The notes beneath the pieces are model-generated. The model had not been told where the DNA came from. It worked only from the letters and a program-made list of their open reading frames with translations, and ran no database searches. DNA of 64,000 bases from Verrucomicrobiales bacterium (lineage in GTDB: Bacteria; Verrucomicrobiota; Verrucomicrobiia; Verrucomicrobiales; DEV007). Shown here one piece after another: positions 1 through 64,000 of the stretch (its first letter is position 1; every line of letters begins with the position of its first letter). The position numbers and the translations under genes were made by a program. Where the stretch lies: NCBI GenBank assembly GCA_028033615.1, contig JAOFDG010000002.1, positions 1 to 64,000 of the forward strand. Direction: 5' to 3'.

Positions 1-1294
1 AAAGAAAGAACCTTGGAATTATTCGACCATTTGATGCCAATAAAATAGAAGAAAAATGTTCAATATAACTATCTTTAAAATGATCAATTAGTGTTGATTT
101 TTTTCTATCGTACCAAGTTTTAAATGTATTACTTTGTTTTTTTTCTGTAAGGCAACATTCATTTATCAGTTCATGTAATTCAGAATCTCTTAACTCACTA
201 CAAGAATTAATCTCCTGTTCAATCTTAGTGAAAGTTGAGATAATTTTTTCCGAGCTTTCATTGATACTATCAGATAACAGTTCAAACGTTTCCCTTAACT
301 TTCTATTAATTATGAATGTCGCTATTGGGATGTTCATTAATTTTTCAAAAAACTCCCTAAGCATATTATTTGTTTTTTCAAATTCTTGTAAGTCATCATA
401 TAAACACTCGGAGAGCTCATGAACTATTTCATCAGATGACAACTCTATAAGCTTTTCAATCATCTCAATATCTTCTGCCATTGAATTATCAATGCGGGAA
501 GAATCTTCAACAAACTTAGCAATCCTCTCCGTTGCGCTAGCAAGGTTGTTTTCTGCTCTGCTTAGTTTTTTACATAAAGAAATTTTTTTCTTTATGGTAT
601 CATTGATCCATTGGACAAGTACTGACAAACCCTCATTACTAGCATTTGAATTCTGGTAATATTTTGATATAGGAACCAAAAAAATCGGAACCTCATAACC
701 TAATGCATTTTTCGATGAAGCGCTGATGTATTTGGTAAAAGCCAGGTTTTCTTCATCAGTACGAAGATCTGAATGAGTTAAAACTCCTGCAAATGGTCTC
801 CTTGCAATTACTTCTAAGTCACTTATAAAATCATAAATTTCTATACTCCAAGGATCAATCGCAGGAACAATTAAAAATACAATATCTGCAACTAAATAAG
901 CCCTCTTAATCTTGTCCGAATACTCTTCAAATTGTTTAACAGAATATTCAATAAAATTGATTCTCTTTAAGATGGGCTCTGGTAAATAGCACTCTGCGAA
1001 ATCATCATCTTGAAATATTTTAGAAGTTTCGCCAAATTTCCAAATCTTCGGGCCAACCACACCTTTATCAAAGGCTGAAAAATTTCCTTCAAAAAAATTA
1101 TTAATGAAAGATGACTTCCCACTAGCATCGTCTCCAAATATTAAAATTGTAATTGGACGCGAAAGAGAATGAGCAGAGGAAATTAGTCCCCCTAAGTCAT
1201 GCTCTGGGACATTAAGATATCGCCCAGCTTGCCTAAAATTTATTAATAAATCTCGTAATCCATTATGTGAGGAAAACAAGTCATCTACCCGCAT
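1..1294 (-). CDS. Dynamin-like/P-loop GTPase, C-terminus truncated by the window edge
   Basis: Not in ORF track. Manual reverse-strand translation from ATG at 1294 (MRVDDLFSSHNGLRDLLINFRQAGRYLNVPEHDLGGLISSAHSLSRPITILIFGDDASGKSSFINNFFEGN...) is open through the part checked. Walker A GDDASGKS and a G4-like THSD motif are present. Likely helical C-terminal region. Confidence 0.75.
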   Translation of the reverse strand, partial: MRVDDLFSSHNGLRDLLINFRQAGRYLNVPEHDLGGLISSAHSLSRPITILIFGDDASGKSSFINNFFEGNFSAFDKGVVGPKIWKFGETSKIFQDDDFAECYLPEPILKRINFIEYSVKQFEEYSDKIKRAYLVADIVFLIVPAIDPWSIEIYDFISDLEVIARRPFAGVLTHSDLRTDEENLAFTKYISASSKNALGYEVPIFLVPISKYYQNSNASNEGLSVLVQWINDTIKKKISLCKKLSRAENNLASATERIAKFVEDSSRIDNSMAEDIEMIEKLIELSSDEIVHELSECLYDDLQEFEKTNNMLREFFEKLMNIPIATFIINRKLRETFELLSDSINESSEKIISTFTKIEQEINSCSELRDSELHELINECCLTEKKQSNTFKTWYDRKKSTLIDHFKDSYIEHFSSILLASNGRIIPRFFL

Positions 1295-1398
1295 GATAAA
1301 AGTTTAGCAGTCTCTTAGGTATATGCAAACGACGTGGCTCTTACTAAAGATAAGATTCCGTTTTTCTACTTTTAAAGAAATGATTATTAAAAAATATT

Positions 1399-2265
1399 TT
1401 AACTATTCTTAAAACCGTAAAATTCGCTGGGTTCTTCGGCCTTTACTACTTGTCGCCTTTCAATAGAGATAAGCTGGCTAACTGTGACAAAGCGATAACC
1501 TTTTGAAAGCAAACCATCCAGAGCCCTAGGCATCGCAGCAATTGTAGGACCATGTATGTCGTGTGCCAATATAATTTCACCTGCATCAGTCTCTGATACA
1601 ATTCTATGAGCCACTACTCCAGAACCAGGTCTTTTCCAATCCTCAGGATCTACTGCCCACATGATTGTGCTATAACCAAATTCACGATTAAGCCATACTT
1701 TAACTCGATTATTAATATGACCACCAGGAGGACGAAGGATTCTTGGCTTAATTCCACATGCAGCAACTATAGCTCTCTCGCAACCAAGAACTTCCGCCCT
1801 AGCTTCCTCAATGCTTATGCGACTAAGATATTTGTGATTAACCGTATGATTACCAACCTCATGCCCTTCGGCAACCATTCTTCTTATGATATGAGGGTAA
1901 CGACGTGTATTTGTTCCAACGACAAAAAAAGTGGCCTTAATATTTCTAACTTTAAGAATATCTAATAGCCTCGGAGTATGTACTGGATGGGGGCCATCAT
2001 CAAAAGTCATAGCAACGAATGGTGCTTGTGTTCTTATTCTGGAATAGGTTAGAGATCTTGCTAAGTTAGGATCAACAGGAATTGAAAATTCAGGATTCCT
2101 GAGCATGGGATTTCTTTTTGAATTCCCACTAAAAACGCCACCTTTATTACCATTACCATCCATAAACGCAGTATTGTTTTTCTCCTTATCGCTTGAGGAG
2201 CATCCAATGAATAAAGTAATAGATATAATGAAAAAAAAGAGTCGGGATATTAGTGATCTGGGCAT
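1399..2265 (-). CDS. Polysaccharide deacetylase (NodB homology) family lipoprotein
   Basis: TFDDGPHPVHTPRLLDIL and HEVGNHTVNH motifs, RPPGGH; lipobox-like LFIGC at N-terminus. Confidence 0.9.
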   Translation of the reverse strand: MPRSLISRLFFFIISITLFIGCSSSDKEKNNTAFMDGNGNKGGVFSGNSKRNPMLRNPEFSIPVDPNLARSLTYSRIRTQAPFVAMTFDDGPHPVHTPRLLDILKVRNIKATFFVVGTNTRRYPHIIRRMVAEGHEVGNHTVNHKYLSRISIEEARAEVLGCERAIVAACGIKPRILRPPGGHINNRVKVWLNREFGYSTIMWAVDPEDWKRPGSGVVAHRIVSETDAGEIILAHDIHGPTIAAMPRALDGLLSKGYRFVTVSQLISIERRQVVKAEEPSEFYGFKNS

Positions 2266-2367
2266 AGATAGTTAAGGAACCTTAACTTTAGCATTGCTCT
2301 AATCTAAATCTAGAGATAAACCAAATTTTCTCATAAAAATAACCAATAGTTAAAAAGAATTAAAATT

Positions 2368-3354
2368 TTGAATTTACAATTTACGTTTTCCGTAATGTTT
2401 TCGCTATTTATAATCAATAGCGATTCAGTAGCTTGGCCAAAGAAATTTGATGCCCCACAGGTAAAATATAAGAAAACAAAATTAGAAAGTTATTATAAGT
2501 ACACAACTCAGTCATATACTATTTTTTCTGACCAAATAATACGCGAAGATATTATAGCGAGAATCGCAACTGTGGCTGAATCAGTGAATGTAGCGATGGA
2601 CCTATTTCCAATAACACTTCAGAAGAATATGAAAGATGATAATAAATCGTCTCAGATAATAAGGCTCTATTCTAATAAATCAGAATACCTTAAGTCCGGC
2701 GCTGCAAAAGGAACAGTTGGATATTTTGATGGAAGGTCAAGAGAGGTTAAAATTAATCAAGAATACTTATTAGGAGATGAGAGAAAAAAATTTAGTTTAA
2801 ATCAAAAACACCAATTTCGTGTTTTAGTTCATGAATTAGTTCATCAATCTATGGGAGACCAATTTTATGCACTACCAGTATGGATGAGAGAAGGAATAGC
2901 AGAATATTTCTCAGCCACACACTTCTCTCCTGGACGCTATAACTTTTCAATGGCAACCCAGCATATCAAAGATCAAATTCAATACTTATGTAATCTTGAG
3001 AATAAAGACGAGTTACAAGCCCCAAACTTAAGATTAATAACAATGATGTCTTCAAAGGATTGGGATAAAGATACGATCATGAATAAGGACAGAGCCTACG
3101 CTAAGTATGCTAGCTCTTTATTGCTAAGTCATTACCTAATAGAAATGTCTTCTAGGAACTTTAAAGGTATGCGAATTTTCTTGGATGAGTCATTAAAAAA
3201 TTATCATAACATCCAAATGAAGAAAAATAAAAAACCTCGAATTAATCAATCAATACTTTGGGGAGATAAGAATTTATCTAAAATAGAATTTCAAATCTAT
3301 CAATATTGGAAATCAAAAGGACTTATAATAAAATTTATAGGTAAGAGTAATTAA
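2368..3354 (+). CDS. Secreted metallopeptidase-like protein (peptidase MA-type HExxH)
   Basis: TTG start; N-terminal hydrophobic segment; VLVHELVHQSMGDQF...VWMREGIAEYFS zinc-peptidase-like motif. Confidence 0.65.
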   Translation: MNLQFTFSVMFSLFIINSDSVAWPKKFDAPQVKYKKTKLESYYKYTTQSYTIFSDQIIREDIIARIATVAESVNVAMDLFPITLQKNMKDDNKSSQIIRLYSNKSEYLKSGAAKGTVGYFDGRSREVKINQEYLLGDERKKFSLNQKHQFRVLVHELVHQSMGDQFYALPVWMREGIAEYFSATHFSPGRYNFSMATQHIKDQIQYLCNLENKDELQAPNLRLITMMSSKDWDKDTIMNKDRAYAKYASSLLLSHYLIEMSSRNFKGMRIFLDESLKNYHNIQMKKNKKPRINQSILWGDKNLSKIEFQIYQYWKSKGLIIKFIGKSN

Positions 3355-3364
3355 AACTGAGGAT

Positions 3365-4384
3365 CTACTTTTTTGGCTCCTCGGGTTTATCTTCCTGTTT
3401 CGGAACTTGCCAACCCAAGTTGACATAAATTCCAGGAACAGCACTCTTGAGTTTATCTACGCCTGCTTGAGTTACACCTGTTTGCCACACATATAGTTTT
3501 TTTAGTTTCTTAAGGTTTTCAAGATTCTGTAAACCTTCATCAGTTACTTTGGTCCCATAAAGATTGAGATATTCCAAATTCTCAAGCTTACCAATTTCCT
3601 GTAGAGTCTTATCTGAAATTACAGTATTCTCTAGGTGTAATTTGGTAAGCTTCGATAACTGCCCTAAATCAGCAGCAGCCTGATCAGTAATCCCACTCCG
3701 TGAGAGATCAAGCCATGTAAGGTGATCCTTAACAGGAACCAGTAATTTGACTTGTGCATCATTAAAGCTCTTAGCAACATTTATTACATTGGCAGATAAG
3801 TATTTCGTATCTTGAGCCAACTGCATAACCAGAATCCCAGCTTTTCCAATCGCAGTTATGTCGGCACCATTCGCAGGCTGAGGTGGTTCAGGTAAGTTAA
3901 AAGCCTTCTTAATTTCTCTGGGAGGAGAATAGTCAATTGCGGCAATCATAATACCAATATCCTCAGGAACATTGACTTCGGAAATTTTCTTGTCATAGTT
4001 CGCTCCTTCGGCAATCCACCAACTTAACATTTTCTTATGTTCCTCAGAAAGACGCTTCTTACCATCTGGGGGCATTACTTCTTCATCATCTATTGGAAGC
4101 ATAATCCTCTCAATCATCATGCTTTCATCAATATCGCCAGCCACAACGCTTTCGCTTTTCTTTATTTCTTCTGGATTATGTAAACGAATCTTCCCTTTGG
4201 CTTTTGAAGAGCCGTGACATGTTGTGCAATTGGAGGAGAGTATTGGTTTTATTATATGCTCATAAATCTTATCTTTTTCTGGGTCGAGTTTCCTCTTCTC
4301 TGCAGCAAAAGTCGCGCTTGATAAAAAGAATAATAAAGACATTGAAAAGGCCAATGATTGGGAGATTAAATTTTGTAGCAGCAT
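3365..4384 (-). CDS. Secreted cytochrome c (planctomycete-type) domain plus leucine-rich repeat protein
   Basis: Signal peptide; single CxxCH (NCTTCHGSSKAKGKIRLH); C-terminal LRRs (LTKLHLENTVISDKTLQEIGKLENLEYLNLYGTKVTDEGLQNL). Confidence 0.85.
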   Translation of the reverse strand: MLLQNLISQSLAFSMSLLFFLSSATFAAEKRKLDPEKDKIYEHIIKPILSSNCTTCHGSSKAKGKIRLHNPEEIKKSESVVAGDIDESMMIERIMLPIDDEEVMPPDGKKRLSEEHKKMLSWWIAEGANYDKKISEVNVPEDIGIMIAAIDYSPPREIKKAFNLPEPPQPANGADITAIGKAGILVMQLAQDTKYLSANVINVAKSFNDAQVKLLVPVKDHLTWLDLSRSGITDQAAADLGQLSKLTKLHLENTVISDKTLQEIGKLENLEYLNLYGTKVTDEGLQNLENLKKLKKLYVWQTGVTQAGVDKLKSAVPGIYVNLGWQVPKQEDKPEEPKK

Positions 4385-4523
4385 AAAAGATTTCTATTTA
4401 GCGGTTTACTTCCTTAAACTTTGGAAAATTACTTTAAAAGTAAATTAATTTTGTGTGCGTCTCATAAATAAGTCAATTACACAAAATAAGGTTTTAAGAA
4501 AAACTAAGAACATAATAGTTTGA

Positions 4524-5975
4524 CTATAAAATTTTATTGCGTAGCAAATCTCCTATAATTTTAGGATTTGCTTTACCCTTGCTTAATTTCATTACCTGAC
4601 CAGTAAGCCAATTGATGAGCTTATCATTACCGGCTTTAATCTCTGCAACCTTTTCCGGGTTTTTACATATGACCTCATCAACCATAGACTCAATTTCACT
4701 CGAATCCGCAGGTTCAAAACCAAGATCCTTGATTACATTTTCGGGGTCTTTTTGAGAATTTTCAAATATAACAGAGAAAACTTCCTTCGCCTGATTGTTG
4801 GAAATCTTCCCAGATTCTATTTCATTGACTAAAAATGCTAACTTTGAAGGGCTCACAGGACATTGGCTGATTTTCAGATCATGCTCATTCAAGACTGCTA
4901 GAACATTATTAATGACCCAATTAGCAATCTTCTTTTTGAAATCTGAATGTTTGGCAGACTCCTCGAAGTATTCAGCCAAGTGTTTATCACTTGATAAGAC
5001 ACTCGCGTCATACTCACCTAAGGAAAATTCATCTATGAATCTTTTTGTTTTCTGATGCGGTAATTCAGGCACCAGCTTTTTGGCTTTTTCAAGAATCTCC
5101 GAAGTGTGCACAGGTAAGAGGTCTGGATCTGGAAAGTATCTATAGTCATGAGCATCTTCTTTAGTTCTCATGAGCTGAGTTTTCCCAAGGTCATCATCCC
5201 ACCTTCGAGTAGACTGAATTAATTCACCTCCGTTATCAGAAACTTTTATTTGCCTATCAATTTCATAATGTAACGCACGTCTTACTGCGCTGACTGAATT
5301 CATGTTTTTTAATTCAATTTTAACGCCGAGCTCTTCTTGATCTGGAGGCCTAATAGAAACATTAACATCACATCGCATCTGACCTTTTTCCATATCAGCA
5401 TCCGAAAGGTCACCATAAATTAATATTTGCCTAAGTGAATTTAAATAAGCAAACGCTTCTTCTGGGGAATCAATTTCAGGCTCACTAACAATTTCCATTA
5501 GTGGAGTTCCGGCACGATTGAAATCAATAGTAGTACCACTTTCGGCATGAGTACTTTTTGCAACATCTTCCTCCAAATGAATTCTTGTCAAACCAACTAC
5601 CTTATCAAGATTAATGATATCTTTCTGAAAATCCTTTGGATAGCAATGGTTATAAAGAGACACACCTCCACCCATACATAGAGGAAGATCAAATTGGCTA
5701 ATCTGATAATTTTTTGGCATGTCAGGATAAAAATAATTTTTTCTATCCCACTTACTAACTGGAGGAGTTTCACACCCCAACATTAAACCAGCAAGAATCG
5801 TTCGCTCAATAGCTCCGCCATTTAATACGGGCAAAGCACCAGGTAATCCAAGACAAGTAGGGCATGTGTTTTCATTAGGTTCTGCTCCATATTCTACGGG
5901 GCATGGACAAAACATTTTACTTTCAGTTTTCAACTGAACGTGTACTTCAAGGCCTATTGTTGTGATGTAATTCAA
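4524..5975 (-). CDS. gatB: Asp-tRNA(Asn)/Glu-tRNA(Gln) amidotransferase subunit B
   Basis: Full-length similarity to the GatB family: TIGLEVHVQLKTESKMFCPCPVEYGAEPNENTCPTCLGLPGALPVLN. Confidence 0.97.
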   Translation of the reverse strand: MNYITTIGLEVHVQLKTESKMFCPCPVEYGAEPNENTCPTCLGLPGALPVLNGGAIERTILAGLMLGCETPPVSKWDRKNYFYPDMPKNYQISQFDLPLCMGGGVSLYNHCYPKDFQKDIINLDKVVGLTRIHLEEDVAKSTHAESGTTIDFNRAGTPLMEIVSEPEIDSPEEAFAYLNSLRQILIYGDLSDADMEKGQMRCDVNVSIRPPDQEELGVKIELKNMNSVSAVRRALHYEIDRQIKVSDNGGELIQSTRRWDDDLGKTQLMRTKEDAHDYRYFPDPDLLPVHTSEILEKAKKLVPELPHQKTKRFIDEFSLGEYDASVLSSDKHLAEYFEESAKHSDFKKKIANWVINNVLAVLNEHDLKISQCPVSPSKLAFLVNEIESGKISNNQAKEVFSVIFENSQKDPENVIKDLGFEPADSSEIESMVDEVICKNPEKVAEIKAGNDKLINWLTGQVMKLSKGKANPKIIGDLLRNKIL

Positions 5976-6001
5976 TTCAAAAAATAGTTGTATGTTATTT
6001 A

Positions 6002-6901
6002 TTATTGATCAAGACGAATTCGACTCTCTCTTCTAACTAGGACACCTTCCTGGTTATCGTAAATAGATTCATCAATAATCTTTTCAACTGCCAACCCATC
6101 AAGCAACTTATTAACTTCCGGATCCGATGCAATGATTTGCATTTTTGGATGATTTATCAATCCCACATGATCTCCTTTTTCTATGAGCTCTGAAACTTCT
6201 GGGTCATTCACTAGATCTTTCAAGCCTTTAGTCCTCAAAACCCGAGATACTTTTGGCTTTTTGGATAATTTTTCACCTGCAGAGTCATCTTTTAAAGTAA
6301 CAAGCAAATTCGATATTGCCCCTTTAGCACGAGCAGAAAGAGGGTCAATTTTACCAATAATATGACCTAAATGGTCTCTCTCTAATGCATAATTCCATCT
6401 TGCCCAAAAAGGTCTAGCTTCATTACTTGTACCAGGTTGCGCAGAAATTCCTGATTCAGTGTAATCTACAGAGAGTAAAGTTCCTGCAGTCCAAAGAGCG
6501 ATGCCTAAAACTAAAATTAATGCACTTGCTGGAACTAAGCTTAACACCATGCCAACTGGACCTCGAAGGAATGGTTTTTTTTCTTTTTTTGTGAAGGGAC
6601 TAATAATAAAAGCCCCAACAAGCAAACGTAAAAATAAATAGACGCAAAAAGAAGCAGTAATAGTGATTGAAAAAACCCATAAGGGTGAAGGCTCATCGAT
6701 TACATGAGAAAGGATGCTCGGCAGTTGGGGATACAAAATGAAACCACAATAAGCACCTACAAACATACAACCCAAACCAAAGAACATTCCAATGACCCCT
6801 CTTAAAAAAGCTATCAATCCTATAAGTAAGGCTAAAGAAATAGATAATATTGTAAAATTAACAGGGAATGGAAGAGCTCCATTAAAAAGGTCGGATTCCA
6901 T
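6002..6901 (-). CDS. CvpA-like membrane protein
   Basis: Four predicted TM segments at N-terminus with CvpA-like pattern (LIAFLRGVIGMFFGLGCMFVGAYCGF). Confidence 0.55.
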   Translation of the reverse strand: MESDLFNGALPFPVNFTILSISLALLIGLIAFLRGVIGMFFGLGCMFVGAYCGFILYPQLPSILSHVIDEPSPLWVFSITITASFCVYLFLRLLVGAFIISPFTKKEKKPFLRGPVGMVLSLVPASALILVLGIALWTAGTLLSVDYTESGISAQPGTSNEARPFWARWNYALERDHLGHIIGKIDPLSARAKGAISNLLVTLKDDSAGEKLSKKPKVSRVLRTKGLKDLVNDPEVSELIEKGDHVGLINHPKMQIIASDPEVNKLLDGLAVEKIIDESIYDNQEGVLVRRESRIRLDQ

Positions 6902-6933
6902 ATGTTAATTTATTAATTAAATGCCAGTTCAAC

Positions 6934-8022
6934 TTATTTGTTGCATTGCGCTTTGTGCCTCATGGCATGATCACAAATAACAAGTAATGCCATTGACTCA
7001 ACCATCGGAACCGCACGAGGAAGAACACATGGGTCATGACGACCTCTTCCTTTAAGTTGAGTATCTTCACCGGAGTTACTAACCGTTTGCTGCTCAGTCA
7101 TTATGGTTGCAGTAGGTTTGAATGCCACACGAAAGACTATATTCTCTCCATTAGAGATACCTCCTTGTACTCCACCAGAGCGATTGGTTTTTGTTCTTAC
7201 TCTGTCACCATCCATATAGAATGAATCATTATGGTCTTTACCCGTCATCTCAATTCCTTTAAATCCAGAACCAATTTCAAAGCCTTTCGTGGCAGGAAGA
7301 CTCATCATTGCTTTTGCTAAGTCAGCTTCTAGTTTATCAAAAACCGGGTCGCCAAGTCCAGTTGGAACCCCTTTCAAAACGCATTCAACAATGCCTCCCA
7401 ATGAATTACCCTCAGACCTTGCGACTTTTATTAGGCTGATCATTTCCTCAGCAGCCTTATGATCTCCACATCTGACAATGTTTGATTCAACGTCTTCACG
7501 ACTTAAATTTTCCAAATCAACATCAGCTTGAATATTTTGTACTGCTGAAACATGAGCTACTACCTCAAATGACTTACTGAATTGCTCCTTAATGACCTTT
7601 AAGGCTATTGCGCCAGACGCGACACGACCAATTGTTTCTCTAGCTGAAGATCTTCCTCCACCTTGCCAGTTCCTAATACCGTACTTGGATTGATAAGTAA
7701 AATCAGCATGCGAAGGTCGAAATTTCTCTGCCATTTCAGAATAAGCCTCTGGCCTCGCATCTTTATTACGGACTAAAACACATATGGGCGTACCTAGAGT
7801 TTTACCTTCGAATGTTCCAGAAAGTATCTCACATTCATCACTCTCATCTCTAGGAGTTACTATTTCACTTTGCCCTGGCCTCCTCCTATCGAGTTCCTGT
7901 TGAATGTCAGATTCAGAGATTTCTATACCAGGAGGGCAACCATCGATGACAACTCCAACCCCTCCACCATGAGATTCACCAAATGTTGTGATTCTAAAGT
8001 TATGACCAAAAGTGTTAGGCAT
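6934..8022 (-). CDS. aroC: Chorismate synthase
   Basis: [55 protein letters not shown]. Confidence 0.97.
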
Positions 8023-8114
8023 TTGATAATAAAATAGCTCACTAAGCTATGCTTTCCAAATAATTACTGCTATATAGGTTCACATTCTTATGATTTTAAC
8101 TATGAATAGAAATT

Positions 8115-8846
8115 ATGATTAATTTTTTTTTACTCACTGCCTTATTATCAATAATTAGCGAAACCAAACCCAAAGTGAGTCCTGTTGCCACTTTCTCTAT
8201 AATTGCAAGAGATCCTGACACAGGTGAAATCGGAGTCGCCGTACAAAGCAGAATAGTTGCAGTCGGTGCGGTTGTACCATGGGCACAGGCTGAAGTCGGG
8301 GCCGTCGCTACACAATCTTTTGCCAATGTAAATTACGGTTTGGAAGGTCTAAAATTGTTAAAGACAGGAAAAAAGCCAAAAGAAGTGGTCGAATTGCTTG
8401 TAGAAAAAGATGAAAAGAAACATTTCAGACAAGTCGGCGTATTGTCAGCAGACGGTCAATCATTTCATTACACAGGAAAAAACTGCATAGATTGGGCCGG
8501 CGGCATCACTAAAAAGGACTATAGCGTTCAAGGAAATATTTTAGAAAGCGGTGATGTCCTGAAGGCCATGTCTGAGAAATTTGAAACTAGTTACGGCAAG
8601 GGGCCACTCGGAGAAAGGTTAATATTGGCACTAAAAGCAGGACAAGAAGCAGGTGGAGATAAAAGAGGCCAGCAATCGGCTGCGCTGCTCATAGTGAGAA
8701 AAGGTTGGGGCTATGGTGGGAATAATGACAAATTTAGAGACTTGAGAGTAGATGAACACTCAAATCCTATCGATGAGCTACAGCGTGTTTATCTGAAGCA
8801 CAGTGAACTGTTTCCTAGACCCAAAAAGTATGTCATTAAAAAATAA
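8115..8846 (+). CDS. DUF1028 family protein, probably secreted (Ntn-hydrolase-like)
   Basis: TFSIIARDPDTGEIGVAVQSRIVAVGAVVPWAQAEVGAVATQSFANVNYG is characteristic of DUF1028; N-terminal hydrophobic leader. Confidence 0.85.
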   Translation: MINFFLLTALLSIISETKPKVSPVATFSIIARDPDTGEIGVAVQSRIVAVGAVVPWAQAEVGAVATQSFANVNYGLEGLKLLKTGKKPKEVVELLVEKDEKKHFRQVGVLSADGQSFHYTGKNCIDWAGGITKKDYSVQGNILESGDVLKAMSEKFETSYGKGPLGERLILALKAGQEAGGDKRGQQSAALLIVRKGWGYGGNNDKFRDLRVDEHSNPIDELQRVYLKHSELFPRPKKYVIKK

Positions 8847-9552
8847 AACTGCACTTATTACAGGAGCTTCTAGCGGAATAGGTAAAGCATGCGCTTACGC
8901 CCTTAAGGAAGAAGGAATACGGCTAATCTTAACCGGAAGAAATAAGATTAAATTACAGGAATTGGCTAAAAAAATGGACGCCTCATTTATAGTAGCTGAT
9001 CTACAGGATGACTCTGAAGTGGAAAAATTATTTAACGAAGCTGGAACGTCAATTGATATACTTGTTAATAACGCAGGAATTGCGCCGAGCGCTTCCATAA
9101 TAGATGGAGATATTAGTTCATTTAAAGATCTATTGGAAGTCAATGTATTAGCATTAACTCATTGCTGCCAACTGGCATTGAAAAAATTCGATTCCATCTC
9201 AGGTGGGCAGATTGTTAATATTTCAAGTATGTCTGGACACAGGGTTCCTCCGAGCGGGGGGTTTTATGCCGCCACAAAGTTTGCGGTTAGAGCTGTTACT
9301 GAAGCACTAAGGTTTGAGTTAAAGGCTCAAAATAATAAAACAAGAGTAACTATGATTTCACCAGGTTTTGTGGACACCCCTCTTTTAGAAAAATACTTTG
9401 CAAGTGATCAGGAAAAACTGAAAAAACTACGACTAGAGTTAAAAATGCTAGACCCTAACGATATTGCTGAGACTCTAAAATTTATACTAAAAACTCCAAA
9501 CCACGTGGAAATTGGTGACATCTTGTTAAGACCTCAAGATCAAAAAATTTAA
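8830..9552 (+). CDS. SDR family NAD(P)-dependent oxidoreductase
   Basis: TGASSGIGKACA, NNAG, YAATKFA motifs. The track start (8803) is extended; MSLKNKTALITG at 8830 is more plausible. Confidence 0.9.
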   Translation: MSLKNKTALITGASSGIGKACAYALKEEGIRLILTGRNKIKLQELAKKMDASFIVADLQDDSEVEKLFNEAGTSIDILVNNAGIAPSASIIDGDISSFKDLLEVNVLALTHCCQLALKKFDSISGGQIVNISSMSGHRVPPSGGFYAATKFAVRAVTEALRFELKAQNNKTRVTMISPGFVDTPLLEKYFASDQEKLKKLRLELKMLDPNDIAETLKFILKTPNHVEIGDILLRPQDQKI

Positions 9553-9604
9553 AATAAATATCACAAAACAAATCCTAAAATTTGTTGCCGCCGTTTTAAA
9601 ATCA

Positions 9605-10069
9605 ATGCACGTCGCTTCAGAAGAATACAACAACGATTTTACATACAAATTTTCTTTGTGTTCAAATCACTTTAAACCACTAGCTAGAAAGGTACTGTTA
9701 TCGAACGGGTTAACTGATGAATACTTCGATCAAATGACGTCATTATTAATTTGTTTAAATAAAAATGGACCTTTAATATTGAAGGATCTTGTTGAAGAAA
9801 CAGCCCTACCATACCCAACACTAAGCAATTTAATTGATAGAGGCGAAGCTATAAAAGTTATTGAAAGGATTAAGAGTGTAAATGACGGAAGGGCGAGGAC
9901 CATTCAACTAACCAAACATTGCGAACTTGAGATAATGCCCAAAATTCTAAAGGCTAAAGATCAAACAAATGAAGTTTTAACTTCAAACTTAAGCAATGTT
10001 GAGAAAAATGATTTTATAACATTACTTGGCAAAATTACAGATTCCTTAAAAACGAGCACTCAATACTAA
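9605..10069 (+). CDS. MarR-family-like transcriptional regulator
   Basis: Size and wHTH pattern: LILKDLVEETALPYPTLSNLIDRGEAIKVIERIKSVNDGRARTIQLT. Confidence 0.7.
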   Translation: MHVASEEYNNDFTYKFSLCSNHFKPLARKVLLSNGLTDEYFDQMTSLLICLNKNGPLILKDLVEETALPYPTLSNLIDRGEAIKVIERIKSVNDGRARTIQLTKHCELEIMPKILKAKDQTNEVLTSNLSNVEKNDFITLLGKITDSLKTSTQY

Positions 10070-11727
10070 TTTGTTTCTTCGAAATAAAATTTGCCTAAAA
10101 TATCACCAAGCTGGACAATTCCTTCAGTTGAAATAACCAGTTTCCTTTCCTGTGGAATAATATTATAAATCTTAACGTGAAATAGGTTCTCATCATCCAT
10201 CACAATTTTTTCAACTTCTGAAATAACGTCAATCTTATTGACGCTTTTATCATCAGTTGGCGATTGTTGGCTCAAGTACCAATTCAGCTTCTCATTTTCC
10301 AAATCCTTTCGGCTTTGTTCAACAATTGATTTTATCCACCTAGAGGCATTAGTACGGTGTGGACCAAAAGACATATCATTTTCTCCAATGTGATAAAAAA
10401 TTCCCTCTAGCCTTACTTCATTACCTTTCTCACGAATTTCGCTGATTGACTCTTTTACAAAATTGATGAATTTTTCATATAAATTTCGAGATTTTGCCAT
10501 ACTCCCTTCAGGGGTCCAATCTATAATTTGAGAGCCACTATGAGTAAACTTTGCAATCGCAAAATCTCCGATATCTTTTTTATCGAGAAATGATCCGAAG
10601 CTTAACTCAGGACCAAAGCTATCATAATAATTAACTACACCTAAAGGCTCCCACCCTTTCGAAACCTTATAACCTCCTCCAAGACTATATTTATAAGCAA
10701 CACCTAGATTATCTTTTAGTAGTAATTCCTGATCTTTTCTTTTTGTAATATCTTGTGTGAAAGCCCTCTCCCCTTCCATGTTCCGGTGACCAGCCATAAT
10801 AAATAATTTCACTGTATTATTTTTCGGATATGGCCATTCATTTAATTTTCTTAAGTCGTTTTCAGCTTGTCCCAATGAACTCAAATATGCGTTGGCATAA
10901 TTGAGACCATGCTGTAACTGCCCCAAAGTACCGTAATGATAATGGAGGCCTACTCCACCACCTATCTCGACCCCGATCTGAGCTGTTGGAATATATTCCG
11001 CAAGTGAATCAGATTCAGTAACCTGCCTCTGACCTTTACTTATTGCATACATTCTTGGCCTAAGGTCCATTCCCCAAATTGTTTTAGTACACAATTCACC
11101 AATATAAAATTTTAGACTAGGCATCCCAAGATCCTCACGCCATCTTTTTAGAAATTTTTGAAGATTATCTCCATAATTGTTCATGTAGTATTCATTGAAC
11201 ATGTCGTTCTCACCTTGATGCCACATGAAACCCTCAAGTTCATATTCAATGTTTTTTTTCTTCAGTTCATTAAGTGCACTTTTAACTAAATTCAAAGCTA
11301 GAGGATACATCTTAAATCCCGATGGCTTATCAGGATTCCAATCACCTCCAAGGTGCGTACCTCCCGCGGCACATTTGATAATAGCCACTGGCTCATTAAT
11401 TGAAGTAGACACTTTTCTTGCAAAACTAATCTCTGGACCAATCACATTATTGACTGGATTAAGGGATTCCCAATTGTCAGATTCGAATTTTCTCTCACGA
11501 CCAATTGAATAATAAAACATGTTAGCTTCTTGCTTTTTTCCATATCCAACAAAAGGAGGGAAAGTATCTATCGCCTTAACATTGGAATCAGATCCAACCA
11601 TGTTTGACTGGCCAGCAAAGATAAAAACTTTTAATTTCTTTTTGGCTTGAGAAGTATCTGTGAACAGTAGAATTGATACAACAATCAATAAGACTCTAAG
11701 ACATTTATTCATATCCCAAAAAAACAC
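10066..11727 (-). CDS. Secreted sialate O-acetylesterase (SASA)-type protein with two tandem domains
   Basis: Signal peptide; domain 1 VFIFAGQSNMVG...MWHQGENDM; domain 2 LFIMAGHRNMEG...FYHIGENDM. Confidence 0.85.
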   Translation of the reverse strand: MFFWDMNKCLRVLLIVVSILLFTDTSQAKKKLKVFIFAGQSNMVGSDSNVKAIDTFPPFVGYGKKQEANMFYYSIGRERKFESDNWESLNPVNNVIGPEISFARKVSTSINEPVAIIKCAAGGTHLGGDWNPDKPSGFKMYPLALNLVKSALNELKKKNIEYELEGFMWHQGENDMFNEYYMNNYGDNLQKFLKRWREDLGMPSLKFYIGELCTKTIWGMDLRPRMYAISKGQRQVTESDSLAEYIPTAQIGVEIGGGVGLHYHYGTLGQLQHGLNYANAYLSSLGQAENDLRKLNEWPYPKNNTVKLFIMAGHRNMEGERAFTQDITKRKDQELLLKDNLGVAYKYSLGGGYKVSKGWEPLGVVNYYDSFGPELSFGSFLDKKDIGDFAIAKFTHSGSQIIDWTPEGSMAKSRNLYEKFINFVKESISEIREKGNEVRLEGIFYHIGENDMSFGPHRTNASRWIKSIVEQSRKDLENEKLNWYLSQQSPTDDKSVNKIDVISEVEKIVMDDENLFHVKIYNIIPQERKLVISTEGIVQLGDILGKFYFEETN

Positions 11728-11753
11728 TCTTTAATATGTTTTTACCAGTAATT

Positions 11754-13823
11754 TTACTTCACTGGGACAGAATGAATTAAAAAAGCATATTCCATCGCTA
11801 ACTCACGATATTTATCATGCCTGCCGGAAGCGCCTCCATGACCTGAGTCAAAATTTGTTTTTAAAAGTAGAAGGTTATTATCCGTTTTTTTTGATCTTAA
11901 TCGAGCAACCCATTTTGCTGGCTCCCAATACTGCACCTGTGAATCATTAAATCCTGTAGTCACTAAAATATTTGGATAATTGACAGATTTAATATTATCG
12001 TATGGGGAATAACTAAGCATATATTCAAAAACCTCTTTTACTGAAGGGTCTCCCCATTCATCAAATTCTGAAGTAGTCAGAGGAATTGACTGATCTAGCA
12101 TTGTTGTTACACAATCCACCCAAGGAACGTCAGCAATAACCGAAGTAAAGAGTTCAGGCCTCTCATTAACAACAACTCCCATTAACAAGCCGCCAGCACT
12201 AGCACCACTGGCACATAATTTTTTATTAGAAGTATATTTGTTAGTTATTAAATACTCTGCGCAATCAATGAAATCATAAAATGTATTTTTTTTGTTCATT
12301 AATTTTCCCGCATCATACCAACTTCGACCCATTTCCTGACCCCCTCGAACATGAGCAATAGCATAAGCGAAACCCCTATCAAGAAGACTAATTCTAGTAC
12401 TATTAAATGAAGGTTCACTATTATATCCATAAGCTCCATAAGCATAGAGAAGAAGAGGGAAACCTCCATCTTTACAAAATTTATCACTTTTATATATAAC
12501 GGACATAGGAACCGTCGTGCCATCCCGTGATACAACCAAATGCCTTTCGGTTACATAGTCATTAGGATCATAATCACATAGAATTGTTTCCTTTTTGAGA
12601 GTACGTATTTCTTTTGTTCTTAAATTATATTCATATAAAGCTTCTGGAGTTTTGAGTGAACTAAATCCATATCGAACCCAATCTGTTTTTGATTCTAAAT
12701 TAACATCTATCCAAGCAGTGTAAGTGGGCTCTCCAAAATCAATTTCATCAATTGTCTCGCCTTTCTGGTTAATGACTCTCAATTTTATGAGTCCATTCTC
12801 TTGGTCTTCTAAAACAATAAATTCCTGAAAAACCTCAAAATCGTTCAAGTATATACCCTCTCTATGAGGCAAAACTTCCTTCCATTTTGATCTTGATGTC
12901 TGCTTTTCTGTTGCAGACATAAGCCTGAAATTTTCTGCTTCAAAGTTGGTGCGAATATAAAAAAGGCCACCAACGTGATCAACATCATACTCAAGACCTC
13001 TGACTCTTTGATCAAATAATTTAAACTCAGAATTTGGTTCTGAGGAATCAATAAATCGGTATTCATCTGTCAATGTCTGACTCGATCCAATTATAACATA
13101 TTTACCTGAACTCGAAGTATAAACATAACAGTAAAAAGTTTCGTCTTTTTCCTCATAAACGAGAACATCATTATCGGCTGAACAACCTAAACGATGTTTC
13201 CAAACTTGAAAACTTCTTAAAGTTTCTGGATCTTGTCGGGTATAAAAAAAAGTTTTATTATCAGAGCACCATGCATGACCTCCATCTATTGATTCGACTC
13301 GATCATTGAGTATTTTTCGATTTTTGATATCAAAAATCTGAATTGTTCTTAGACCTCTACCTTGAGTATCCGTAGAGAAAATAATTAGATTTTGATTAGG
13401 GCTAACGTCTCCTTGATCAAAATCAAAAAAATCATATCCAGCGGACATGGCAGGGACGTCAAAGAGTAACTCCTCATTATTAATTAGTTCATTTTTTCCT
13501 CTGCGGTAAAATTTCGCATATTCCGAACCCAGTTCGAATCTTGTGTAGTAGACAAAATCTTTCCAAGGAATAGGGCAAGAGGAGTCATCCTGCTTAATTC
13601 TATTTTTGATTTCTTCAAATAATTCAGCTTGAAGGTTTTTGGTACTATCGAGAATGAGTTTAGTATACTCATTTTCTTCTTCTAGATATTCTATAACCTG
13701 AGGGTCATCTCGATTATTCAACCAAAAATAAGGGTCAGCCCTAAGCACATCACCATAGTTATGAACATGGTCACGTCGTTTTGCTATTGGTTCAGGAGGC
13801 CCTCCAGATTCTGGCCCATTCAT
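11754..13823 (-). CDS. ptrB: S9 family prolyl oligopeptidase / oligopeptidase B
   Basis: DPYFWLNNRDDPQVIEYLEEENEYT; GASAGGLLMGVVVNERPELF; GHGGASGRHDKYRE. Confidence 0.93.
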   Translation of the reverse strand: MNGPESGGPPEPIAKRRDHVHNYGDVLRADPYFWLNNRDDPQVIEYLEEENEYTKLILDSTKNLQAELFEEIKNRIKQDDSSCPIPWKDFVYYTRFELGSEYAKFYRRGKNELINNEELLFDVPAMSAGYDFFDFDQGDVSPNQNLIIFSTDTQGRGLRTIQIFDIKNRKILNDRVESIDGGHAWCSDNKTFFYTRQDPETLRSFQVWKHRLGCSADNDVLVYEEKDETFYCYVYTSSSGKYVIIGSSQTLTDEYRFIDSSEPNSEFKLFDQRVRGLEYDVDHVGGLFYIRTNFEAENFRLMSATEKQTSRSKWKEVLPHREGIYLNDFEVFQEFIVLEDQENGLIKLRVINQKGETIDEIDFGEPTYTAWIDVNLESKTDWVRYGFSSLKTPEALYEYNLRTKEIRTLKKETILCDYDPNDYVTERHLVVSRDGTTVPMSVIYKSDKFCKDGGFPLLLYAYGAYGYNSEPSFNSTRISLLDRGFAYAIAHVRGGQEMGRSWYDAGKLMNKKNTFYDFIDCAEYLITNKYTSNKKLCASGASAGGLLMGVVVNERPELFTSVIADVPWVDCVTTMLDQSIPLTTSEFDEWGDPSVKEVFEYMLSYSPYDNIKSVNYPNILVTTGFNDSQVQYWEPAKWVARLRSKKTDNNLLLLKTNFDSGHGGASGRHDKYRELAMEYAFLIHSVPVK

Positions 13824-13849
13824 AAAAATAAGTAGCTAGAAAAGAGCAT

Positions 13850-14968
13850 TTACCATTCACTCCCTAGACCATGTCGTTCGGCGAGTTCCATGAGCTCAGG
13901 TTTCATAGGCCACTCATCAGGCCTTAAACTTTCTACATGACGATTACTGGCACCTTTTAACATCATACATTCTGTATTATCACCAATTGAGGCTATCTCC
14001 TCAATCTCTTCATCACTAAATGGGCTGTTGATTTGTAACGAACCAAATTCCTTAACCAATTCCTCAATGGCTTTTGACTCCTCACCAGCTTCTTGAATAA
14101 AAGTTGGGACTACACTGCGAACTGGACCATGAGCCAAATTCCATAAGCAAGAAAAATGAAGTTCACTTAAATTATATTTAGATAATATTGGTCTCATTTT
14201 TTCAACTCTTTCTAGACCCCGCTCAACCCAACCAGTAGGCCTATAAGTACGGTGGTCTCCTTCTCGAAAATTGTGATTAGGTGTCATTGTACCATGAAAA
14301 ATACCTCCATAATCAACAACCCTTGTTAAAATATTAATATCTGCTTTTTCTGCTGCTTTTAAACACAGTCTACCAGGCCACGGCTCAAGTGGATTAAGAA
14401 TGATCATTGCCCAATCAATTAAGTTACCAAACTCTTCAAAGTTATAAATAAGATCAAGGGTAAATCCATTAGCAGGACCCGGGGCAATACCAAGCATGTC
14501 GGTCAATCCAAGTTCTTTCAATTCAGACATTGCTTCCCAGACTAAAGGATCTGAATATCCCCGCTCGTCAGGGTTATGAAGCATCACAAGATCAAATTTA
14601 TCAGCCGAGCAATTCTCCAATGACTTCTCCGCCGCCATTTTTAAAAATGATAAATACTCCTTTGGCGATCTTAGAGAAGGGTCACTGAATCTTGGGTACC
14701 CTTTGGAACCTTGTCTTTTCCCCTCATAAATATCATGACCCAACATTCCAACCAAACAATAAGTATTACGATCAATTCCACGGAGAGCTTGCCCTAAAAT
14801 CTGATCTGCTCTACCTACTCCATATACATCTGAAGTGACAAAAGTTCTGACCCCTGAGTCATATGCCAGTTGAATGAGTGATATAAAGCGCTCTTCACTG
14901 AGAGATTCACCAAAATGCATGAAACGGCCCCCGCTCCATGTACCAAATGCCGTATGTGTTAAATCCAT
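13850..14968 (-). CDS. Aldo/keto reductase family protein
   Basis: FISLIQLAYDSGVRTFVTSDVYGVGRADQILGQAL; DLVMLHNPDERG. Confidence 0.85.
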   Translation of the reverse strand: MDLTHTAFGTWSGGRFMHFGESLSEERFISLIQLAYDSGVRTFVTSDVYGVGRADQILGQALRGIDRNTYCLVGMLGHDIYEGKRQGSKGYPRFSDPSLRSPKEYLSFLKMAAEKSLENCSADKFDLVMLHNPDERGYSDPLVWEAMSELKELGLTDMLGIAPGPANGFTLDLIYNFEEFGNLIDWAMIILNPLEPWPGRLCLKAAEKADINILTRVVDYGGIFHGTMTPNHNFREGDHRTYRPTGWVERGLERVEKMRPILSKYNLSELHFSCLWNLAHGPVRSVVPTFIQEAGEESKAIEELVKEFGSLQINSPFSDEEIEEIASIGDNTECMMLKGASNRHVESLRPDEWPMKPELMELAERHGLGSEW

Positions 14969-15038
14969 GTTGATATTAAAGCAACTAAACTTGAAATATC
15001 CAGAATAAGGTGATCATGGGAATCAACTAATTGAACTA

Positions 15039-15458
15039 TTATTGCCCGCAAACAGAAACTGCTATATGCCGCTTATGAGGTGCTCTACGATGCTCGAAGA
15101 GAAACAAGCCTTGCCATGTGCCTAGGACCATTTCACCATCCATTATTGGTACATTTTTATCAACATCAGTTAGACACATCCTTATATGAGATGGCATATC
15201 ATCACTACCTTCATAAGTATGAACAAAATATGGAGTGTCTTCTGGAACTAAATGATCAAAAAAGGCATGAAGGTCAGTACGCGCAGAATAATCAGCGTTT
15301 TCCATAACAATTAAGGAACAACTAGTATGCCTTACAAAAACAGTGACAAGACCATTAGTGATACTACTCTTAGAAACGATAGAATTAACTTCTTGGGTTA
15401 TCTCGTAAGTACCTTTTCCGCTGGTAGATATATTGAAACTATCAGTCAAAACATTCAT
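15039..15458 (-). CDS. YjbQ/UPF0047 family protein
   Basis: GLVTVFVRHTSCSLIVMENADYSARTDL...VDKNVPIMDGEMVLGTWQGLFLFEHRRAPHKRHI. Start at MNVLTDSF (15458) preferred to the track start (15470); it overlaps the upstream stop as ATGA. Confidence 0.9.
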   Translation of the reverse strand: MNVLTDSFNISTSGKGTYEITQEVNSIVSKSSITNGLVTVFVRHTSCSLIVMENADYSARTDLHAFFDHLVPEDTPYFVHTYEGSDDMPSHIRMCLTDVDKNVPIMDGEMVLGTWQGLFLFEHRRAPHKRHIAVSVCGQ

Positions 15459-16744
15459 TCTGAAATACAATATAGATAATTATCAGATCGCAAAAATATC
15501 GCACCGTCACTCATTGCGGGCGTTCCATGAAACTGACTATCATCACTTAATATCTTATTATGAGAGATAAGCTCAAATTTTTTATCAGCATTAAAAACAA
15601 AAGTACCTCCTCTCCTGCTTACCACATAAATCTTACCCCCGGCACAAACGGCTCCAGCATAAAAAGGCTTACCTTTCGATCCCTTACCTCTAGCATTCAA
15701 CCGTTCACGAAACAACATCTCACCCGATAAAGCATCAGCGCAACACGCATAGCCAGTATCACTAGCCCAATAAAGTCGTCCATCAACAAGAACAGGAGTG
15801 GGAACATAAGAAGATTGGTTATCTTCCCAAATCATTGCCTCTTCAGATAACTCCCCTTTTTGTTTATCAATTTTCATAGCACATCGTCGCAAGCTTGGGT
15901 AACCTCCAAAAATATAAACTGTATCTTTTCCTATAACAGGACTGGGAGATACGTTGCCAGTGATATTAGTTTTGCCAAACCACCTTAATTTACCTGTCTC
16001 GGGATTCATGCCCCAAAGTTCACCTGGCACGGGCAACACAAGGTCAAACCTACTTTCTTTTGATTCCATTATCACCGGAGTGGCATAAGCCATTTCAAGA
16101 CTGTCAGCTTGTGATTTCCACTTTTGTTCGCCATTTTTAGGATCCAATCCATATAAAGCTAGTGATTCCTCTGCAGCACTCACGATAAGAATATTATTAA
16201 AAAAAATAGGGCTCGCAGCTGAGCCCCATTTTCGGCTAGTAGAACCGGTACCAAGATTCTTTTGCCAGAGTTTTTTTCCATCGAGATTATAAGAATGAAC
16301 TCCACTCTTTCCTAGATAAACAAAAAGCTTGTTAGAAGCCACTACAGGTGTATTTGATGCATATCCATGTTCGGTTAAAAACCCTCTGTATGGGTCCTCA
16401 GGCAAGCTGGCATCTACATCATCTTTCCATATTACATTTCCATTTTTTTTATCTATGCATAAAACATGCCTGACCAATTTAGAAGTATCTTGACTACCCT
16501 CTTTGACTCCAGAAAAACTCGTTATAAAAACTCTATTCCCAAAAATAACAGGACTTGAACTACCAGGGCCGGGTAATTTACATCTCCATAATATATTTTT
16601 CTTTTCATCCCAATCAATGGGCACTGGATTTTCACCAATACCTTGCCCGTTAGTTCCTCGAAAGCGCTTCCAATTTTCACCCATGCTAAAGGAAATCATT
16701 TTAACAGTTAAAAATAAAAAGGTGAAAAACGTAAACTTATTCAT
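15455..16744 (-). CDS. Secreted PQQ-like beta-propeller repeat protein
   Basis: WKRFRGTNGQGIGENPVPIDWDEKKNILWRCKLPGPGSSSPVIFGNRVFITS; repeated W-strand motifs. Confidence 0.9.
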   Translation of the reverse strand: MNKFTFFTFLFLTVKMISFSMGENWKRFRGTNGQGIGENPVPIDWDEKKNILWRCKLPGPGSSSPVIFGNRVFITSFSGVKEGSQDTSKLVRHVLCIDKKNGNVIWKDDVDASLPEDPYRGFLTEHGYASNTPVVASNKLFVYLGKSGVHSYNLDGKKLWQKNLGTGSTSRKWGSAASPIFFNNILIVSAAEESLALYGLDPKNGEQKWKSQADSLEMAYATPVIMESKESRFDLVLPVPGELWGMNPETGKLRWFGKTNITGNVSPSPVIGKDTVYIFGGYPSLRRCAMKIDKQKGELSEEAMIWEDNQSSYVPTPVLVDGRLYWASDTGYACCADALSGEMLFRERLNARGKGSKGKPFYAGAVCAGGKIYVVSRRGGTFVFNADKKFELISHNKILSDDSQFHGTPAMSDGAIFLRSDNYLYCISE

Positions 16745-16753
16745 TTTGTTTTA

Positions 16754-18484
16754 TTATTTATTTAATTGTGGAGAAGTGTCTTGAAACTGTGGGTCAGTCA
16801 AAGTTTTCAAAAATGCAACGATAGCTTTTTGATCCAATTCATTCAATTGAATTCCTTGAACTGGATGCTTAGCGAGGTTCGGATCTAAAGTTTCAGACCT
16901 ATAAATACTAGAAGTGTAATGAGAAACAACTTCTTCCAACGTTTTGAATCTTCCATCATGCATGTAAGGGGAAGTAAGTTCAACGTTACGAAGCGATGGA
17001 GTTGAAAAAATACGATTTTCTTCGTTCCTTAATTTTTTTGGCTTTAAACCGTTATCATGAAATTCATTATCTGTGAAAAGAGCCCCGCCATGACAGTGAA
17101 AACAATCTGCACCAAAACTAGCTAACCTAGGCTCATACTCAGTCATAAATAATTCAAATCCCCTCTTCTCAATTTCTGTCATCTCCAATTTTCCTGACAT
17201 CGCTCGATCAAATTTGGAATCATACGAAGTTAGTGTCAGAAGGTAATTTTCAAGAGCCAATCCAATTTTTTCTCCTGTAACTGCGTCATCATTAAATGCC
17301 ATAGAAAATAAAGATTTGTATTTTTTATCTTTAGATATTTTATGCACAACAGTTTCAATCGAATTATCAAATTCTATATGATTAGTAATTGGTAATAGAG
17401 CCTGATCGCGAAGAGATGGAACTCGCCCATCCCAAGAGAACCTTTTTTTCCAAGCCAAATTAAAAAGAGGCATTGAATTCATTTTTCCTTCTCGACCATT
17501 AATGCCAATGCTTTGAGAAAAACCGTCAGTAAAAGCTTTGTCCTTCTCATGACAAGAAGCACACGATATAGATTCATCACGAGATAAAATAGGATCAAAA
17601 AAAAGTCTTTTTCCTAGCCTTACCCGACCTTGAATCAATGGATTATCAATTGGAAGATTTGGCACCGGAAACGTCCTTGACACCTTAAAAGGGAAAGGTT
17701 GATAGTCTTCTGGCAAATATAACGGTCTCTTCGTTGCATTTTTTAAACCTAGAACTTTTTCATAAAAAACATTATTAACACGGAATGATTCAACAAGGTT
17801 TGATTTTAATGAATCGATAATTGGATCCCCCTTTTTTGAATGCGTTGATTCCCCATCTTTATTAAAAACTAATGGTTGAGGAGATGACAGTAAGGAAGCT
17901 AAATCAAAATCGATTATAATTGAAGTGGGTGAACTATGATCTATTAACATTGGAACATTGATCAATGTTCGATTAGCACTCCTTGCTAAATGAAAGGAAT
18001 AACCACTCCTTTTACTTTTTCCACGATAATGTCCTTCCAATGCTAGAAAAATATAACCTCCCTGCCAGCTCCAATGCAAATTATTGAGTGCAGGGTTTAA
18101 AGGATGCTTTGGCCCATATTTATTGGGATGAAACTTGTTTGTAGATTCATCAAGACCTATATGAAACCTAAAAGCCTTATAAATACCTTTTGATAAACCA
18201 TTTATCATAAAGGTGTCGCGGCGCTTAAATGCGTCTATCCATATTATATTTTTGTTAGTATCTGTCCATGTCCCGTCCTCTCTTTGAAAAGAAAGGTCAC
18301 TAATTAAATAACTAAGCCGGCTGACAGAAAAAACCTCACCGCCTAATTTTGAATATCTCAATGAATCTAGAAGTAGCGGCTTACCAGAAACATTATGCCT
18401 AAATTTTATATGTACCGGTGAAGGTATAACTGTACAAATACCGAGAAGGAATACTATTAATATGATTGTTCGCCTGCAGAACAT
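16754..18484 (-). CDS. MbnP-like domain fused to MauG/MbnH-type di-heme cytochrome c peroxidase
   Basis: N-terminal MbnP-like region (FRHNVSGKPLLLDSLRY...SRLSYLISDLSFQ...FHIGLDESTN...HPLNPALNNLHWSWQGGYIFLALEGHY...GYSFHLA); C-terminal peroxidase with two haem sites, CASCH (17549-17563) and CFHCH (17090-17104). Confidence 0.85.
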   Translation of the reverse strand: MFCRRTIILIVFLLGICTVIPSPVHIKFRHNVSGKPLLLDSLRYSKLGGEVFSVSRLSYLISDLSFQREDGTWTDTNKNIIWIDAFKRRDTFMINGLSKGIYKAFRFHIGLDESTNKFHPNKYGPKHPLNPALNNLHWSWQGGYIFLALEGHYRGKSKRSGYSFHLARSANRTLINVPMLIDHSSPTSIIIDFDLASLLSSPQPLVFNKDGESTHSKKGDPIIDSLKSNLVESFRVNNVFYEKVLGLKNATKRPLYLPEDYQPFPFKVSRTFPVPNLPIDNPLIQGRVRLGKRLFFDPILSRDESISCASCHEKDKAFTDGFSQSIGINGREGKMNSMPLFNLAWKKRFSWDGRVPSLRDQALLPITNHIEFDNSIETVVHKISKDKKYKSLFSMAFNDDAVTGEKIGLALENYLLTLTSYDSKFDRAMSGKLEMTEIEKRGFELFMTEYEPRLASFGADCFHCHGGALFTDNEFHDNGLKPKKLRNEENRIFSTPSLRNVELTSPYMHDGRFKTLEEVVSHYTSSIYRSETLDPNLAKHPVQGIQLNELDQKAIVAFLKTLTDPQFQDTSPQLNK

Positions 18485-18560
18485 TAACTAAATATAGGGC
18501 ATATTCATTAAGCAAAGGTTATCAATAACTCTCGAAAAATTTACTCTTTAGGAATTCATT

Positions 18561-18956
18561 TTATCGCTTTTGCCTCAAAGACTTTGAGTGCCAGTAATCG
18601 TCTTTCCCAAATTTTTGGCCTTCTGCAAAACTCTTGTCAGGGCCACTGGACTGGATAGCGTATCCATCATTCGAAAAAAAATATCTATACTCTTTTCCCC
18701 AAGGATCTTCACGACTCTCTACACCGTTTAGCACGGAATTTATAGAGTCAGGTCCTGATGATGGCCACGAACCATTTTCGGCATAATAGGATTCGAGCGC
18801 CTTGCCAATTCTTGCCATCTGGTTTTCAACTCGCTTAACCTCTTTTCGTCCAGAGAAAAAAGGATATATGAAAATTGCAAAAATGAGAATTAATACAATA
18901 CCTAAGGCAAGACGATTTACTATAGAGTTAATTCCACTTATTAAATTTTGTATCAC
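18561..18956 (-). CDS. Single-TM protein with type II secretion pseudopilin GspG-like C-terminal domain
   Basis: ARIGKALESYYAENGSWPSSGPDSINSVLNGVESREDPWGKEYRYFFSNDGYAIQSSGPDKSF. GTG start at 18956 chosen because the track ORF (to 19082) overlaps the upstream gene by more than 100 bp. Confidence 0.6.
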   Translation of the reverse strand: MIQNLISGINSIVNRLALGIVLILIFAIFIYPFFSGRKEVKRVENQMARIGKALESYYAENGSWPSSGPDSINSVLNGVESREDPWGKEYRYFFSNDGYAIQSSGPDKSFAEGQKFGKDDYWHSKSLRQKR

Positions 18957-18969
18957 TACTGAAATTATT

Positions 18970-19740
18970 TTAATTCGGACGTATCGGTTTAACCTCCGCT
19001 TCTTCAGTTCCAAGATTTGAAGAATCAGACTGATTAGGTTGTAAAACTTCTTCGGTATTAGTTTTTGGGTTAACTTGGTCACTACTCACAGGAGAAGATA
19101 AAGTCTCATCAGTAAGTTGTTTTTTTCTTATCCCATCGAGTGCTGAATCAACAACTTTCATGTAACCTCTATCCCCTCTGTAATACCAAACTGTTCTAAA
19201 TATATTTGCATCATAGGCTGACATAACAATCTGACCCAGTAGAATACCTTTACCATTCATTGCTGATAAAACCCAAATAGGTTCATCACCAAATTCAAGA
19301 CTTCTTAATTTATAATCGACATAATCAAAACCTATTTTTGCGGCACGCGCTTCCTTTATAAGCACTTGAAAAGCCTTAGTCGAATCAATCTTAATTTTAT
19401 CTGAGGAAGCAAAACCTGTAGGCAAGTTATTGGGATAAAATTTTGTACTTTCTCCTTCATTAATTGATTTCTCGACACTCACACGAACAGTTCTCAGTCT
19501 AAACTGACTTCTTTCATCATTCACAACTACAGTCCACTCCCTTGGTTGGCTTTGACCCCTTAATCCACGCATTTCAACTATCTTATCAGCAAAATACTGC
19601 CCATATTGAGAGTTGATTTTTTGTAGTGCTGTATTAGCTGAAAGGCCGAGAGGGTCCTCCTCCTGAGCACTTGAAAGTGTCAAAACTAAAGGGAAAATTA
19701 TAAGGGATATATGCTTTTGATAGATATTGAGTATCTTCAT
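18970..19740 (-). CDS. Hypothetical secreted protein
   Basis: Signal peptide-like N-terminus (LIIFPLVLTLSSAQ); good ORF in a co-directional gene pair; no family recognised. Confidence 0.7.
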   Translation of the reverse strand: MKILNIYQKHISLIIFPLVLTLSSAQEEDPLGLSANTALQKINSQYGQYFADKIVEMRGLRGQSQPREWTVVVNDERSQFRLRTVRVSVEKSINEGESTKFYPNNLPTGFASSDKIKIDSTKAFQVLIKEARAAKIGFDYVDYKLRSLEFGDEPIWVLSAMNGKGILLGQIVMSAYDANIFRTVWYYRGDRGYMKVVDSALDGIRKKQLTDETLSSPVSSDQVNPKTNTEEVLQPNQSDSSNLGTEEAEVKPIRPN

Positions 19741-19868
19741 AATAATAAAAATACGTTGGTTTAAATAAGAATCTTAGCACTTATTTGAAAAAAAATACCA
19801 AAATTTAAGGTTAAATATTATTAAAAAAGCTACCACTTGTGCAACAGTTTGGGCAAACTGCTTAGTAA

Positions 19869-22046
19869 GTGCAGGAAAAAACTCTCAGCGGAACAATAGA
19901 AAGGGTCACCTTTCACAATGAAGAAAATGGCTATTGTGTACTAAGAGTCAGTATTAGTGATGCTCGTAAGACTCAAACAGTAGTCGGTAATTGTGCTGCT
20001 CCTAATGCGGGAGAAGAAATCGCAGCTCGAGGGGAGTGGATAGAAGATGATCAGTTCGGCTCACAGTTTAGAGCATCAGAAATAAGTACTTCTGAACCTG
20101 ATAACCTTAAAGGTATTGAACGCTATCTTGGAAGCGGTCTTATAGACGGCATAGGCCCAACCTACGCTAAAAAGCTGGTAAATAAATTTGGCCCTGAAGT
20201 TTTTAATATCATTGATGATCGATCCAAAAGATTAGAAGAAGTAGAAGGTATCGGACCAAAAAGAAGAAAAGAGATAAAAAAATCTTGGGAAAAACAGAAA
20301 TCCATAAGAAGGATCATGGTATTTCTTCACCAGCACGGTATTAGTACAGCACGAGCCGTTCGAATTTACAAAACATACGGCGACGAAAGCATTAAGAAAC
20401 TTAAGAATAATCCATATAGATTATCTCATGATTTACATGGGGTAGGGTTTAAAACTGCGGATGCAATTGCGTCCAAGTTAGGCATAAATTTTGATGATTG
20501 GTCAAGAATTGAAGCCGGACTGCAATTTGCTCTTCAAACGGCAACTGGCAATGGACACTGTGCTTTACCAGAAACCGAACTCATTGAGTCAGCCACTGAA
20601 CTTTTAGGCGTCGATCAAATCAAGATAGAAGATTGTCTAAAGAAAATAATTACCAAGAGTGAAGTAATTAGAGATGAAATAAAATCTGTCCCTATGATAT
20701 TTCCTTCACAATTAATTACCTCTGAAAAAATAGTATCACAAAAGATCTTAAATCTAGCGTCAAAAAAACCAGATTATCCAAAATTTGAAATTGAAAAAGC
20801 ATTGTCTTGGTGCCAAAAAAAAATCGGTTATCCATTAGCTGAGGGTCAACGAAAAGCCGTTGAATTAGCCCTAAGAGAAAGAGTCTTGATTATTACAGGG
20901 GGGCCTGGAGTTGGAAAAACAACAATTCTTCGCAGTGTACTAATGATTTTACGAGCCAAGAAGGTAGCTCCAATATTATGCGCACCCACTGGAAGGGCAG
21001 CCAAGAGAATGTCTGAAACCACTGGACTAGAGGCTTCAACGATCCACCGATTACTCGAATTTAAAGGTCACTCAGGAAAATTTGCTCATGATGAAAATAA
21101 TCCTGTTGAAGGTGACCTTTTCATCGTCGACGAAGCATCTATGATTGACATTCAACTCATGTCATCATTTCTCAGAGCGTTACCAAAAAATGCTCATTTG
21201 ATTTTAGTTGGTGATGTCGATCAATTACCTTCAGTGGGGCCTGGGAGTGTACTCTCAGACATGATTCAGAGCAACGAATTGCCAGTCGCAAGACTCAATG
21301 AAATATTTCGACAATCCTCAGAGAGTCGCATTATAACAGCTGCACACGAAATCAACGAAGGCATACTGCCAATAGAATTGTCCAAATCAGCCAGAAATAA
21401 TCCTAACTCAGATTTCTTTTTCATCAGTTCCGACGAACCTGATAAAACAGCCGAAACAATCGCAAACATTGTCAGCCTTAGGATTCCAGAGAAATTAGGT
21501 TTGGACCCAGTTAATGATATCCAAGTTATAACACCAATGCATAGAGGGAGCTTGGGAACACAAGCACTAAACAGAAAACTTCAAGATTCATTGAACCCTG
21601 CAAGCGAATCAACGTTTGAAATTGAAAGGTTTGGAGCTCGGTACAGGGTAGGAGATAAAGTTATTCAAACAAGAAACAATTACGACAAAGAAACATTAAA
21701 TGGAGACATTGGAAAAGTAATAGAGATCTCTACAGACCCTGGAAAAGTCATAATACAATTTAGCGGACAAAGAACTGTTTCATACGAACCTGGTGAGCTG
21801 GATGAAATCTCACCAGGTTTCGCTATTACAGTACACAAGTCCCAAGGAAGTGAATTTCCTTGTGTTGTTATACCTGTTAGCACACAACATTTTTTATTGC
21901 TGCAGAGAAACCTTCTTTACACAGCAATAACTAGAGGAAGTCAGGTAGTAGTACTAGTAGGCCAAAAAAAAGCCGCCGCTATGGCTGTTAAGAATATTGA
22001 CACCAAGGAACGCTACCGTGGGCTTTTGCAAAGATTATCAGATTAA
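19869..22046 (+). CDS. recD2: RecD2-like ATP-dependent DNA helicase
   Basis: GTG start; GTIERVTFHNEENGYCVLRV, IITGGPGVGKTTILRS, APTGRAAKRMSETTG, TVHKSQGSEF, YTAITRG. Confidence 0.95.
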   Translation: MQEKTLSGTIERVTFHNEENGYCVLRVSISDARKTQTVVGNCAAPNAGEEIAARGEWIEDDQFGSQFRASEISTSEPDNLKGIERYLGSGLIDGIGPTYAKKLVNKFGPEVFNIIDDRSKRLEEVEGIGPKRRKEIKKSWEKQKSIRRIMVFLHQHGISTARAVRIYKTYGDESIKKLKNNPYRLSHDLHGVGFKTADAIASKLGINFDDWSRIEAGLQFALQTATGNGHCALPETELIESATELLGVDQIKIEDCLKKIITKSEVIRDEIKSVPMIFPSQLITSEKIVSQKILNLASKKPDYPKFEIEKALSWCQKKIGYPLAEGQRKAVELALRERVLIITGGPGVGKTTILRSVLMILRAKKVAPILCAPTGRAAKRMSETTGLEASTIHRLLEFKGHSGKFAHDENNPVEGDLFIVDEASMIDIQLMSSFLRALPKNAHLILVGDVDQLPSVGPGSVLSDMIQSNELPVARLNEIFRQSSESRIITAAHEINEGILPIELSKSARNNPNSDFFFISSDEPDKTAETIANIVSLRIPEKLGLDPVNDIQVITPMHRGSLGTQALNRKLQDSLNPASESTFEIERFGARYRVGDKVIQTRNNYDKETLNGDIGKVIEISTDPGKVIIQFSGQRTVSYEPGELDEISPGFAITVHKSQGSEFPCVVIPVSTQHFLLLQRNLLYTAITRGSQVVVLVGQKKAAAMAVKNIDTKERYRGLLQRLSD

Positions 22047-22048
22047 AT

Positions 22049-22759
22049 TCAAAGTTGGTGAGATTGTGGCTGGATAACCACATCTCCAGTTACTAGGTGA
22101 TCAGGACTCTCTATTACATTTATAATTGATGAAGCTGCATAAGAAGCTGGTATCATTTTGTCGCGAACAACATTCATATCTAATTCATCCCAAAAAGGGC
22201 TATCAACACCTCCAAAATAAAAGTAAGAAAAATGAATACCCTTTGAACGATATTCAAGCTCCATTGATTTCAGAAAACCAATTGCACCAAACTTACTTGC
22301 GCAATAAGCCGAGGCACCGCTCATCGGAGATCTGCCAAGAATTCCAGGCGTGTAAATGAAGCGCCCTCCACCAGATTTCGCCATCATTTCTCCAATTTTT
22401 TGAGCGATCAGAAAAGTTGCCCTCATGTTAGTATTAGTGACTCTTACAAAATCGAGATCTGTCATATCTTTAACTTTTTTAATGAGTCCAATACCGGCAC
22501 AATGAACAAACACATCAATGCTTCCGAGTGACTCGATGCTGGTTTCAACAAGGTTAGAGACAAAAGCTGGAGATGTAAGATCACCTGCTAAGATTCCCGT
22601 AGATCCTTCTATTTGGTTCAATCTTGATTCATTTCTTCCAGTAATAAAAACTGGGTGTTTCCGAGAAATAAGAGCCTTTGCAACTTCTCTGCCAATTCCG
22701 CTTGAGGCTCCAGTGATTAAAACCTTTTTGGGTTCTGATTCGTTATCTACAGTAGACAT
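22049..22759 (-). CDS. SDR family oxidoreductase
   Basis: VLITGASSGIGREVAKAL, HCAGIG, AYCASKFGAIG. Confidence 0.9.
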   Translation of the reverse strand: MSTVDNESEPKKVLITGASSGIGREVAKALISRKHPVFITGRNESRLNQIEGSTGILAGDLTSPAFVSNLVETSIESLGSIDVFVHCAGIGLIKKVKDMTDLDFVRVTNTNMRATFLIAQKIGEMMAKSGGGRFIYTPGILGRSPMSGASAYCASKFGAIGFLKSMELEYRSKGIHFSYFYFGGVDSPFWDELDMNVVRDKMIPASYAASSIINVIESPDHLVTGDVVIQPQSHQL

Positions 22760-22793
22760 AATAAATTTGAACGAACACTGAAATTATTTAGAC

Positions 22794-23249
22794 TTGAAAA
22801 TATATACCCTTAATCAGTCCCAAGAAATACCAGTCCCAATAGAAGAAGCTTGGGAATTTTTTTCAAAACCTGAAAATCTTAACGAAATTACTCCACCAGA
22901 TTTGGAATTTCGTATCACTTCTGGAAAACCAGCACCCATGCACGAAGGTCAGATAGTGACTTACAAAATAAGGGTTGCTCCCATGATATGGAAAAGATGG
23001 GTTACTGAAATAAAAGCTGTCACAGAGGGAAAACAGTTTATTGATGAGCAACGAAGTGGCCCTTACAAATTTTGGCATCACTTGCATCAATTTGAATCAA
23101 CCGAAAACGGTACACTTTTGAAAGACCAAGTTAATTACTCACTTCCTTTCGGGATCTTGGGTGATATTGCTCACGCTATATATGTAAAAAATAAATTACA
23201 AAAAATATTCAATTTTAGAAAAAAACTCCTATCAGAAAAGTTCGGGTGA
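22794..23249 (+). CDS. SRPBCC family protein
   Basis: TTG start; IPVPIEEAWEFFSKPENLNEITPPDLEFRI...DQVNYSLPFGILGDIA. Confidence 0.85.
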   Translation: MKIYTLNQSQEIPVPIEEAWEFFSKPENLNEITPPDLEFRITSGKPAPMHEGQIVTYKIRVAPMIWKRWVTEIKAVTEGKQFIDEQRSGPYKFWHHLHQFESTENGTLLKDQVNYSLPFGILGDIAHAIYVKNKLQKIFNFRKKLLSEKFG

Positions 23250-23253
23250 TTTT

Positions 23254-24033
23254 TTATTCAGCATCTTCATCCAACTTTTGAAACTTTTTTAGCCTAGACT
23301 TTAAAACTTTCATTCCAATTGTCTTAGATTTTTCAGGATGCAAAGTTAATAAATTTTCAATTAACTCCAGAGCCACATCAAAATGGGCTTGATCTACTTT
23401 ACGATTAATTGCTGCAACTAAAGCATCCACACTATCATCAGCTCTAAAATTGACATCATCAATAAAGACCTCTCCAGAACCACCTTCAATAGCTCCAGTG
23501 ACAAATCTAAAAAGTAATTTCGCTGAACGAACATTATCTGGAATTTCGACATCAGGTACCACTATTTCTTTCCACTCACCCAACTTACCACTGAATTTTT
23601 TAAACCCTGTACTTTCAACTTTTTGTTCATCTTCGTTGAACCATTCAATTAAATATTGTTGAATATAACCGTCTGTTCCTTGTTTCATTTGTTTCACAAA
23701 GAAAGTAAATTCATAGTTTAAAGCACTTAGTACATTTCCATCTATTGTTTTTATAATATGGGCTTCGCTAGGAGTCTTCCCTATGTTTTCAAGCTTAACG
23801 TATGCACTGTAAGATCCAGTATTTGCATCCGAATCTGACCTTAAAGGGGGTTGAATATTTGTAAAAACCCAATCTTCTGCATTATCATCCTGACCTTCTT
23901 CAAAACTGGCATTACTAATTATCGAAGAAACTTTTGGGGCATTTTCATTAGTATCAAACCCGTCAGCCAAAAGCATTCCAAGAAATACTGGACTCAGTAA
24001 TAAAAAACAAACGTTGGACAAATACTTCTTCAT
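23254..24033 (-). CDS. Hypothetical secreted protein with carbohydrate-binding-like beta-sandwich
   Basis: Signal peptide; SNASFEEGQDDNAEDWVFTN...SDANTGSYSAYVKL...GGSGEVFIDDVNF pattern as in CBM-like modules. Confidence 0.6.
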   Translation of the reverse strand: MKKYLSNVCFLLLSPVFLGMLLADGFDTNENAPKVSSIISNASFEEGQDDNAEDWVFTNIQPPLRSDSDANTGSYSAYVKLENIGKTPSEAHIIKTIDGNVLSALNYEFTFFVKQMKQGTDGYIQQYLIEWFNEDEQKVESTGFKKFSGKLGEWKEIVVPDVEIPDNVRSAKLLFRFVTGAIEGGSGEVFIDDVNFRADDSVDALVAAINRKVDQAHFDVALELIENLLTLHPEKSKTIGMKVLKSRLKKFQKLDEDAE

Positions 24034-24069
24034 TAATTTATTGAATGAATACGCTGCTATGAAATCAAT

Positions 24070-27000
24070 CTAATTTACAGTTATTCTCATAAAACGAATT
24101 CTTGAACTATCATTATCGTTGAAATTAAATTGTAAACTAGCTCTAACTGTTTGCATTACATCACCCTCTGAAATTACCTGATAAACTACTTCGTCAGGAG
24201 CATACCTCCAATTAGAGAGGTCCTCTGAAACCTGAACTCTGACCTTGTAATCACCTAGAGATCTTAAAATTGTATATGTTAGGAATAGACTTTCATCATC
24301 TCTTGTTACCTGAGGGAGTAGATTATTCGGATCTTGATTAAGAGGATCTAGAGCGAAAATATACTCTAGAAGATTTGAAATTCCATCTTGGTCAGGGTCA
24401 TCCATAATACCCGTTTGAGCTAGAAACTCTTCTCCAAATTGATCTACAGCCCATTTCCCATATACATCATTAATTTCGGGAGTAAAAATACTCCAACTAT
24501 CATTAATACCCCAACTCATTATTTGAGCTTTGGAATCAACTATAATTAGAGAGGAGCCTAGCCCATCTGTTTCAGGGTACCATTCATCGTCATATTCAAA
24601 ATCAAGAATTCCAGCAGAAATTGAAGACAATTCAATACGAATTCTTTCACCACCATTATCAAGCTTACCACTGTATTCACCAGATATATTCGGAGTTTCA
24701 CCATTCTCTGAAACAAATACTTCAATATTTTTAACCACATAAACAGACTGACCCGGGTCAAGAGTCGATTCAGGAAATACATAATTAATTCCTTCCACAA
24801 AGCGTAGATTTCCAAGTGGAATTGTTTCCTCTCCAATATTCTCTAATTTAATGTATTCACCGTCTGCACCTGATAAAGGATTATACATTATTTCAGTTAT
24901 TCTAAGACTCTGAATAATTTTTTGTTCTACAAAAAGGTCAGACTCGTTTGAATAGCCAGGAGTTGGTAATTGGAAAGACGTTAAAAAATTATTACCATCT
25001 AAAACCCTACCTCGAGATATATTATCTAATGAATTAGCATAATCAATCCGATCAATTTCATTTACATTGGCATCAAAAAGACCTATCTCATCCTGAATTT
25101 TGGAAAGAGAAAAGTTTAGATGTGGGGAGCCTTGATTTGAATTGTCGTCAGCAATATATTTAATGAAACCGTTCGCCTCGATATAACTTAATTGAGGAAT
25201 AATGTATTTTTGTGGAAAATTATTAGGATTATCACTTAAAGACATCCCCCCAAGGTGAACTGGGTAATTATAATTATTATAGAGCTCTAAAAAATCATTA
25301 TCAAAAACAACACCGCTACTTGATAACCATTCGTTGATTACCATACCTCCACTCGGGGCTATTGGAAGCTTTGAATTATTAGCCGAACCTGGAGTGGGTA
25401 GCATTAAAGCAAATTTACCATACCTTCCATATCTTCCAATGGATTTGTCTGTGAGCTGACTACCAAACTCAATACTATCAATGATTTTTCCTCCGTTTTG
25501 AGGTGATTCAAAAAGAGAAATTGATTCACCATCACGATCTAAACCAAAACCAATATGCAGGCCAGTTGTGCCATCAGGGTCATTGGCATATATCGTAAAA
25601 AATTGATTCGGCCCAATGACTGTTCCAGCTGGAAACTGAAAGCCCGAACTAATATCATTATCCTGAGAAATAACCATGCCAGAAAGAGCTTTGGTAAAAT
25701 CACTATCATTCCATAATTCGATGTAATCAGGAAAAGTTCCCTCATGAGTGAATGATCCTTGATTATCTGCAAGGATCTCGTTGATGACTAATCTTGAAGC
25801 ATCATTATCAACGACCCAAGTTTTTGACCTTGTCGAATTTTCCTGCCATTTTCCGGCAGAATTTTTACCTAAGACTTCAACAAATTGAGGACCTTCTGTT
25901 AGTTGCTCAAGTTCTATCGGCTGATCAATTTTCACAGGCTCTGACCACTCTTGATTATTTAATCTCCAACGATACTCAGTAGTAAAACTGGCGTTATCTT
26001 GGATGCCCGAAATACCAGGAATATAAACACTAATTTGTGCATTATTTTTCCGAGTTATTGAATTAGGCTCTCCACTAATTGAGGCACCAAAAGGAATATT
26101 CCAACCCATATCGAGACCATTGATACCTGATCCAGCGGCGGGTGATCCATTACTAATTGAAAAGTTTAAATCATAAAATAAAGGGTCACTTGCAATATTC
26201 CCTTGGCCGAGGTCTAAGCTTTCTTTTGGAAGAATATTTTTTTCGGCAATTATTTCTGGATCATTTTCTTGTCCTTCTGAAAATTGATGTGCAAATAAAG
26301 GTGCATCTAAATCAAATATATTGCCACGAACAGAAACTTTCCGACCTGGAACAACTCCCTCTCTTAAAGGCTCATCAAAACTAATTGAAGCAACCCCGAC
26401 CCTAGCAACGGTATTATTCTCGAATATTGCATCACTGTTATTTTTAAGAAGTAATGCATGGTCAACATCATAGAAAAGGTTCCTAATCACAGTGAGGTGA
26501 GCATCACCATCTGTAGCAATAGCCGCCGCACTACTTTCTCTGTCAGGATCATCTTTGTGGACATTAAAAAATTTATTTCCTTCAATGTGCGCATCAATTC
26601 CATCAAAATCCAAACAATCATCTGTGCTACCAAAAAAAGTATTATTGATAACATAAATAATCGGCCCAGGCCTTCTCCCGCCAGAAAAATCAATTATATC
26701 ATTATAACCAGAAGATGTACCAAAAGAATTTCCAGAAAGGTTAAAGAAATCATCACCATCAAGATTCTCACCGTGTATAACTTCTTCACCAGAAGTAGAA
26801 GGAAAATTGCAATTAATGACATTTACTTGAGGGTGACTTAGTTCAAGTATTGTTTTATCCGTCCCTGTCCAGGTTACTTCTTCTAGATGAAGCCTAGAAC
26901 TCAATATATTAATGGATTGGTCACCGTCATCAGATCTATCTTGTATGAAATTTGATAATTTATTACTTTCTAATGTTTCCTCAAAATATATTCCTTCCCA

Positions 27001-30000
27001 ACCTCTTGAGGAATTAGGCTGACTAGTAAATGTAATCGGGTTAAGATCTGCTCCTTCAGCTATTAGCTTTCCTTTCACGGTCAGTCTTGAGCCCTCTGAA
27101 AAATAAACAGTTACACCTGGTTCAATAATTAAGGTAAAGCCTGAGGGAACTTCATAATCTTTATTAATAAGATATGGACTAGCTTCAAGACTCCAGGTCA
27201 CATCTTCTTCAATTGGCTGAACCAAACTAGTTTCCTCAGTATCATACCAAATTGGCACTAAATCAGAACCTATAACTTTACCTTCAGAATCAAATGCTTC
27301 AACGGTGACTTGATTAACTCCAGGTGACATTAAAGGAACGGGGCCAAGTCCTAATAATTCTAAATCGAAACTAATATCTCTACTGCTAGGACTTCTTTGA
27401 TGGATTTCTACAGCAACAACGTTATTTCCATTTTTCAGAGATTCTGAGCTAATGTTGAAATTTTGAAAAGTTGCATTCCTTACAGTATCCGTAGCCAAGC
27501 TCAAATAATTGGAATCAAGTTCTAAATTTTCTCGAACCAGCTCAATGCCGTTTAGATAAACCGCAGCTCCGTCATCATAAAGCAATTCAAGTCTAAGGCT
27601 TGCAAATCTGTCAGTGTCAACTACATCAAAACTCTTCCTGAAATAAGTAGTAATATACTTATTATCAGGGTCGTCTCCAAAAGAGAGCGTAGTCACTTCT
27701 CCCCTGTCACCATAGCCCATTTTAGTTATGGCTTCTTTCCAACTAGAATCATCAAAGTCAGAATGACGCCATTCTATACCCTGATCACTGCCGTCATCTA
27801 AATATTTCCATTCAGAACCAGCAGAAAAAACCACCTGAGATTCTGCCAAATCTCCATCCCATGTACCATCTCTCCTATTGAGTGGAACCGACATACCATT
27901 AACTCTTATTTCGGTAGTAAGCTTTGCATCAAAGGTCCCCTCTAAACCTGTTAAACCTTGGTCAGTTGTTCTAGCAAAACTATTAGAACTCGATAGTGAG
28001 CTTTGTGCTGTAAAATCTCCTGATATTTGAGAAAGAATGTATGCCCTGCGGTCATCCATAAAACTTATAACATCACTCAAAACGTCACTATCTTCAGGGA
28101 GCCAGTTTAAAAAGTTTTCGACAAGACTATCAAATTTATCTTTAGAAAAAACCGTATTCAAAAGGTCTTCAAGATTTTCATAATAGAGCCTCAGAACTTT
28201 TGGCTCATTAAAAAACTCATTCAACTGCGGCATCGTTTGACCTCCGAAATTCGTAATTGCAGGGAACATAGAATCATCAGGATCCGTGTCCGTATCACCA
28301 AGTCCAAAAATTGTATCAAAATCATGCGGAATTAGTTTGAACCGCTTATCTTCTAACCCACTATACAATTTGTAATCATCATCTGTTCCATTAGATAAAT
28401 TAGTTTCTCTACTGAGCACGATAGTCATAAAAGCAAACCACCGGGTCCATTGCTCAACATCTACAACTTCAGAAACACCTTGAAAATATTCATCGCTTGA
28501 AGTGTTATTCATAACTCTCATGAAACGATGCAAGTCGGACCAATCGTCTAATGATTCATTCGATCCTTTTGACCAGCCGTCAGAACGATAACGATTAGAA
28601 TCTGGCCCTAGTGCCTCGGTTGACCTGATAGACCATTTCACATCAGGACGAGCCTTAGAATAAATATTACCTCCTGAGTCATTTGGGTAATGGTCATCCG
28701 CCCACTGACCATCAATAGCTTCAACATGGAGATACGAACCATATCGACGTTCATTATCGTTATCATTTGCTCTATTAACCCCATTATACCTCAACTGAAC
28801 AGGTCTTGCTGATGCAGCTTCAATTCCTGATAAACTCGCTAAACGAGATCCTAAAAGTTGAAGATAAATATATTGGCTATTTAAATTAATTTTGGTTGTT
28901 CCGTTCAAAGGGTTATCGCGTGGAATATTAAGGCGATTATTCCGTGGATTTCTCGTCCTACTTCCAGCCCCCCGAACCCGAACACCACATTGGTATCGTA
29001 TATCGTAGTCTTTACCCTGCCTAACTATTAGAGTTGCATTCTTCTGCGCATCACTAGAACTATTGAAATTACGAAAACGAAAATCTCTATCCTCACTGGC
29101 TGTCATAACCATTCTATAAACTGGCTGGGAGCCAGAAAAATTCTCATCATCGAATTGAAATAACGCGTTAGGACCCTCTCCACTTTCTCCAATGTTTGGC
29201 CATCTTCTAACTGAATCACCAGCGGTTGATTTGATATAAAATTCAATCACAGTTTCATTATCTTGAGCTGGGACTAAAGCACTAAAAATACCATCACCTG
29301 CTTTAAGGTCTCCATTAGTACCTTGATCTTGCATTATGGACTCAATAAAATCACCGGGATCTAAAGTTGAAACCCTCCAATATAAGTTTGCTCCTAAAAT
29401 AAAATCTTCGACTCCCCTTAATTTAGTACTTACAACTACTTCTTGCCCAGAGCGAGGTACAGGAGGGTTATGTTTTACATTCAAAATTAGAGGAGCATTA
29501 AGTGTTAATGAGTTATTGTTTTTACTTCCTGGTGTGGGTGAATTTCCAGGGAACCAATTCTGGCCATGCTTGTTAGAAACATTAATGTTCGCTAATTGCA
29601 ATGATGCTCCGCCCCCATCAGTTGGTGTACTCCATTTCCACCCGGTCTCATCTCTGAGCACACTCGGATCGTCTTCACTCGCTCTAATAGCCCAATCCCC
29701 TTGATCAGAGTACGTCACATCATCAACTTCATCACCTAGCGCGTCTTTAATTCTTATTCTTTCTCCTCTGTTGCTTAACTGTCCTTCCCAAGGCCCAATT
29801 AAATTATCAAGAACACCATAGGTAGATACAAATTTTTCAGGATTTGCTGCAATCACGTAATACTCACCAGGAAGAATACTTACTTCTGGAAATTTAAAAT
29901 TAATCCCAGAACTAAAACTCCAACCTTTCAAAGGTACAGGGCCAGAACCAAGATTGTGCAATTCAATAAATTCCTCAGAAGGGTCACCTGATGACGGGTT

Positions 30001-33000
30001 GTACATAATTTCGCTAATAATTACTGTATTGTCCGGGCCTCCTACCTCTAGTTCCACGATAGCTATGTTGGAGACTTTACCATTAGCTATAGAATTATAT
30101 TTGAAAAAATCTTTTCCTGAAAAACCTTCTGCAGGAGTGTAATCAAAAGATCCGTCAGCATTCAGATTAAGCGTGCCCTGTCCTAAATATTCAACTAAGT
30201 TTGCCTCAGCCGAATTACCTTCAATGTCACGGTCATTAGAGAGGACTCCTTTGTGAGATGGAATACTAATAGATTGACCTATCAGAACAAAAAAATCGTC
30301 ATTTTTAGCAACTGGGGCATCATCTACATCAATTATATAAATCTGACATTGAACTGGATTTGAGTTTTGATAACCATCGTTAAGAGCAAACTCAAAAACA
30401 TCAAATCCACTATAGTCAGCCTCAGGTGTATATACAAAGCTTCCATCCTTGGAAAGAGAAAGTAATCCATGCTGTGGTTCGCTAATCAGAACTACACTCA
30501 AATCATCGAGCTCAGAGTCTGTGCTTTTTGAAATCAAACCAAATTCATCATCTCTCTGTAAAACGGAATCCTCGTAAACTACATATCGTTTAATCTTCGC
30601 TATTGGGGGTGAATTTACTCTGATCGTTACGTTGGCGGGATCAGACGTAAATTCACCATCTGACACTTCATAATTGAATTTTACTAAACCAGAAAAACCT
30701 GGCTCTGGCACAAAATTCACCGTGCCATCTTCTTCTTCGATCAATTGTCCAGATTCAGTTCCAGATAAAATATTAACATTCAGTTCGTCTCCGTCAGGAT
30801 CAAAATCGTTTTCAATCAATGATGAAATATTTATAGAAAATTCACTATCCAAAGGGGTTAAATAATTATCGTCAGTCGCAACAGGAGGATCATTCAAAGG
30901 TAATACATTAATAGTTGCGGTCACATAAGGTGCTTCACCTAATATATCAGCAACCCGATAAGTAAACTGATCCTGACCAGAAAAATTTTTATTTGGTATG
31001 TAAATAAAAGACCCATCTTCTGAGAAACTAAGTAAACCATTTTGGGGATCAGAATTTAATATTGCGTAAATATCGACACCATCGGGGTCATAATCATTCT
31101 CAAGGACACCGTCTCCATCATCAACTTGGAGAAAATTATCCTCTAAAACTTGAAATTCTTCTCCAAAAGATATTGGTAGATCATTCGGACCAGATTCAAC
31201 CACGATAAGTACTTTACCATTATCTGTAAACTCACCATCTGACACAGTGTACTCGAAAGTGTCATTTCCCTCGTAATTTAAATTCGGCACATAGCTGAAG
31301 CTACCATCTTGATTCAATTCAAGTTTCCCATGTTCTGGTGGAGCAAGTAGGGAAACTTTTAAATTATCATTTTCTGCGTCTATGTCGTTGGTTAAAATTG
31401 AAGACCCTTTACTGAGAGTCGCAGTTAAACGCATATCAAAACCTAAGTCAGAGCTCGTAATACTAGTTTGATGAACTTCGACTGCAACAATGTTGTCTCC
31501 ATCGGTTAATACTGTGGGGTCCACCTCAAATTCAAAGTAAGTCAACTCATTATCTTCTCCAACAACCTCTATAGATACATCTTCGAACCCTGCATCAGGA
31601 ACTAAGTTTGAACGAACCACCTCCTCTCCATTAATGTAAACAGCAGCTCCATCATCTCTAAGCAAGCCTATTTGGAGCGACTCAATCCTCTCGAGATCAT
31701 CTACTTCAAACCAATGCCTAAAGTAAGTGGTAATATATTTCTCATCATCGTTATCACCATAACTTATGATAGTTGAAACATTGTCATCTCCATAACCAAA
31801 CTTAGCACCTCCAACGCTCCACGAATCATCATTGTAATCAATTTCTTTCCATGTATTTCCCAAGTCTGAACCATTATCTAAATAAAGCCAATCAGATCCC
31901 GTACTAACTAAATCAACATTTGATGATTTAAAATACATTAACTCGAAGCTATCAATCGCCCAAGATGCATCATCTCCCCCTTGCCAACCCGAACCACTAG
32001 CAAATATCTCAATTGATAAAGAATCTGAACTATGAGGAATATCTTTCAAAATTGGCTCATTTCTTAAATCATATGCTGAGTCAAGAGAACTAGGCCCAGA
32101 GGAAAATCCTAAGTCTACCGTTCTGGCTATTTCAACACCATCGGATGGAATATAACTCTGAGAGTTGGGTGATCCGCTATTACTAAAGCTATGAGAAAAA
32201 ACAGTGACTCCATCAATGGATACTGAAAAAACATCACCTTCCCAAGAATCAATTATAGCAAGAACAAAACCCAATGAAATTCTATCGTGTGGAGGGAGGT
32301 TATCTATGGTTATATTTGTTGATTCTGCAGGGTTACCAGAGGTGCTATTTCTAAGAAACCGTTCATCAAAACCATTAAGTGAAGAAAATCGCCCCGTTGA
32401 TTCAATTTCAACATTACCTGAAAACTCAAAACTAACACCACTATCAAAGTCTTCTTCCAATATCAGTTGAGGCTGCGAATTTGACAGCTGTGAAACTTGC
32501 AAAGTGGTATTTTCGATAATCAAAAAATTGTCGTCTAATGCTACTGGAGGATCATTAACAGGGAGCACTTGAACTTCTACTTTTGAAGGAAAAGAAAAAT
32601 CCTCACCATCTGAAGCTACATAACTGAATACGTCCGTACCACTGAAATTTTCTTCTGGGGTATAATTAAAACTCCCATCTAAATTAATGATTACTGATCC
32701 ATTCGCGGGTTGCGTTCCGACTGAGTACTTTAGTAACTGAGATTCAGCGTCAGAACCAGTCAGCTCAAGAGATGACTCTAATGTGATATCCAAACTTTGA
32801 TCCTCGGTAATGGAAAATAGGCGATCAGATATTTGAGGAAGATCATTCACAGATTCCACATTTATAGTCACCAAAGCTGAATCACTCCGCCCCTCACTGT
32901 CAACTATACGATATGAGAATTGATCGACTCCAAAAAAATCAATTTCTGGTAAGTATGTAAACGTTCCATCGTCACTCATTGATAAGGTACCGTGAGAAGG

Positions 33001-34347
33001 ATTACCTTCTATCTCTGTAACTGATGTCGGCTCATCAACAACATCATTTTCGAGAACCCCCGAACGTGATCCACCTCCAGAATAATTAATAGCTATATCA
33101 TCAAACCAAACGTCTGTGAGCTCATTACCCGAATTAGCACGATTGTTGTAAACACCAAAATCAATAGTGTGAGCACCGGCATCTAGTGAGACTTGGGTTT
33201 TAAAAGTTTGCCATCCAGTATCGGACTGACCCTCTCCCGATAACCTATTAATTTCATCACCTTCATCCCCGATAAAGTTACCATCAACAGCGAATATTAC
33301 AGCGCCGTACTCATCTTCCTCATAGTTTTCAGAAACCACTAGTCGGTACTTAAAACTAATCTCTAATTCCGAGCTTTCATCAAGGCTAATACTATTTCTC
33401 CAAGACCCTGCAGAGGTTACAGGACCAAAAAACCAGCCACCTCCAACTTGAATGTACGCAGCATTCGTTCCATCCACACCAACCCCTTGCCCAATATTTC
33501 CATTTGCATTGTTGGGCGCAGTGGTAGCAAAAGGACCATTAAATGGATCGTCAACATAACCAAAGGAGTTTAATCCACTATCACCGTTTGATAGTGGTGA
33601 TATATTTAAATCCAATCCAACGTCACTACTCGCGTTTCCAGCTTGGTGTAATTCTACAGCAATTTGATTATCCCCGACAATCAGCAAACCCTCTAAATCA
33701 ACTCGTGCAGATATGTAATTAGCCTCATCATTCACTCCGGCAATCGCAGGAGTTAGTGTAGTGACATTTCCTTCTGGAATTGCTGGGGAACGAAAAACCT
33801 CTTCTTCATTGATATAAACAATGATTCCATCATCTGCTAAATAATTAATTTCCCAATCTGAGAATTGCGCTTCTTTATCATCAAGTGAAAACTTATTTCT
33901 AAACAAGTAAGTGGTAACTAAGTTTTCTCCGTTATCCGCCTCATCAATTCCAAAGAGTTCATTATCAAGACCAGGGAATGCATCGATAGTACCTGACTGA
34001 ATAGGAATGGGAGCAACAAACCATGGTCCTACATTCGAGGAATCAATATCGAAGTCATAATCAATCCAAATGTTACCAGATGCATCGGTTGGATAATCCT
34101 CTGAGTCCCCGTTTTCATTTTCTAAGCGATCTAAAATCTGCCAATCACCTTCAATGAAACCTGGTGCAATTTCCTCATCGAAAGAAACCTCTAGAACAGG
34201 TCCAGTGCCTGTCCTTAGTTCAGAATCTTCTGATATCTGATAATTATCATCAAAAGCCTCGGACTGGGCTTCCAATAACTTAAAGGGATAAGCATAAAAA
34301 GAGAAAAAAATAACGGTTAAAATAGGCTTATAATATTTATAGAGCAT
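24070..34347 (-). CDS. Giant (3425 aa) secreted multidomain protein: Ig/cadherin-like repeats, lamin-tail domains, CotH kinase-like domain, beta-helix
   Basis: N-terminal hydrophobic leader; repeated 'GxFxYxPxxxFxGxDxFxYxxxDG' units; four LTD-like segments (e.g. VIISEIMYNPSSGDPSEEFIELHNLG); CotH-like block with GVRVRGAGSRTRNPRNN and LIPHDFDTIFG; beta-helix-like segment. Confidence 0.93.
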   Translation of the reverse strand: MLYKYYKPILTVIFFSFYAYPFKLLEAQSEAFDDNYQISEDSELRTGTGPVLEVSFDEEIAPGFIEGDWQILDRLENENGDSEDYPTDASGNIWIDYDFDIDSSNVGPWFVAPIPIQSGTIDAFPGLDNELFGIDEADNGENLVTTYLFRNKFSLDDKEAQFSDWEINYLADDGIIVYINEEEVFRSPAIPEGNVTTLTPAIAGVNDEANYISARVDLEGLLIVGDNQIAVELHQAGNASSDVGLDLNISPLSNGDSGLNSFGYVDDPFNGPFATTAPNNANGNIGQGVGVDGTNAAYIQVGGGWFFGPVTSAGSWRNSISLDESSELEISFKYRLVVSENYEEDEYGAVIFAVDGNFIGDEGDEINRLSGEGQSDTGWQTFKTQVSLDAGAHTIDFGVYNNRANSGNELTDVWFDDIAINYSGGGSRSGVLENDVVDEPTSVTEIEGNPSHGTLSMSDDGTFTYLPEIDFFGVDQFSYRIVDSEGRSDSALVTINVESVNDLPQISDRLFSITEDQSLDITLESSLELTGSDAESQLLKYSVGTQPANGSVIINLDGSFNYTPEENFSGTDVFSYVASDGEDFSFPSKVEVQVLPVNDPPVALDDNFLIIENTTLQVSQLSNSQPQLILEEDFDSGVSFEFSGNVEIESTGRFSSLNGFDERFLRNSTSGNPAESTNITIDNLPPHDRISLGFVLAIIDSWEGDVFSVSIDGVTVFSHSFSNSGSPNSQSYIPSDGVEIARTVDLGFSSGPSSLDSAYDLRNEPILKDIPHSSDSLSIEIFASGSGWQGGDDASWAIDSFELMYFKSSNVDLVSTGSDWLYLDNGSDLGNTWKEIDYNDDSWSVGGAKFGYGDDNVSTIISYGDNDDEKYITTYFRHWFEVDDLERIESLQIGLLRDDGAAVYINGEEVVRSNLVPDAGFEDVSIEVVGEDNELTYFEFEVDPTVLTDGDNIVAVEVHQTSITSSDLGFDMRLTATLSKGSSILTNDIDAENDNLKVSLLAPPEHGKLELNQDGSFSYVPNLNYEGNDTFEYTVSDGEFTDNGKVLIVVESGPNDLPISFGEEFQVLEDNFLQVDDGDGVLENDYDPDGVDIYAILNSDPQNGLLSFSEDGSFIYIPNKNFSGQDQFTYRVADILGEAPYVTATINVLPLNDPPVATDDNYLTPLDSEFSINISSLIENDFDPDGDELNVNILSGTESGQLIEEEDGTVNFVPEPGFSGLVKFNYEVSDGEFTSDPANVTIRVNSPPIAKIKRYVVYEDSVLQRDDEFGLISKSTDSELDDLSVVLISEPQHGLLSLSKDGSFVYTPEADYSGFDVFEFALNDGYQNSNPVQCQIYIIDVDDAPVAKNDDFFVLIGQSISIPSHKGVLSNDRDIEGNSAEANLVEYLGQGTLNLNADGSFDYTPAEGFSGKDFFKYNSIANGKVSNIAIVELEVGGPDNTVIISEIMYNPSSGDPSEEFIELHNLGSGPVPLKGWSFSSGINFKFPEVSILPGEYYVIAANPEKFVSTYGVLDNLIGPWEGQLSNRGERIRIKDALGDEVDDVTYSDQGDWAIRASEDDPSVLRDETGWKWSTPTDGGGASLQLANINVSNKHGQNWFPGNSPTPGSKNNNSLTLNAPLILNVKHNPPVPRSGQEVVVSTKLRGVEDFILGANLYWRVSTLDPGDFIESIMQDQGTNGDLKAGDGIFSALVPAQDNETVIEFYIKSTAGDSVRRWPNIGESGEGPNALFQFDDENFSGSQPVYRMVMTASEDRDFRFRNFNSSSDAQKNATLIVRQGKDYDIRYQCGVRVRGAGSRTRNPRNNRLNIPRDNPLNGTTKINLNSQYIYLQLLGSRLASLSGIEAASARPVQLRYNGVNRANDNDNERRYGSYLHVEAIDGQWADDHYPNDSGGNIYSKARPDVKWSIRSTEALGPDSNRYRSDGWSKGSNESLDDWSDLHRFMRVMNNTSSDEYFQGVSEVVDVEQWTRWFAFMTIVLSRETNLSNGTDDDYKLYSGLEDKRFKLIPHDFDTIFGLGDTDTDPDDSMFPAITNFGGQTMPQLNEFFNEPKVLRLYYENLEDLLNTVFSKDKFDSLVENFLNWLPEDSDVLSDVISFMDDRRAYILSQISGDFTAQSSLSSSNSFARTTDQGLTGLEGTFDAKLTTEIRVNGMSVPLNRRDGTWDGDLAESQVVFSAGSEWKYLDDGSDQGIEWRHSDFDDSSWKEAITKMGYGDRGEVTTLSFGDDPDNKYITTYFRKSFDVVDTDRFASLRLELLYDDGAAVYLNGIELVRENLELDSNYLSLATDTVRNATFQNFNISSESLKNGNNVVAVEIHQRSPSSRDISFDLELLGLGPVPLMSPGVNQVTVEAFDSEGKVIGSDLVPIWYDTEETSLVQPIEEDVTWSLEASPYLINKDYEVPSGFTLIIEPGVTVYFSEGSRLTVKGKLIAEGADLNPITFTSQPNSSRGWEGIYFEETLESNKLSNFIQDRSDDGDQSINILSSRLHLEEVTWTGTDKTILELSHPQVNVINCNFPSTSGEEVIHGENLDGDDFFNLSGNSFGTSSGYNDIIDFSGGRRPGPIIYVINNTFFGSTDDCLDFDGIDAHIEGNKFFNVHKDDPDRESSAAAIATDGDAHLTVIRNLFYDVDHALLLKNNSDAIFENNTVARVGVASISFDEPLREGVVPGRKVSVRGNIFDLDAPLFAHQFSEGQENDPEIIAEKNILPKESLDLGQGNIASDPLFYDLNFSISNGSPAAGSGINGLDMGWNIPFGASISGEPNSITRKNNAQISVYIPGISGIQDNASFTTEYRWRLNNQEWSEPVKIDQPIELEQLTEGPQFVEVLGKNSAGKWQENSTRSKTWVVDNDASRLVINEILADNQGSFTHEGTFPDYIELWNDSDFTKALSGMVISQDNDISSGFQFPAGTVIGPNQFFTIYANDPDGTTGLHIGFGLDRDGESISLFESPQNGGKIIDSIEFGSQLTDKSIGRYGRYGKFALMLPTPGSANNSKLPIAPSGGMVINEWLSSSGVVFDNDFLELYNNYNYPVHLGGMSLSDNPNNFPQKYIIPQLSYIEANGFIKYIADDNSNQGSPHLNFSLSKIQDEIGLFDANVNEIDRIDYANSLDNISRGRVLDGNNFLTSFQLPTPGYSNESDLFVEQKIIQSLRITEIMYNPLSGADGEYIKLENIGEETIPLGNLRFVEGINYVFPESTLDPGQSVYVVKNIEVFVSENGETPNISGEYSGKLDNGGERIRIELSSISAGILDFEYDDEWYPETDGLGSSLIIVDSKAQIMSWGINDSWSIFTPEINDVYGKWAVDQFGEEFLAQTGIMDDPDQDGISNLLEYIFALDPLNQDPNNLLPQVTRDDESLFLTYTILRSLGDYKVRVQVSEDLSNWRYAPDEVVYQVISEGDVMQTVRASLQFNFNDNDSSRIRFMRITVN

Positions 34348-34428
34348 CTCTGGAATATGAGAGGGTTAAGGAGGGACTATTATAATCTAACTATTTTGTA
34401 ACAAATTCAATTCCAAGAATAGAAAAGA

Positions 34429-35469
34429 TCAATTATGAACGAGTGATGAACGAGACTTAATGACATCAATTGCCCATTTTGCATGCTCTTTAATCAACTC
34501 ACTCTCTTCATCTATAACTTTTCTAAGGTGAGGGATATCCTTCTCTTTTCCAGAATTTCCTATCGCTATACAAACATTTCTAAGAAAGCGCTCTCGACCT
34601 AATCTTTTAACGGGCGACTTTCGAAATAAACTCATAAAATCGTTCTCATTTAACCCAAGAAATTGAATTAACGGCATGCCTACAAATTCCCTTGTAGCAA
34701 ATTTTGCCTCTTTTGACGCTTTGGCAAAACGATTCCATGGGCAAACCTCAAGACAGTCATCACAACCAAATACCCTATCTCCTATGGATTCTCTAAATTC
34801 CAATGGAATAGAACCTTTGTGTTCAATAGTAAAATATGAAATGCATCTCCTAGGATCCATTTTATTGGGAGCCGTGATTGCATCTGTAGGACAACAATCA
34901 ATGCATTTAGTGCAAGTCCCACACCTATTGGACATAGGTTGGTCAGGATTTAGATTAAGAGTTGTAACCAACTCAGCTAGAAAAAACCAAGTGCCTAATT
35001 TTGGATGAATTTGAACAGTGCTCTTGCCATTCCAACCAACACCAGCATCTGTAGCAAAATCACGTTCAAGAATTGGTCCATAATCAACATAAAATCTTTG
35101 CTCTCCTCCTAATTCCTCTAGAGCCTTGGCAAAATTCTTTAACTTTTTATCTATAACGTTATGATAATCATTTCCCCAAGCATATTTCGCAAACCTTCCA
35201 ACTCCAGATTTATTCAAATCAACTTTCTCTAATGGAAAATAATTTAAAGCAAGAACAATAACTGTAGAGGCTCCCTCAACTAGGAGACGAGGGTCTTTTC
35301 TTCTCTCAGGATTATTCTCCATCCATTCCATGTCTCCGTTCTTATCTTCATTCAACCATTTTTGAAATTCTTGGGCATGCGTCGCTTCCTTAGCTTTGGT
35401 AAACCTACAGTCATCAAAACCAAGATCTTTGGCGATCAGCTTAACTTTTTCCTCAAGCTCCATCGCCAT
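34429..35469 (-). CDS. queG: Epoxyqueuosine reductase
   Basis: CGTCTKCIDCCPTDAI and FGCDDCLEVCPWN iron-sulfur motifs; DYGPILERDFA. Confidence 0.95.
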   Translation of the reverse strand: MAMELEEKVKLIAKDLGFDDCRFTKAKEATHAQEFQKWLNEDKNGDMEWMENNPERRKDPRLLVEGASTVIVLALNYFPLEKVDLNKSGVGRFAKYAWGNDYHNVIDKKLKNFAKALEELGGEQRFYVDYGPILERDFATDAGVGWNGKSTVQIHPKLGTWFFLAELVTTLNLNPDQPMSNRCGTCTKCIDCCPTDAITAPNKMDPRRCISYFTIEHKGSIPLEFRESIGDRVFGCDDCLEVCPWNRFAKASKEAKFATREFVGMPLIQFLGLNENDFMSLFRKSPVKRLGRERFLRNVCIAIGNSGKEKDIPHLRKVIDEESELIKEHAKWAIDVIKSRSSLVHN

Positions 35470-35475
35470 ATAATA

Positions 35476-35997
35476 TTAGCCTCTTTTAGCGAACCAGAGC
35501 CTTGCCGTTTCAGAAATACCAAAAGAGACCTCTTCTATACTTAATCCATCTGTAGGTATTCGCTCATCAGAACATTCACTGTACTTTTTATGCCTTTGAT
35601 CTAAAAGAGATAATATCGTTTTTCTAGGATCATTAGTTTTAAGTAAAGGCCTATCATTATTTCTAGAAACTCTTTCAAGTATTGAATCCACACCAGCATC
35701 CAACCAAAAGACAATTCCAATTTTTCGAAGGCGTTCAATATTATCACCACTACTCACAATGCCTCCTCCAGTAGCAATTACCATTCTTTCTCGTCCCTCA
35801 AGTTCACCCAAGACCTGAGATTCTAACTTTCTGAATTCACTTTCTCCTTCATCTGTAAATATTTCATTAATAGACTTAAAAGCATTTTTTTCTATTAGTT
35901 CATCAGTATCTAGGAATTCAAACCCCAAATTATTAGCCAACCTATTAGCAATAGTTGTTTTACCGCTGCCCATAAAACCTATCAGCAATATATTCAT
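35476..35997 (-). CDS. aroK: Shikimate kinase
   Basis: MNILLIGFMGSGKTTIANRLANNLGFEFLDTDELIEK; ATGGGIV. Start moved from track 36081 to ATG at 35997. Confidence 0.92.
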   Translation of the reverse strand: MNILLIGFMGSGKTTIANRLANNLGFEFLDTDELIEKNAFKSINEIFTDEGESEFRKLESQVLGELEGRERMVIATGGGIVSSGDNIERLRKIGIVFWLDAGVDSILERVSRNNDRPLLKTNDPRKTILSLLDQRHKKYSECSDERIPTDGLSIEEVSFGISETARLWFAKRG

Positions 35998-36121
35998 TGG
36001 AGTATGACGAAAATGCTCAATCATTTCTACTAATTTAGTACCATAGACAAAACGTGCAACGAATCGCACAACATGCAACATTGACGAAAGCCTACGATTC
36101 GCGACTTTTAATAAGAATTTA

Positions 36122-37165
36122 ATGGAAACTGTAATAATAGAAACAGGAAATCAGCAAGGAATTAGAGAATCTGTTTCTTTAGCGGTAGATCACCTTGAAA
36201 AAGGATCTATCGTCGCCCTTCCTACAGAAACAGTTTATGGTTTAGCAGCGAATGCTTTGGATGCCAAAGCCTGCGCAAAAATATTTGAGGCCAAGGAGAG
36301 ACCAGAATTTGACCCCTTAATAGTTCATGTATCAGGTGAAAAAATGCTCAGAACAATCGCCGATATTCCTGAACAAATTGAAGCTACTCTAGCTTCTTTA
36401 ATCAATGAATTCTGGCCAGGAGCACTCACTTTTATTTTACCGAAAAAAGAAATTGTTCCAGAAATTGTTACTTCGGGATTAGACACAGTTGCCGTCAGAA
36501 GATCAAAGAATCCAATCTTTGCAGAAATAATAAATACATTCGAACTACCAATAGCCGCTCCAAGCGCTAATCGGTTTGGTAGTATCTCACCTACCTCCGC
36601 TAATGCCGTTCTATCTGAGCTTTCAGGTAAAGTTCCATTAATAATTGATGGAGGAGCATGTTCTGAAGGCGTAGAGTCGACTATCATTAAAATAGAATCA
36701 ATTACAGGTAGAAAAAAGCCAAGCATTCAGATCCTTCGACCAGGACCTGTAACTCCAGAAATGCTTAAAAAATTTGGTAAGATAGAAAAAAACCCTAAAT
36801 CAAAAACAAGATCAAAAGAACCAACATCTCCAGGACAACTAGATTCGCACTACGCTCCAATAACACCTTTGAGAATAGTTAGTTCTCCAGATACTTTCAC
36901 GCCTGAACCGTCCAAAAAATATGCACTGCTTAGCTATAGAGGGCAAAAAAAAGATGGTTATCTTGAACTATGTGAATGGGTACAAATTGAAACTCTTAGT
37001 CCGGGTTCAGGCAAGCTGCCTGAAGCCGCAGTAAGGTTCTTTTTTGCTCTTAGAAAACTAGATCAATTGGGAGTCGATGAAATCATTTCAGAACCTATTC
37101 CCGAGAGAGGGATAGGCCTTGCCATCATGGATCGGCTTAAACGAGCAAGTCATAAATACAGCTAA
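36122..37165 (+). CDS. L-threonylcarbamoyladenylate synthase (Sua5/YciO/YrdC)
   Basis: GSIVALPTETVYGLAANALDAKACAKIFEAKERPEFDPLIVHV; PIAAPSANRFGSISPTSA; C-terminal Sua5 domain (SPGQLDSHYAP). Confidence 0.94.
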   Translation: METVIIETGNQQGIRESVSLAVDHLEKGSIVALPTETVYGLAANALDAKACAKIFEAKERPEFDPLIVHVSGEKMLRTIADIPEQIEATLASLINEFWPGALTFILPKKEIVPEIVTSGLDTVAVRRSKNPIFAEIINTFELPIAAPSANRFGSISPTSANAVLSELSGKVPLIIDGGACSEGVESTIIKIESITGRKKPSIQILRPGPVTPEMLKKFGKIEKNPKSKTRSKEPTSPGQLDSHYAPITPLRIVSSPDTFTPEPSKKYALLSYRGQKKDGYLELCEWVQIETLSPGSGKLPEAAVRFFFALRKLDQLGVDEIISEPIPERGIGLAIMDRLKRASHKYS

Positions 37166-37187
37166 AAGTAAATTTAGGGTTTTTATA

Positions 37188-39050
37188 ATGTCACTCTTAA
37201 GATCCATGGCAACAGTGAGCGGATTTACCGCTCTAAGCAGAATACTTGGATTCGTTAGAGATATCTTTATGGGATATTTTCTAGGAACCGGTCATGCCGC
37301 AGATGCTTTTTTTGCCGCATTTAAATTCCCAAACATATTTAGAAGAATTTTCGGAGAGGGTGCATTTAACTCTGCTTTTGTTCCATTATTTAGTAAGGAA
37401 TTAACATCAAAAGGACAAAAAGAGGCAATTCGTTTTGCCAGTCAAACTTTCTCTATTTTAACAATTGTTCTTCTTTTGATGACCGTCATAGCAATTCCAT
37501 TGATGAGCTGGATAACAATGGTACACGCACCTGGTTTCAAAGCTGCAAAAACTTTACAAGCGGATAAAAATTTCTTAGGCGAGGCAACTCCCTTCAACAT
37601 TAAAATCAAAGGGTCAAAAAATATCTACTTTCTCATTAACGATAAGAAAAATATAGAAATAAATGACTTGGTTGTAACCGGAAAAAATCAGGAAAAATTA
37701 ATCTTATTTAATGAATTAAAATGGGTAAACGAAGAAGGAAAATGGATAAAAAAATTAGCTTTACCAAAGGAAAACAACTTCACACACGTCAAAGGCAGGG
37801 CAATCATAAAATCATCTGAGGATGTCGATACAAGTTTAAAGATTTATAGGAATCATCCTGATACATTTAGCCTCACTGTTACACTATCCAAAATAACATT
37901 CATTTATCTCCTCTGCATGGCATTAGTTGCTCATCTTAGCGGAGTATTAAATACAGTGAAAATTTTCGGGATGCCGGCCGCGGCTCCAATTCTACTAAAT
38001 ATGACCTTTTTGATAGGGTTACTTGTTTTTTCTGGAGTTTCTGGAATTAAGGGAGACTCAGTAAAATACGCAAACGTTGCAGCATGGTGCGTTTTTATTG
38101 CAGGGTTTTTACAATTAGGAGCTCTATACTTGACCTGTCTTCGAAAGGGGCTTCGCATCAAATTATGCAAGCCTAAAATCAGCCCACAAATTAAGAAACT
38201 TTTTCTTCTTATGGGACCCGGGGTTTTGGCGGCAGGAATACAGCAAATCAATCTTCTTGTAGGAAGTGTTATAGCCTCTTTTAGAGAAGGTGCTATTTCG
38301 TACTTATATTACTCTGAAAGAGTTTATCAACTACCATTAGGAATCATAGGAGTTGGACTCGGTGTTATACTCTTACCAGAAGTCACAAAAAGATTAAGGA
38401 GAGGCGATGAAAACGGAGCAATTAAAAGTATGAATAGAGGAGTAGAGCTTGCAATGCTCTTGACTATTCCAGCATCGGTTGCACTCATTCTGATTCCCTA
38501 TCCAATAATTTCCACTCTTTTTCAACATGGAGCTTTTACAAAGGAAGATGCAACATTGACTGCATTTGCATTAGCTGGATTTGCATTAGGCATACCCGGA
38601 TACGTGCTAGTTAAAGTTTTACAACCTGGATACTTTGCTAGAGAAAATACAAAAACTCCAATGCTTATAGCAGGGGTAACGGTTATTGTGAATATCGTTT
38701 TTTCACTTATTCTATTTGGACCACTTGGTCACATTGGCATTGCGATTTCAACAAGTATATCGGCTTGGGTTAATGTAACTCTACTGATGTACGGCTTAAA
38801 AAATTTCTGGAAACCTGACAACAGATTAAAATCCCGATTACCTCGCATCCTAATGGCAAGTTTAATCATGGGATTATCAATAGGGATTATAAATCAATAT
38901 TTAGAGGGAATGTTTGGCCAGGGATTTTGGCTAAGGATAACCGGCTTATTAATCTTATTAGTCTCCGGAACTGCGATTTATTTTTTTGCAGTCATTAAGT
39001 TGAAGGCTTCAAGTCTAAAAGAACTTAAGGAGGAATTCAGAAAATCATGA
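37188..39050 (+). CDS. murJ: Lipid II flippase MurJ (MviN) with loop insertion
   Basis: SGFTALSRILGFVRDIFMGYFLGTGHAADAFFAAFKFPNIFRRIFGEGAFNSAFVPLF; start at 37188 preferred to track 37119. Confidence 0.95.
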   Translation: MSLLRSMATVSGFTALSRILGFVRDIFMGYFLGTGHAADAFFAAFKFPNIFRRIFGEGAFNSAFVPLFSKELTSKGQKEAIRFASQTFSILTIVLLLMTVIAIPLMSWITMVHAPGFKAAKTLQADKNFLGEATPFNIKIKGSKNIYFLINDKKNIEINDLVVTGKNQEKLILFNELKWVNEEGKWIKKLALPKENNFTHVKGRAIIKSSEDVDTSLKIYRNHPDTFSLTVTLSKITFIYLLCMALVAHLSGVLNTVKIFGMPAAAPILLNMTFLIGLLVFSGVSGIKGDSVKYANVAAWCVFIAGFLQLGALYLTCLRKGLRIKLCKPKISPQIKKLFLLMGPGVLAAGIQQINLLVGSVIASFREGAISYLYYSERVYQLPLGIIGVGLGVILLPEVTKRLRRGDENGAIKSMNRGVELAMLLTIPASVALILIPYPIISTLFQHGAFTKEDATLTAFALAGFALGIPGYVLVKVLQPGYFARENTKTPMLIAGVTVIVNIVFSLILFGPLGHIGIAISTSISAWVNVTLLMYGLKNFWKPDNRLKSRLPRILMASLIMGLSIGIINQYLEGMFGQGFWLRITGLLILLVSGTAIYFFAVIKLKASSLKELKEEFRKS

Positions 39051-39128
39051 TTCTACCTATTTCCCCTAAAACTTAAACAACACATGAATTAATCTGATTC
39101 CTCTCTTTACATTACGTTCACTTTTCAC

Positions 39129-39983
39129 TTGGTTTACGAGGTGAGCCTGAAGGTCATTAAATCGATCAAAGAAATAACTAACTGGGGTTTGTCTCAGCCA
39201 GTTATACTTGTGCCCACGATGGGCGCTTTACACGATGGGCATCGAAAACTCATAAGAGAGGGTAATGCTATTAAAGGCAATAAAGGGACACTAATAGTTT
39301 CGATTTATCTAAATCCCATTCAATTCAATGACCCTAAGGATCTTGATAAGTATCCTCGTACATTTGATACAGACTATAAAGTTTGTGAAGAAGAAGGTGC
39401 TGACTTAATATTTGCTCCATCAGATGCAGAAATGTATCTTAACTCATCCTCCGTAAAAGTAAGTGAAAACAAGCTCGCCAGAGAACTCTGTGGCTCAAAA
39501 CGACCAGGACATTTCGATGGCGTATGCACTGTAGTGACAAAGCTTTTTAATTTAATTAAACCCAAAATCGCAATCTTTGGGAAAAAAGATTATCAACAAC
39601 TATCCATCATTCGGCAACTCGTTACCGACCTAAACTATTCAATAGAAATTATAGCTATTGAAACTCAAAGAGAACAGAGCGGCTTAGCGATGAGCTCAAG
39701 AAATGAGCAGCTTAATGAAATAGAAAAAGAAAAATCTTCAGTGATTTATGAGGCCCTAGAAGCCATGGCAAAAAGTGGAGAATCTAAATCTAAAAATCTC
39801 ATAAGATTAGGTAAATCCATCATAGATAAGGAGTCTCAAATAATCGAAATTGATTACTTGGAAGTAGTAGACAGGTCTAATATGGCAAAATTGGAGATTA
39901 TAGATCGCCCTGCTTTGGTCGCGATTGCGGTTTTCATTGGAAAAACACGATTAATTGATAACATTGAGATCAATTTTGAGTAA
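39129..39983 (+). CDS. panC: Pantothenate synthetase
   Basis: LVPTMGALHDGHRKLIREG; FGKKDYQQL; SSRNEQL. TTG (39129) or GTG (39141) start. Confidence 0.95.
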   Translation: MVYEVSLKVIKSIKEITNWGLSQPVILVPTMGALHDGHRKLIREGNAIKGNKGTLIVSIYLNPIQFNDPKDLDKYPRTFDTDYKVCEEEGADLIFAPSDAEMYLNSSSVKVSENKLARELCGSKRPGHFDGVCTVVTKLFNLIKPKIAIFGKKDYQQLSIIRQLVTDLNYSIEIIAIETQREQSGLAMSSRNEQLNEIEKEKSSVIYEALEAMAKSGESKSKNLIRLGKSIIDKESQIIEIDYLEVVDRSNMAKLEIIDRPALVAIAVFIGKTRLIDNIEINFE

Positions 39984-40049
39984 TATTATTACCAATTTAA
40001 TAATATAAATTCCGGCGATATTTTTATAGCTAATCAATAAAACACTTTA

Positions 40050-41648
40050 ATGATCGAGTATGATTACGTAGTCGTGGGAACCGGAGTTTCTGGTCTAAGT
40101 TTCGCTTTAAGAGCAGCGAAACATGGAAGAGTTGCAGTAATCACCAAAAGAAAATCTGAAAACTCCAATACTTCTTGGGCTCAAGGTGGGATATGCTGCG
40201 TCGCCGATAAAGAAGATTCATTCGAATCACATATCGCTGATACGATTGGGGCAGGAGCTGGACTCTGTAATAAAGAAGTGGTTCGCAAGATCGTCGAATC
40301 AGCACCTGATGCTATTGAGGATATGGTCAATCTTGGGGTAGAATTTGACAAAACCTCAACCGGAGAATTTGAGTTAGGAAAAGAAGGCGGTCACACTCAA
40401 AGAAGAATACTTCATTCAAAAGATACAACTGGGAAAGAAATATCAGAAAATTTAATTAGCTCTGCCAAAAAATCTGAACAAATTGATATATTTGAGCATC
40501 ATTTTGCAATTGATGTTATCACAAAAGAGAAGTTAGGCATTAAAGAAAATAACGAAGTAGTTGGAATCTATGTGCTAGATGAAACTAAAGCTAAAATTTT
40601 AACCTTCAGAACTAAAAACGTAATTCTTAGTACTGGAGGATGCGGAAGGGTTTACTTATACACGACAAATCCTGACATCGCCACAGGTGACGGGTTAGCA
40701 ATGGCTTACAGAGCAGGAGCAGAAATAGCAAATATGGAATTTATCCAATTTCATCCTACTTGCTTATATCATCATGAACTAAAAAACTTTCTCATTTCAG
40801 AGGCCGTCCGAGGAGAAGGGGGCAAACTAATAGGTAAAAACGGTAAGGAGTTCATGCATTATTATGATGTACGTGGATCTCTTGCCCCTAGAGACATAGT
40901 AGCCAGGGCTATAGATCATGAGATTAAAAGGACTGGTGAACCGTGTGTTTACGTTGACATAAGCCATAAATCTAAAGAGTACATTGCAGGTCGTTTTCCA
41001 AATATTTACAAAACTTGTTTGTCTGTAAATATTGATCCCTCCAATGACCCCATACCTGTTGTGCCTGCTGCGCACTATCAGTGCGGTGGAGTCAAAACAT
41101 CTATAGATGGTCAGACTTCAATTAAAGGACTATATGCAATTGGAGAAGTTGCCTGTACTGGCCTTCATGGAGCTAATAGACTAGCCTCAAATTCTCTTCT
41201 CGAGGGCGCAGTGATGGCAGCGCGAGCAGCAGAACATATGACCCTCCAAAATAAAGAGGAGAAACAAAAATTTGAGGATTTAATGATTCCTGATTGGACC
41301 AGTGGTGAAGCCGAAGATGTAGACGAATTAGTAGTAATTTATCACAACTGGGATGAGATTAGGCGTTTAATGTGGGATTATGTATCAATAGTTAGAACAA
41401 ATAAAAGATTAAAAAGAGCAGCGACGAGATTACAAAATTTAAGTAAAGAGGTGCAAGAGTTTTACTGGAATTTTAAAATTTGTAGTGAACTTCTAGAATT
41501 AAGAAATCTTGTTGAGACAGCTTCACTAATTGTTCGATGCGCTCAAAGAAGAGAAGAGAGCCGAGGATTACATTACACTCTCGACTTCCCTGATATTGAT
41601 GATAGCAAAATTGTAAATGACACTTTCATAAGTTTACAAAAACATTAA
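40050..41648 (+). CDS. nadB: L-aspartate oxidase
   Basis: YVVVGTGVSGLSFALRAA; NTSWAQGGICCV; HPTCLY; ANRLASNSLLEGAV. Confidence 0.94.
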   Translation: MIEYDYVVVGTGVSGLSFALRAAKHGRVAVITKRKSENSNTSWAQGGICCVADKEDSFESHIADTIGAGAGLCNKEVVRKIVESAPDAIEDMVNLGVEFDKTSTGEFELGKEGGHTQRRILHSKDTTGKEISENLISSAKKSEQIDIFEHHFAIDVITKEKLGIKENNEVVGIYVLDETKAKILTFRTKNVILSTGGCGRVYLYTTNPDIATGDGLAMAYRAGAEIANMEFIQFHPTCLYHHELKNFLISEAVRGEGGKLIGKNGKEFMHYYDVRGSLAPRDIVARAIDHEIKRTGEPCVYVDISHKSKEYIAGRFPNIYKTCLSVNIDPSNDPIPVVPAAHYQCGGVKTSIDGQTSIKGLYAIGEVACTGLHGANRLASNSLLEGAVMAARAAEHMTLQNKEEKQKFEDLMIPDWTSGEAEDVDELVVIYHNWDEIRRLMWDYVSIVRTNKRLKRAATRLQNLSKEVQEFYWNFKICSELLELRNLVETASLIVRCAQRREESRGLHYTLDFPDIDDSKIVNDTFISLQKH

Positions 41649-41663
41649 CTATAATTCTATAGA

Positions 41664-43604
41664 TTATAGATCGTAATCAGAAGAAGGATCCATACCTTGA
41701 CCAAACTGCATATCATACAATCTCTTGTACACTAAAGAATTATTTAATAGCTCTTGATGACCTCCAATAGAAGTTACTCTTCCATTTTCCATAACAACTA
41801 TTTTATCAGCGCTTAAAATTGTTGAGAGCCTATGAGCAATAGCAATCGTTGTCTTTCCATTTGAAAGTTTTTTAATCGCTTCTTGGATTACTTTTTCTGA
41901 TCGAGAATCAAGGGCCGAAGTAGCTTCATCTAACAACAAAATTGGAGCATCTCTTAGAATTGCCCTCGCAATACTAATTCTTTGTTTTTGTCCACCAGAG
42001 AGTTTATCACCTTTGTCTCCTACGACACTCTGATATCCATTTGCTTGAGCCTCAATAAATTCATGAGCATGAGCCATCTTGGCGGCTTCAATGACCTCTT
42101 CATCAGTAGCATCTAATTGACCATATCTAATATTTTCCATTATAGTATCATGAAAAAGAAATGTACTCTGATTAACTACTCCAATATTATCACGTAATGA
42201 GGACTGACTAATATTTCGAATGTCTGTTCCATCAATTTTTATAATGCCTTTAGTGGGATCATAAAAGCGTAGAATAAGAGAAAATAATGTACTTTTCCCA
42301 GCTCCACTCTCTCCAACTAATGCATAATTTTTACCAGCCTCAACGGTGAAATTGATACCCTCAACAGCGTATGATTCATTATCGTAAGAGTGACTTACCT
42401 CCTCAAAAAATATCTCACCGTTACATTCATTCATCTCAACGGCTTTTTGTTGATCAGTGACAGATGGCGCTCTATCCATCATCTTAAAGACTTTTGCTGT
42501 AGCCGCTAGAGACTTTTGTAATAAGACCGAAATTCTGCTCATTGTTTTAGCTGGAGGATACAGAAGCACGAGACCGGCATTAAGGGCTAGGAACTTTCCT
42601 GGGCCACCTGAACCAGGGAAAAATGAGCAATAGACGAGTGCCGCCCCTACTCCAAAAGACGCAACAACTTCAACGAGTGGACTGACAATCTCCATAGCTT
42701 TTCGCCAACGCATGATAAAAGTCATCATTTTTGAATTAGCCAACACAAACTTATCGACTTCATACTCTTCTCTGGAATGACTCTTAACAACCTGAATTCC
42801 AGAAATAGCTTCCTGCATTACGACCATCATTTTTTCAGCCTGCTCTTCTTCTTTGCCTCCAGATTTCCTAACTCTTTTACTAGCTAGAATAACTGGCAAA
42901 ATGCATAGTGGAAAAAGCACGAGAGCGCAAAGAGCAAACTTCCAGTCAATATAAAATATTGCAGCGACTGCAGAAACAATTGCTATAGGTTGCTTCACAA
43001 TATCACTTGAGGCAGTTGTTAACGTTTCCTGAGCAAGTCTTGTCTGATTAAAAACAGTCTGCATGATCTCACCCCCCTTTCTCTGGTTAAAATAGTCTAG
43101 AGATTGCCCCATTAACCTACGGTACAATTTTATTCTTATATCACTAAGAATTCGCAAACTGCACCACAACATATAATAAGCATTTAAATAACCACACAAA
43201 CCTCGTGCCACCATGATTGTTGGTATAAGAAGAGCAACTAAAAGTATTTCGGTATTGAATACAGATACCGATTCTGAGTTTTTCTGAAGAACTTTTTCAA
43301 CTATTTTAAAAGAGTCCTTAGCTTGTTCAAAATCTACATTTGGCACTTTAGATTTAATTTTTTCAAAATCATCCAAGCTTTTACTGGAACCAAATACCAC
43401 ATTAGTGACATTATTTATAACCAACACCATTACCCCGTTTACAACCCCATAAAGAGCACCAAATATAATACCAAATGCAAACCTCCATTTATATGGTTTG
43501 AGGTAACTCGCCAATCGTTTGTAAAGAACCATCATTGATCCTTCAGCCAAATCGGTCATTTCCTGATTTGATTTTTTATTCATGAACTTGGCTTCCACAG
43601 CCAA
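41664..43604 (-). CDS. ABC transporter, fused permease/ATPase (MsbA-like exporter)
   Basis: Six-TM N-terminal region; ALVGESGAGKSTLFSLILRFYDP; LSGGQKQRISIARAILRDAPILLLDEATSALD. Confidence 0.95.
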   Translation of the reverse strand: MAVEAKFMNKKSNQEMTDLAEGSMMVLYKRLASYLKPYKWRFAFGIIFGALYGVVNGVMVLVINNVTNVVFGSSKSLDDFEKIKSKVPNVDFEQAKDSFKIVEKVLQKNSESVSVFNTEILLVALLIPTIMVARGLCGYLNAYYMLWCSLRILSDIRIKLYRRLMGQSLDYFNQRKGGEIMQTVFNQTRLAQETLTTASSDIVKQPIAIVSAVAAIFYIDWKFALCALVLFPLCILPVILASKRVRKSGGKEEEQAEKMMVVMQEAISGIQVVKSHSREEYEVDKFVLANSKMMTFIMRWRKAMEIVSPLVEVVASFGVGAALVYCSFFPGSGGPGKFLALNAGLVLLYPPAKTMSRISVLLQKSLAATAKVFKMMDRAPSVTDQQKAVEMNECNGEIFFEEVSHSYDNESYAVEGINFTVEAGKNYALVGESGAGKSTLFSLILRFYDPTKGIIKIDGTDIRNISQSSLRDNIGVVNQSTFLFHDTIMENIRYGQLDATDEEVIEAAKMAHAHEFIEAQANGYQSVVGDKGDKLSGGQKQRISIARAILRDAPILLLDEATSALDSRSEKVIQEAIKKLSNGKTTIAIAHRLSTILSADKIVVMENGRVTSIGGHQELLNNSLVYKRLYDMQFGQGMDPSSDYDL

Positions 43605-43748
43605 TGCTCTGAACCGTTAGCACGTTTCCCGCAATTAGTCGATGAATCCAAAGTATTTACAATTTAAGAAATCCTAAGCATGTATGATAAGATTACATCA
43701 AGACAAAACAATAAATAGGTATTAATCTGATGTTTATAGCCTTATTTA

Positions 43749-44972
43749 ATGATCTTATTAAACTCATATATGAGTGAAAATTTAAATTGTATGAATATTA
43801 CTCTCCTAAAAACTCAAGAGTCTTTGAAAGCAATTAAATTAATTTTACTGGGACAGTTTTTGATTTTTTTTAATATTTCAACACAAGCTCAAGAAATAAA
43901 AAGAACCTCCATTTTTGATCAATGGGATAAAAATAAGGATGGAGAGTTACAACTCGAAGAGCTTCCAACAAACGCTAAGCCTAATTTCAAAAAGGCAGAC
44001 CAGAATAATGACGGAGCAGTTTCTAGAAAAGAAGATGAACTCTTCCGCTCAAACTCAAGAAAATCTAGAAGGATAAATCGAAACGAGAAAACTCGAGACC
44101 ATAGTGAACATTTAAAGATTGAGACTAATATTTTTTATGCGGAAAATAAGAATTTACGACAAAGCCTTGATTTAATCATTCCCAAAAAAAGAACGAGTAA
44201 AAAGCTCCCTGTGATTGTTTATATTCACGGCGGTGCATGGAAAGCGGGTAACAAAGAACAAGGGTTAATACATCTGATTCCTTATGTGGAATCAGGTAAT
44301 TACATAGGCGCAAGCATCGGCTACAGATTATCCTCAGAATCCAAATGGCCTAATCAAATATATGATTGCAAGGCAGCCGTACGATGGATCAGGGGGCACG
44401 CCAAGCAGTATGGTATAGATGCTGATAGAATTGGAGCAATGGGTCATTCTGCAGGAGGTCATCTGGTATCAATGTTAGGAACTAGCTCCGGAATTAAAGC
44501 CCTTGAGGGGTCATTAGGAAATTACGAAAAACACTCCAGCAATGTAAATTGTGTAGTGAATTTCTTTGGTCCATCTGCATTTCTTGAGATGTCAAAATTT
44601 CCAAGTAAAATCGATCATGATGCTGCAGAATCGCCTGAGTCTCAACTTATTGGGGGCGCTCTACCTGAAAATAAAAAAAATGCAAAATTAGCTTCACCCA
44701 TTTATCATGTGAGCAAAGGTGATATCCCTTTTATGCACATACACGGAACAAATGATCAGCTCGTTCCTTATAATCAATCTGTAATATTTAACAAAAAACT
44801 TTTAAAAGAAGGTTGTGAATCTGTTTTGATCACCATTGAAAATGGAGGTCATGGAGGTTTTAAAAATGAAAAAATAAAAATACTAACTAAAAAATTTTTT
44901 GATAAACATCTTCGGAATTTTAGCTTAGAAATTAAAGAACAAACATTAAAGCAATTCAATTCTTCTGATTAG
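43749..44972 (+). CDS. Secreted alpha/beta hydrolase (esterase) with N-terminal EF-hand-like pair
   Basis: DKNKDGELQLEEL and DQNNDGAVSRKE calcium-loop motifs; VIVYIHGGAWKAGNKEQ; GHSAGGHLVSML. Confidence 0.9.
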   Translation: MILLNSYMSENLNCMNITLLKTQESLKAIKLILLGQFLIFFNISTQAQEIKRTSIFDQWDKNKDGELQLEELPTNAKPNFKKADQNNDGAVSRKEDELFRSNSRKSRRINRNEKTRDHSEHLKIETNIFYAENKNLRQSLDLIIPKKRTSKKLPVIVYIHGGAWKAGNKEQGLIHLIPYVESGNYIGASIGYRLSSESKWPNQIYDCKAAVRWIRGHAKQYGIDADRIGAMGHSAGGHLVSMLGTSSGIKALEGSLGNYEKHSSNVNCVVNFFGPSAFLEMSKFPSKIDHDAAESPESQLIGGALPENKKNAKLASPIYHVSKGDIPFMHIHGTNDQLVPYNQSVIFNKKLLKEGCESVLITIENGGHGGFKNEKIKILTKKFFDKHLRNFSLEIKEQTLKQFNSSD

Positions 44973-44987
44973 CTTATCTTTCTTAAA

Positions 44988-45566
44988 ATGCACAAAGGAT
45001 CCAGAGCAAAAGGGAATCGCAAACATTCCCACAGCAAAGATTATAGTAAAACCGGTAAGAGAAAAGCTTCACGCGAAGATGAGCTTCTAACCATCTTGAA
45101 ACTCAAAAAAGATCCAATAGTTCTAATTTTGGATCACGTCCAAGATCCTCACAATTTGGGCGCATGCCTGCGAACTGCTGACGGCGCCGGCTGTTCGGCA
45201 GTAATCGCTCCCAAGGATCGTTCTTCTCCACTAAATGAAACGGTTAGAAGAATTGCATGCGGGGCTGCAGAATCGATTCCATACATCCAGGTTACCAATC
45301 TTGCGAGAACAATGAAAATTATGAAAGATGAAGGCTTTTGGTTAGTTGGAACCTCAGATAACGCGGACCAATCAATTTATGAAATAGATTTGAAAGGAAA
45401 AGTAGGAATCATCATGGGAGCAGAGGGGAAAGGATTACGCAGGCTAACGGAAGAGAAATGTGATTTTCTTGGCAAGCTGCCTATGATGGGATCCGTGGAA
45501 TGCCTTAATGTATCGGTTGCCACAGGAATTACCTTATATGAAGCGGTCCGACAGAGAAATCCGTAA
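44988..45566 (+). CDS. rlmB: TrmH/SpoU family RNA 2'-O-methyltransferase (RlmB-like)
   Basis: LILDHVQDPHNLGACLRTADGAG; IIMGAEGKGLRRL; LNVSVATGITLYEAVRQR. Confidence 0.9.
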   Translation: MHKGSRAKGNRKHSHSKDYSKTGKRKASREDELLTILKLKKDPIVLILDHVQDPHNLGACLRTADGAGCSAVIAPKDRSSPLNETVRRIACGAAESIPYIQVTNLARTMKIMKDEGFWLVGTSDNADQSIYEIDLKGKVGIIMGAEGKGLRRLTEEKCDFLGKLPMMGSVECLNVSVATGITLYEAVRQRNP

Positions 45567-45823
45567 TCTATCTAAAGGAATTTAAGACAAAACGCTATTT
45601 TTTTCGCCTAAAAATATAGGCTGAACAGCACATTACTAATTCATTATTAATGGTTTACAATAAAAAAACATCAAATAATCGCTACAATCTGTATAATTTC
45701 TCAAAAAATGAAAAAGAATAGAAGTATTGTGATTTTAAGTTGTTTTTATGCAATAAAATAGCTATTAATACCTTTTTAATAATTTTATAAATCCCTGTCA
45801 CCCCTCAGCAATTCATAACCGCC

Positions 45824-46762
45824 ATGTGGAATACACTTACTATCTTCTCAATTTTATTTGTAATAGGAGCAGCTTCAATACGCTTCGTAACAACCAAAGA
45901 CTTAAAGCATGAAAGTATTGCTCTTGAGTTAACGAGTAAGAACGCAGAGCGCGCCAATGATCATCAAAAAGAAATTAAAGAGAAAACAAATGACGCTGAA
46001 ACTAAGACTAAAGAAATTGATGCTGCAGCGGCAACTCAAGAGGGAGAAGAAGCAAAGCAAAAAAATGAAGAGTCAGACAAAACGGCAAAAAAAGGAACTC
46101 TAGAGGGCCAACTCAAAGTAGCGCAAGACAAGTTAGATAAGCTTAACAAGGACTTAGCAGAAATTGGAGAAATCGAGGACCTTGTTGAAAAAAGCCAAAA
46201 CCTTCAAGCTGAAATGGCAGCTGTTCAGCAAGAAATTGCAATCACTAAGGAAAATTACAAAAATGCGGTTACTAAGAGAGAAGCAACTGACAGTACGATC
46301 GCTGATTTCCGAGACAAAGTCTCTCGTCAACGAGCAGGTCAGATGATTGAAGTTAACGCCAAGATTGCACAGACTTTTGATAACTGGGGATTTGTGGTAA
46401 TTAACGCAGGTGGAAACCAAGGCATCAATGCGAAAGTCAAACTTGACGTAAAGAGGGAAGATAAAATCATTGGTAAGCTTACCATTACCAATCTGGAGCC
46501 TAATGTTAGCGTTTGCGATGTTTCTTCCTTAAGCGATGGTGAAAAAATTGCTGTTGGCGACTCCGTAGTACTTAGCGCCGAGAGTAAGTGGGATCCCACT
46601 AAAAAGCCTATTGTTGAAATAGTACCAGCTGCAGCAACTCCTGCACTAGCGCCAGAGCAAACAACTACTGAGGAACCTGCAGACGACGATCCGTTCGGGC
46701 TCGGTGGTGATAATAAAGAGCCTGAAGAGCCTAAAACTGAAGAAGATCCATTTGGTCTTTAA
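45824..46762 (+). CDS. Membrane-anchored coiled-coil protein with C-terminal beta domain (paralogue A)
   Basis: N-terminal TM helix, long Lys/Glu-rich coiled coil, then NWGFVVINAGGNQGINAKVKLDVKREDKIIGKLTITNLEPNVSVCDV...GDSVV; acidic tail with two DPFGL motifs. Confidence 0.8.
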   Translation: MWNTLTIFSILFVIGAASIRFVTTKDLKHESIALELTSKNAERANDHQKEIKEKTNDAETKTKEIDAAAATQEGEEAKQKNEESDKTAKKGTLEGQLKVAQDKLDKLNKDLAEIGEIEDLVEKSQNLQAEMAAVQQEIAITKENYKNAVTKREATDSTIADFRDKVSRQRAGQMIEVNAKIAQTFDNWGFVVINAGGNQGINAKVKLDVKREDKIIGKLTITNLEPNVSVCDVSSLSDGEKIAVGDSVVLSAESKWDPTKKPIVEIVPAAATPALAPEQTTTEEPADDDPFGLGGDNKEPEEPKTEEDPFGL

Positions 46763-46830
46763 TAATAGAAGATTCAATAAATCAAATAAACCAATTTAGA
46801 ATTAGATACCCCTCAAACTAAAATTATTTC

Positions 46831-47625
46831 ATGAAAATTAAAATTCCACTGATCCTTGCTGCCTTAGCAATTCTTATTTCAGTCATCTTCGGCGTGCAAA
46901 ACCGCGGTGAGCTAAAAACAAACAGACTTAAGAGAATAGGTCTTAACGATGCTATTACGACAACTCTTAATGAAATCACTCAGACTGACACGCCTGCTCT
47001 ACTTGCATCTTACGAAGCGCTATATGTTGAAGAAACAAGATTAGCAGATTCAAAGGCAAGAACTGATGGACATAATGTGAACATCAAAAGACTCGATAAT
47101 GAGATCACAGGACTTAATACAAAAAAAGCGCCTGTCGATAAGGAAATTGCCAAAGCTGAAGAAGCTGTTAAAGAAGTTAATAAGCGCTTTCCTGGAACAA
47201 CATTGCAAACTATTGCACCTAAACTTAAGGAATTAGAAAATGATTTAGAGAGCGCAAAGCAAGATCTTGCGACTAAACAAGCCGAACTTGAAGTAGTTAG
47301 TAAAAAAGTTGCTGCTAACGAAGTTAGAATTGGAAAAGCTGAAAAAGTTCAGGCTGACAGACTAACAAGTATTGAAAGAAACTCTTCAGAGGGTGTTATC
47401 ACGGCAGTTAATAAAGACTGGGGTTTCGTACTTGTTAATATTGGAAAAGATCAAGGAGTTCAAGGTGATTCAGAGCTTATCGTCAAGCGCGATGGCATCA
47501 GAATTGGAAACCTTAATGTTGTTTCCATTCAACCCGGAATCACTGTAGCAGATATCAATCAAAAAGGTCTTAGCGGATCCGTTGAACCAGGCGACAGAGT
47601 GATCTTCCAGAATTTAGGTGAGTAA
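46831..47625 (+). CDS. Membrane-anchored coiled-coil protein with C-terminal beta domain (paralogue B)
   Basis: Same architecture as the preceding gene; DWGFVLVNIGKDQGVQGDSELIVKRDGIRIGNLNVVSIQPGITVADI...GDRVI aligns by eye. Confidence 0.8.
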   Translation: MKIKIPLILAALAILISVIFGVQNRGELKTNRLKRIGLNDAITTTLNEITQTDTPALLASYEALYVEETRLADSKARTDGHNVNIKRLDNEITGLNTKKAPVDKEIAKAEEAVKEVNKRFPGTTLQTIAPKLKELENDLESAKQDLATKQAELEVVSKKVAANEVRIGKAEKVQADRLTSIERNSSEGVITAVNKDWGFVLVNIGKDQGVQGDSELIVKRDGIRIGNLNVVSIQPGITVADINQKGLSGSVEPGDRVIFQNLGE

Positions 47626-47643
47626 GATCTTTAAATATTTTAA

Positions 47644-47847
47644 ATGACCACAACAAATATTTTGAAATTAATTATAAGTGCATTTTCAGCATTTATAATA
47701 ATCATTGGATTTTGTGGATGTGATGCAACTGAAGTCGGCAATTGGAATGGCTCAGGCGCCGATAGCGGACTTAGTAATCTACCTCAAGCCCGGCACGAAG
47801 CTTGGGAAAGTAATGCGAGATACGGAAACTTACCACAGTCTCGATAG
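47644..47847 (+). CDS. Small putative lipoprotein (67 aa)
   Basis: Hydrophobic leader followed by IGFCGCDA lipobox-like Cys; 18 bp after the upstream gene and co-directional. Confidence 0.6.
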   Translation: MTTTNILKLIISAFSAFIIIIGFCGCDATEVGNWNGSGADSGLSNLPQARHEAWESNARYGNLPQSR

Positions 47848-47878
47848 TATCTTAAAATAGCCTTTGAAATCTGTTAAA

Positions 47879-47907
47879 AAAAAGCACACCACAAAGGTAT
47901 GCTTTTT
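47879..47907. terminator. Bidirectional intrinsic terminator between convergent operons
   Basis: AAAAAGCA(47879-47886)...TGCTTTTT(47900-47907), inner ACC/GGT also pairs; A/T tracts on both flanks; lies between a + strand and a - strand gene end. Confidence 0.75.
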
Positions 47908-47926
47908 AAATATATAATTTAACAAC

Positions 47927-48493
47927 CTAGACAGTCATAATTTCTTTTTCTTTACTGTCTACATGCTGATCAATCTCTTTAACAAATTTATCAGTTATAG
48001 ACTGAATTTCTTTTTCCATATCCCTCTGATCGTCTTCAGTGATTGAGCTATCTGATTTGAGATTTTTTATTCCATCCATACCGTTTTTACGAGCTGATCT
48101 TACTCTAACTCTACCCTCCTCGGCCATTTGTTTTACCATCTTAACTAAATCTTTTCTCCTCTCTTCCGATAACTCAGGGATAGGTAAGCGAATAGCTTTA
48201 CCATCCACAGAAGGGTTGATGCCGAGCTTTGATTCCTTTAACCCTCGCTCAATATCCTGTACCGTCGATGGGTCAAATGGTGACACTAGTAGCATTCTTG
48301 GATCCGGAGAGGATATGACCGCAAGTTGTTTGAGTTTCATATTGGACCCATAGGATTGTACATGAATATCAATATTTTCCACTAGCGCTGGAGAGGCTTT
48401 ACCAGTTCTGATACTGGAAAATTCGTGCAGTGAGTATTCTACGGCTTTTTTCATAGCCTCTTCAGTTTCAGGTATCAAAGTTTCAGCATTCAT
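47927..48493 (-). CDS. frr: Ribosome recycling factor
   Basis: SSIRTGKASPALVENI; LPIPELSEERRKDLVKMVKQMAEEGRVRVRSARKNG. Confidence 0.96.
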   Translation of the reverse strand: MNAETLIPETEEAMKKAVEYSLHEFSSIRTGKASPALVENIDIHVQSYGSNMKLKQLAVISSPDPRMLLVSPFDPSTVQDIERGLKESKLGINPSVDGKAIRLPIPELSEERRKDLVKMVKQMAEEGRVRVRSARKNGMDGIKNLKSDSSITEDDQRDMEKEIQSITDKFVKEIDQHVDSKEKEIMTV

Positions 48494-48534
48494 TTCTTTT
48501 AAAAGGTTAAATGTTTTCTATAAGATCTAATAAA

Positions 48535-49269
48535 TTATTCAGAATGTACGAGGGTGCCAATAGTCTCTCCTATCAGGGCTTTATGAATATTATCAGGACC
48601 ACTAATATCAAATACAATAATGGGTTTCGAATTATCCATACACAAGCTAAATGCTGTAGAATCAAGAATCTTTAATCGTTTTTCTAGGCAATCCTGAAAA
48701 GTTACCGTGTCGTACCTCTTAGCATTTTTGTTCTCATTTGGATCAGAATCATAGACCCCATCAACCTTTGTTGCTTTTAATATTGCGTCAGCTCCAATCT
48801 CACTCGCTCTAAGAGCAGCAGTGGTGTCAGTTGAAAAAAATGGATTGCCAGTTCCTGCTCCGAAAATAACAACCCTTCCAAGCTCAAGATGCCTCATAGC
48901 TTTTCTACGGATAAAGGGCTCCGCTACATTTTTCATTTCAATTGCTGTCTGAACTCTCGTTGGAACCTCCATATCCTCAAGCATACTTTGAAGAGCTAAT
49001 GAATTCATCACAGTTGCCAACATACCCATGTAATCAGCCGTTGCTCTCTCCATCCCTCTATTACTAGCGCTTATCCCCCTCCAGAAATTTCCTCCTCCTA
49101 CGACCAGTCCAATTTCAATTCCTGCCTGATGAGCACGCTTGATTTGTTTTGCAACGGCTTCAACAATTTCAGGAGATATATTATCCTCGCTTCCAGGCTC
49201 TCTTAGCGCTTCTCCACTTAGTTTGAGAATAACACGTTTAAATTTGTTTCTTTCAGTTTGATCAGTCAT
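48535..49269 (-). CDS. pyrH: UMP kinase
   Basis: [43 protein letters not shown]. Confidence 0.96.
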
Positions 49270-49328
49270 TAAAAAAAAATTATAAACTATTAGAAAACAA
49301 TAGTATAAATAAATTGGAAAGAATTTTA

Positions 49329-50273
49329 TTAATTTTTGATACCTAAAAACTCTCCTGGGTTAATTTTTTTTCCAGACGTGTAAGACGATAGAGTCATCTT
49401 TTTTCTTCCTGATGGCTGTATTTTAGATAATTGTATTGAACCTTCACCACAACTTATAACCAGACTATTAGAATTAACTGATATTATTTTTCCTGCCTCT
49501 TCATCAAAATTTTCACTAATTAACACCTCAGGAAAAATTTTCACCAATTGACCATCTGGAAAGTACGTAAACGTACCTGGCCAAGGGTAAAATGCTCTAA
49601 TTTTTCTCTCAATATATTCTGCAGCATGTTTCCATTCAATTTCTCCTTCTGAGCGGGAAAGTTTAGATACGTGTGAAGATTGAGTGTGATCTTGTTTTTT
49701 TCTAGGAGCTTCATTCCGTGATAATAATTTTAAAGAATCAACTAACAAGTCTGGCCCAAGTGAGGCCAGGCGATCATGCAAAGAACCCCCAGTTTCATCT
49801 TTTCTAATCTTTAATTTTTCTGACTTTAAAATATCACCATCATCAAGACCTTCCCCAATATACATCACCGTCATCCCTGTGAACTCTTCACCATTTAGTA
49901 TCGCTGCTTGTATCGGCGCGGCTCCACGATAAGAAGGCAATAATGATGCATGTAAATTTATACATGATACATTAGGTATTTTAAGTACTGATTTTGGTAA
50001 GATTTGACCATATGCAACAACAACCAAAACATCAGGGTTAGCTTTACTCAAAATTTCTAAAGCGTATTGATCTTTAATTCTATCAGGCTGAAATACAGGA
50101 ATTGAATGCTTTTCTGCAAACTCTTTTATAATTGATGCTTTTAATTCACCCTTTCTACCAAAAGGCCTATCTGGCTGAGTAAACACTGAAACAACATCAT
50201 GCTCTTTAGAATTATGTAAGGCCTCTAAAGAAGGGAGACCAATGTCACCAGTACCCAGAAAAACTATTTTCAC
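49329..50273 (-). CDS. fmt: Methionyl-tRNA formyltransferase
   Basis: [43 protein letters not shown]. Confidence 0.96.
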
Positions 50274-50279
50274 AGTGAA

Positions 50280-50921
50280 CTAATAAATTTCATCTGAGCT
50301 ATCTTGCCAAACTTTTAAAGAAGTTACCGTATATATGATGTCTTGAAGAACTTTAATCGGAGTCTGCTGAGCATTAATATTAGTTAAGATTTCTGGTGAG
50401 TAATGATCAAGCAGTTGTTTCGTCTCACTTTCATACTGCATGATTCTATTTTTTATCACATCGTCAGATGCATCATCCAATCTATTTTCTTTGATTGATC
50501 GCTTTCTAATCCTCCTCATTAACTCGTCTCGGTCAGGGCATGAAAGATGAAATACTTGGACGACATCGCAATGCTCATCAACCAACTTCGCTTGTTCAAC
50601 ATTCCGTGGAATTCCATCAAGAACAAGGAAATCAATATCAGGCTTGAAAGCACTCGAAGTCACTTTTGCTTCAACCGCTGCTCTCCAAAGCCTTACAGTT
50701 ACATCATCGGGAACTAATTCACCCTGACTCGAATATTTAACGAAATCTTGCCCTATATCGGTTCTAGTATCTAATGATCTAAACACATCACCACAAGCAC
50801 AATGATAGAACCTAGGAATCTTTCCAAGTATCCTACCTTGAGTTCCTTTACCACTTCCAGGAGCTCCAAAAATTAAAAACGTTTGGTATTTCCCTGATTC
50901 TGTTGCTGTTTCTAAAGACAT
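50280..50921 (-). CDS. adk: Adenylate kinase family protein
   Basis: LIFGAPGSGKGTQGRILG; LVLDGIPRNVEQAKLVD; RLDDASDDVIKNRI. Confidence 0.85.
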   Translation of the reverse strand: MSLETATESGKYQTFLIFGAPGSGKGTQGRILGKIPRFYHCACGDVFRSLDTRTDIGQDFVKYSSQGELVPDDVTVRLWRAAVEAKVTSSAFKPDIDFLVLDGIPRNVEQAKLVDEHCDVVQVFHLSCPDRDELMRRIRKRSIKENRLDDASDDVIKNRIMQYESETKQLLDHYSPEILTNINAQQTPIKVLQDIIYTVTSLKVWQDSSDEIY

Positions 50922-50976
50922 AAAAAAATATTAAATATATTATTTATTAATAAAAGAACTTATTTAAAACGAAATA

Positions 50977-51558
50977 CTAAAGAGATTCAGACCCCCAAAA
51001 TAATATTGCGCAAGTAATTATCAGAACTCCATATAGGATACCTACACCAGAAAGGCATTTCCACCTGAATCTTGATTTCGTAACAAAGTCAATGTGATCT
51101 CGCATGAGATAGGGCATTCCTATCCAAAAAAATGAAAAAAATATCCAAATATAACAAATTGTTGAAAGCAAAAGGCGTGACACGGGTTCTTTAAGAAACG
51201 CAACGTCAAGTATTGGGCATACGAGTAATAAAAGGAAAATACCTAAAGCCCTCACAGCTAAAAATTCGTCAACCCAGACAATAAACGCAACACATCCTAT
51301 CACTATTCCCCAACTTATCGGAACTTCCCATTTTTGAAATTCACCTAAGTCCACTTTATTGACTAACCAAAATGCCCAGATACAGCATATAATTATAAGC
51401 ACGACCCCAATGGGTTTATTCCTGGGAAAATCTTTTAATAAGTCGATGACTTTTTGCTCCTTAAATAAAGCGATGGCATGGCTAGATATGAGATATAATC
51501 CTAATAAGACCCCTACAACCTGTAAGCTTAAAAATTCTGTATATATTTGTCGGGTCAT
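50977..51558 (-). CDS. Hypothetical multi-TM membrane protein
   Basis: Several hydrophobic helices; tight spacing (4 bp) after miaB. Confidence 0.65.
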   Translation of the reverse strand: MTRQIYTEFLSLQVVGVLLGLYLISSHAIALFKEQKVIDLLKDFPRNKPIGVVLIIICCIWAFWLVNKVDLGEFQKWEVPISWGIVIGCVAFIVWVDEFLAVRALGIFLLLLVCPILDVAFLKEPVSRLLLSTICYIWIFFSFFWIGMPYLMRDHIDFVTKSRFRWKCLSGVGILYGVLIITCAILFWGSESL

Positions 51559-51562
51559 ATAA

Positions 51563-52933
51563 TTAATCTAAAATTGGCACACCATATAACACATGGCCAG
51601 TAGTCCTATCAATCTCAACATCAAACAATTTACCCTTTAACCTACTAGGGTTACCATCAAAAATTACGATTCTATTAGTTCTCGTTCGTCCACTTAATTT
51701 GTCTTTTCTACGCTTACTTGGACCTTCACAAAGAACTTGTTGTCTGGTACCCACTAGAGCTTGATTTTTTTCACTGCCGATTTGATCTATAAGGCCTATA
51801 AGGTCCTGATTTCTTTCAACTTTTACGTGTTCTGGTAGTTGTAAAGAATCATCCATTTCAGCAGCAGGTGTCCCCCTTCTCTTGGAATATCGAAAAACAT
51901 ATGCATTATCAAACCTTACTTTTTCGCAAAGCGCTCTAGTCTCTGCATATTCAGTATCTCCTTCACCTGGAAAACCAACGATAATGTCAGTGGATACAGC
52001 AATGTCAGAACGAACTTCCCGCATCCGTTCTATTAACTCAACAAATTTTGCTGCCTTGTAAGGTCGGCGCATAGCTTTCAGAACTTTATCAGAACCAGAC
52101 TGCAGAGGAAAATGAACATGTTCAGCCAATTCTTGAATGTACCCAAACGCATCAATCAGATCTTGTTTATAACCAACGGGGTGAGGTGAAATAAACCTCA
52201 CACGTTCGACACCGCTGACTTTCGCAACACTTTCTAACAATTGAACAAAAGGACTCTTTCCACCAACTACAGGAAATTCGTGGCGCCCATAAAGGTTTAC
52301 AATTTGACCTAATAAAGTCACTTCTCTTATGCCCGCATCAGCTAACCTCTTTACTTCATCTACAATTTCAATAATTGGTCTAGCTCTCTCTTTTCCTCTA
52401 GTATAGGGAACAATACAAAATGAGCACTTCATGTTACAACCCTGCATGATAGAAACAAAAGCTGTCACTGCCCCCTCAGCAGCAGCACCATCTCTAATTG
52501 TGTTCTGAGAATTCTCTTCTTCATCAGTATCAACAATAGATGTTCTTAAATCATCCATTCTTGCCTCAGTCCTTGCACTAAATATTTCTTCTACATATTC
52601 GGCTACTCTATGATATTTTTGAGTACCAATTACAAGATCTGCTCCGCGCCCTAAAAGCTCTTTTCCCCTACTCTGTGCCATGCACCCCATGAAGCCATAT
52701 ACTATATGGGGACATGTTTTTCTAAGGTGCTGTATAGATCCCATTTTATTAAGTGCCTTCTGCTCAGCCTGATCACGAACAGAGCAAGTATTTATTAAAA
52801 TGACGTCAGCTTCTGCCTGTTCAGTTGTCATTAAATAACCTTTTCCTTGAAGCATCTCTGCAACCTGTAATGAATCTCTTTGATTCATCTGGCATCCGTA
52901 GGTTTTTATATGAACTTTAGGCATGATGGCCAA
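51563..52933 (-). CDS. miaB: tRNA-2-methylthio-N6-dimethylallyladenosine synthase
   Basis: KTYGCQMNQRDS; MQGCNMKCSFCIVPYTRGKERAR radical-SAM motif; TDIIVGFPGEGDTEY. Confidence 0.96.
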   Translation of the reverse strand: MAIMPKVHIKTYGCQMNQRDSLQVAEMLQGKGYLMTTEQAEADVILINTCSVRDQAEQKALNKMGSIQHLRKTCPHIVYGFMGCMAQSRGKELLGRGADLVIGTQKYHRVAEYVEEIFSARTEARMDDLRTSIVDTDEEENSQNTIRDGAAAEGAVTAFVSIMQGCNMKCSFCIVPYTRGKERARPIIEIVDEVKRLADAGIREVTLLGQIVNLYGRHEFPVVGGKSPFVQLLESVAKVSGVERVRFISPHPVGYKQDLIDAFGYIQELAEHVHFPLQSGSDKVLKAMRRPYKAAKFVELIERMREVRSDIAVSTDIIVGFPGEGDTEYAETRALCEKVRFDNAYVFRYSKRRGTPAAEMDDSLQLPEHVKVERNQDLIGLIDQIGSEKNQALVGTRQQVLCEGPSKRRKDKLSGRTRTNRIVIFDGNPSRLKGKLFDVEIDRTTGHVLYGVPILD

Positions 52934-53084
52934 AATTGGTATTTAAAGGGATGAAAACTATAAACTGAGTGAGGATCTAAGAAAGTAGTTTTAATTACTT
53001 ATTGAATCAAAAAATAAATCATTTTTTTGAAGTTAATTTAATTTTTTAATTGCGAATTATTCTAATAAAAAAGACCCTATCATA

Positions 53085-53900
53085 ATGTTCCAACCTCTTT
53101 TCAAATTTCCATTAATTTTAACTGGGTTTGCTTGCCTTTCTCAGCTTTCCTATTCTAATGAATATAAAACCGTAAAGGATATTTTTTATTATGATTCAGC
53201 ACCTAATCAATATGCTAAAGAGCGCTGTAATCTAGATATATATTACCCCACAAAATCCAGTAATTTTGCTTCTATAGTATGGTTTCATGGAGGGGGGCTT
53301 AGAGGAGGAGAAAAAAGCATTCCAAAATCTCTTAAGTCAAAAGGAATTGCTGTTATTGCAGTTAATTACAGGTTGTTCCCAAAGGCAAAGTGCCCTGAAT
53401 ATATTATGGATGGAGCTGCTGCTGTGGCGTGGACATTTAAAAATGTAGAAAAATATGGAGGATCACCCAAAAAGATATTTATCTCAGGCCATTCTGCTGG
53501 TGGTTATTTATCAAGCATGATCGGCTTAGATAAAAGTTATTTAAAAGAACATAAAATTGATGCGAATCATATAGCAGGACTAATACCGCTAAGCGGCCAT
53601 ACAATTACACATTTTACTCCAAGAGAAGAAAAAAACATTTCTGACAAACAACCCATCATCGATAGATTTGCACCTTTGTATCATGTAAGAAAAGATGCTC
53701 CACCTCTCATCTTAATCACAGGTGATAAAGAATTAGAATTATTAGGCAGGTTCGAAGAAAATGCATACCTAGCAAGAATGATGAAAGTTATTAAACACCA
53801 AAAAACTGAATTATACGAATTGCAGGGACTAGACCATGGAGGAATGGTTGATCCTGGATTGAAAATTCTTTTACAAAGTATAAAAAAAATTCTGAAGTAA
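53085..53900 (+). CDS. Secreted alpha/beta hydrolase
   Basis: Signal peptide; SIVWFHGGGLRGGEKS; FISGHSAGGYLSSM. Confidence 0.9.
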   Translation: MFQPLFKFPLILTGFACLSQLSYSNEYKTVKDIFYYDSAPNQYAKERCNLDIYYPTKSSNFASIVWFHGGGLRGGEKSIPKSLKSKGIAVIAVNYRLFPKAKCPEYIMDGAAAVAWTFKNVEKYGGSPKKIFISGHSAGGYLSSMIGLDKSYLKEHKIDANHIAGLIPLSGHTITHFTPREEKNISDKQPIIDRFAPLYHVRKDAPPLILITGDKELELLGRFEENAYLARMMKVIKHQKTELYELQGLDHGGMVDPGLKILLQSIKKILK

Positions 53901-53952
53901 TTGAAGCTGCTCCATTTATAGTAATAGAAATTATAGGCGGTTTTACCCAATT

Positions 53953-54861
53953 GTGAAGTCAGAGGCCGACATAAAAAAAAATATTGAGCAATTTATTATG
54001 TTTCTTTCCACTGAGCGTGGTCTTTCAACTAATTATCAACTTTTAGTAAGAAGAAATTTAGAAAATCTTGCTAATTGGGTAACCAAACAAAAACAAATTA
54101 TCGGTCTAAAAGATATTACAACAGATGAACTTTCTAAATATCTTCAAACTAGAAAAAAAGATGGGCTAGCATCCTCAAGTATTCGACAGCACATTGTTAG
54201 TATAAAAATTTTCTTTCGGTTTCTTTGTAAGAAAAAAATTATATCTGAAGATGTTGCAGAGGGGTTATTTGCGCCTCAACCAGAAGCTTTACTACCCAAG
54301 ACAATTAATCAAGAAGAGGTTGAAAATCTTTTAGAATCAATTGCAACTAATGAGCCGTTGGGTATGAGAGATCGCGCTATGATAGAACTACTCTACTCAA
54401 GTGGATTAAGACTTGGAGAAATTATTGAGGCGTTACTTGAAAACCTTTACCTAGATGAAGGACACATACGAGTCACAGGAAAAGGAAACAAAACTAGAAT
54501 TATTCCAATAGGGAAAAAAGCAATAGAAGAAATTAATTACTACCTTGAAAAGGGAAGAAAAAAATTAGTTAACTCAAAAAGTTCGAGCCATATTTTTCTA
54601 TCTATTAGAGGTACAAAACTTAGCCCTTCTCGAATTTGGCAAATAGTCAGAGATCGATCAAAAAGAGCAAACCTAAAACAACCTATCCACCCTCATCAAT
54701 TACGGCACAGTTTTGCTACACATTTATTGAGTGGAGGTGCTGACTTAAGAATAATCCAAGAAATGCTTGGCCATGCTGATATTAGCACAACCCAGGCTTA
54801 TACTCACGTAGACGAAAAAGGTCTGAAAAAAATTCACAAAAAATTTCACCCACGTGGCTAA
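53953..54861 (+). CDS. Tyrosine recombinase XerC/XerD
   Basis: GTG start; LLYSSGLRLGEI; HPHQLRHSFATHLLSGGADLRIIQEMLGHADISTTQAYTHV. Confidence 0.93.
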   Translation: MKSEADIKKNIEQFIMFLSTERGLSTNYQLLVRRNLENLANWVTKQKQIIGLKDITTDELSKYLQTRKKDGLASSSIRQHIVSIKIFFRFLCKKKIISEDVAEGLFAPQPEALLPKTINQEEVENLLESIATNEPLGMRDRAMIELLYSSGLRLGEIIEALLENLYLDEGHIRVTGKGNKTRIIPIGKKAIEEINYYLEKGRKKLVNSKSSSHIFLSIRGTKLSPSRIWQIVRDRSKRANLKQPIHPHQLRHSFATHLLSGGADLRIIQEMLGHADISTTQAYTHVDEKGLKKIHKKFHPRG

Positions 54862-54865
54862 ACTT

Positions 54866-55195
54866 CTAAACGGAAATTGTTGTTTTTTCTATCCATTCTA
54901 AATATCGACTAGACCCACCTTCTAACCCTAAAGTAATAAATTCTGGGATCTCATAAGGGTTAGATATAGAAATTTCAGCTTCTAATTTCTCAATAAGTTC
55001 ACTTTTAGTCTTAAAAATCGACAAAATTTCACTCTCAGAGTGTATTTTGCTATTCCATTCGTATATCGATTCAATTTTTGGTATCAGGTTGACACATGCT
55101 TCAAGTTGCTTTCTAACAATATCTGTGCCAATTTGACGCGCTAAATCTATATCAGGAAAAGAGCAAAGGACTAATTTTATATTTGGATTATTCAT
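54866..55195 (-). CDS. cutA: Divalent-cation tolerance protein CutA
   Basis: LEACVNLIPKIESIYEWNSKIHSESEILSIFKTK; size about 110 aa. Confidence 0.93.
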   Translation of the reverse strand: MNNPNIKLVLCSFPDIDLARQIGTDIVRKQLEACVNLIPKIESIYEWNSKIHSESEILSIFKTKSELIEKLEAEISISNPYEIPEFITLGLEGGSSRYLEWIEKTTISV

Positions 55196-55208
55196 TCATT
55201 ACATTCTT

Positions 55209-56375
55209 ATGAAATCTCGATTTGTAGACAAGCTGATAGAACGAGTTGACCAAGTAGGATCTAATGAAGTGCAAAACTTCTTAAATCGTCTAGCTGAGGA
55301 AAGTGATTTTTTTAAGAGTATTTTTGATGCCTTACAAGAGGGTGTAATTGTGGCAACTGAAGCAGGGCTCATTCACTATATTAATGTTGGTGCTTCTCGG
55401 CTTTTCGGAATTGATAGTAAAAGCGTAAAAGGGGAATACGTTTCCGACCATATCCAAGGTCTAGAATGGGAAAATCTAAAAATTGGTACCAATGACGCAA
55501 TTTCAAGAGACCTCGAATTATTTTACCCTGAAAATAAATACTTAAATTTTTATATTAAGCCCATAGCTGCTGGTTCTGACGACACTAAGCCTATATTCCT
55601 AATGCTTATTAGAGATATCACAGAATCTCGGAAAGGTGAGGAAGAAAAAATAGAATCAGAGCGGATAGGTGCTTTGACAATGTTGGCTGCTGGGGTTGCT
55701 CATGAAATTGGAAATCCACTAAACTCAATAAATATTCACCTACAACTATTGGAAAGAAAACTTAAAAAGGCCGTTCCAGATCTCTATGAGGCCGAATTAA
55801 GAGATCTTGTAGAGACTTCAACAGATGAAGTAAAAAGATTAGATCACATCGTAGATCAATTCTTAAAAGCTATAAGGCCTTCAAAACCACAACTAGAGCC
55901 TACAGATGTAAATGAACTGCTCAAGGAATCGATGAGATTCTTGGAACCAGAAATCAAAGATAGGGGTCTTAATCTGACTCTAGAATTACGATCTGCGCTA
56001 CCAGTTCTTGAGCTTGACCCCGATCAGATAAAACAGGCATTCTATAATATCGTAAAAAATGCAACTCAAGCTACTGCGGAGGGAGGAATGATAACTATCA
56101 AAACAGATCTCACAGACAGTCACATTTTAGTCACCTTCAATGATAATGGTGAGGGAATTTCAGCAGAAAATTTATCTACTGTTTTCCAACCATACTTTAC
56201 TACAAAAAAATCGGGAACAGGACTTGGTCTTCTTATTATAAGAAGAATTATTAGAGAGCATGGAGGTGATATTAAAATAGCAAGCGAAGAGGGCTCGGGC
56301 ACATCAGTATGTATATCTCTACCTCGTAAACAAAGAAATGTCCGCTTTCTACCTTTAGAGGATACGAACAAATAA
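55209..56375 (+). CDS. PAS-domain sensor histidine kinase (NtrB-like, apparently cytosolic)
   Basis: PAS-like N-terminus; AAGVAHEIGNPLNSINIHLQLLERKL H-box; DNGEGISAENL, GTGLGLLIIRRI ATP-binding motifs. Confidence 0.93.
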   Translation: MKSRFVDKLIERVDQVGSNEVQNFLNRLAEESDFFKSIFDALQEGVIVATEAGLIHYINVGASRLFGIDSKSVKGEYVSDHIQGLEWENLKIGTNDAISRDLELFYPENKYLNFYIKPIAAGSDDTKPIFLMLIRDITESRKGEEEKIESERIGALTMLAAGVAHEIGNPLNSINIHLQLLERKLKKAVPDLYEAELRDLVETSTDEVKRLDHIVDQFLKAIRPSKPQLEPTDVNELLKESMRFLEPEIKDRGLNLTLELRSALPVLELDPDQIKQAFYNIVKNATQATAEGGMITIKTDLTDSHILVTFNDNGEGISAENLSTVFQPYFTTKKSGTGLGLLIIRRIIREHGGDIKIASEEGSGTSVCISLPRKQRNVRFLPLEDTNK

Positions 56376-56416
56376 TCTAAATAAATTCTTACTAGAATCT
56401 ATTAAATAAGTCACTA

Positions 56417-57769
56417 ATGAACACCATACTTATTGTTGACGACGAAAAAAATACTAGAGAAGGGCTGCGATTATCTCTCGAAGATGAGTTCGATGTTTAT
56501 GTATCTTCGAATATCAAAGGCGCTAAAGATGTCCTAGAAAGTGAAAGTATCGACGTTTTAGTAACTGACTTGAGGTTAGGTGCAGAAGACGGAATGGAAC
56601 TGATTGAGCTATCATTAAAAATGACTCAACCCCCAATAAGCATAATGATGACAGCTTACGGATCAGTTGACACTGCAGTCGAAGCTATGAAAAGAGGCGC
56701 TTATCATTTCGTAACAAAACCTTTAAACATTGATCAACTTGAAATTCTTATAAAAAGAGCCTTAAAGAACAGGTCACTTAAGGAAGAGAATACTCAACTT
56801 AAAAAACAAGTTCAGAAAAAATTTGCCATTTCAAATATTCTTGGTCAGTCACCAGCTATGCAACCTGTCTTTGAGGCAATTGAACAGGTCGCAAATTCTA
56901 AAGCCACCGTGCTAATTGATGGAGAAAATGGAACAGGAAAAGAATTAGTAGCTAAAGCAATACATAATCTCAGTGGTAGACCAAAATCTAAATTAATAAC
57001 AGTTCACTGCGCAGCACTTTCTCCACAACTCCTAGAAAGCGAACTTTTTGGACATGAGAAAGGCGCTTTTACTGGAGCAACTGAAAAAAGAATTGGCAGG
57101 TTTGAACAAGCTGATGGAGGAACTCTTTTTTTAGATGAGATCGGTGAAATCGACTCTTCGACTCAAGTCAAATTGCTCAGAGTTTTAGGAGAAAGAACAA
57201 TTGAAAGAGTCGGTGGAAATAAGACTATTAAAATTGATGTTCGATTAGTAGCAGCAACTAATAAAAATATTCCAGAGTTAGTTTCGAAAGGTGAGTTTCG
57301 TGAGGATTTATATTATCGAGTAAACGTTGTCACAATTACACTACCACCTCTTAGACAGAGGTCAGAGGATATTCCCCTTCTGACTAATGCCTTTCTCAAA
57401 GAATTTGCAGAGGAAAATAATAAGCCTTTGAAAGATCTCTCAGCGGATGCAATGCGAACCTTAATAGCTTACCAGTGGCCTGGAAATGTAAGGGAACTTA
57501 GAACCGCTATCGAACATGGTGTTGTAATGAGTAATGGAGCAAAAATTACATTACGTCACTTGCCTGCTGCGGTATGCGGCGAAGACCCGATAGTTTTAGA
57601 TAATCCCCTAAAATCCAATAGAAAAGATTCCGAAAAATTCAATTTAGCATTTATGGAATCAAAATTGATAGCAAATGCTCTTACCCATACGAATGAAAAC
57701 CGAACAGAAGCTGCTAAATTGCTTGGAATTAGCCGCAGAACGCTCCAAAGAAAACTAAAGGAATCTTGA
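56417..57769 (+). CDS. Sigma-54-dependent response regulator (NtrC family)
   Basis: Receiver [39 protein letters not shown]-terminal Fis-type HTH ([16 protein letters not shown]). Confidence 0.95.
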
Positions 57770-57837
57770 TAAGCAACTAACTTTAAAAGGGAAATTTGAT
57801 TTGAGTGCTTAGCATATAACCCATAACATACAGATTT

Positions 57838-59655
57838 ATGTCTTTAAGAAATTTCTTTTCTACTGATGGTGAAGAGCTGAGCGGCGCCCTAATTCTTAGG
57901 CGCTTACTTTTTCTTCTCCTTCTTTTTGGTTTGATGTTGTTTTATCTAGGACCTGGTTTCAAACAACTCAGTTCACCTAAAGGCATCGAACAGGCTCAAA
58001 TTGCAAGAGAACTTGCGAGGACTGGAAGCTTTCAGACTAAAATGATAAGACCTCTTTCATTATATCAAGCTGACGAGCACTCTGAGAAATCAGATGGAGC
58101 TCACCTAGTCGGTTTTAATGATACTTATCATGCACCATTAAATCCTCTTTTAAATTCAGTCATTATTAGATTCTTTAAAGGCAAAGATAACTTTGGCTGG
58201 GATAACAAATCTACTGTCTACTATTTGGACAGGGTAATAACAACAATATCTATATTTTTCTTACTTGCCTCAATAGGAATAACATTTCTTTTCATATCCA
58301 GAATTTTTGACACAAAAATAGGGGGTGTAACTGCTCTTCTAATGCTACTTTGTGAATTACTTTGGAGATATTCACAAAGCGGTCTCCCTCAGATGTTAAT
58401 GCTTTTCTTATTCACGCTAGGTTGTTATTTTGTTTATCGAGCAGTAGAAGCTCAATGTTTAGAGAAAAAACCAGTAGCTCTTCTTATGTTGGGTGCTGTT
58501 TGTTTTGGCTTATTAGCATTGAGTAATTGGATAGCAATATGGCCATTTATGGGGTTGGTTATTTTCTCTTGTTTTTACTTTAAACCAAGAGGTGCCGTAG
58601 GATTAGGAATGCTAGTGATTTTCTTAATTATAATATTACCTTGGTGTATTAGAAATTTTTATACATCAGGAGATATCTTGGGTTCAGCGTACTATGGACT
58701 CTTTGGGGGAATGGGCTCAGCAGAAGAAGAAATTTACAGAAGTTATAATTTAAACAAAGACAATATTTTCAGACAAGGATTCGCATCTAAGGTTCTTACA
58801 TCTTCTCTATATCAGTTAAATGGAATATACTCTTTTTTAGGTTCAATAGTGGCTGCTCCGCTTTTCTTTCTTGCCCTGCTACACCCATTTAAAAGACCAC
58901 AAATTGCTGCATTTAAATGGTTTATCTTAGCAATGTGGATACCTGCGGTAATAGGAATGTCTCTTTTTGGAGTTTCTAACCAAAGTTTTGGTATGTCAGG
59001 ACCAGACGCAAATCAAATCCACTTACTTTTCATTCCTATAATGACTGCCTATGGTTTGGCAATGCTTGCAATACTATGGAGCCGGATAGGAATTGGATCA
59101 AATGTGCCAATCATTTCAGAGAATGGATATTTATGGATTGCCGTAGCTCTTAGTACTATCCCAATGCTGTTAAGCCTCCTACCCGGAATTACAAGAGGTA
59201 TACAAACAAAAGAAAAAGCAACTAGAGGTGTAGTTATTTCATATTTTGGAAAGCAAGTTGATGAAACCGAAATCGTAATAACCGATTCACCTTGGGAAGT
59301 TGCTTGGTATGGCGATCGAACATCACTATGGCTTCCTACTAAAAAAGCTGATTTGAGAGAAATTATGCAAAGATCCAAAAATCATAAGAATCTATTTTCT
59401 GGTATCCTTATAACACCAAGATCAATGACTAAATCTTTACTCAATCTCACCTACAGAGATGAAAAAGAATGGGCGCCCATTGTCATTGGTCAAACAGTCG
59501 CATCTGCGGGCAGTGGTGAAAATCATATTCAACCAAAAACTTGGTTAGGAGACGGCCTGAATATTATCAAATCTTTTGAAGGGCTTCCCTTCAAAAAAGT
59601 AGATCCTAATTTAACATCTAGTGGATATTTTTTCTTTGTTGATCCTGAAAAATAA
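57838..59655 (+). CDS. GT39-like integral membrane glycosyltransferase
   Basis: Multi-TM, early EQAQIARELARTGSF loop and YHAPLNPLLNSV typical of ArnT/PMT-like proteins. Confidence 0.65.
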   Translation: MSLRNFFSTDGEELSGALILRRLLFLLLLFGLMLFYLGPGFKQLSSPKGIEQAQIARELARTGSFQTKMIRPLSLYQADEHSEKSDGAHLVGFNDTYHAPLNPLLNSVIIRFFKGKDNFGWDNKSTVYYLDRVITTISIFFLLASIGITFLFISRIFDTKIGGVTALLMLLCELLWRYSQSGLPQMLMLFLFTLGCYFVYRAVEAQCLEKKPVALLMLGAVCFGLLALSNWIAIWPFMGLVIFSCFYFKPRGAVGLGMLVIFLIIILPWCIRNFYTSGDILGSAYYGLFGGMGSAEEEIYRSYNLNKDNIFRQGFASKVLTSSLYQLNGIYSFLGSIVAAPLFFLALLHPFKRPQIAAFKWFILAMWIPAVIGMSLFGVSNQSFGMSGPDANQIHLLFIPIMTAYGLAMLAILWSRIGIGSNVPIISENGYLWIAVALSTIPMLLSLLPGITRGIQTKEKATRGVVISYFGKQVDETEIVITDSPWEVAWYGDRTSLWLPTKKADLREIMQRSKNHKNLFSGILITPRSMTKSLLNLTYRDEKEWAPIVIGQTVASAGSGENHIQPKTWLGDGLNIIKSFEGLPFKKVDPNLTSSGYFFFVDPEK

Positions 59656-59740
59656 TAAATCTTTTTCCAACTATTTATCTTCTTAAAAAACCTCACTATT
59701 TTACTCGATGTCAAAAAACTGCATGCATTGATTTCTGAAT

Positions 59741-60010
59741 ATGCCCACCAAAAAACAAAGTCAAAAAAATGAAAGCCTTAATTTTGAGGAAGCTATTGAA
59801 AGACTTGAAAATATTATTGATAAAATGGAAGGCGAACGCATTCCTTTAGAAGAACTTCTGAAGGAATATGAGGAGGGAACTAAATTGCTGAATGCATGCA
59901 AAGAGAAAATTAATACTGCAAAAGAAAAGGTAGAAAAAATTAATAAAAGTCTAAATGAGGATATGCCCTCTCTTGATCCACTTGACGAGGGCATTGACAA
60001 AGGCGAATAG
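59741..60010 (+). CDS. xseB: Exodeoxyribonuclease VII small subunit
   Basis: LNFEEAIERLENIIDKMEGERIPLEELLKEYEEGTKLLNACKEKINTAKEKVEKI. Confidence 0.95.
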   Translation: MPTKKQSQKNESLNFEEAIERLENIIDKMEGERIPLEELLKEYEEGTKLLNACKEKINTAKEKVEKINKSLNEDMPSLDPLDEGIDKGE

Positions 60011-60055
60011 AAAGTTACAAACCCACATTTTCCAGCCCATAATATAAATAAACAA

Positions 60056-61915
60056 GTGAAATTATCTGAGATCAAAAGCCCCGAAGACCTCAAAGCACTT
60101 CCAGAAGAGGACCTGAATGCACTTGCTTCACTGATTCGTAAGGATTTAATCGAGAGCCTTTCTCAAACTGGAGGGCACTTGGGCCCTAACCTAGGTGTAG
60201 TCGAATTAACGATCGCCCTTCATCGGGTTTTTGAAACTCCTAAAGATAAGTTTGTATTTGATGTATCTCATCAGGGATATGTTCATAAAATGCTCACTGG
60301 TAGATGGAATAAGATCAACACCATCAGACAGTATAAAGGATTAAATGGGTTTCTTTTAAGGAGCGAAAGTGAACATGATTGTTATGGTGCAGGTCATGCA
60401 GGAACAGCAGTATCAGCTGCACTTGGAATGGCAATGGCAAGTAAAATGCGAGGGAGCGATGAACGCGTTGTTGCAGTTGCTGGTGATGCTGCTTTTACAT
60501 GCGGCCCCACATATGAAGCACTAAATAACGTAGGAAACCTAGAAGCCCCCTTTATTATTGTTCTCAATGATAATGAATGGTCAATTGATAAAAATGTTGG
60601 TGCTATTGCAAAATACTTCAACAAAATTACAACAAGCAAGACATACGCCGGCCTTCATGAAGCCGCTGCTAATTTTGTATCTAAAACAATGGGAGAAGGG
60701 GTAAGTAGAATCGCTTCAAAAGTAGAAAAAGGTGCAAAAAATATGCTCGTACCTAGTGTTTTATTTGAAGAATTCGGTTTGAGATATTATGGACCTATTG
60801 ATGGACATGACTTACCTCTGCTCATAAAAACTTTTGAATTTCTTAAAGAACAAAAAGAGCCGGTAATTCTGCATATTATCACTAAGAAAGGTCACGGCTA
60901 TCAACCTGCATTAGACAAACCGGATAAATTCCATGGTTTAGGAAAGTATAAAATTGAAACCGGAGAGACAGATCCGGCATCTTGTCCGACTTATTCCCAA
61001 TTATATGGAGAGCATTTAACAGAATTCGCTAAGAAGGATGAACTAATAACAGCCATAACTGCAGCGATGCCAGGTGGAACAGGACTTTCAACATTCAGGG
61101 ACTCCTCAGAAGTTAAGGATAGATATTTTGACGTTGGCATTGCAGAAGAGCATGCTGCACTTTTTGCTTGTGGATTAGCTGCACAAGGTTTCAAACCCTT
61201 CTTAACAATTTATTCAACTTTCATGCAAAGAGCATTTGATATGCTCATTCATGATATTGGAATTCAAAACTTACCTGTACGCATTTGTATGGACAGGGCA
61301 GGACTGTCTGGTGATGATGGACCAACTCACCATGGACTTTTTGATATTGGTTATTTAAGGCATGTTCCAAATTTTATATTCATGCAGCCGAAAGATGAAG
61401 AAGAGTTTGTTGATATGTTATATACAATGGCAAACCATGACTCAAGCCCTATTGCAGTCAGGTATCCAAGAGGTGCTGGCACTGGAGCAAGCCCAAAGAA
61501 AACTCCGGAAATTATTGATATTGGTAAAGCTGAAATTCTAAAAGAAGGTAATGATGTAGGTCTTATTGGTTTAGGTCATTTATTTGAAATGGCTGAAAAG
61601 ACAAGCTTGATGCTTGAAGAACAAGGCCATTCTGTAAGTCTTATAAACCCTCGATTCATTAAACCAATCGACAGTTCTGCAATCAAGGAAATGGCTAAAA
61701 ACGTTAAAGTCATATGTACATTTGAAGACCATGTTTTACATAACGGATTCGGGGCCGCTATCATTGAGCTACTCCATGATTCAGGCATTAACACGCCAGT
61801 AGTAAGAATTGGATGGCCTGATGAGTTCATTGAGCACGGAAACATCCCCGCTCTAAGAGATAAGCACGGACTCACCCCAGAGAATGCCGTTGATATGATA
61901 ATGAATAAGCTTTAG
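60056..61915 (+). CDS. dxs: 1-deoxy-D-xylulose-5-phosphate synthase
   Basis: GTG start; TGGHLGPNLGVVELTIALHRVF; DVSHQGYVHKMLTGR; DRAGLSGDDGPTHHGLFDIGYLRHVPN. Confidence 0.95.
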   Translation: MKLSEIKSPEDLKALPEEDLNALASLIRKDLIESLSQTGGHLGPNLGVVELTIALHRVFETPKDKFVFDVSHQGYVHKMLTGRWNKINTIRQYKGLNGFLLRSESEHDCYGAGHAGTAVSAALGMAMASKMRGSDERVVAVAGDAAFTCGPTYEALNNVGNLEAPFIIVLNDNEWSIDKNVGAIAKYFNKITTSKTYAGLHEAAANFVSKTMGEGVSRIASKVEKGAKNMLVPSVLFEEFGLRYYGPIDGHDLPLLIKTFEFLKEQKEPVILHIITKKGHGYQPALDKPDKFHGLGKYKIETGETDPASCPTYSQLYGEHLTEFAKKDELITAITAAMPGGTGLSTFRDSSEVKDRYFDVGIAEEHAALFACGLAAQGFKPFLTIYSTFMQRAFDMLIHDIGIQNLPVRICMDRAGLSGDDGPTHHGLFDIGYLRHVPNFIFMQPKDEEEFVDMLYTMANHDSSPIAVRYPRGAGTGASPKKTPEIIDIGKAEILKEGNDVGLIGLGHLFEMAEKTSLMLEEQGHSVSLINPRFIKPIDSSAIKEMAKNVKVICTFEDHVLHNGFGAAIIELLHDSGINTPVVRIGWPDEFIEHGNIPALRDKHGLTPENAVDMIMNKL

Positions 61916-61954
61916 GTCTTAGAAATTATTATTCTAAAAAATTAAAGGATACTT

Positions 61955-62737
61955 TTAAGGAAGTATTCTAATTCTAATATTTTTAAATTCTACTGGAGCA
62001 CCCTCACTTTCAAGACACAGATAACCTTGAGCGGGTTCGCAGCCAGTCCCTCCAGAAACCTCTTCACCATTAACCCATAATCTCACTTCACCATTAATTG
62101 CACGTACGTAATAATGATTCCACTCGTTAATACCTTTTGTAAGATTTTTTGAGGGAAAACTTCTTTTACCATTGGGTGCAACAGGAGGAAAAGGTTTCAT
62201 CTTGGCTGGGCCAGTTGGAAAAACATCACCATGAGATGTAAACCAATCAGCTGGCTTATTATATTTTTTTTTATACTTTTCGGCATATCCAAGATCTAAA
62301 ACCTGAACCTCTATGCCGTGGGGCAACCTGCCTTTACCATTTTCCAGATTTTTAATGGATGTAGGACTTGCCCAGACGAAGACCCCAGAATTACCTCCCT
62401 TCTCTTTATGCATCCATTCACAAACAAGCTCGAAATTTTTAATTGGCTCCTTCATTCTAATCACTCCAACAGGCTGACCGGTACAAAAGGCGTGACCTTT
62501 TTCCCATCGCCATGTTTTTGGAGCGCAGTTCACATTAACAAAATCTTCACGTTTTAGCTCTCTCCAACCATGACCATATCCCTCGATAGAAGCTTTCTTC
62601 AGAGATCCGTGAGACTCCTCTTTTTTCTGATCAGCTAATAATTGAACAGGATATATAATTGAAAGTATTAATATAATACTGGTTATAGTCTGATTATTCA
62701 TAATTAAAATAGTGTTTAATACATGTTCTATATACAA
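61955..62737 (-). CDS. Secreted DUF1080 (3-keto-disaccharide hydrolase-like) protein
   Basis: FELVCEWMHKEKGGNSGVFVWA; EWNHYYVRAINGEVRLWVNGEEVSGG; GYLCLESEGAPVEFKNIRI. Confidence 0.92.
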   Translation of the reverse strand: MYIEHVLNTILIMNNQTITSIILILSIIYPVQLLADQKKEESHGSLKKASIEGYGHGWRELKREDFVNVNCAPKTWRWEKGHAFCTGQPVGVIRMKEPIKNFELVCEWMHKEKGGNSGVFVWASPTSIKNLENGKGRLPHGIEVQVLDLGYAEKYKKKYNKPADWFTSHGDVFPTGPAKMKPFPPVAPNGKRSFPSKNLTKGINEWNHYYVRAINGEVRLWVNGEEVSGGTGCEPAQGYLCLESEGAPVEFKNIRIRILP

Positions 62738-62833
62738 CGTTATAAATTCGAGAATAAAATAGAATCTCTGAGGATTTATTGAACTACCACATAAACCCGA
62801 TACTGTTAATCAATATAGTTAACAGACAATAGA

Positions 62834-64000
62834 ATGTGTTTACATAATTTCAGATCATTTCCTATTAATTTAAGTATATCTTTTATCCTTCTGACTTATT
62901 TAACGACTTTATCCTTACCGTCAGAAAAGCCGAACATTCTTTTCATTTCCGTTGATGATCTTCGACCCGAACTCGGTTGCTATGGAGTTAATTATGCACA
63001 AAGCCCAAACATTGATCAATTTGCAAAAACTGCAGTTACATTTCGTAATCACTACGTTCAAGTTTCAACCTGTGGCGCTTCTCGCTACGCGCTTCTAACT
63101 GGTCAGTCTCCCGCTAAATCTGGTGCTCTCAGAAATAATTCATTTTACAGTGGTAAAACAGCAATAAAGAATAAACAACTTCCTGGCGCACAGACTATGC
63201 CCGAACTTTTTAGGAGGTCAGGGTACAAAACTGTGCTCATTGGTAAAATATCACACACCCCTGACGGGAAAGTCTTTTCTTACAATGGAGACGGTGATGG
63301 AAAACTCGAGATGCCACGAGCATGGGATCATTTAGCAACCCCAATGGGACAATGGAAAAGAGGTTGGCCACTATTCTTTGCATATGCTGAGGGAAAACAT
63401 AGAGAAGATGGAAGGAACCAAATGGAACTTATGGAATTCATTGCAGAACGTGATAATGAATTACCGGATGGGCTTTTAGCTGAGAGTGCTATATCGCAAT
63501 TAAATCAATTAAAAGAGCAGGGAGAAAATTTTTTGATGGGCTTGGGCTTTTTTAAGCCTCATCTTCCATTCGTAGCTCCTAAGCAGGATTGGGAAGCTTT
63601 CAAGAAAACAACTATTCCAGTCCCTTTAAACAATAGATCTTTTGATTCCCCTTACAAACATGATAGCGGAGAATTCTTTAAGTACTCAACTCCATATGAG
63701 ATAAAGAAACCACTCAATCCTGCATCTGCTATAATGGCTAAACGAGCTTACTTGGCATGCGTAAGATATATTGACAGACAAATTGGTAAAGTCTTACGCC
63801 ACCTCGAAAGAATTGACTTAGTAAAAAATACAATCGTAGTGATATGGGGAGATCATGGTTGGCACCTAGGTGATGCTCAGCAATGGGGGAAACATACTCC
63901 ATTTGAAATAGCAAACCGTAGTGTTCTTATGATAAGAGCCCCCAGAATTGATGGTGGATTCTCAACAAATGCCCTTGCAGAAACACTGGATATTTACCCA
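62834..64000 (+). CDS. Sulfatase (iduronate-2-sulfatase-like), C-terminus truncated by the window edge
   Basis: Not in ORF track. Manual translation: MCLHNFRSFPINLSISFILLTYLTTLSLPSEKPNILFISVDDLRPELGCYG...VSTCGASRYALLTGQSPAKSG; CxASR formylglycine motif. Confidence 0.92.
   Translation, partial: MCLHNFRSFPINLSISFILLTYLTTLSLPSEKPNILFISVDDLRPELGCYGVNYAQSPNIDQFAKTAVTFRNHYVQVSTCGASRYALLTGQSPAKSGALRNNSFYSGKTAIKNKQLPGAQTMPELFRRSGYKTVLIGKISHTPDGKVFSYNGDGDGKLEMPRAWDHLATPMGQWKRGWPLFFAYAEGKHREDGRNQMELMEFIAERDNELPDGLLAESAISQLNQLKEQGENFLMGLGFFKPHLPFVAPKQDWEAFKKTTIPVPLNNRSFDSPYKHDSGEFFKYSTPYEIKKPLNPASAIMAKRAYLACVRYIDRQIGKVLRHLERIDLVKNTIVVIWGDHGWHLGDAQQWGKHTPFEIANRSVLMIRAPRIDGGFSTNALAETLDIYP

What the first reader, a model, noticed from the sequence alone, without database searches (positions are those of the whole stretch)
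16754..18484. One-polypeptide fusion of an MbnP-like copper protein and a MauG/MbnH-like di-heme peroxidase
The 576-aa ORF has an MbnP-like N-terminal half (including FHIGLDESTN and NLHWSWQGGYIFLALEG) and a di-heme peroxidase C-terminal half with CASCH and CFHCH. MbnP and MbnH are known as partner proteins encoded by separate neighbouring genes, where MbnH post-translationally oxidises a Trp of MbnP to kynurenine to create a copper site. A cis fusion would put substrate and modifying enzyme on one chain. The Trp residues in HWSW (around 18063-18080) are candidate targets. Whether this fusion architecture is already catalogued is unknown to me.
Basis: partly seen in the sequence, partly recalled or inferred. 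Interest (0 to 1): 0.7.

Follow-up and report, generated by a model that had tools for sequence, protein, structure and literature searches.

The report
Fused MbnP–MbnH copper protein and enzyme
This bacterial gene joins, on one protein chain, a copper-binding protein (MbnP) and the two-haem enzyme of the kind (MbnH) that elsewhere is a separate protein that activates it; the joined form is real and is the standard form across the phylum Verrucomicrobiota.

Summary
ORF 16754-18484 (-), 576 aa, is one uninterrupted chain: signal peptide, MbnP domain (PF20243, E 8e-29), ~30-residue linker, di-haem CCP/MauG domain (PF03150, E 7e-54; best NCBIfam model MbnH). Fold searches agree: the N-half model's only significant PDB match is MbnP (7L6G); the full-length model's best is MbnH (6E1C). 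It is not an indel artefact: full-length homologues (42-64% identity) occur in many relatives. Every intact MbnP found in a phylum-wide genome sample is fused, and 79 of 80 loci from a public genome scan are fused (the 80th stops at a contig end), all Verrucomicrobiota. Bacteroidota and Proteobacteria examined here have separate neighbouring genes. The first Trp of WxW (W138, the residue oxidised to kynurenine in MbnP, by recollection) is invariant in 37/37 independently found fusions, as are H137, H165 and H215. The MauG/MbnH-type haem-ligand Tyr (Y523) is kept. Fusions lack the Met at W-2 shared by unfused MbnPs, hinting at an altered copper site. Many sit beside a YHYH-domain gene, though not this one. 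Kynurenine formation in cis is inferred, not shown. A new variant of a known kind; no description found in the open literature held here.

The parts
16754..18484 (-). Whole fusion gene: MbnP domain plus di-haem CCP/MauG (MbnH-like) domain, 576 aa
18422..18484 (-). Predicted Sec signal peptide (residues 1-21); export inferred
   Evidence: sequence MFCRRTIILIVFLLGICTVIP; no signal-peptide program was run
17858..18421 (-). MbnP domain (residues 22-209)
   Evidence: PF20243 E 5e-30, 8e-29; AF2 pLDDT 93.8, pTM 0.90; only significant PDB matches are the six chains of 7L6G MbnP, E 1e-9
18065..18073 (-). WxW motif: W138 (18071-18073, predicted kynurenine precursor) and W140 (18065-18067)
   Evidence: W138 invariant in 37/37 independently found fusions; W140 36/37; both align with WxW of separate MbnPs
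17990..17992 (-). H165, candidate copper ligand conserved in fused and separate MbnPs
17840..17842 (-). H215, invariant in fusions and absent from the separate MbnPs aligned; candidate extra copper ligand (H137 at 18074-18076 has the same pattern)
17699..17782 (-). Inter-domain linker, about residues 235-262, partly low-confidence in the model
   Evidence: residues 243-251 pLDDT < 50; alignment
16784..17698 (-). Di-haem CCP/MauG domain, MbnH-like
   Evidence: PF03150 E 7e-54; TIGR04039 E 1e-63; best fold match of full model is MbnH 6E1C, E 1e-19
17549..17563 (-). First haem-binding motif CASCH (residues 308-312)
   Evidence: invariant cysteines and His
17090..17104 (-). Second haem-binding motif CFHCH (residues 461-465)
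   Evidence: C464/H465 37/37, C461 36/37
16916..16918 (-). Y523, aligned with the Tyr of MauG and MbnH that replaces the axial Met of ordinary di-haem peroxidases
   Evidence: alignment; conserved wherever the region is present

Best explanation
The gene encodes an exported, self-contained MbnP-MbnH protein. The C-terminal di-haem domain is most likely activated by H2O2 to a high-valent (bis-Fe(IV)-like) state and oxidises the first Trp of the WxW motif (W138) in the N-terminal MbnP domain to kynurenine. That completes a Cu(I) site built around kynurenine, H165 and probably H137 and/or H215. The flexible linker would let the domains meet within one chain or between two copies. Shown: both domains, their folds, the fusion, and conservation of the haem and WxW residues. 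Inferred: export, kynurenine formation, copper binding, and cis rather than trans action. The physiological role, probably copper handling, is not known.
For: Profile matches to MbnP and CCP_MauG well above Pfam cut-offs; MbnH is the best NCBIfam model; fold matches to 7L6G MbnP and 6E1C MbnH. W138 37/37, W140 36/37, H165 37/37. Y523 aligned with the Tyr of MauG and MbnH, plus two CxxCH motifs. Separate MbnP and MbnH-like genes adjoin in Pseudoalteromonas and Chondrinema. CorA and MopE have copper sites with two His and a kynurenine, with a co-transcribed di-haem protein suggested as the oxidant (PMC3912023). Peroxidase-domain tree: fusions consistent with one origin, in the same part of the tree as Bacteroidota pair enzymes.
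Against: NCBIfam equivalog cut-offs not reached. Fusions lack the Met at W-2 found in the separate MbnPs aligned here and in 7L6G, so the copper site may differ or be absent. No Trp-to-haem distance could be measured (no coordinates). No expression, mass or metal data.
Confidence: 0.68

Rival explanations
1. The di-haem domain is an ordinary or signalling peroxidase and the MbnP domain is its electron-transfer or copper-sensing partner. The Trp is a hole-hopping residue and is not converted to a stable kynurenine.
For: The fusion's copper site lacks the Met of the aligned separate MbnPs. Di-haem peroxidases usually take electrons from small redox proteins (general knowledge).
Against: Y523 in place of Met is the MauG/MbnH hallmark; W138 is strictly kept as in separate MbnPs; best family and fold match is MbnH.
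Confidence: 0.17
2. The fused enzyme also, or mainly, modifies another protein, for example the YHYH-domain protein encoded next to many fusions.
For: YHYH (PF14240) gene in the locus of 54 of 80 fusions, usually just upstream on the same strand; one degraded MbnP gene also sits beside a YHYH ORF.
Against: The window's fusion and its closest relatives L043-L045 have no YHYH neighbour, and no YHYH was found in this (54% complete) genome.
Confidence: 0.12
3. The fusion is an assembly or frameshift artefact of two adjacent genes.
For: Separate adjacent genes occur in other phyla.
Against: Same one-frame fusion in independent assemblies, including the isolates Chthoniobacter flavus Ellin428 and Rubritalea marina DSM 17716.
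Confidence: 0.01

Closest known systems
MbnP/MbnH gene pair (TIGR04052/TIGR04039; structures 7L6G and 6E1C, Methylosinus trichosporium)
   Same: Both domains by profile and fold, WxW motif, conserved His, two CxxCH, MauG-type Tyr
   Different: One chain instead of two; Leu in place of Met at W-2; extra invariant His residues (H137, H215); below the equivalog cut-offs
CorA/CorB and MopE/SACCP of methanotrophs (PMC3912023)
   Same: Copper site of two His plus kynurenine with a co-transcribed di-haem protein; the fusion's extra His residues may give a similar ligand set
   Different: CorA and MopE are separate from their enzymes; the methanobactin genome-mining paper reports MbnP sequences not markedly similar to them (PMC3621798)
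MauG (methylamine dehydrogenase maturation)
   Same: Di-haem domain with Tyr at the axial position and the WDGR Trp
   Different: MauG acts in trans on another protein and makes tryptophan tryptophylquinone, not kynurenine
Bacteroidota MbnP plus di-haem peroxidase pairs (Chondrinema litorale)
   Same: Closest separate-gene relative among those compared; px1 39% identical to the fusion
   Different: Separate adjacent genes, in either order; MxWxW motif

Membership tests
MbnP (PF20243) | Profile score above the Pfam cut-off | tested here: met
   101 bits vs 27
MbnP (PF20243) | MbnP fold | tested here: met
   7L6G chains are the only matches with E <= 0.001; TM 0.59-0.66 over the query
MbnP (PF20243) | WxW motif | tested here: met
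   W138-S-W140
MbnP TIGR04052 equivalog | Score above the curated cut-off | tested here: not met
   34 vs 140 bits; Chondrinema MbnPs also miss it, Pseudoalteromonas passes
MbnP (PF20243) | First Trp converted to kynurenine and copper bound | not testable with these tools
   needs mass spectrometry and metal analysis
CCP/MauG superfamily (PF03150) | Profile score and two CxxCH haem motifs | tested here: met
   183 bits; CASCH and CFHCH
MauG/MbnH group | Tyr in place of the axial Met of the second haem | tested here: met
   Y523 aligns with MauG and MbnH Tyr
MbnH TIGR04039 | Score above the curated cut-off | tested here: not met
   215 vs 363 bits, though best of all NCBIfam models
MbnH | Stable bis-Fe(IV) state and Trp oxidation in MbnP | not testable with these tools
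   needs spectroscopy
MbnP/MbnH as a separate neighbouring gene pair | Two genes | tested here: not met
   one ORF; same in relatives

The most novel reading that the evidence does not exclude
A phylum-wide, self-maturing copper protein: the chain carries both its own Trp-to-kynurenine oxidase and the copper site, which has been rebuilt with extra His ligands in place of Met, and it works in many species in an operon with YHYH-domain proteins of unknown function.
Probability: 0.35. Interest if true: 0.65.

Novelty: new variant of a known kind. Interest (0 to 1): 0.47.

Why it matters
A fixed 1:1 enzyme-substrate chain would be a convenient system for studying how di-haem enzymes oxidise a distant Trp, because no complex formation is needed. 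It would extend kynurenine-copper chemistry to Verrucomicrobiota, where MbnP is found almost only in this fused form. The clade-specific His residues and the YHYH neighbour give direct leads on the copper site and the pathway.

Tried and rejected
Merged-gene artefact: rejected, because relatives carry the fusion in one frame. Single-genome curiosity: rejected. Phage or plasmid origin: no MbnP relative in IMG/VR or phage records; the plasmid matches to the fusion cover only the peroxidase half, about 48-57% of the query, among the rows shown. Sequence search of the MbnP half against the PDB found nothing real; only fold comparison did. An apparent unfused MbnP in the phylum (G172) proved to be a truncated copy beside transposase-like ORFs. 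Fusion frequency outside Verrucomicrobiota could not be sampled: genome searches centre only on held handles. Of the 204 confirmed stretches in the genome scan, only the best 80 were shown, and its pattern (LHWxW) favours fusions. Papers: no held paper on an MbnP-MbnH fusion; the 2021 MbnP paper and the 2019 MbnH paper are not held.

Full report
What is there. The 576-aa ORF at 16754-18484 on the minus strand has a signal-peptide-like start, an MbnP domain at residues 22-209 (PF20243, 101 bits, cut-off 27) and a di-haem CCP/MauG domain (PF03150, 183 bits, cut-off 25.6). NCBIfam ranks the MbnH model first for the C half, but below its equivalog cut-off; the MbnP model is also below its cut-off. 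Two separate MbnP/peroxidase pairs from a Bacteroidota plasmid also miss these cut-offs, while a Pseudoalteromonas pair passes.

Fold. AlphaFold2 on 68 fusions gave pLDDT 82, pTM 0.72 for the mature chain; its best PDB match is MbnH, 6E1C, E 1.2e-19. The N half alone gave pLDDT 93.8, pTM 0.90; its only matches with E <= 0.001 are the six chains of MbnP 7L6G. A short stretch of the linker (residues 243-251) is low-confidence.

Not an artefact, and not rare. Full-length fusions at 42-64% identity occur in the same genus, family and order. In a sample of 291 genomes of the phylum, 16 have MbnP. In 15 of them it lies in ORFs of 467-814 aa, and blastp finds the peroxidase in each of those loci. The 16th is a truncated MbnP fragment beside transposase-like ORFs, with a YHYH ORF upstream. 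A scan of public genomes returned 80 loci, all with Verrucomicrobiota titles; 79 are fused and the other ends at the contig edge. The set includes the isolates Chthoniobacter flavus Ellin428 and Rubritalea marina DSM 17716, whose domains were confirmed. That scan's pattern (LHWxW) favours fusions and only the best 80 of 204 were shown, so it does not measure other phyla. In Chondrinema (Bacteroidota) and Pseudoalteromonas the two proteins are separate neighbouring genes.

Origin. A tree of 48 peroxidase domains is consistent with a single origin of the fused form: one change needed, support 82/53, 85% of bootstrap trees. Chondrinema enzymes fall in the same part of the tree, with weak support.

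Residues. In 37 fusions found without the Trp pattern, W138, H137, H165 and H215 are invariant; W140 is 36/37, with Pro in L014. W138 and H165 align with residues shared by separate MbnPs; H137 and H215 do not. Separate MbnPs have M-x-W-x-W; the fusions have L-H-W, with one M-H-W in L031. Recollection of the 2021 MbnP paper (not held): the first Trp of WxW becomes kynurenine, and the copper site has a His, a Met and solvent. If the Met at W-2 is that ligand, the fusions must use something else; H137 and H215 are the natural candidates, which would resemble the two-His kynurenine site of CorA (PMC3912023). This is inference. Y523 aligns with the Tyr of MauG and MbnH.

Neighbours. In 54 of 80 loci a YHYH-domain ORF (PF14240) is present: 46 upstream and 6 downstream on the same strand, one opposite, one in the same ORF. 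Spacing is mostly a few bases to an overlap, measured between stop-bounded ORFs. Some YHYH proteins carry a sulfatase domain. The window's fusion has no such neighbour; its flanks are a GspG-like and a PQQ-repeat (BamB-like) gene, shared with close relatives.

Conclusion. Function in cis is the best inference but untested. The fusion is a widespread variant of a known pair, with no description found in the papers held.

Noticed in passing
L048:4917-9854 (JAPYUT010000003.1; apparently the same as G026:C109): One 1646-aa ORF joins MbnP, a peroxidase domain that appears to lose its C-terminal part, a YHYH domain and a sulfatase. Could be a natural deletion fusion or an assembly join; seen once.
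   Followed up: partly
L049, L050, L057, L104, L115 and about 50 other fusion loci: YHYH-domain protein (PF14240), in some cases with a sulfatase domain, encoded next to the fusion; function unknown.
   Followed up: partly
L137:1731-2189: Truncated MbnP ORF with a YHYH ORF upstream and transposase-like ORFs downstream: a degraded copy.
   Followed up: partly
L130 (G000:C76, about 26142-27035): Second di-haem CCP/MauG protein of this genome, 354 aa, unfused, about 36-41% identical to the fusion's C half; no other MbnP found in the genome.
   Followed up: partly
L122:3944-8279 (Chondrinema litorale plasmid): Two MbnP/peroxidase gene pairs in tandem with opposite internal order.
   Followed up: no
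window 3365-4384 (-): Protein with a C-x-x-C-H motif near its N terminus followed by leucine-rich-like repeats; by eye a planctomycete-type cytochrome c protein.
   Followed up: no
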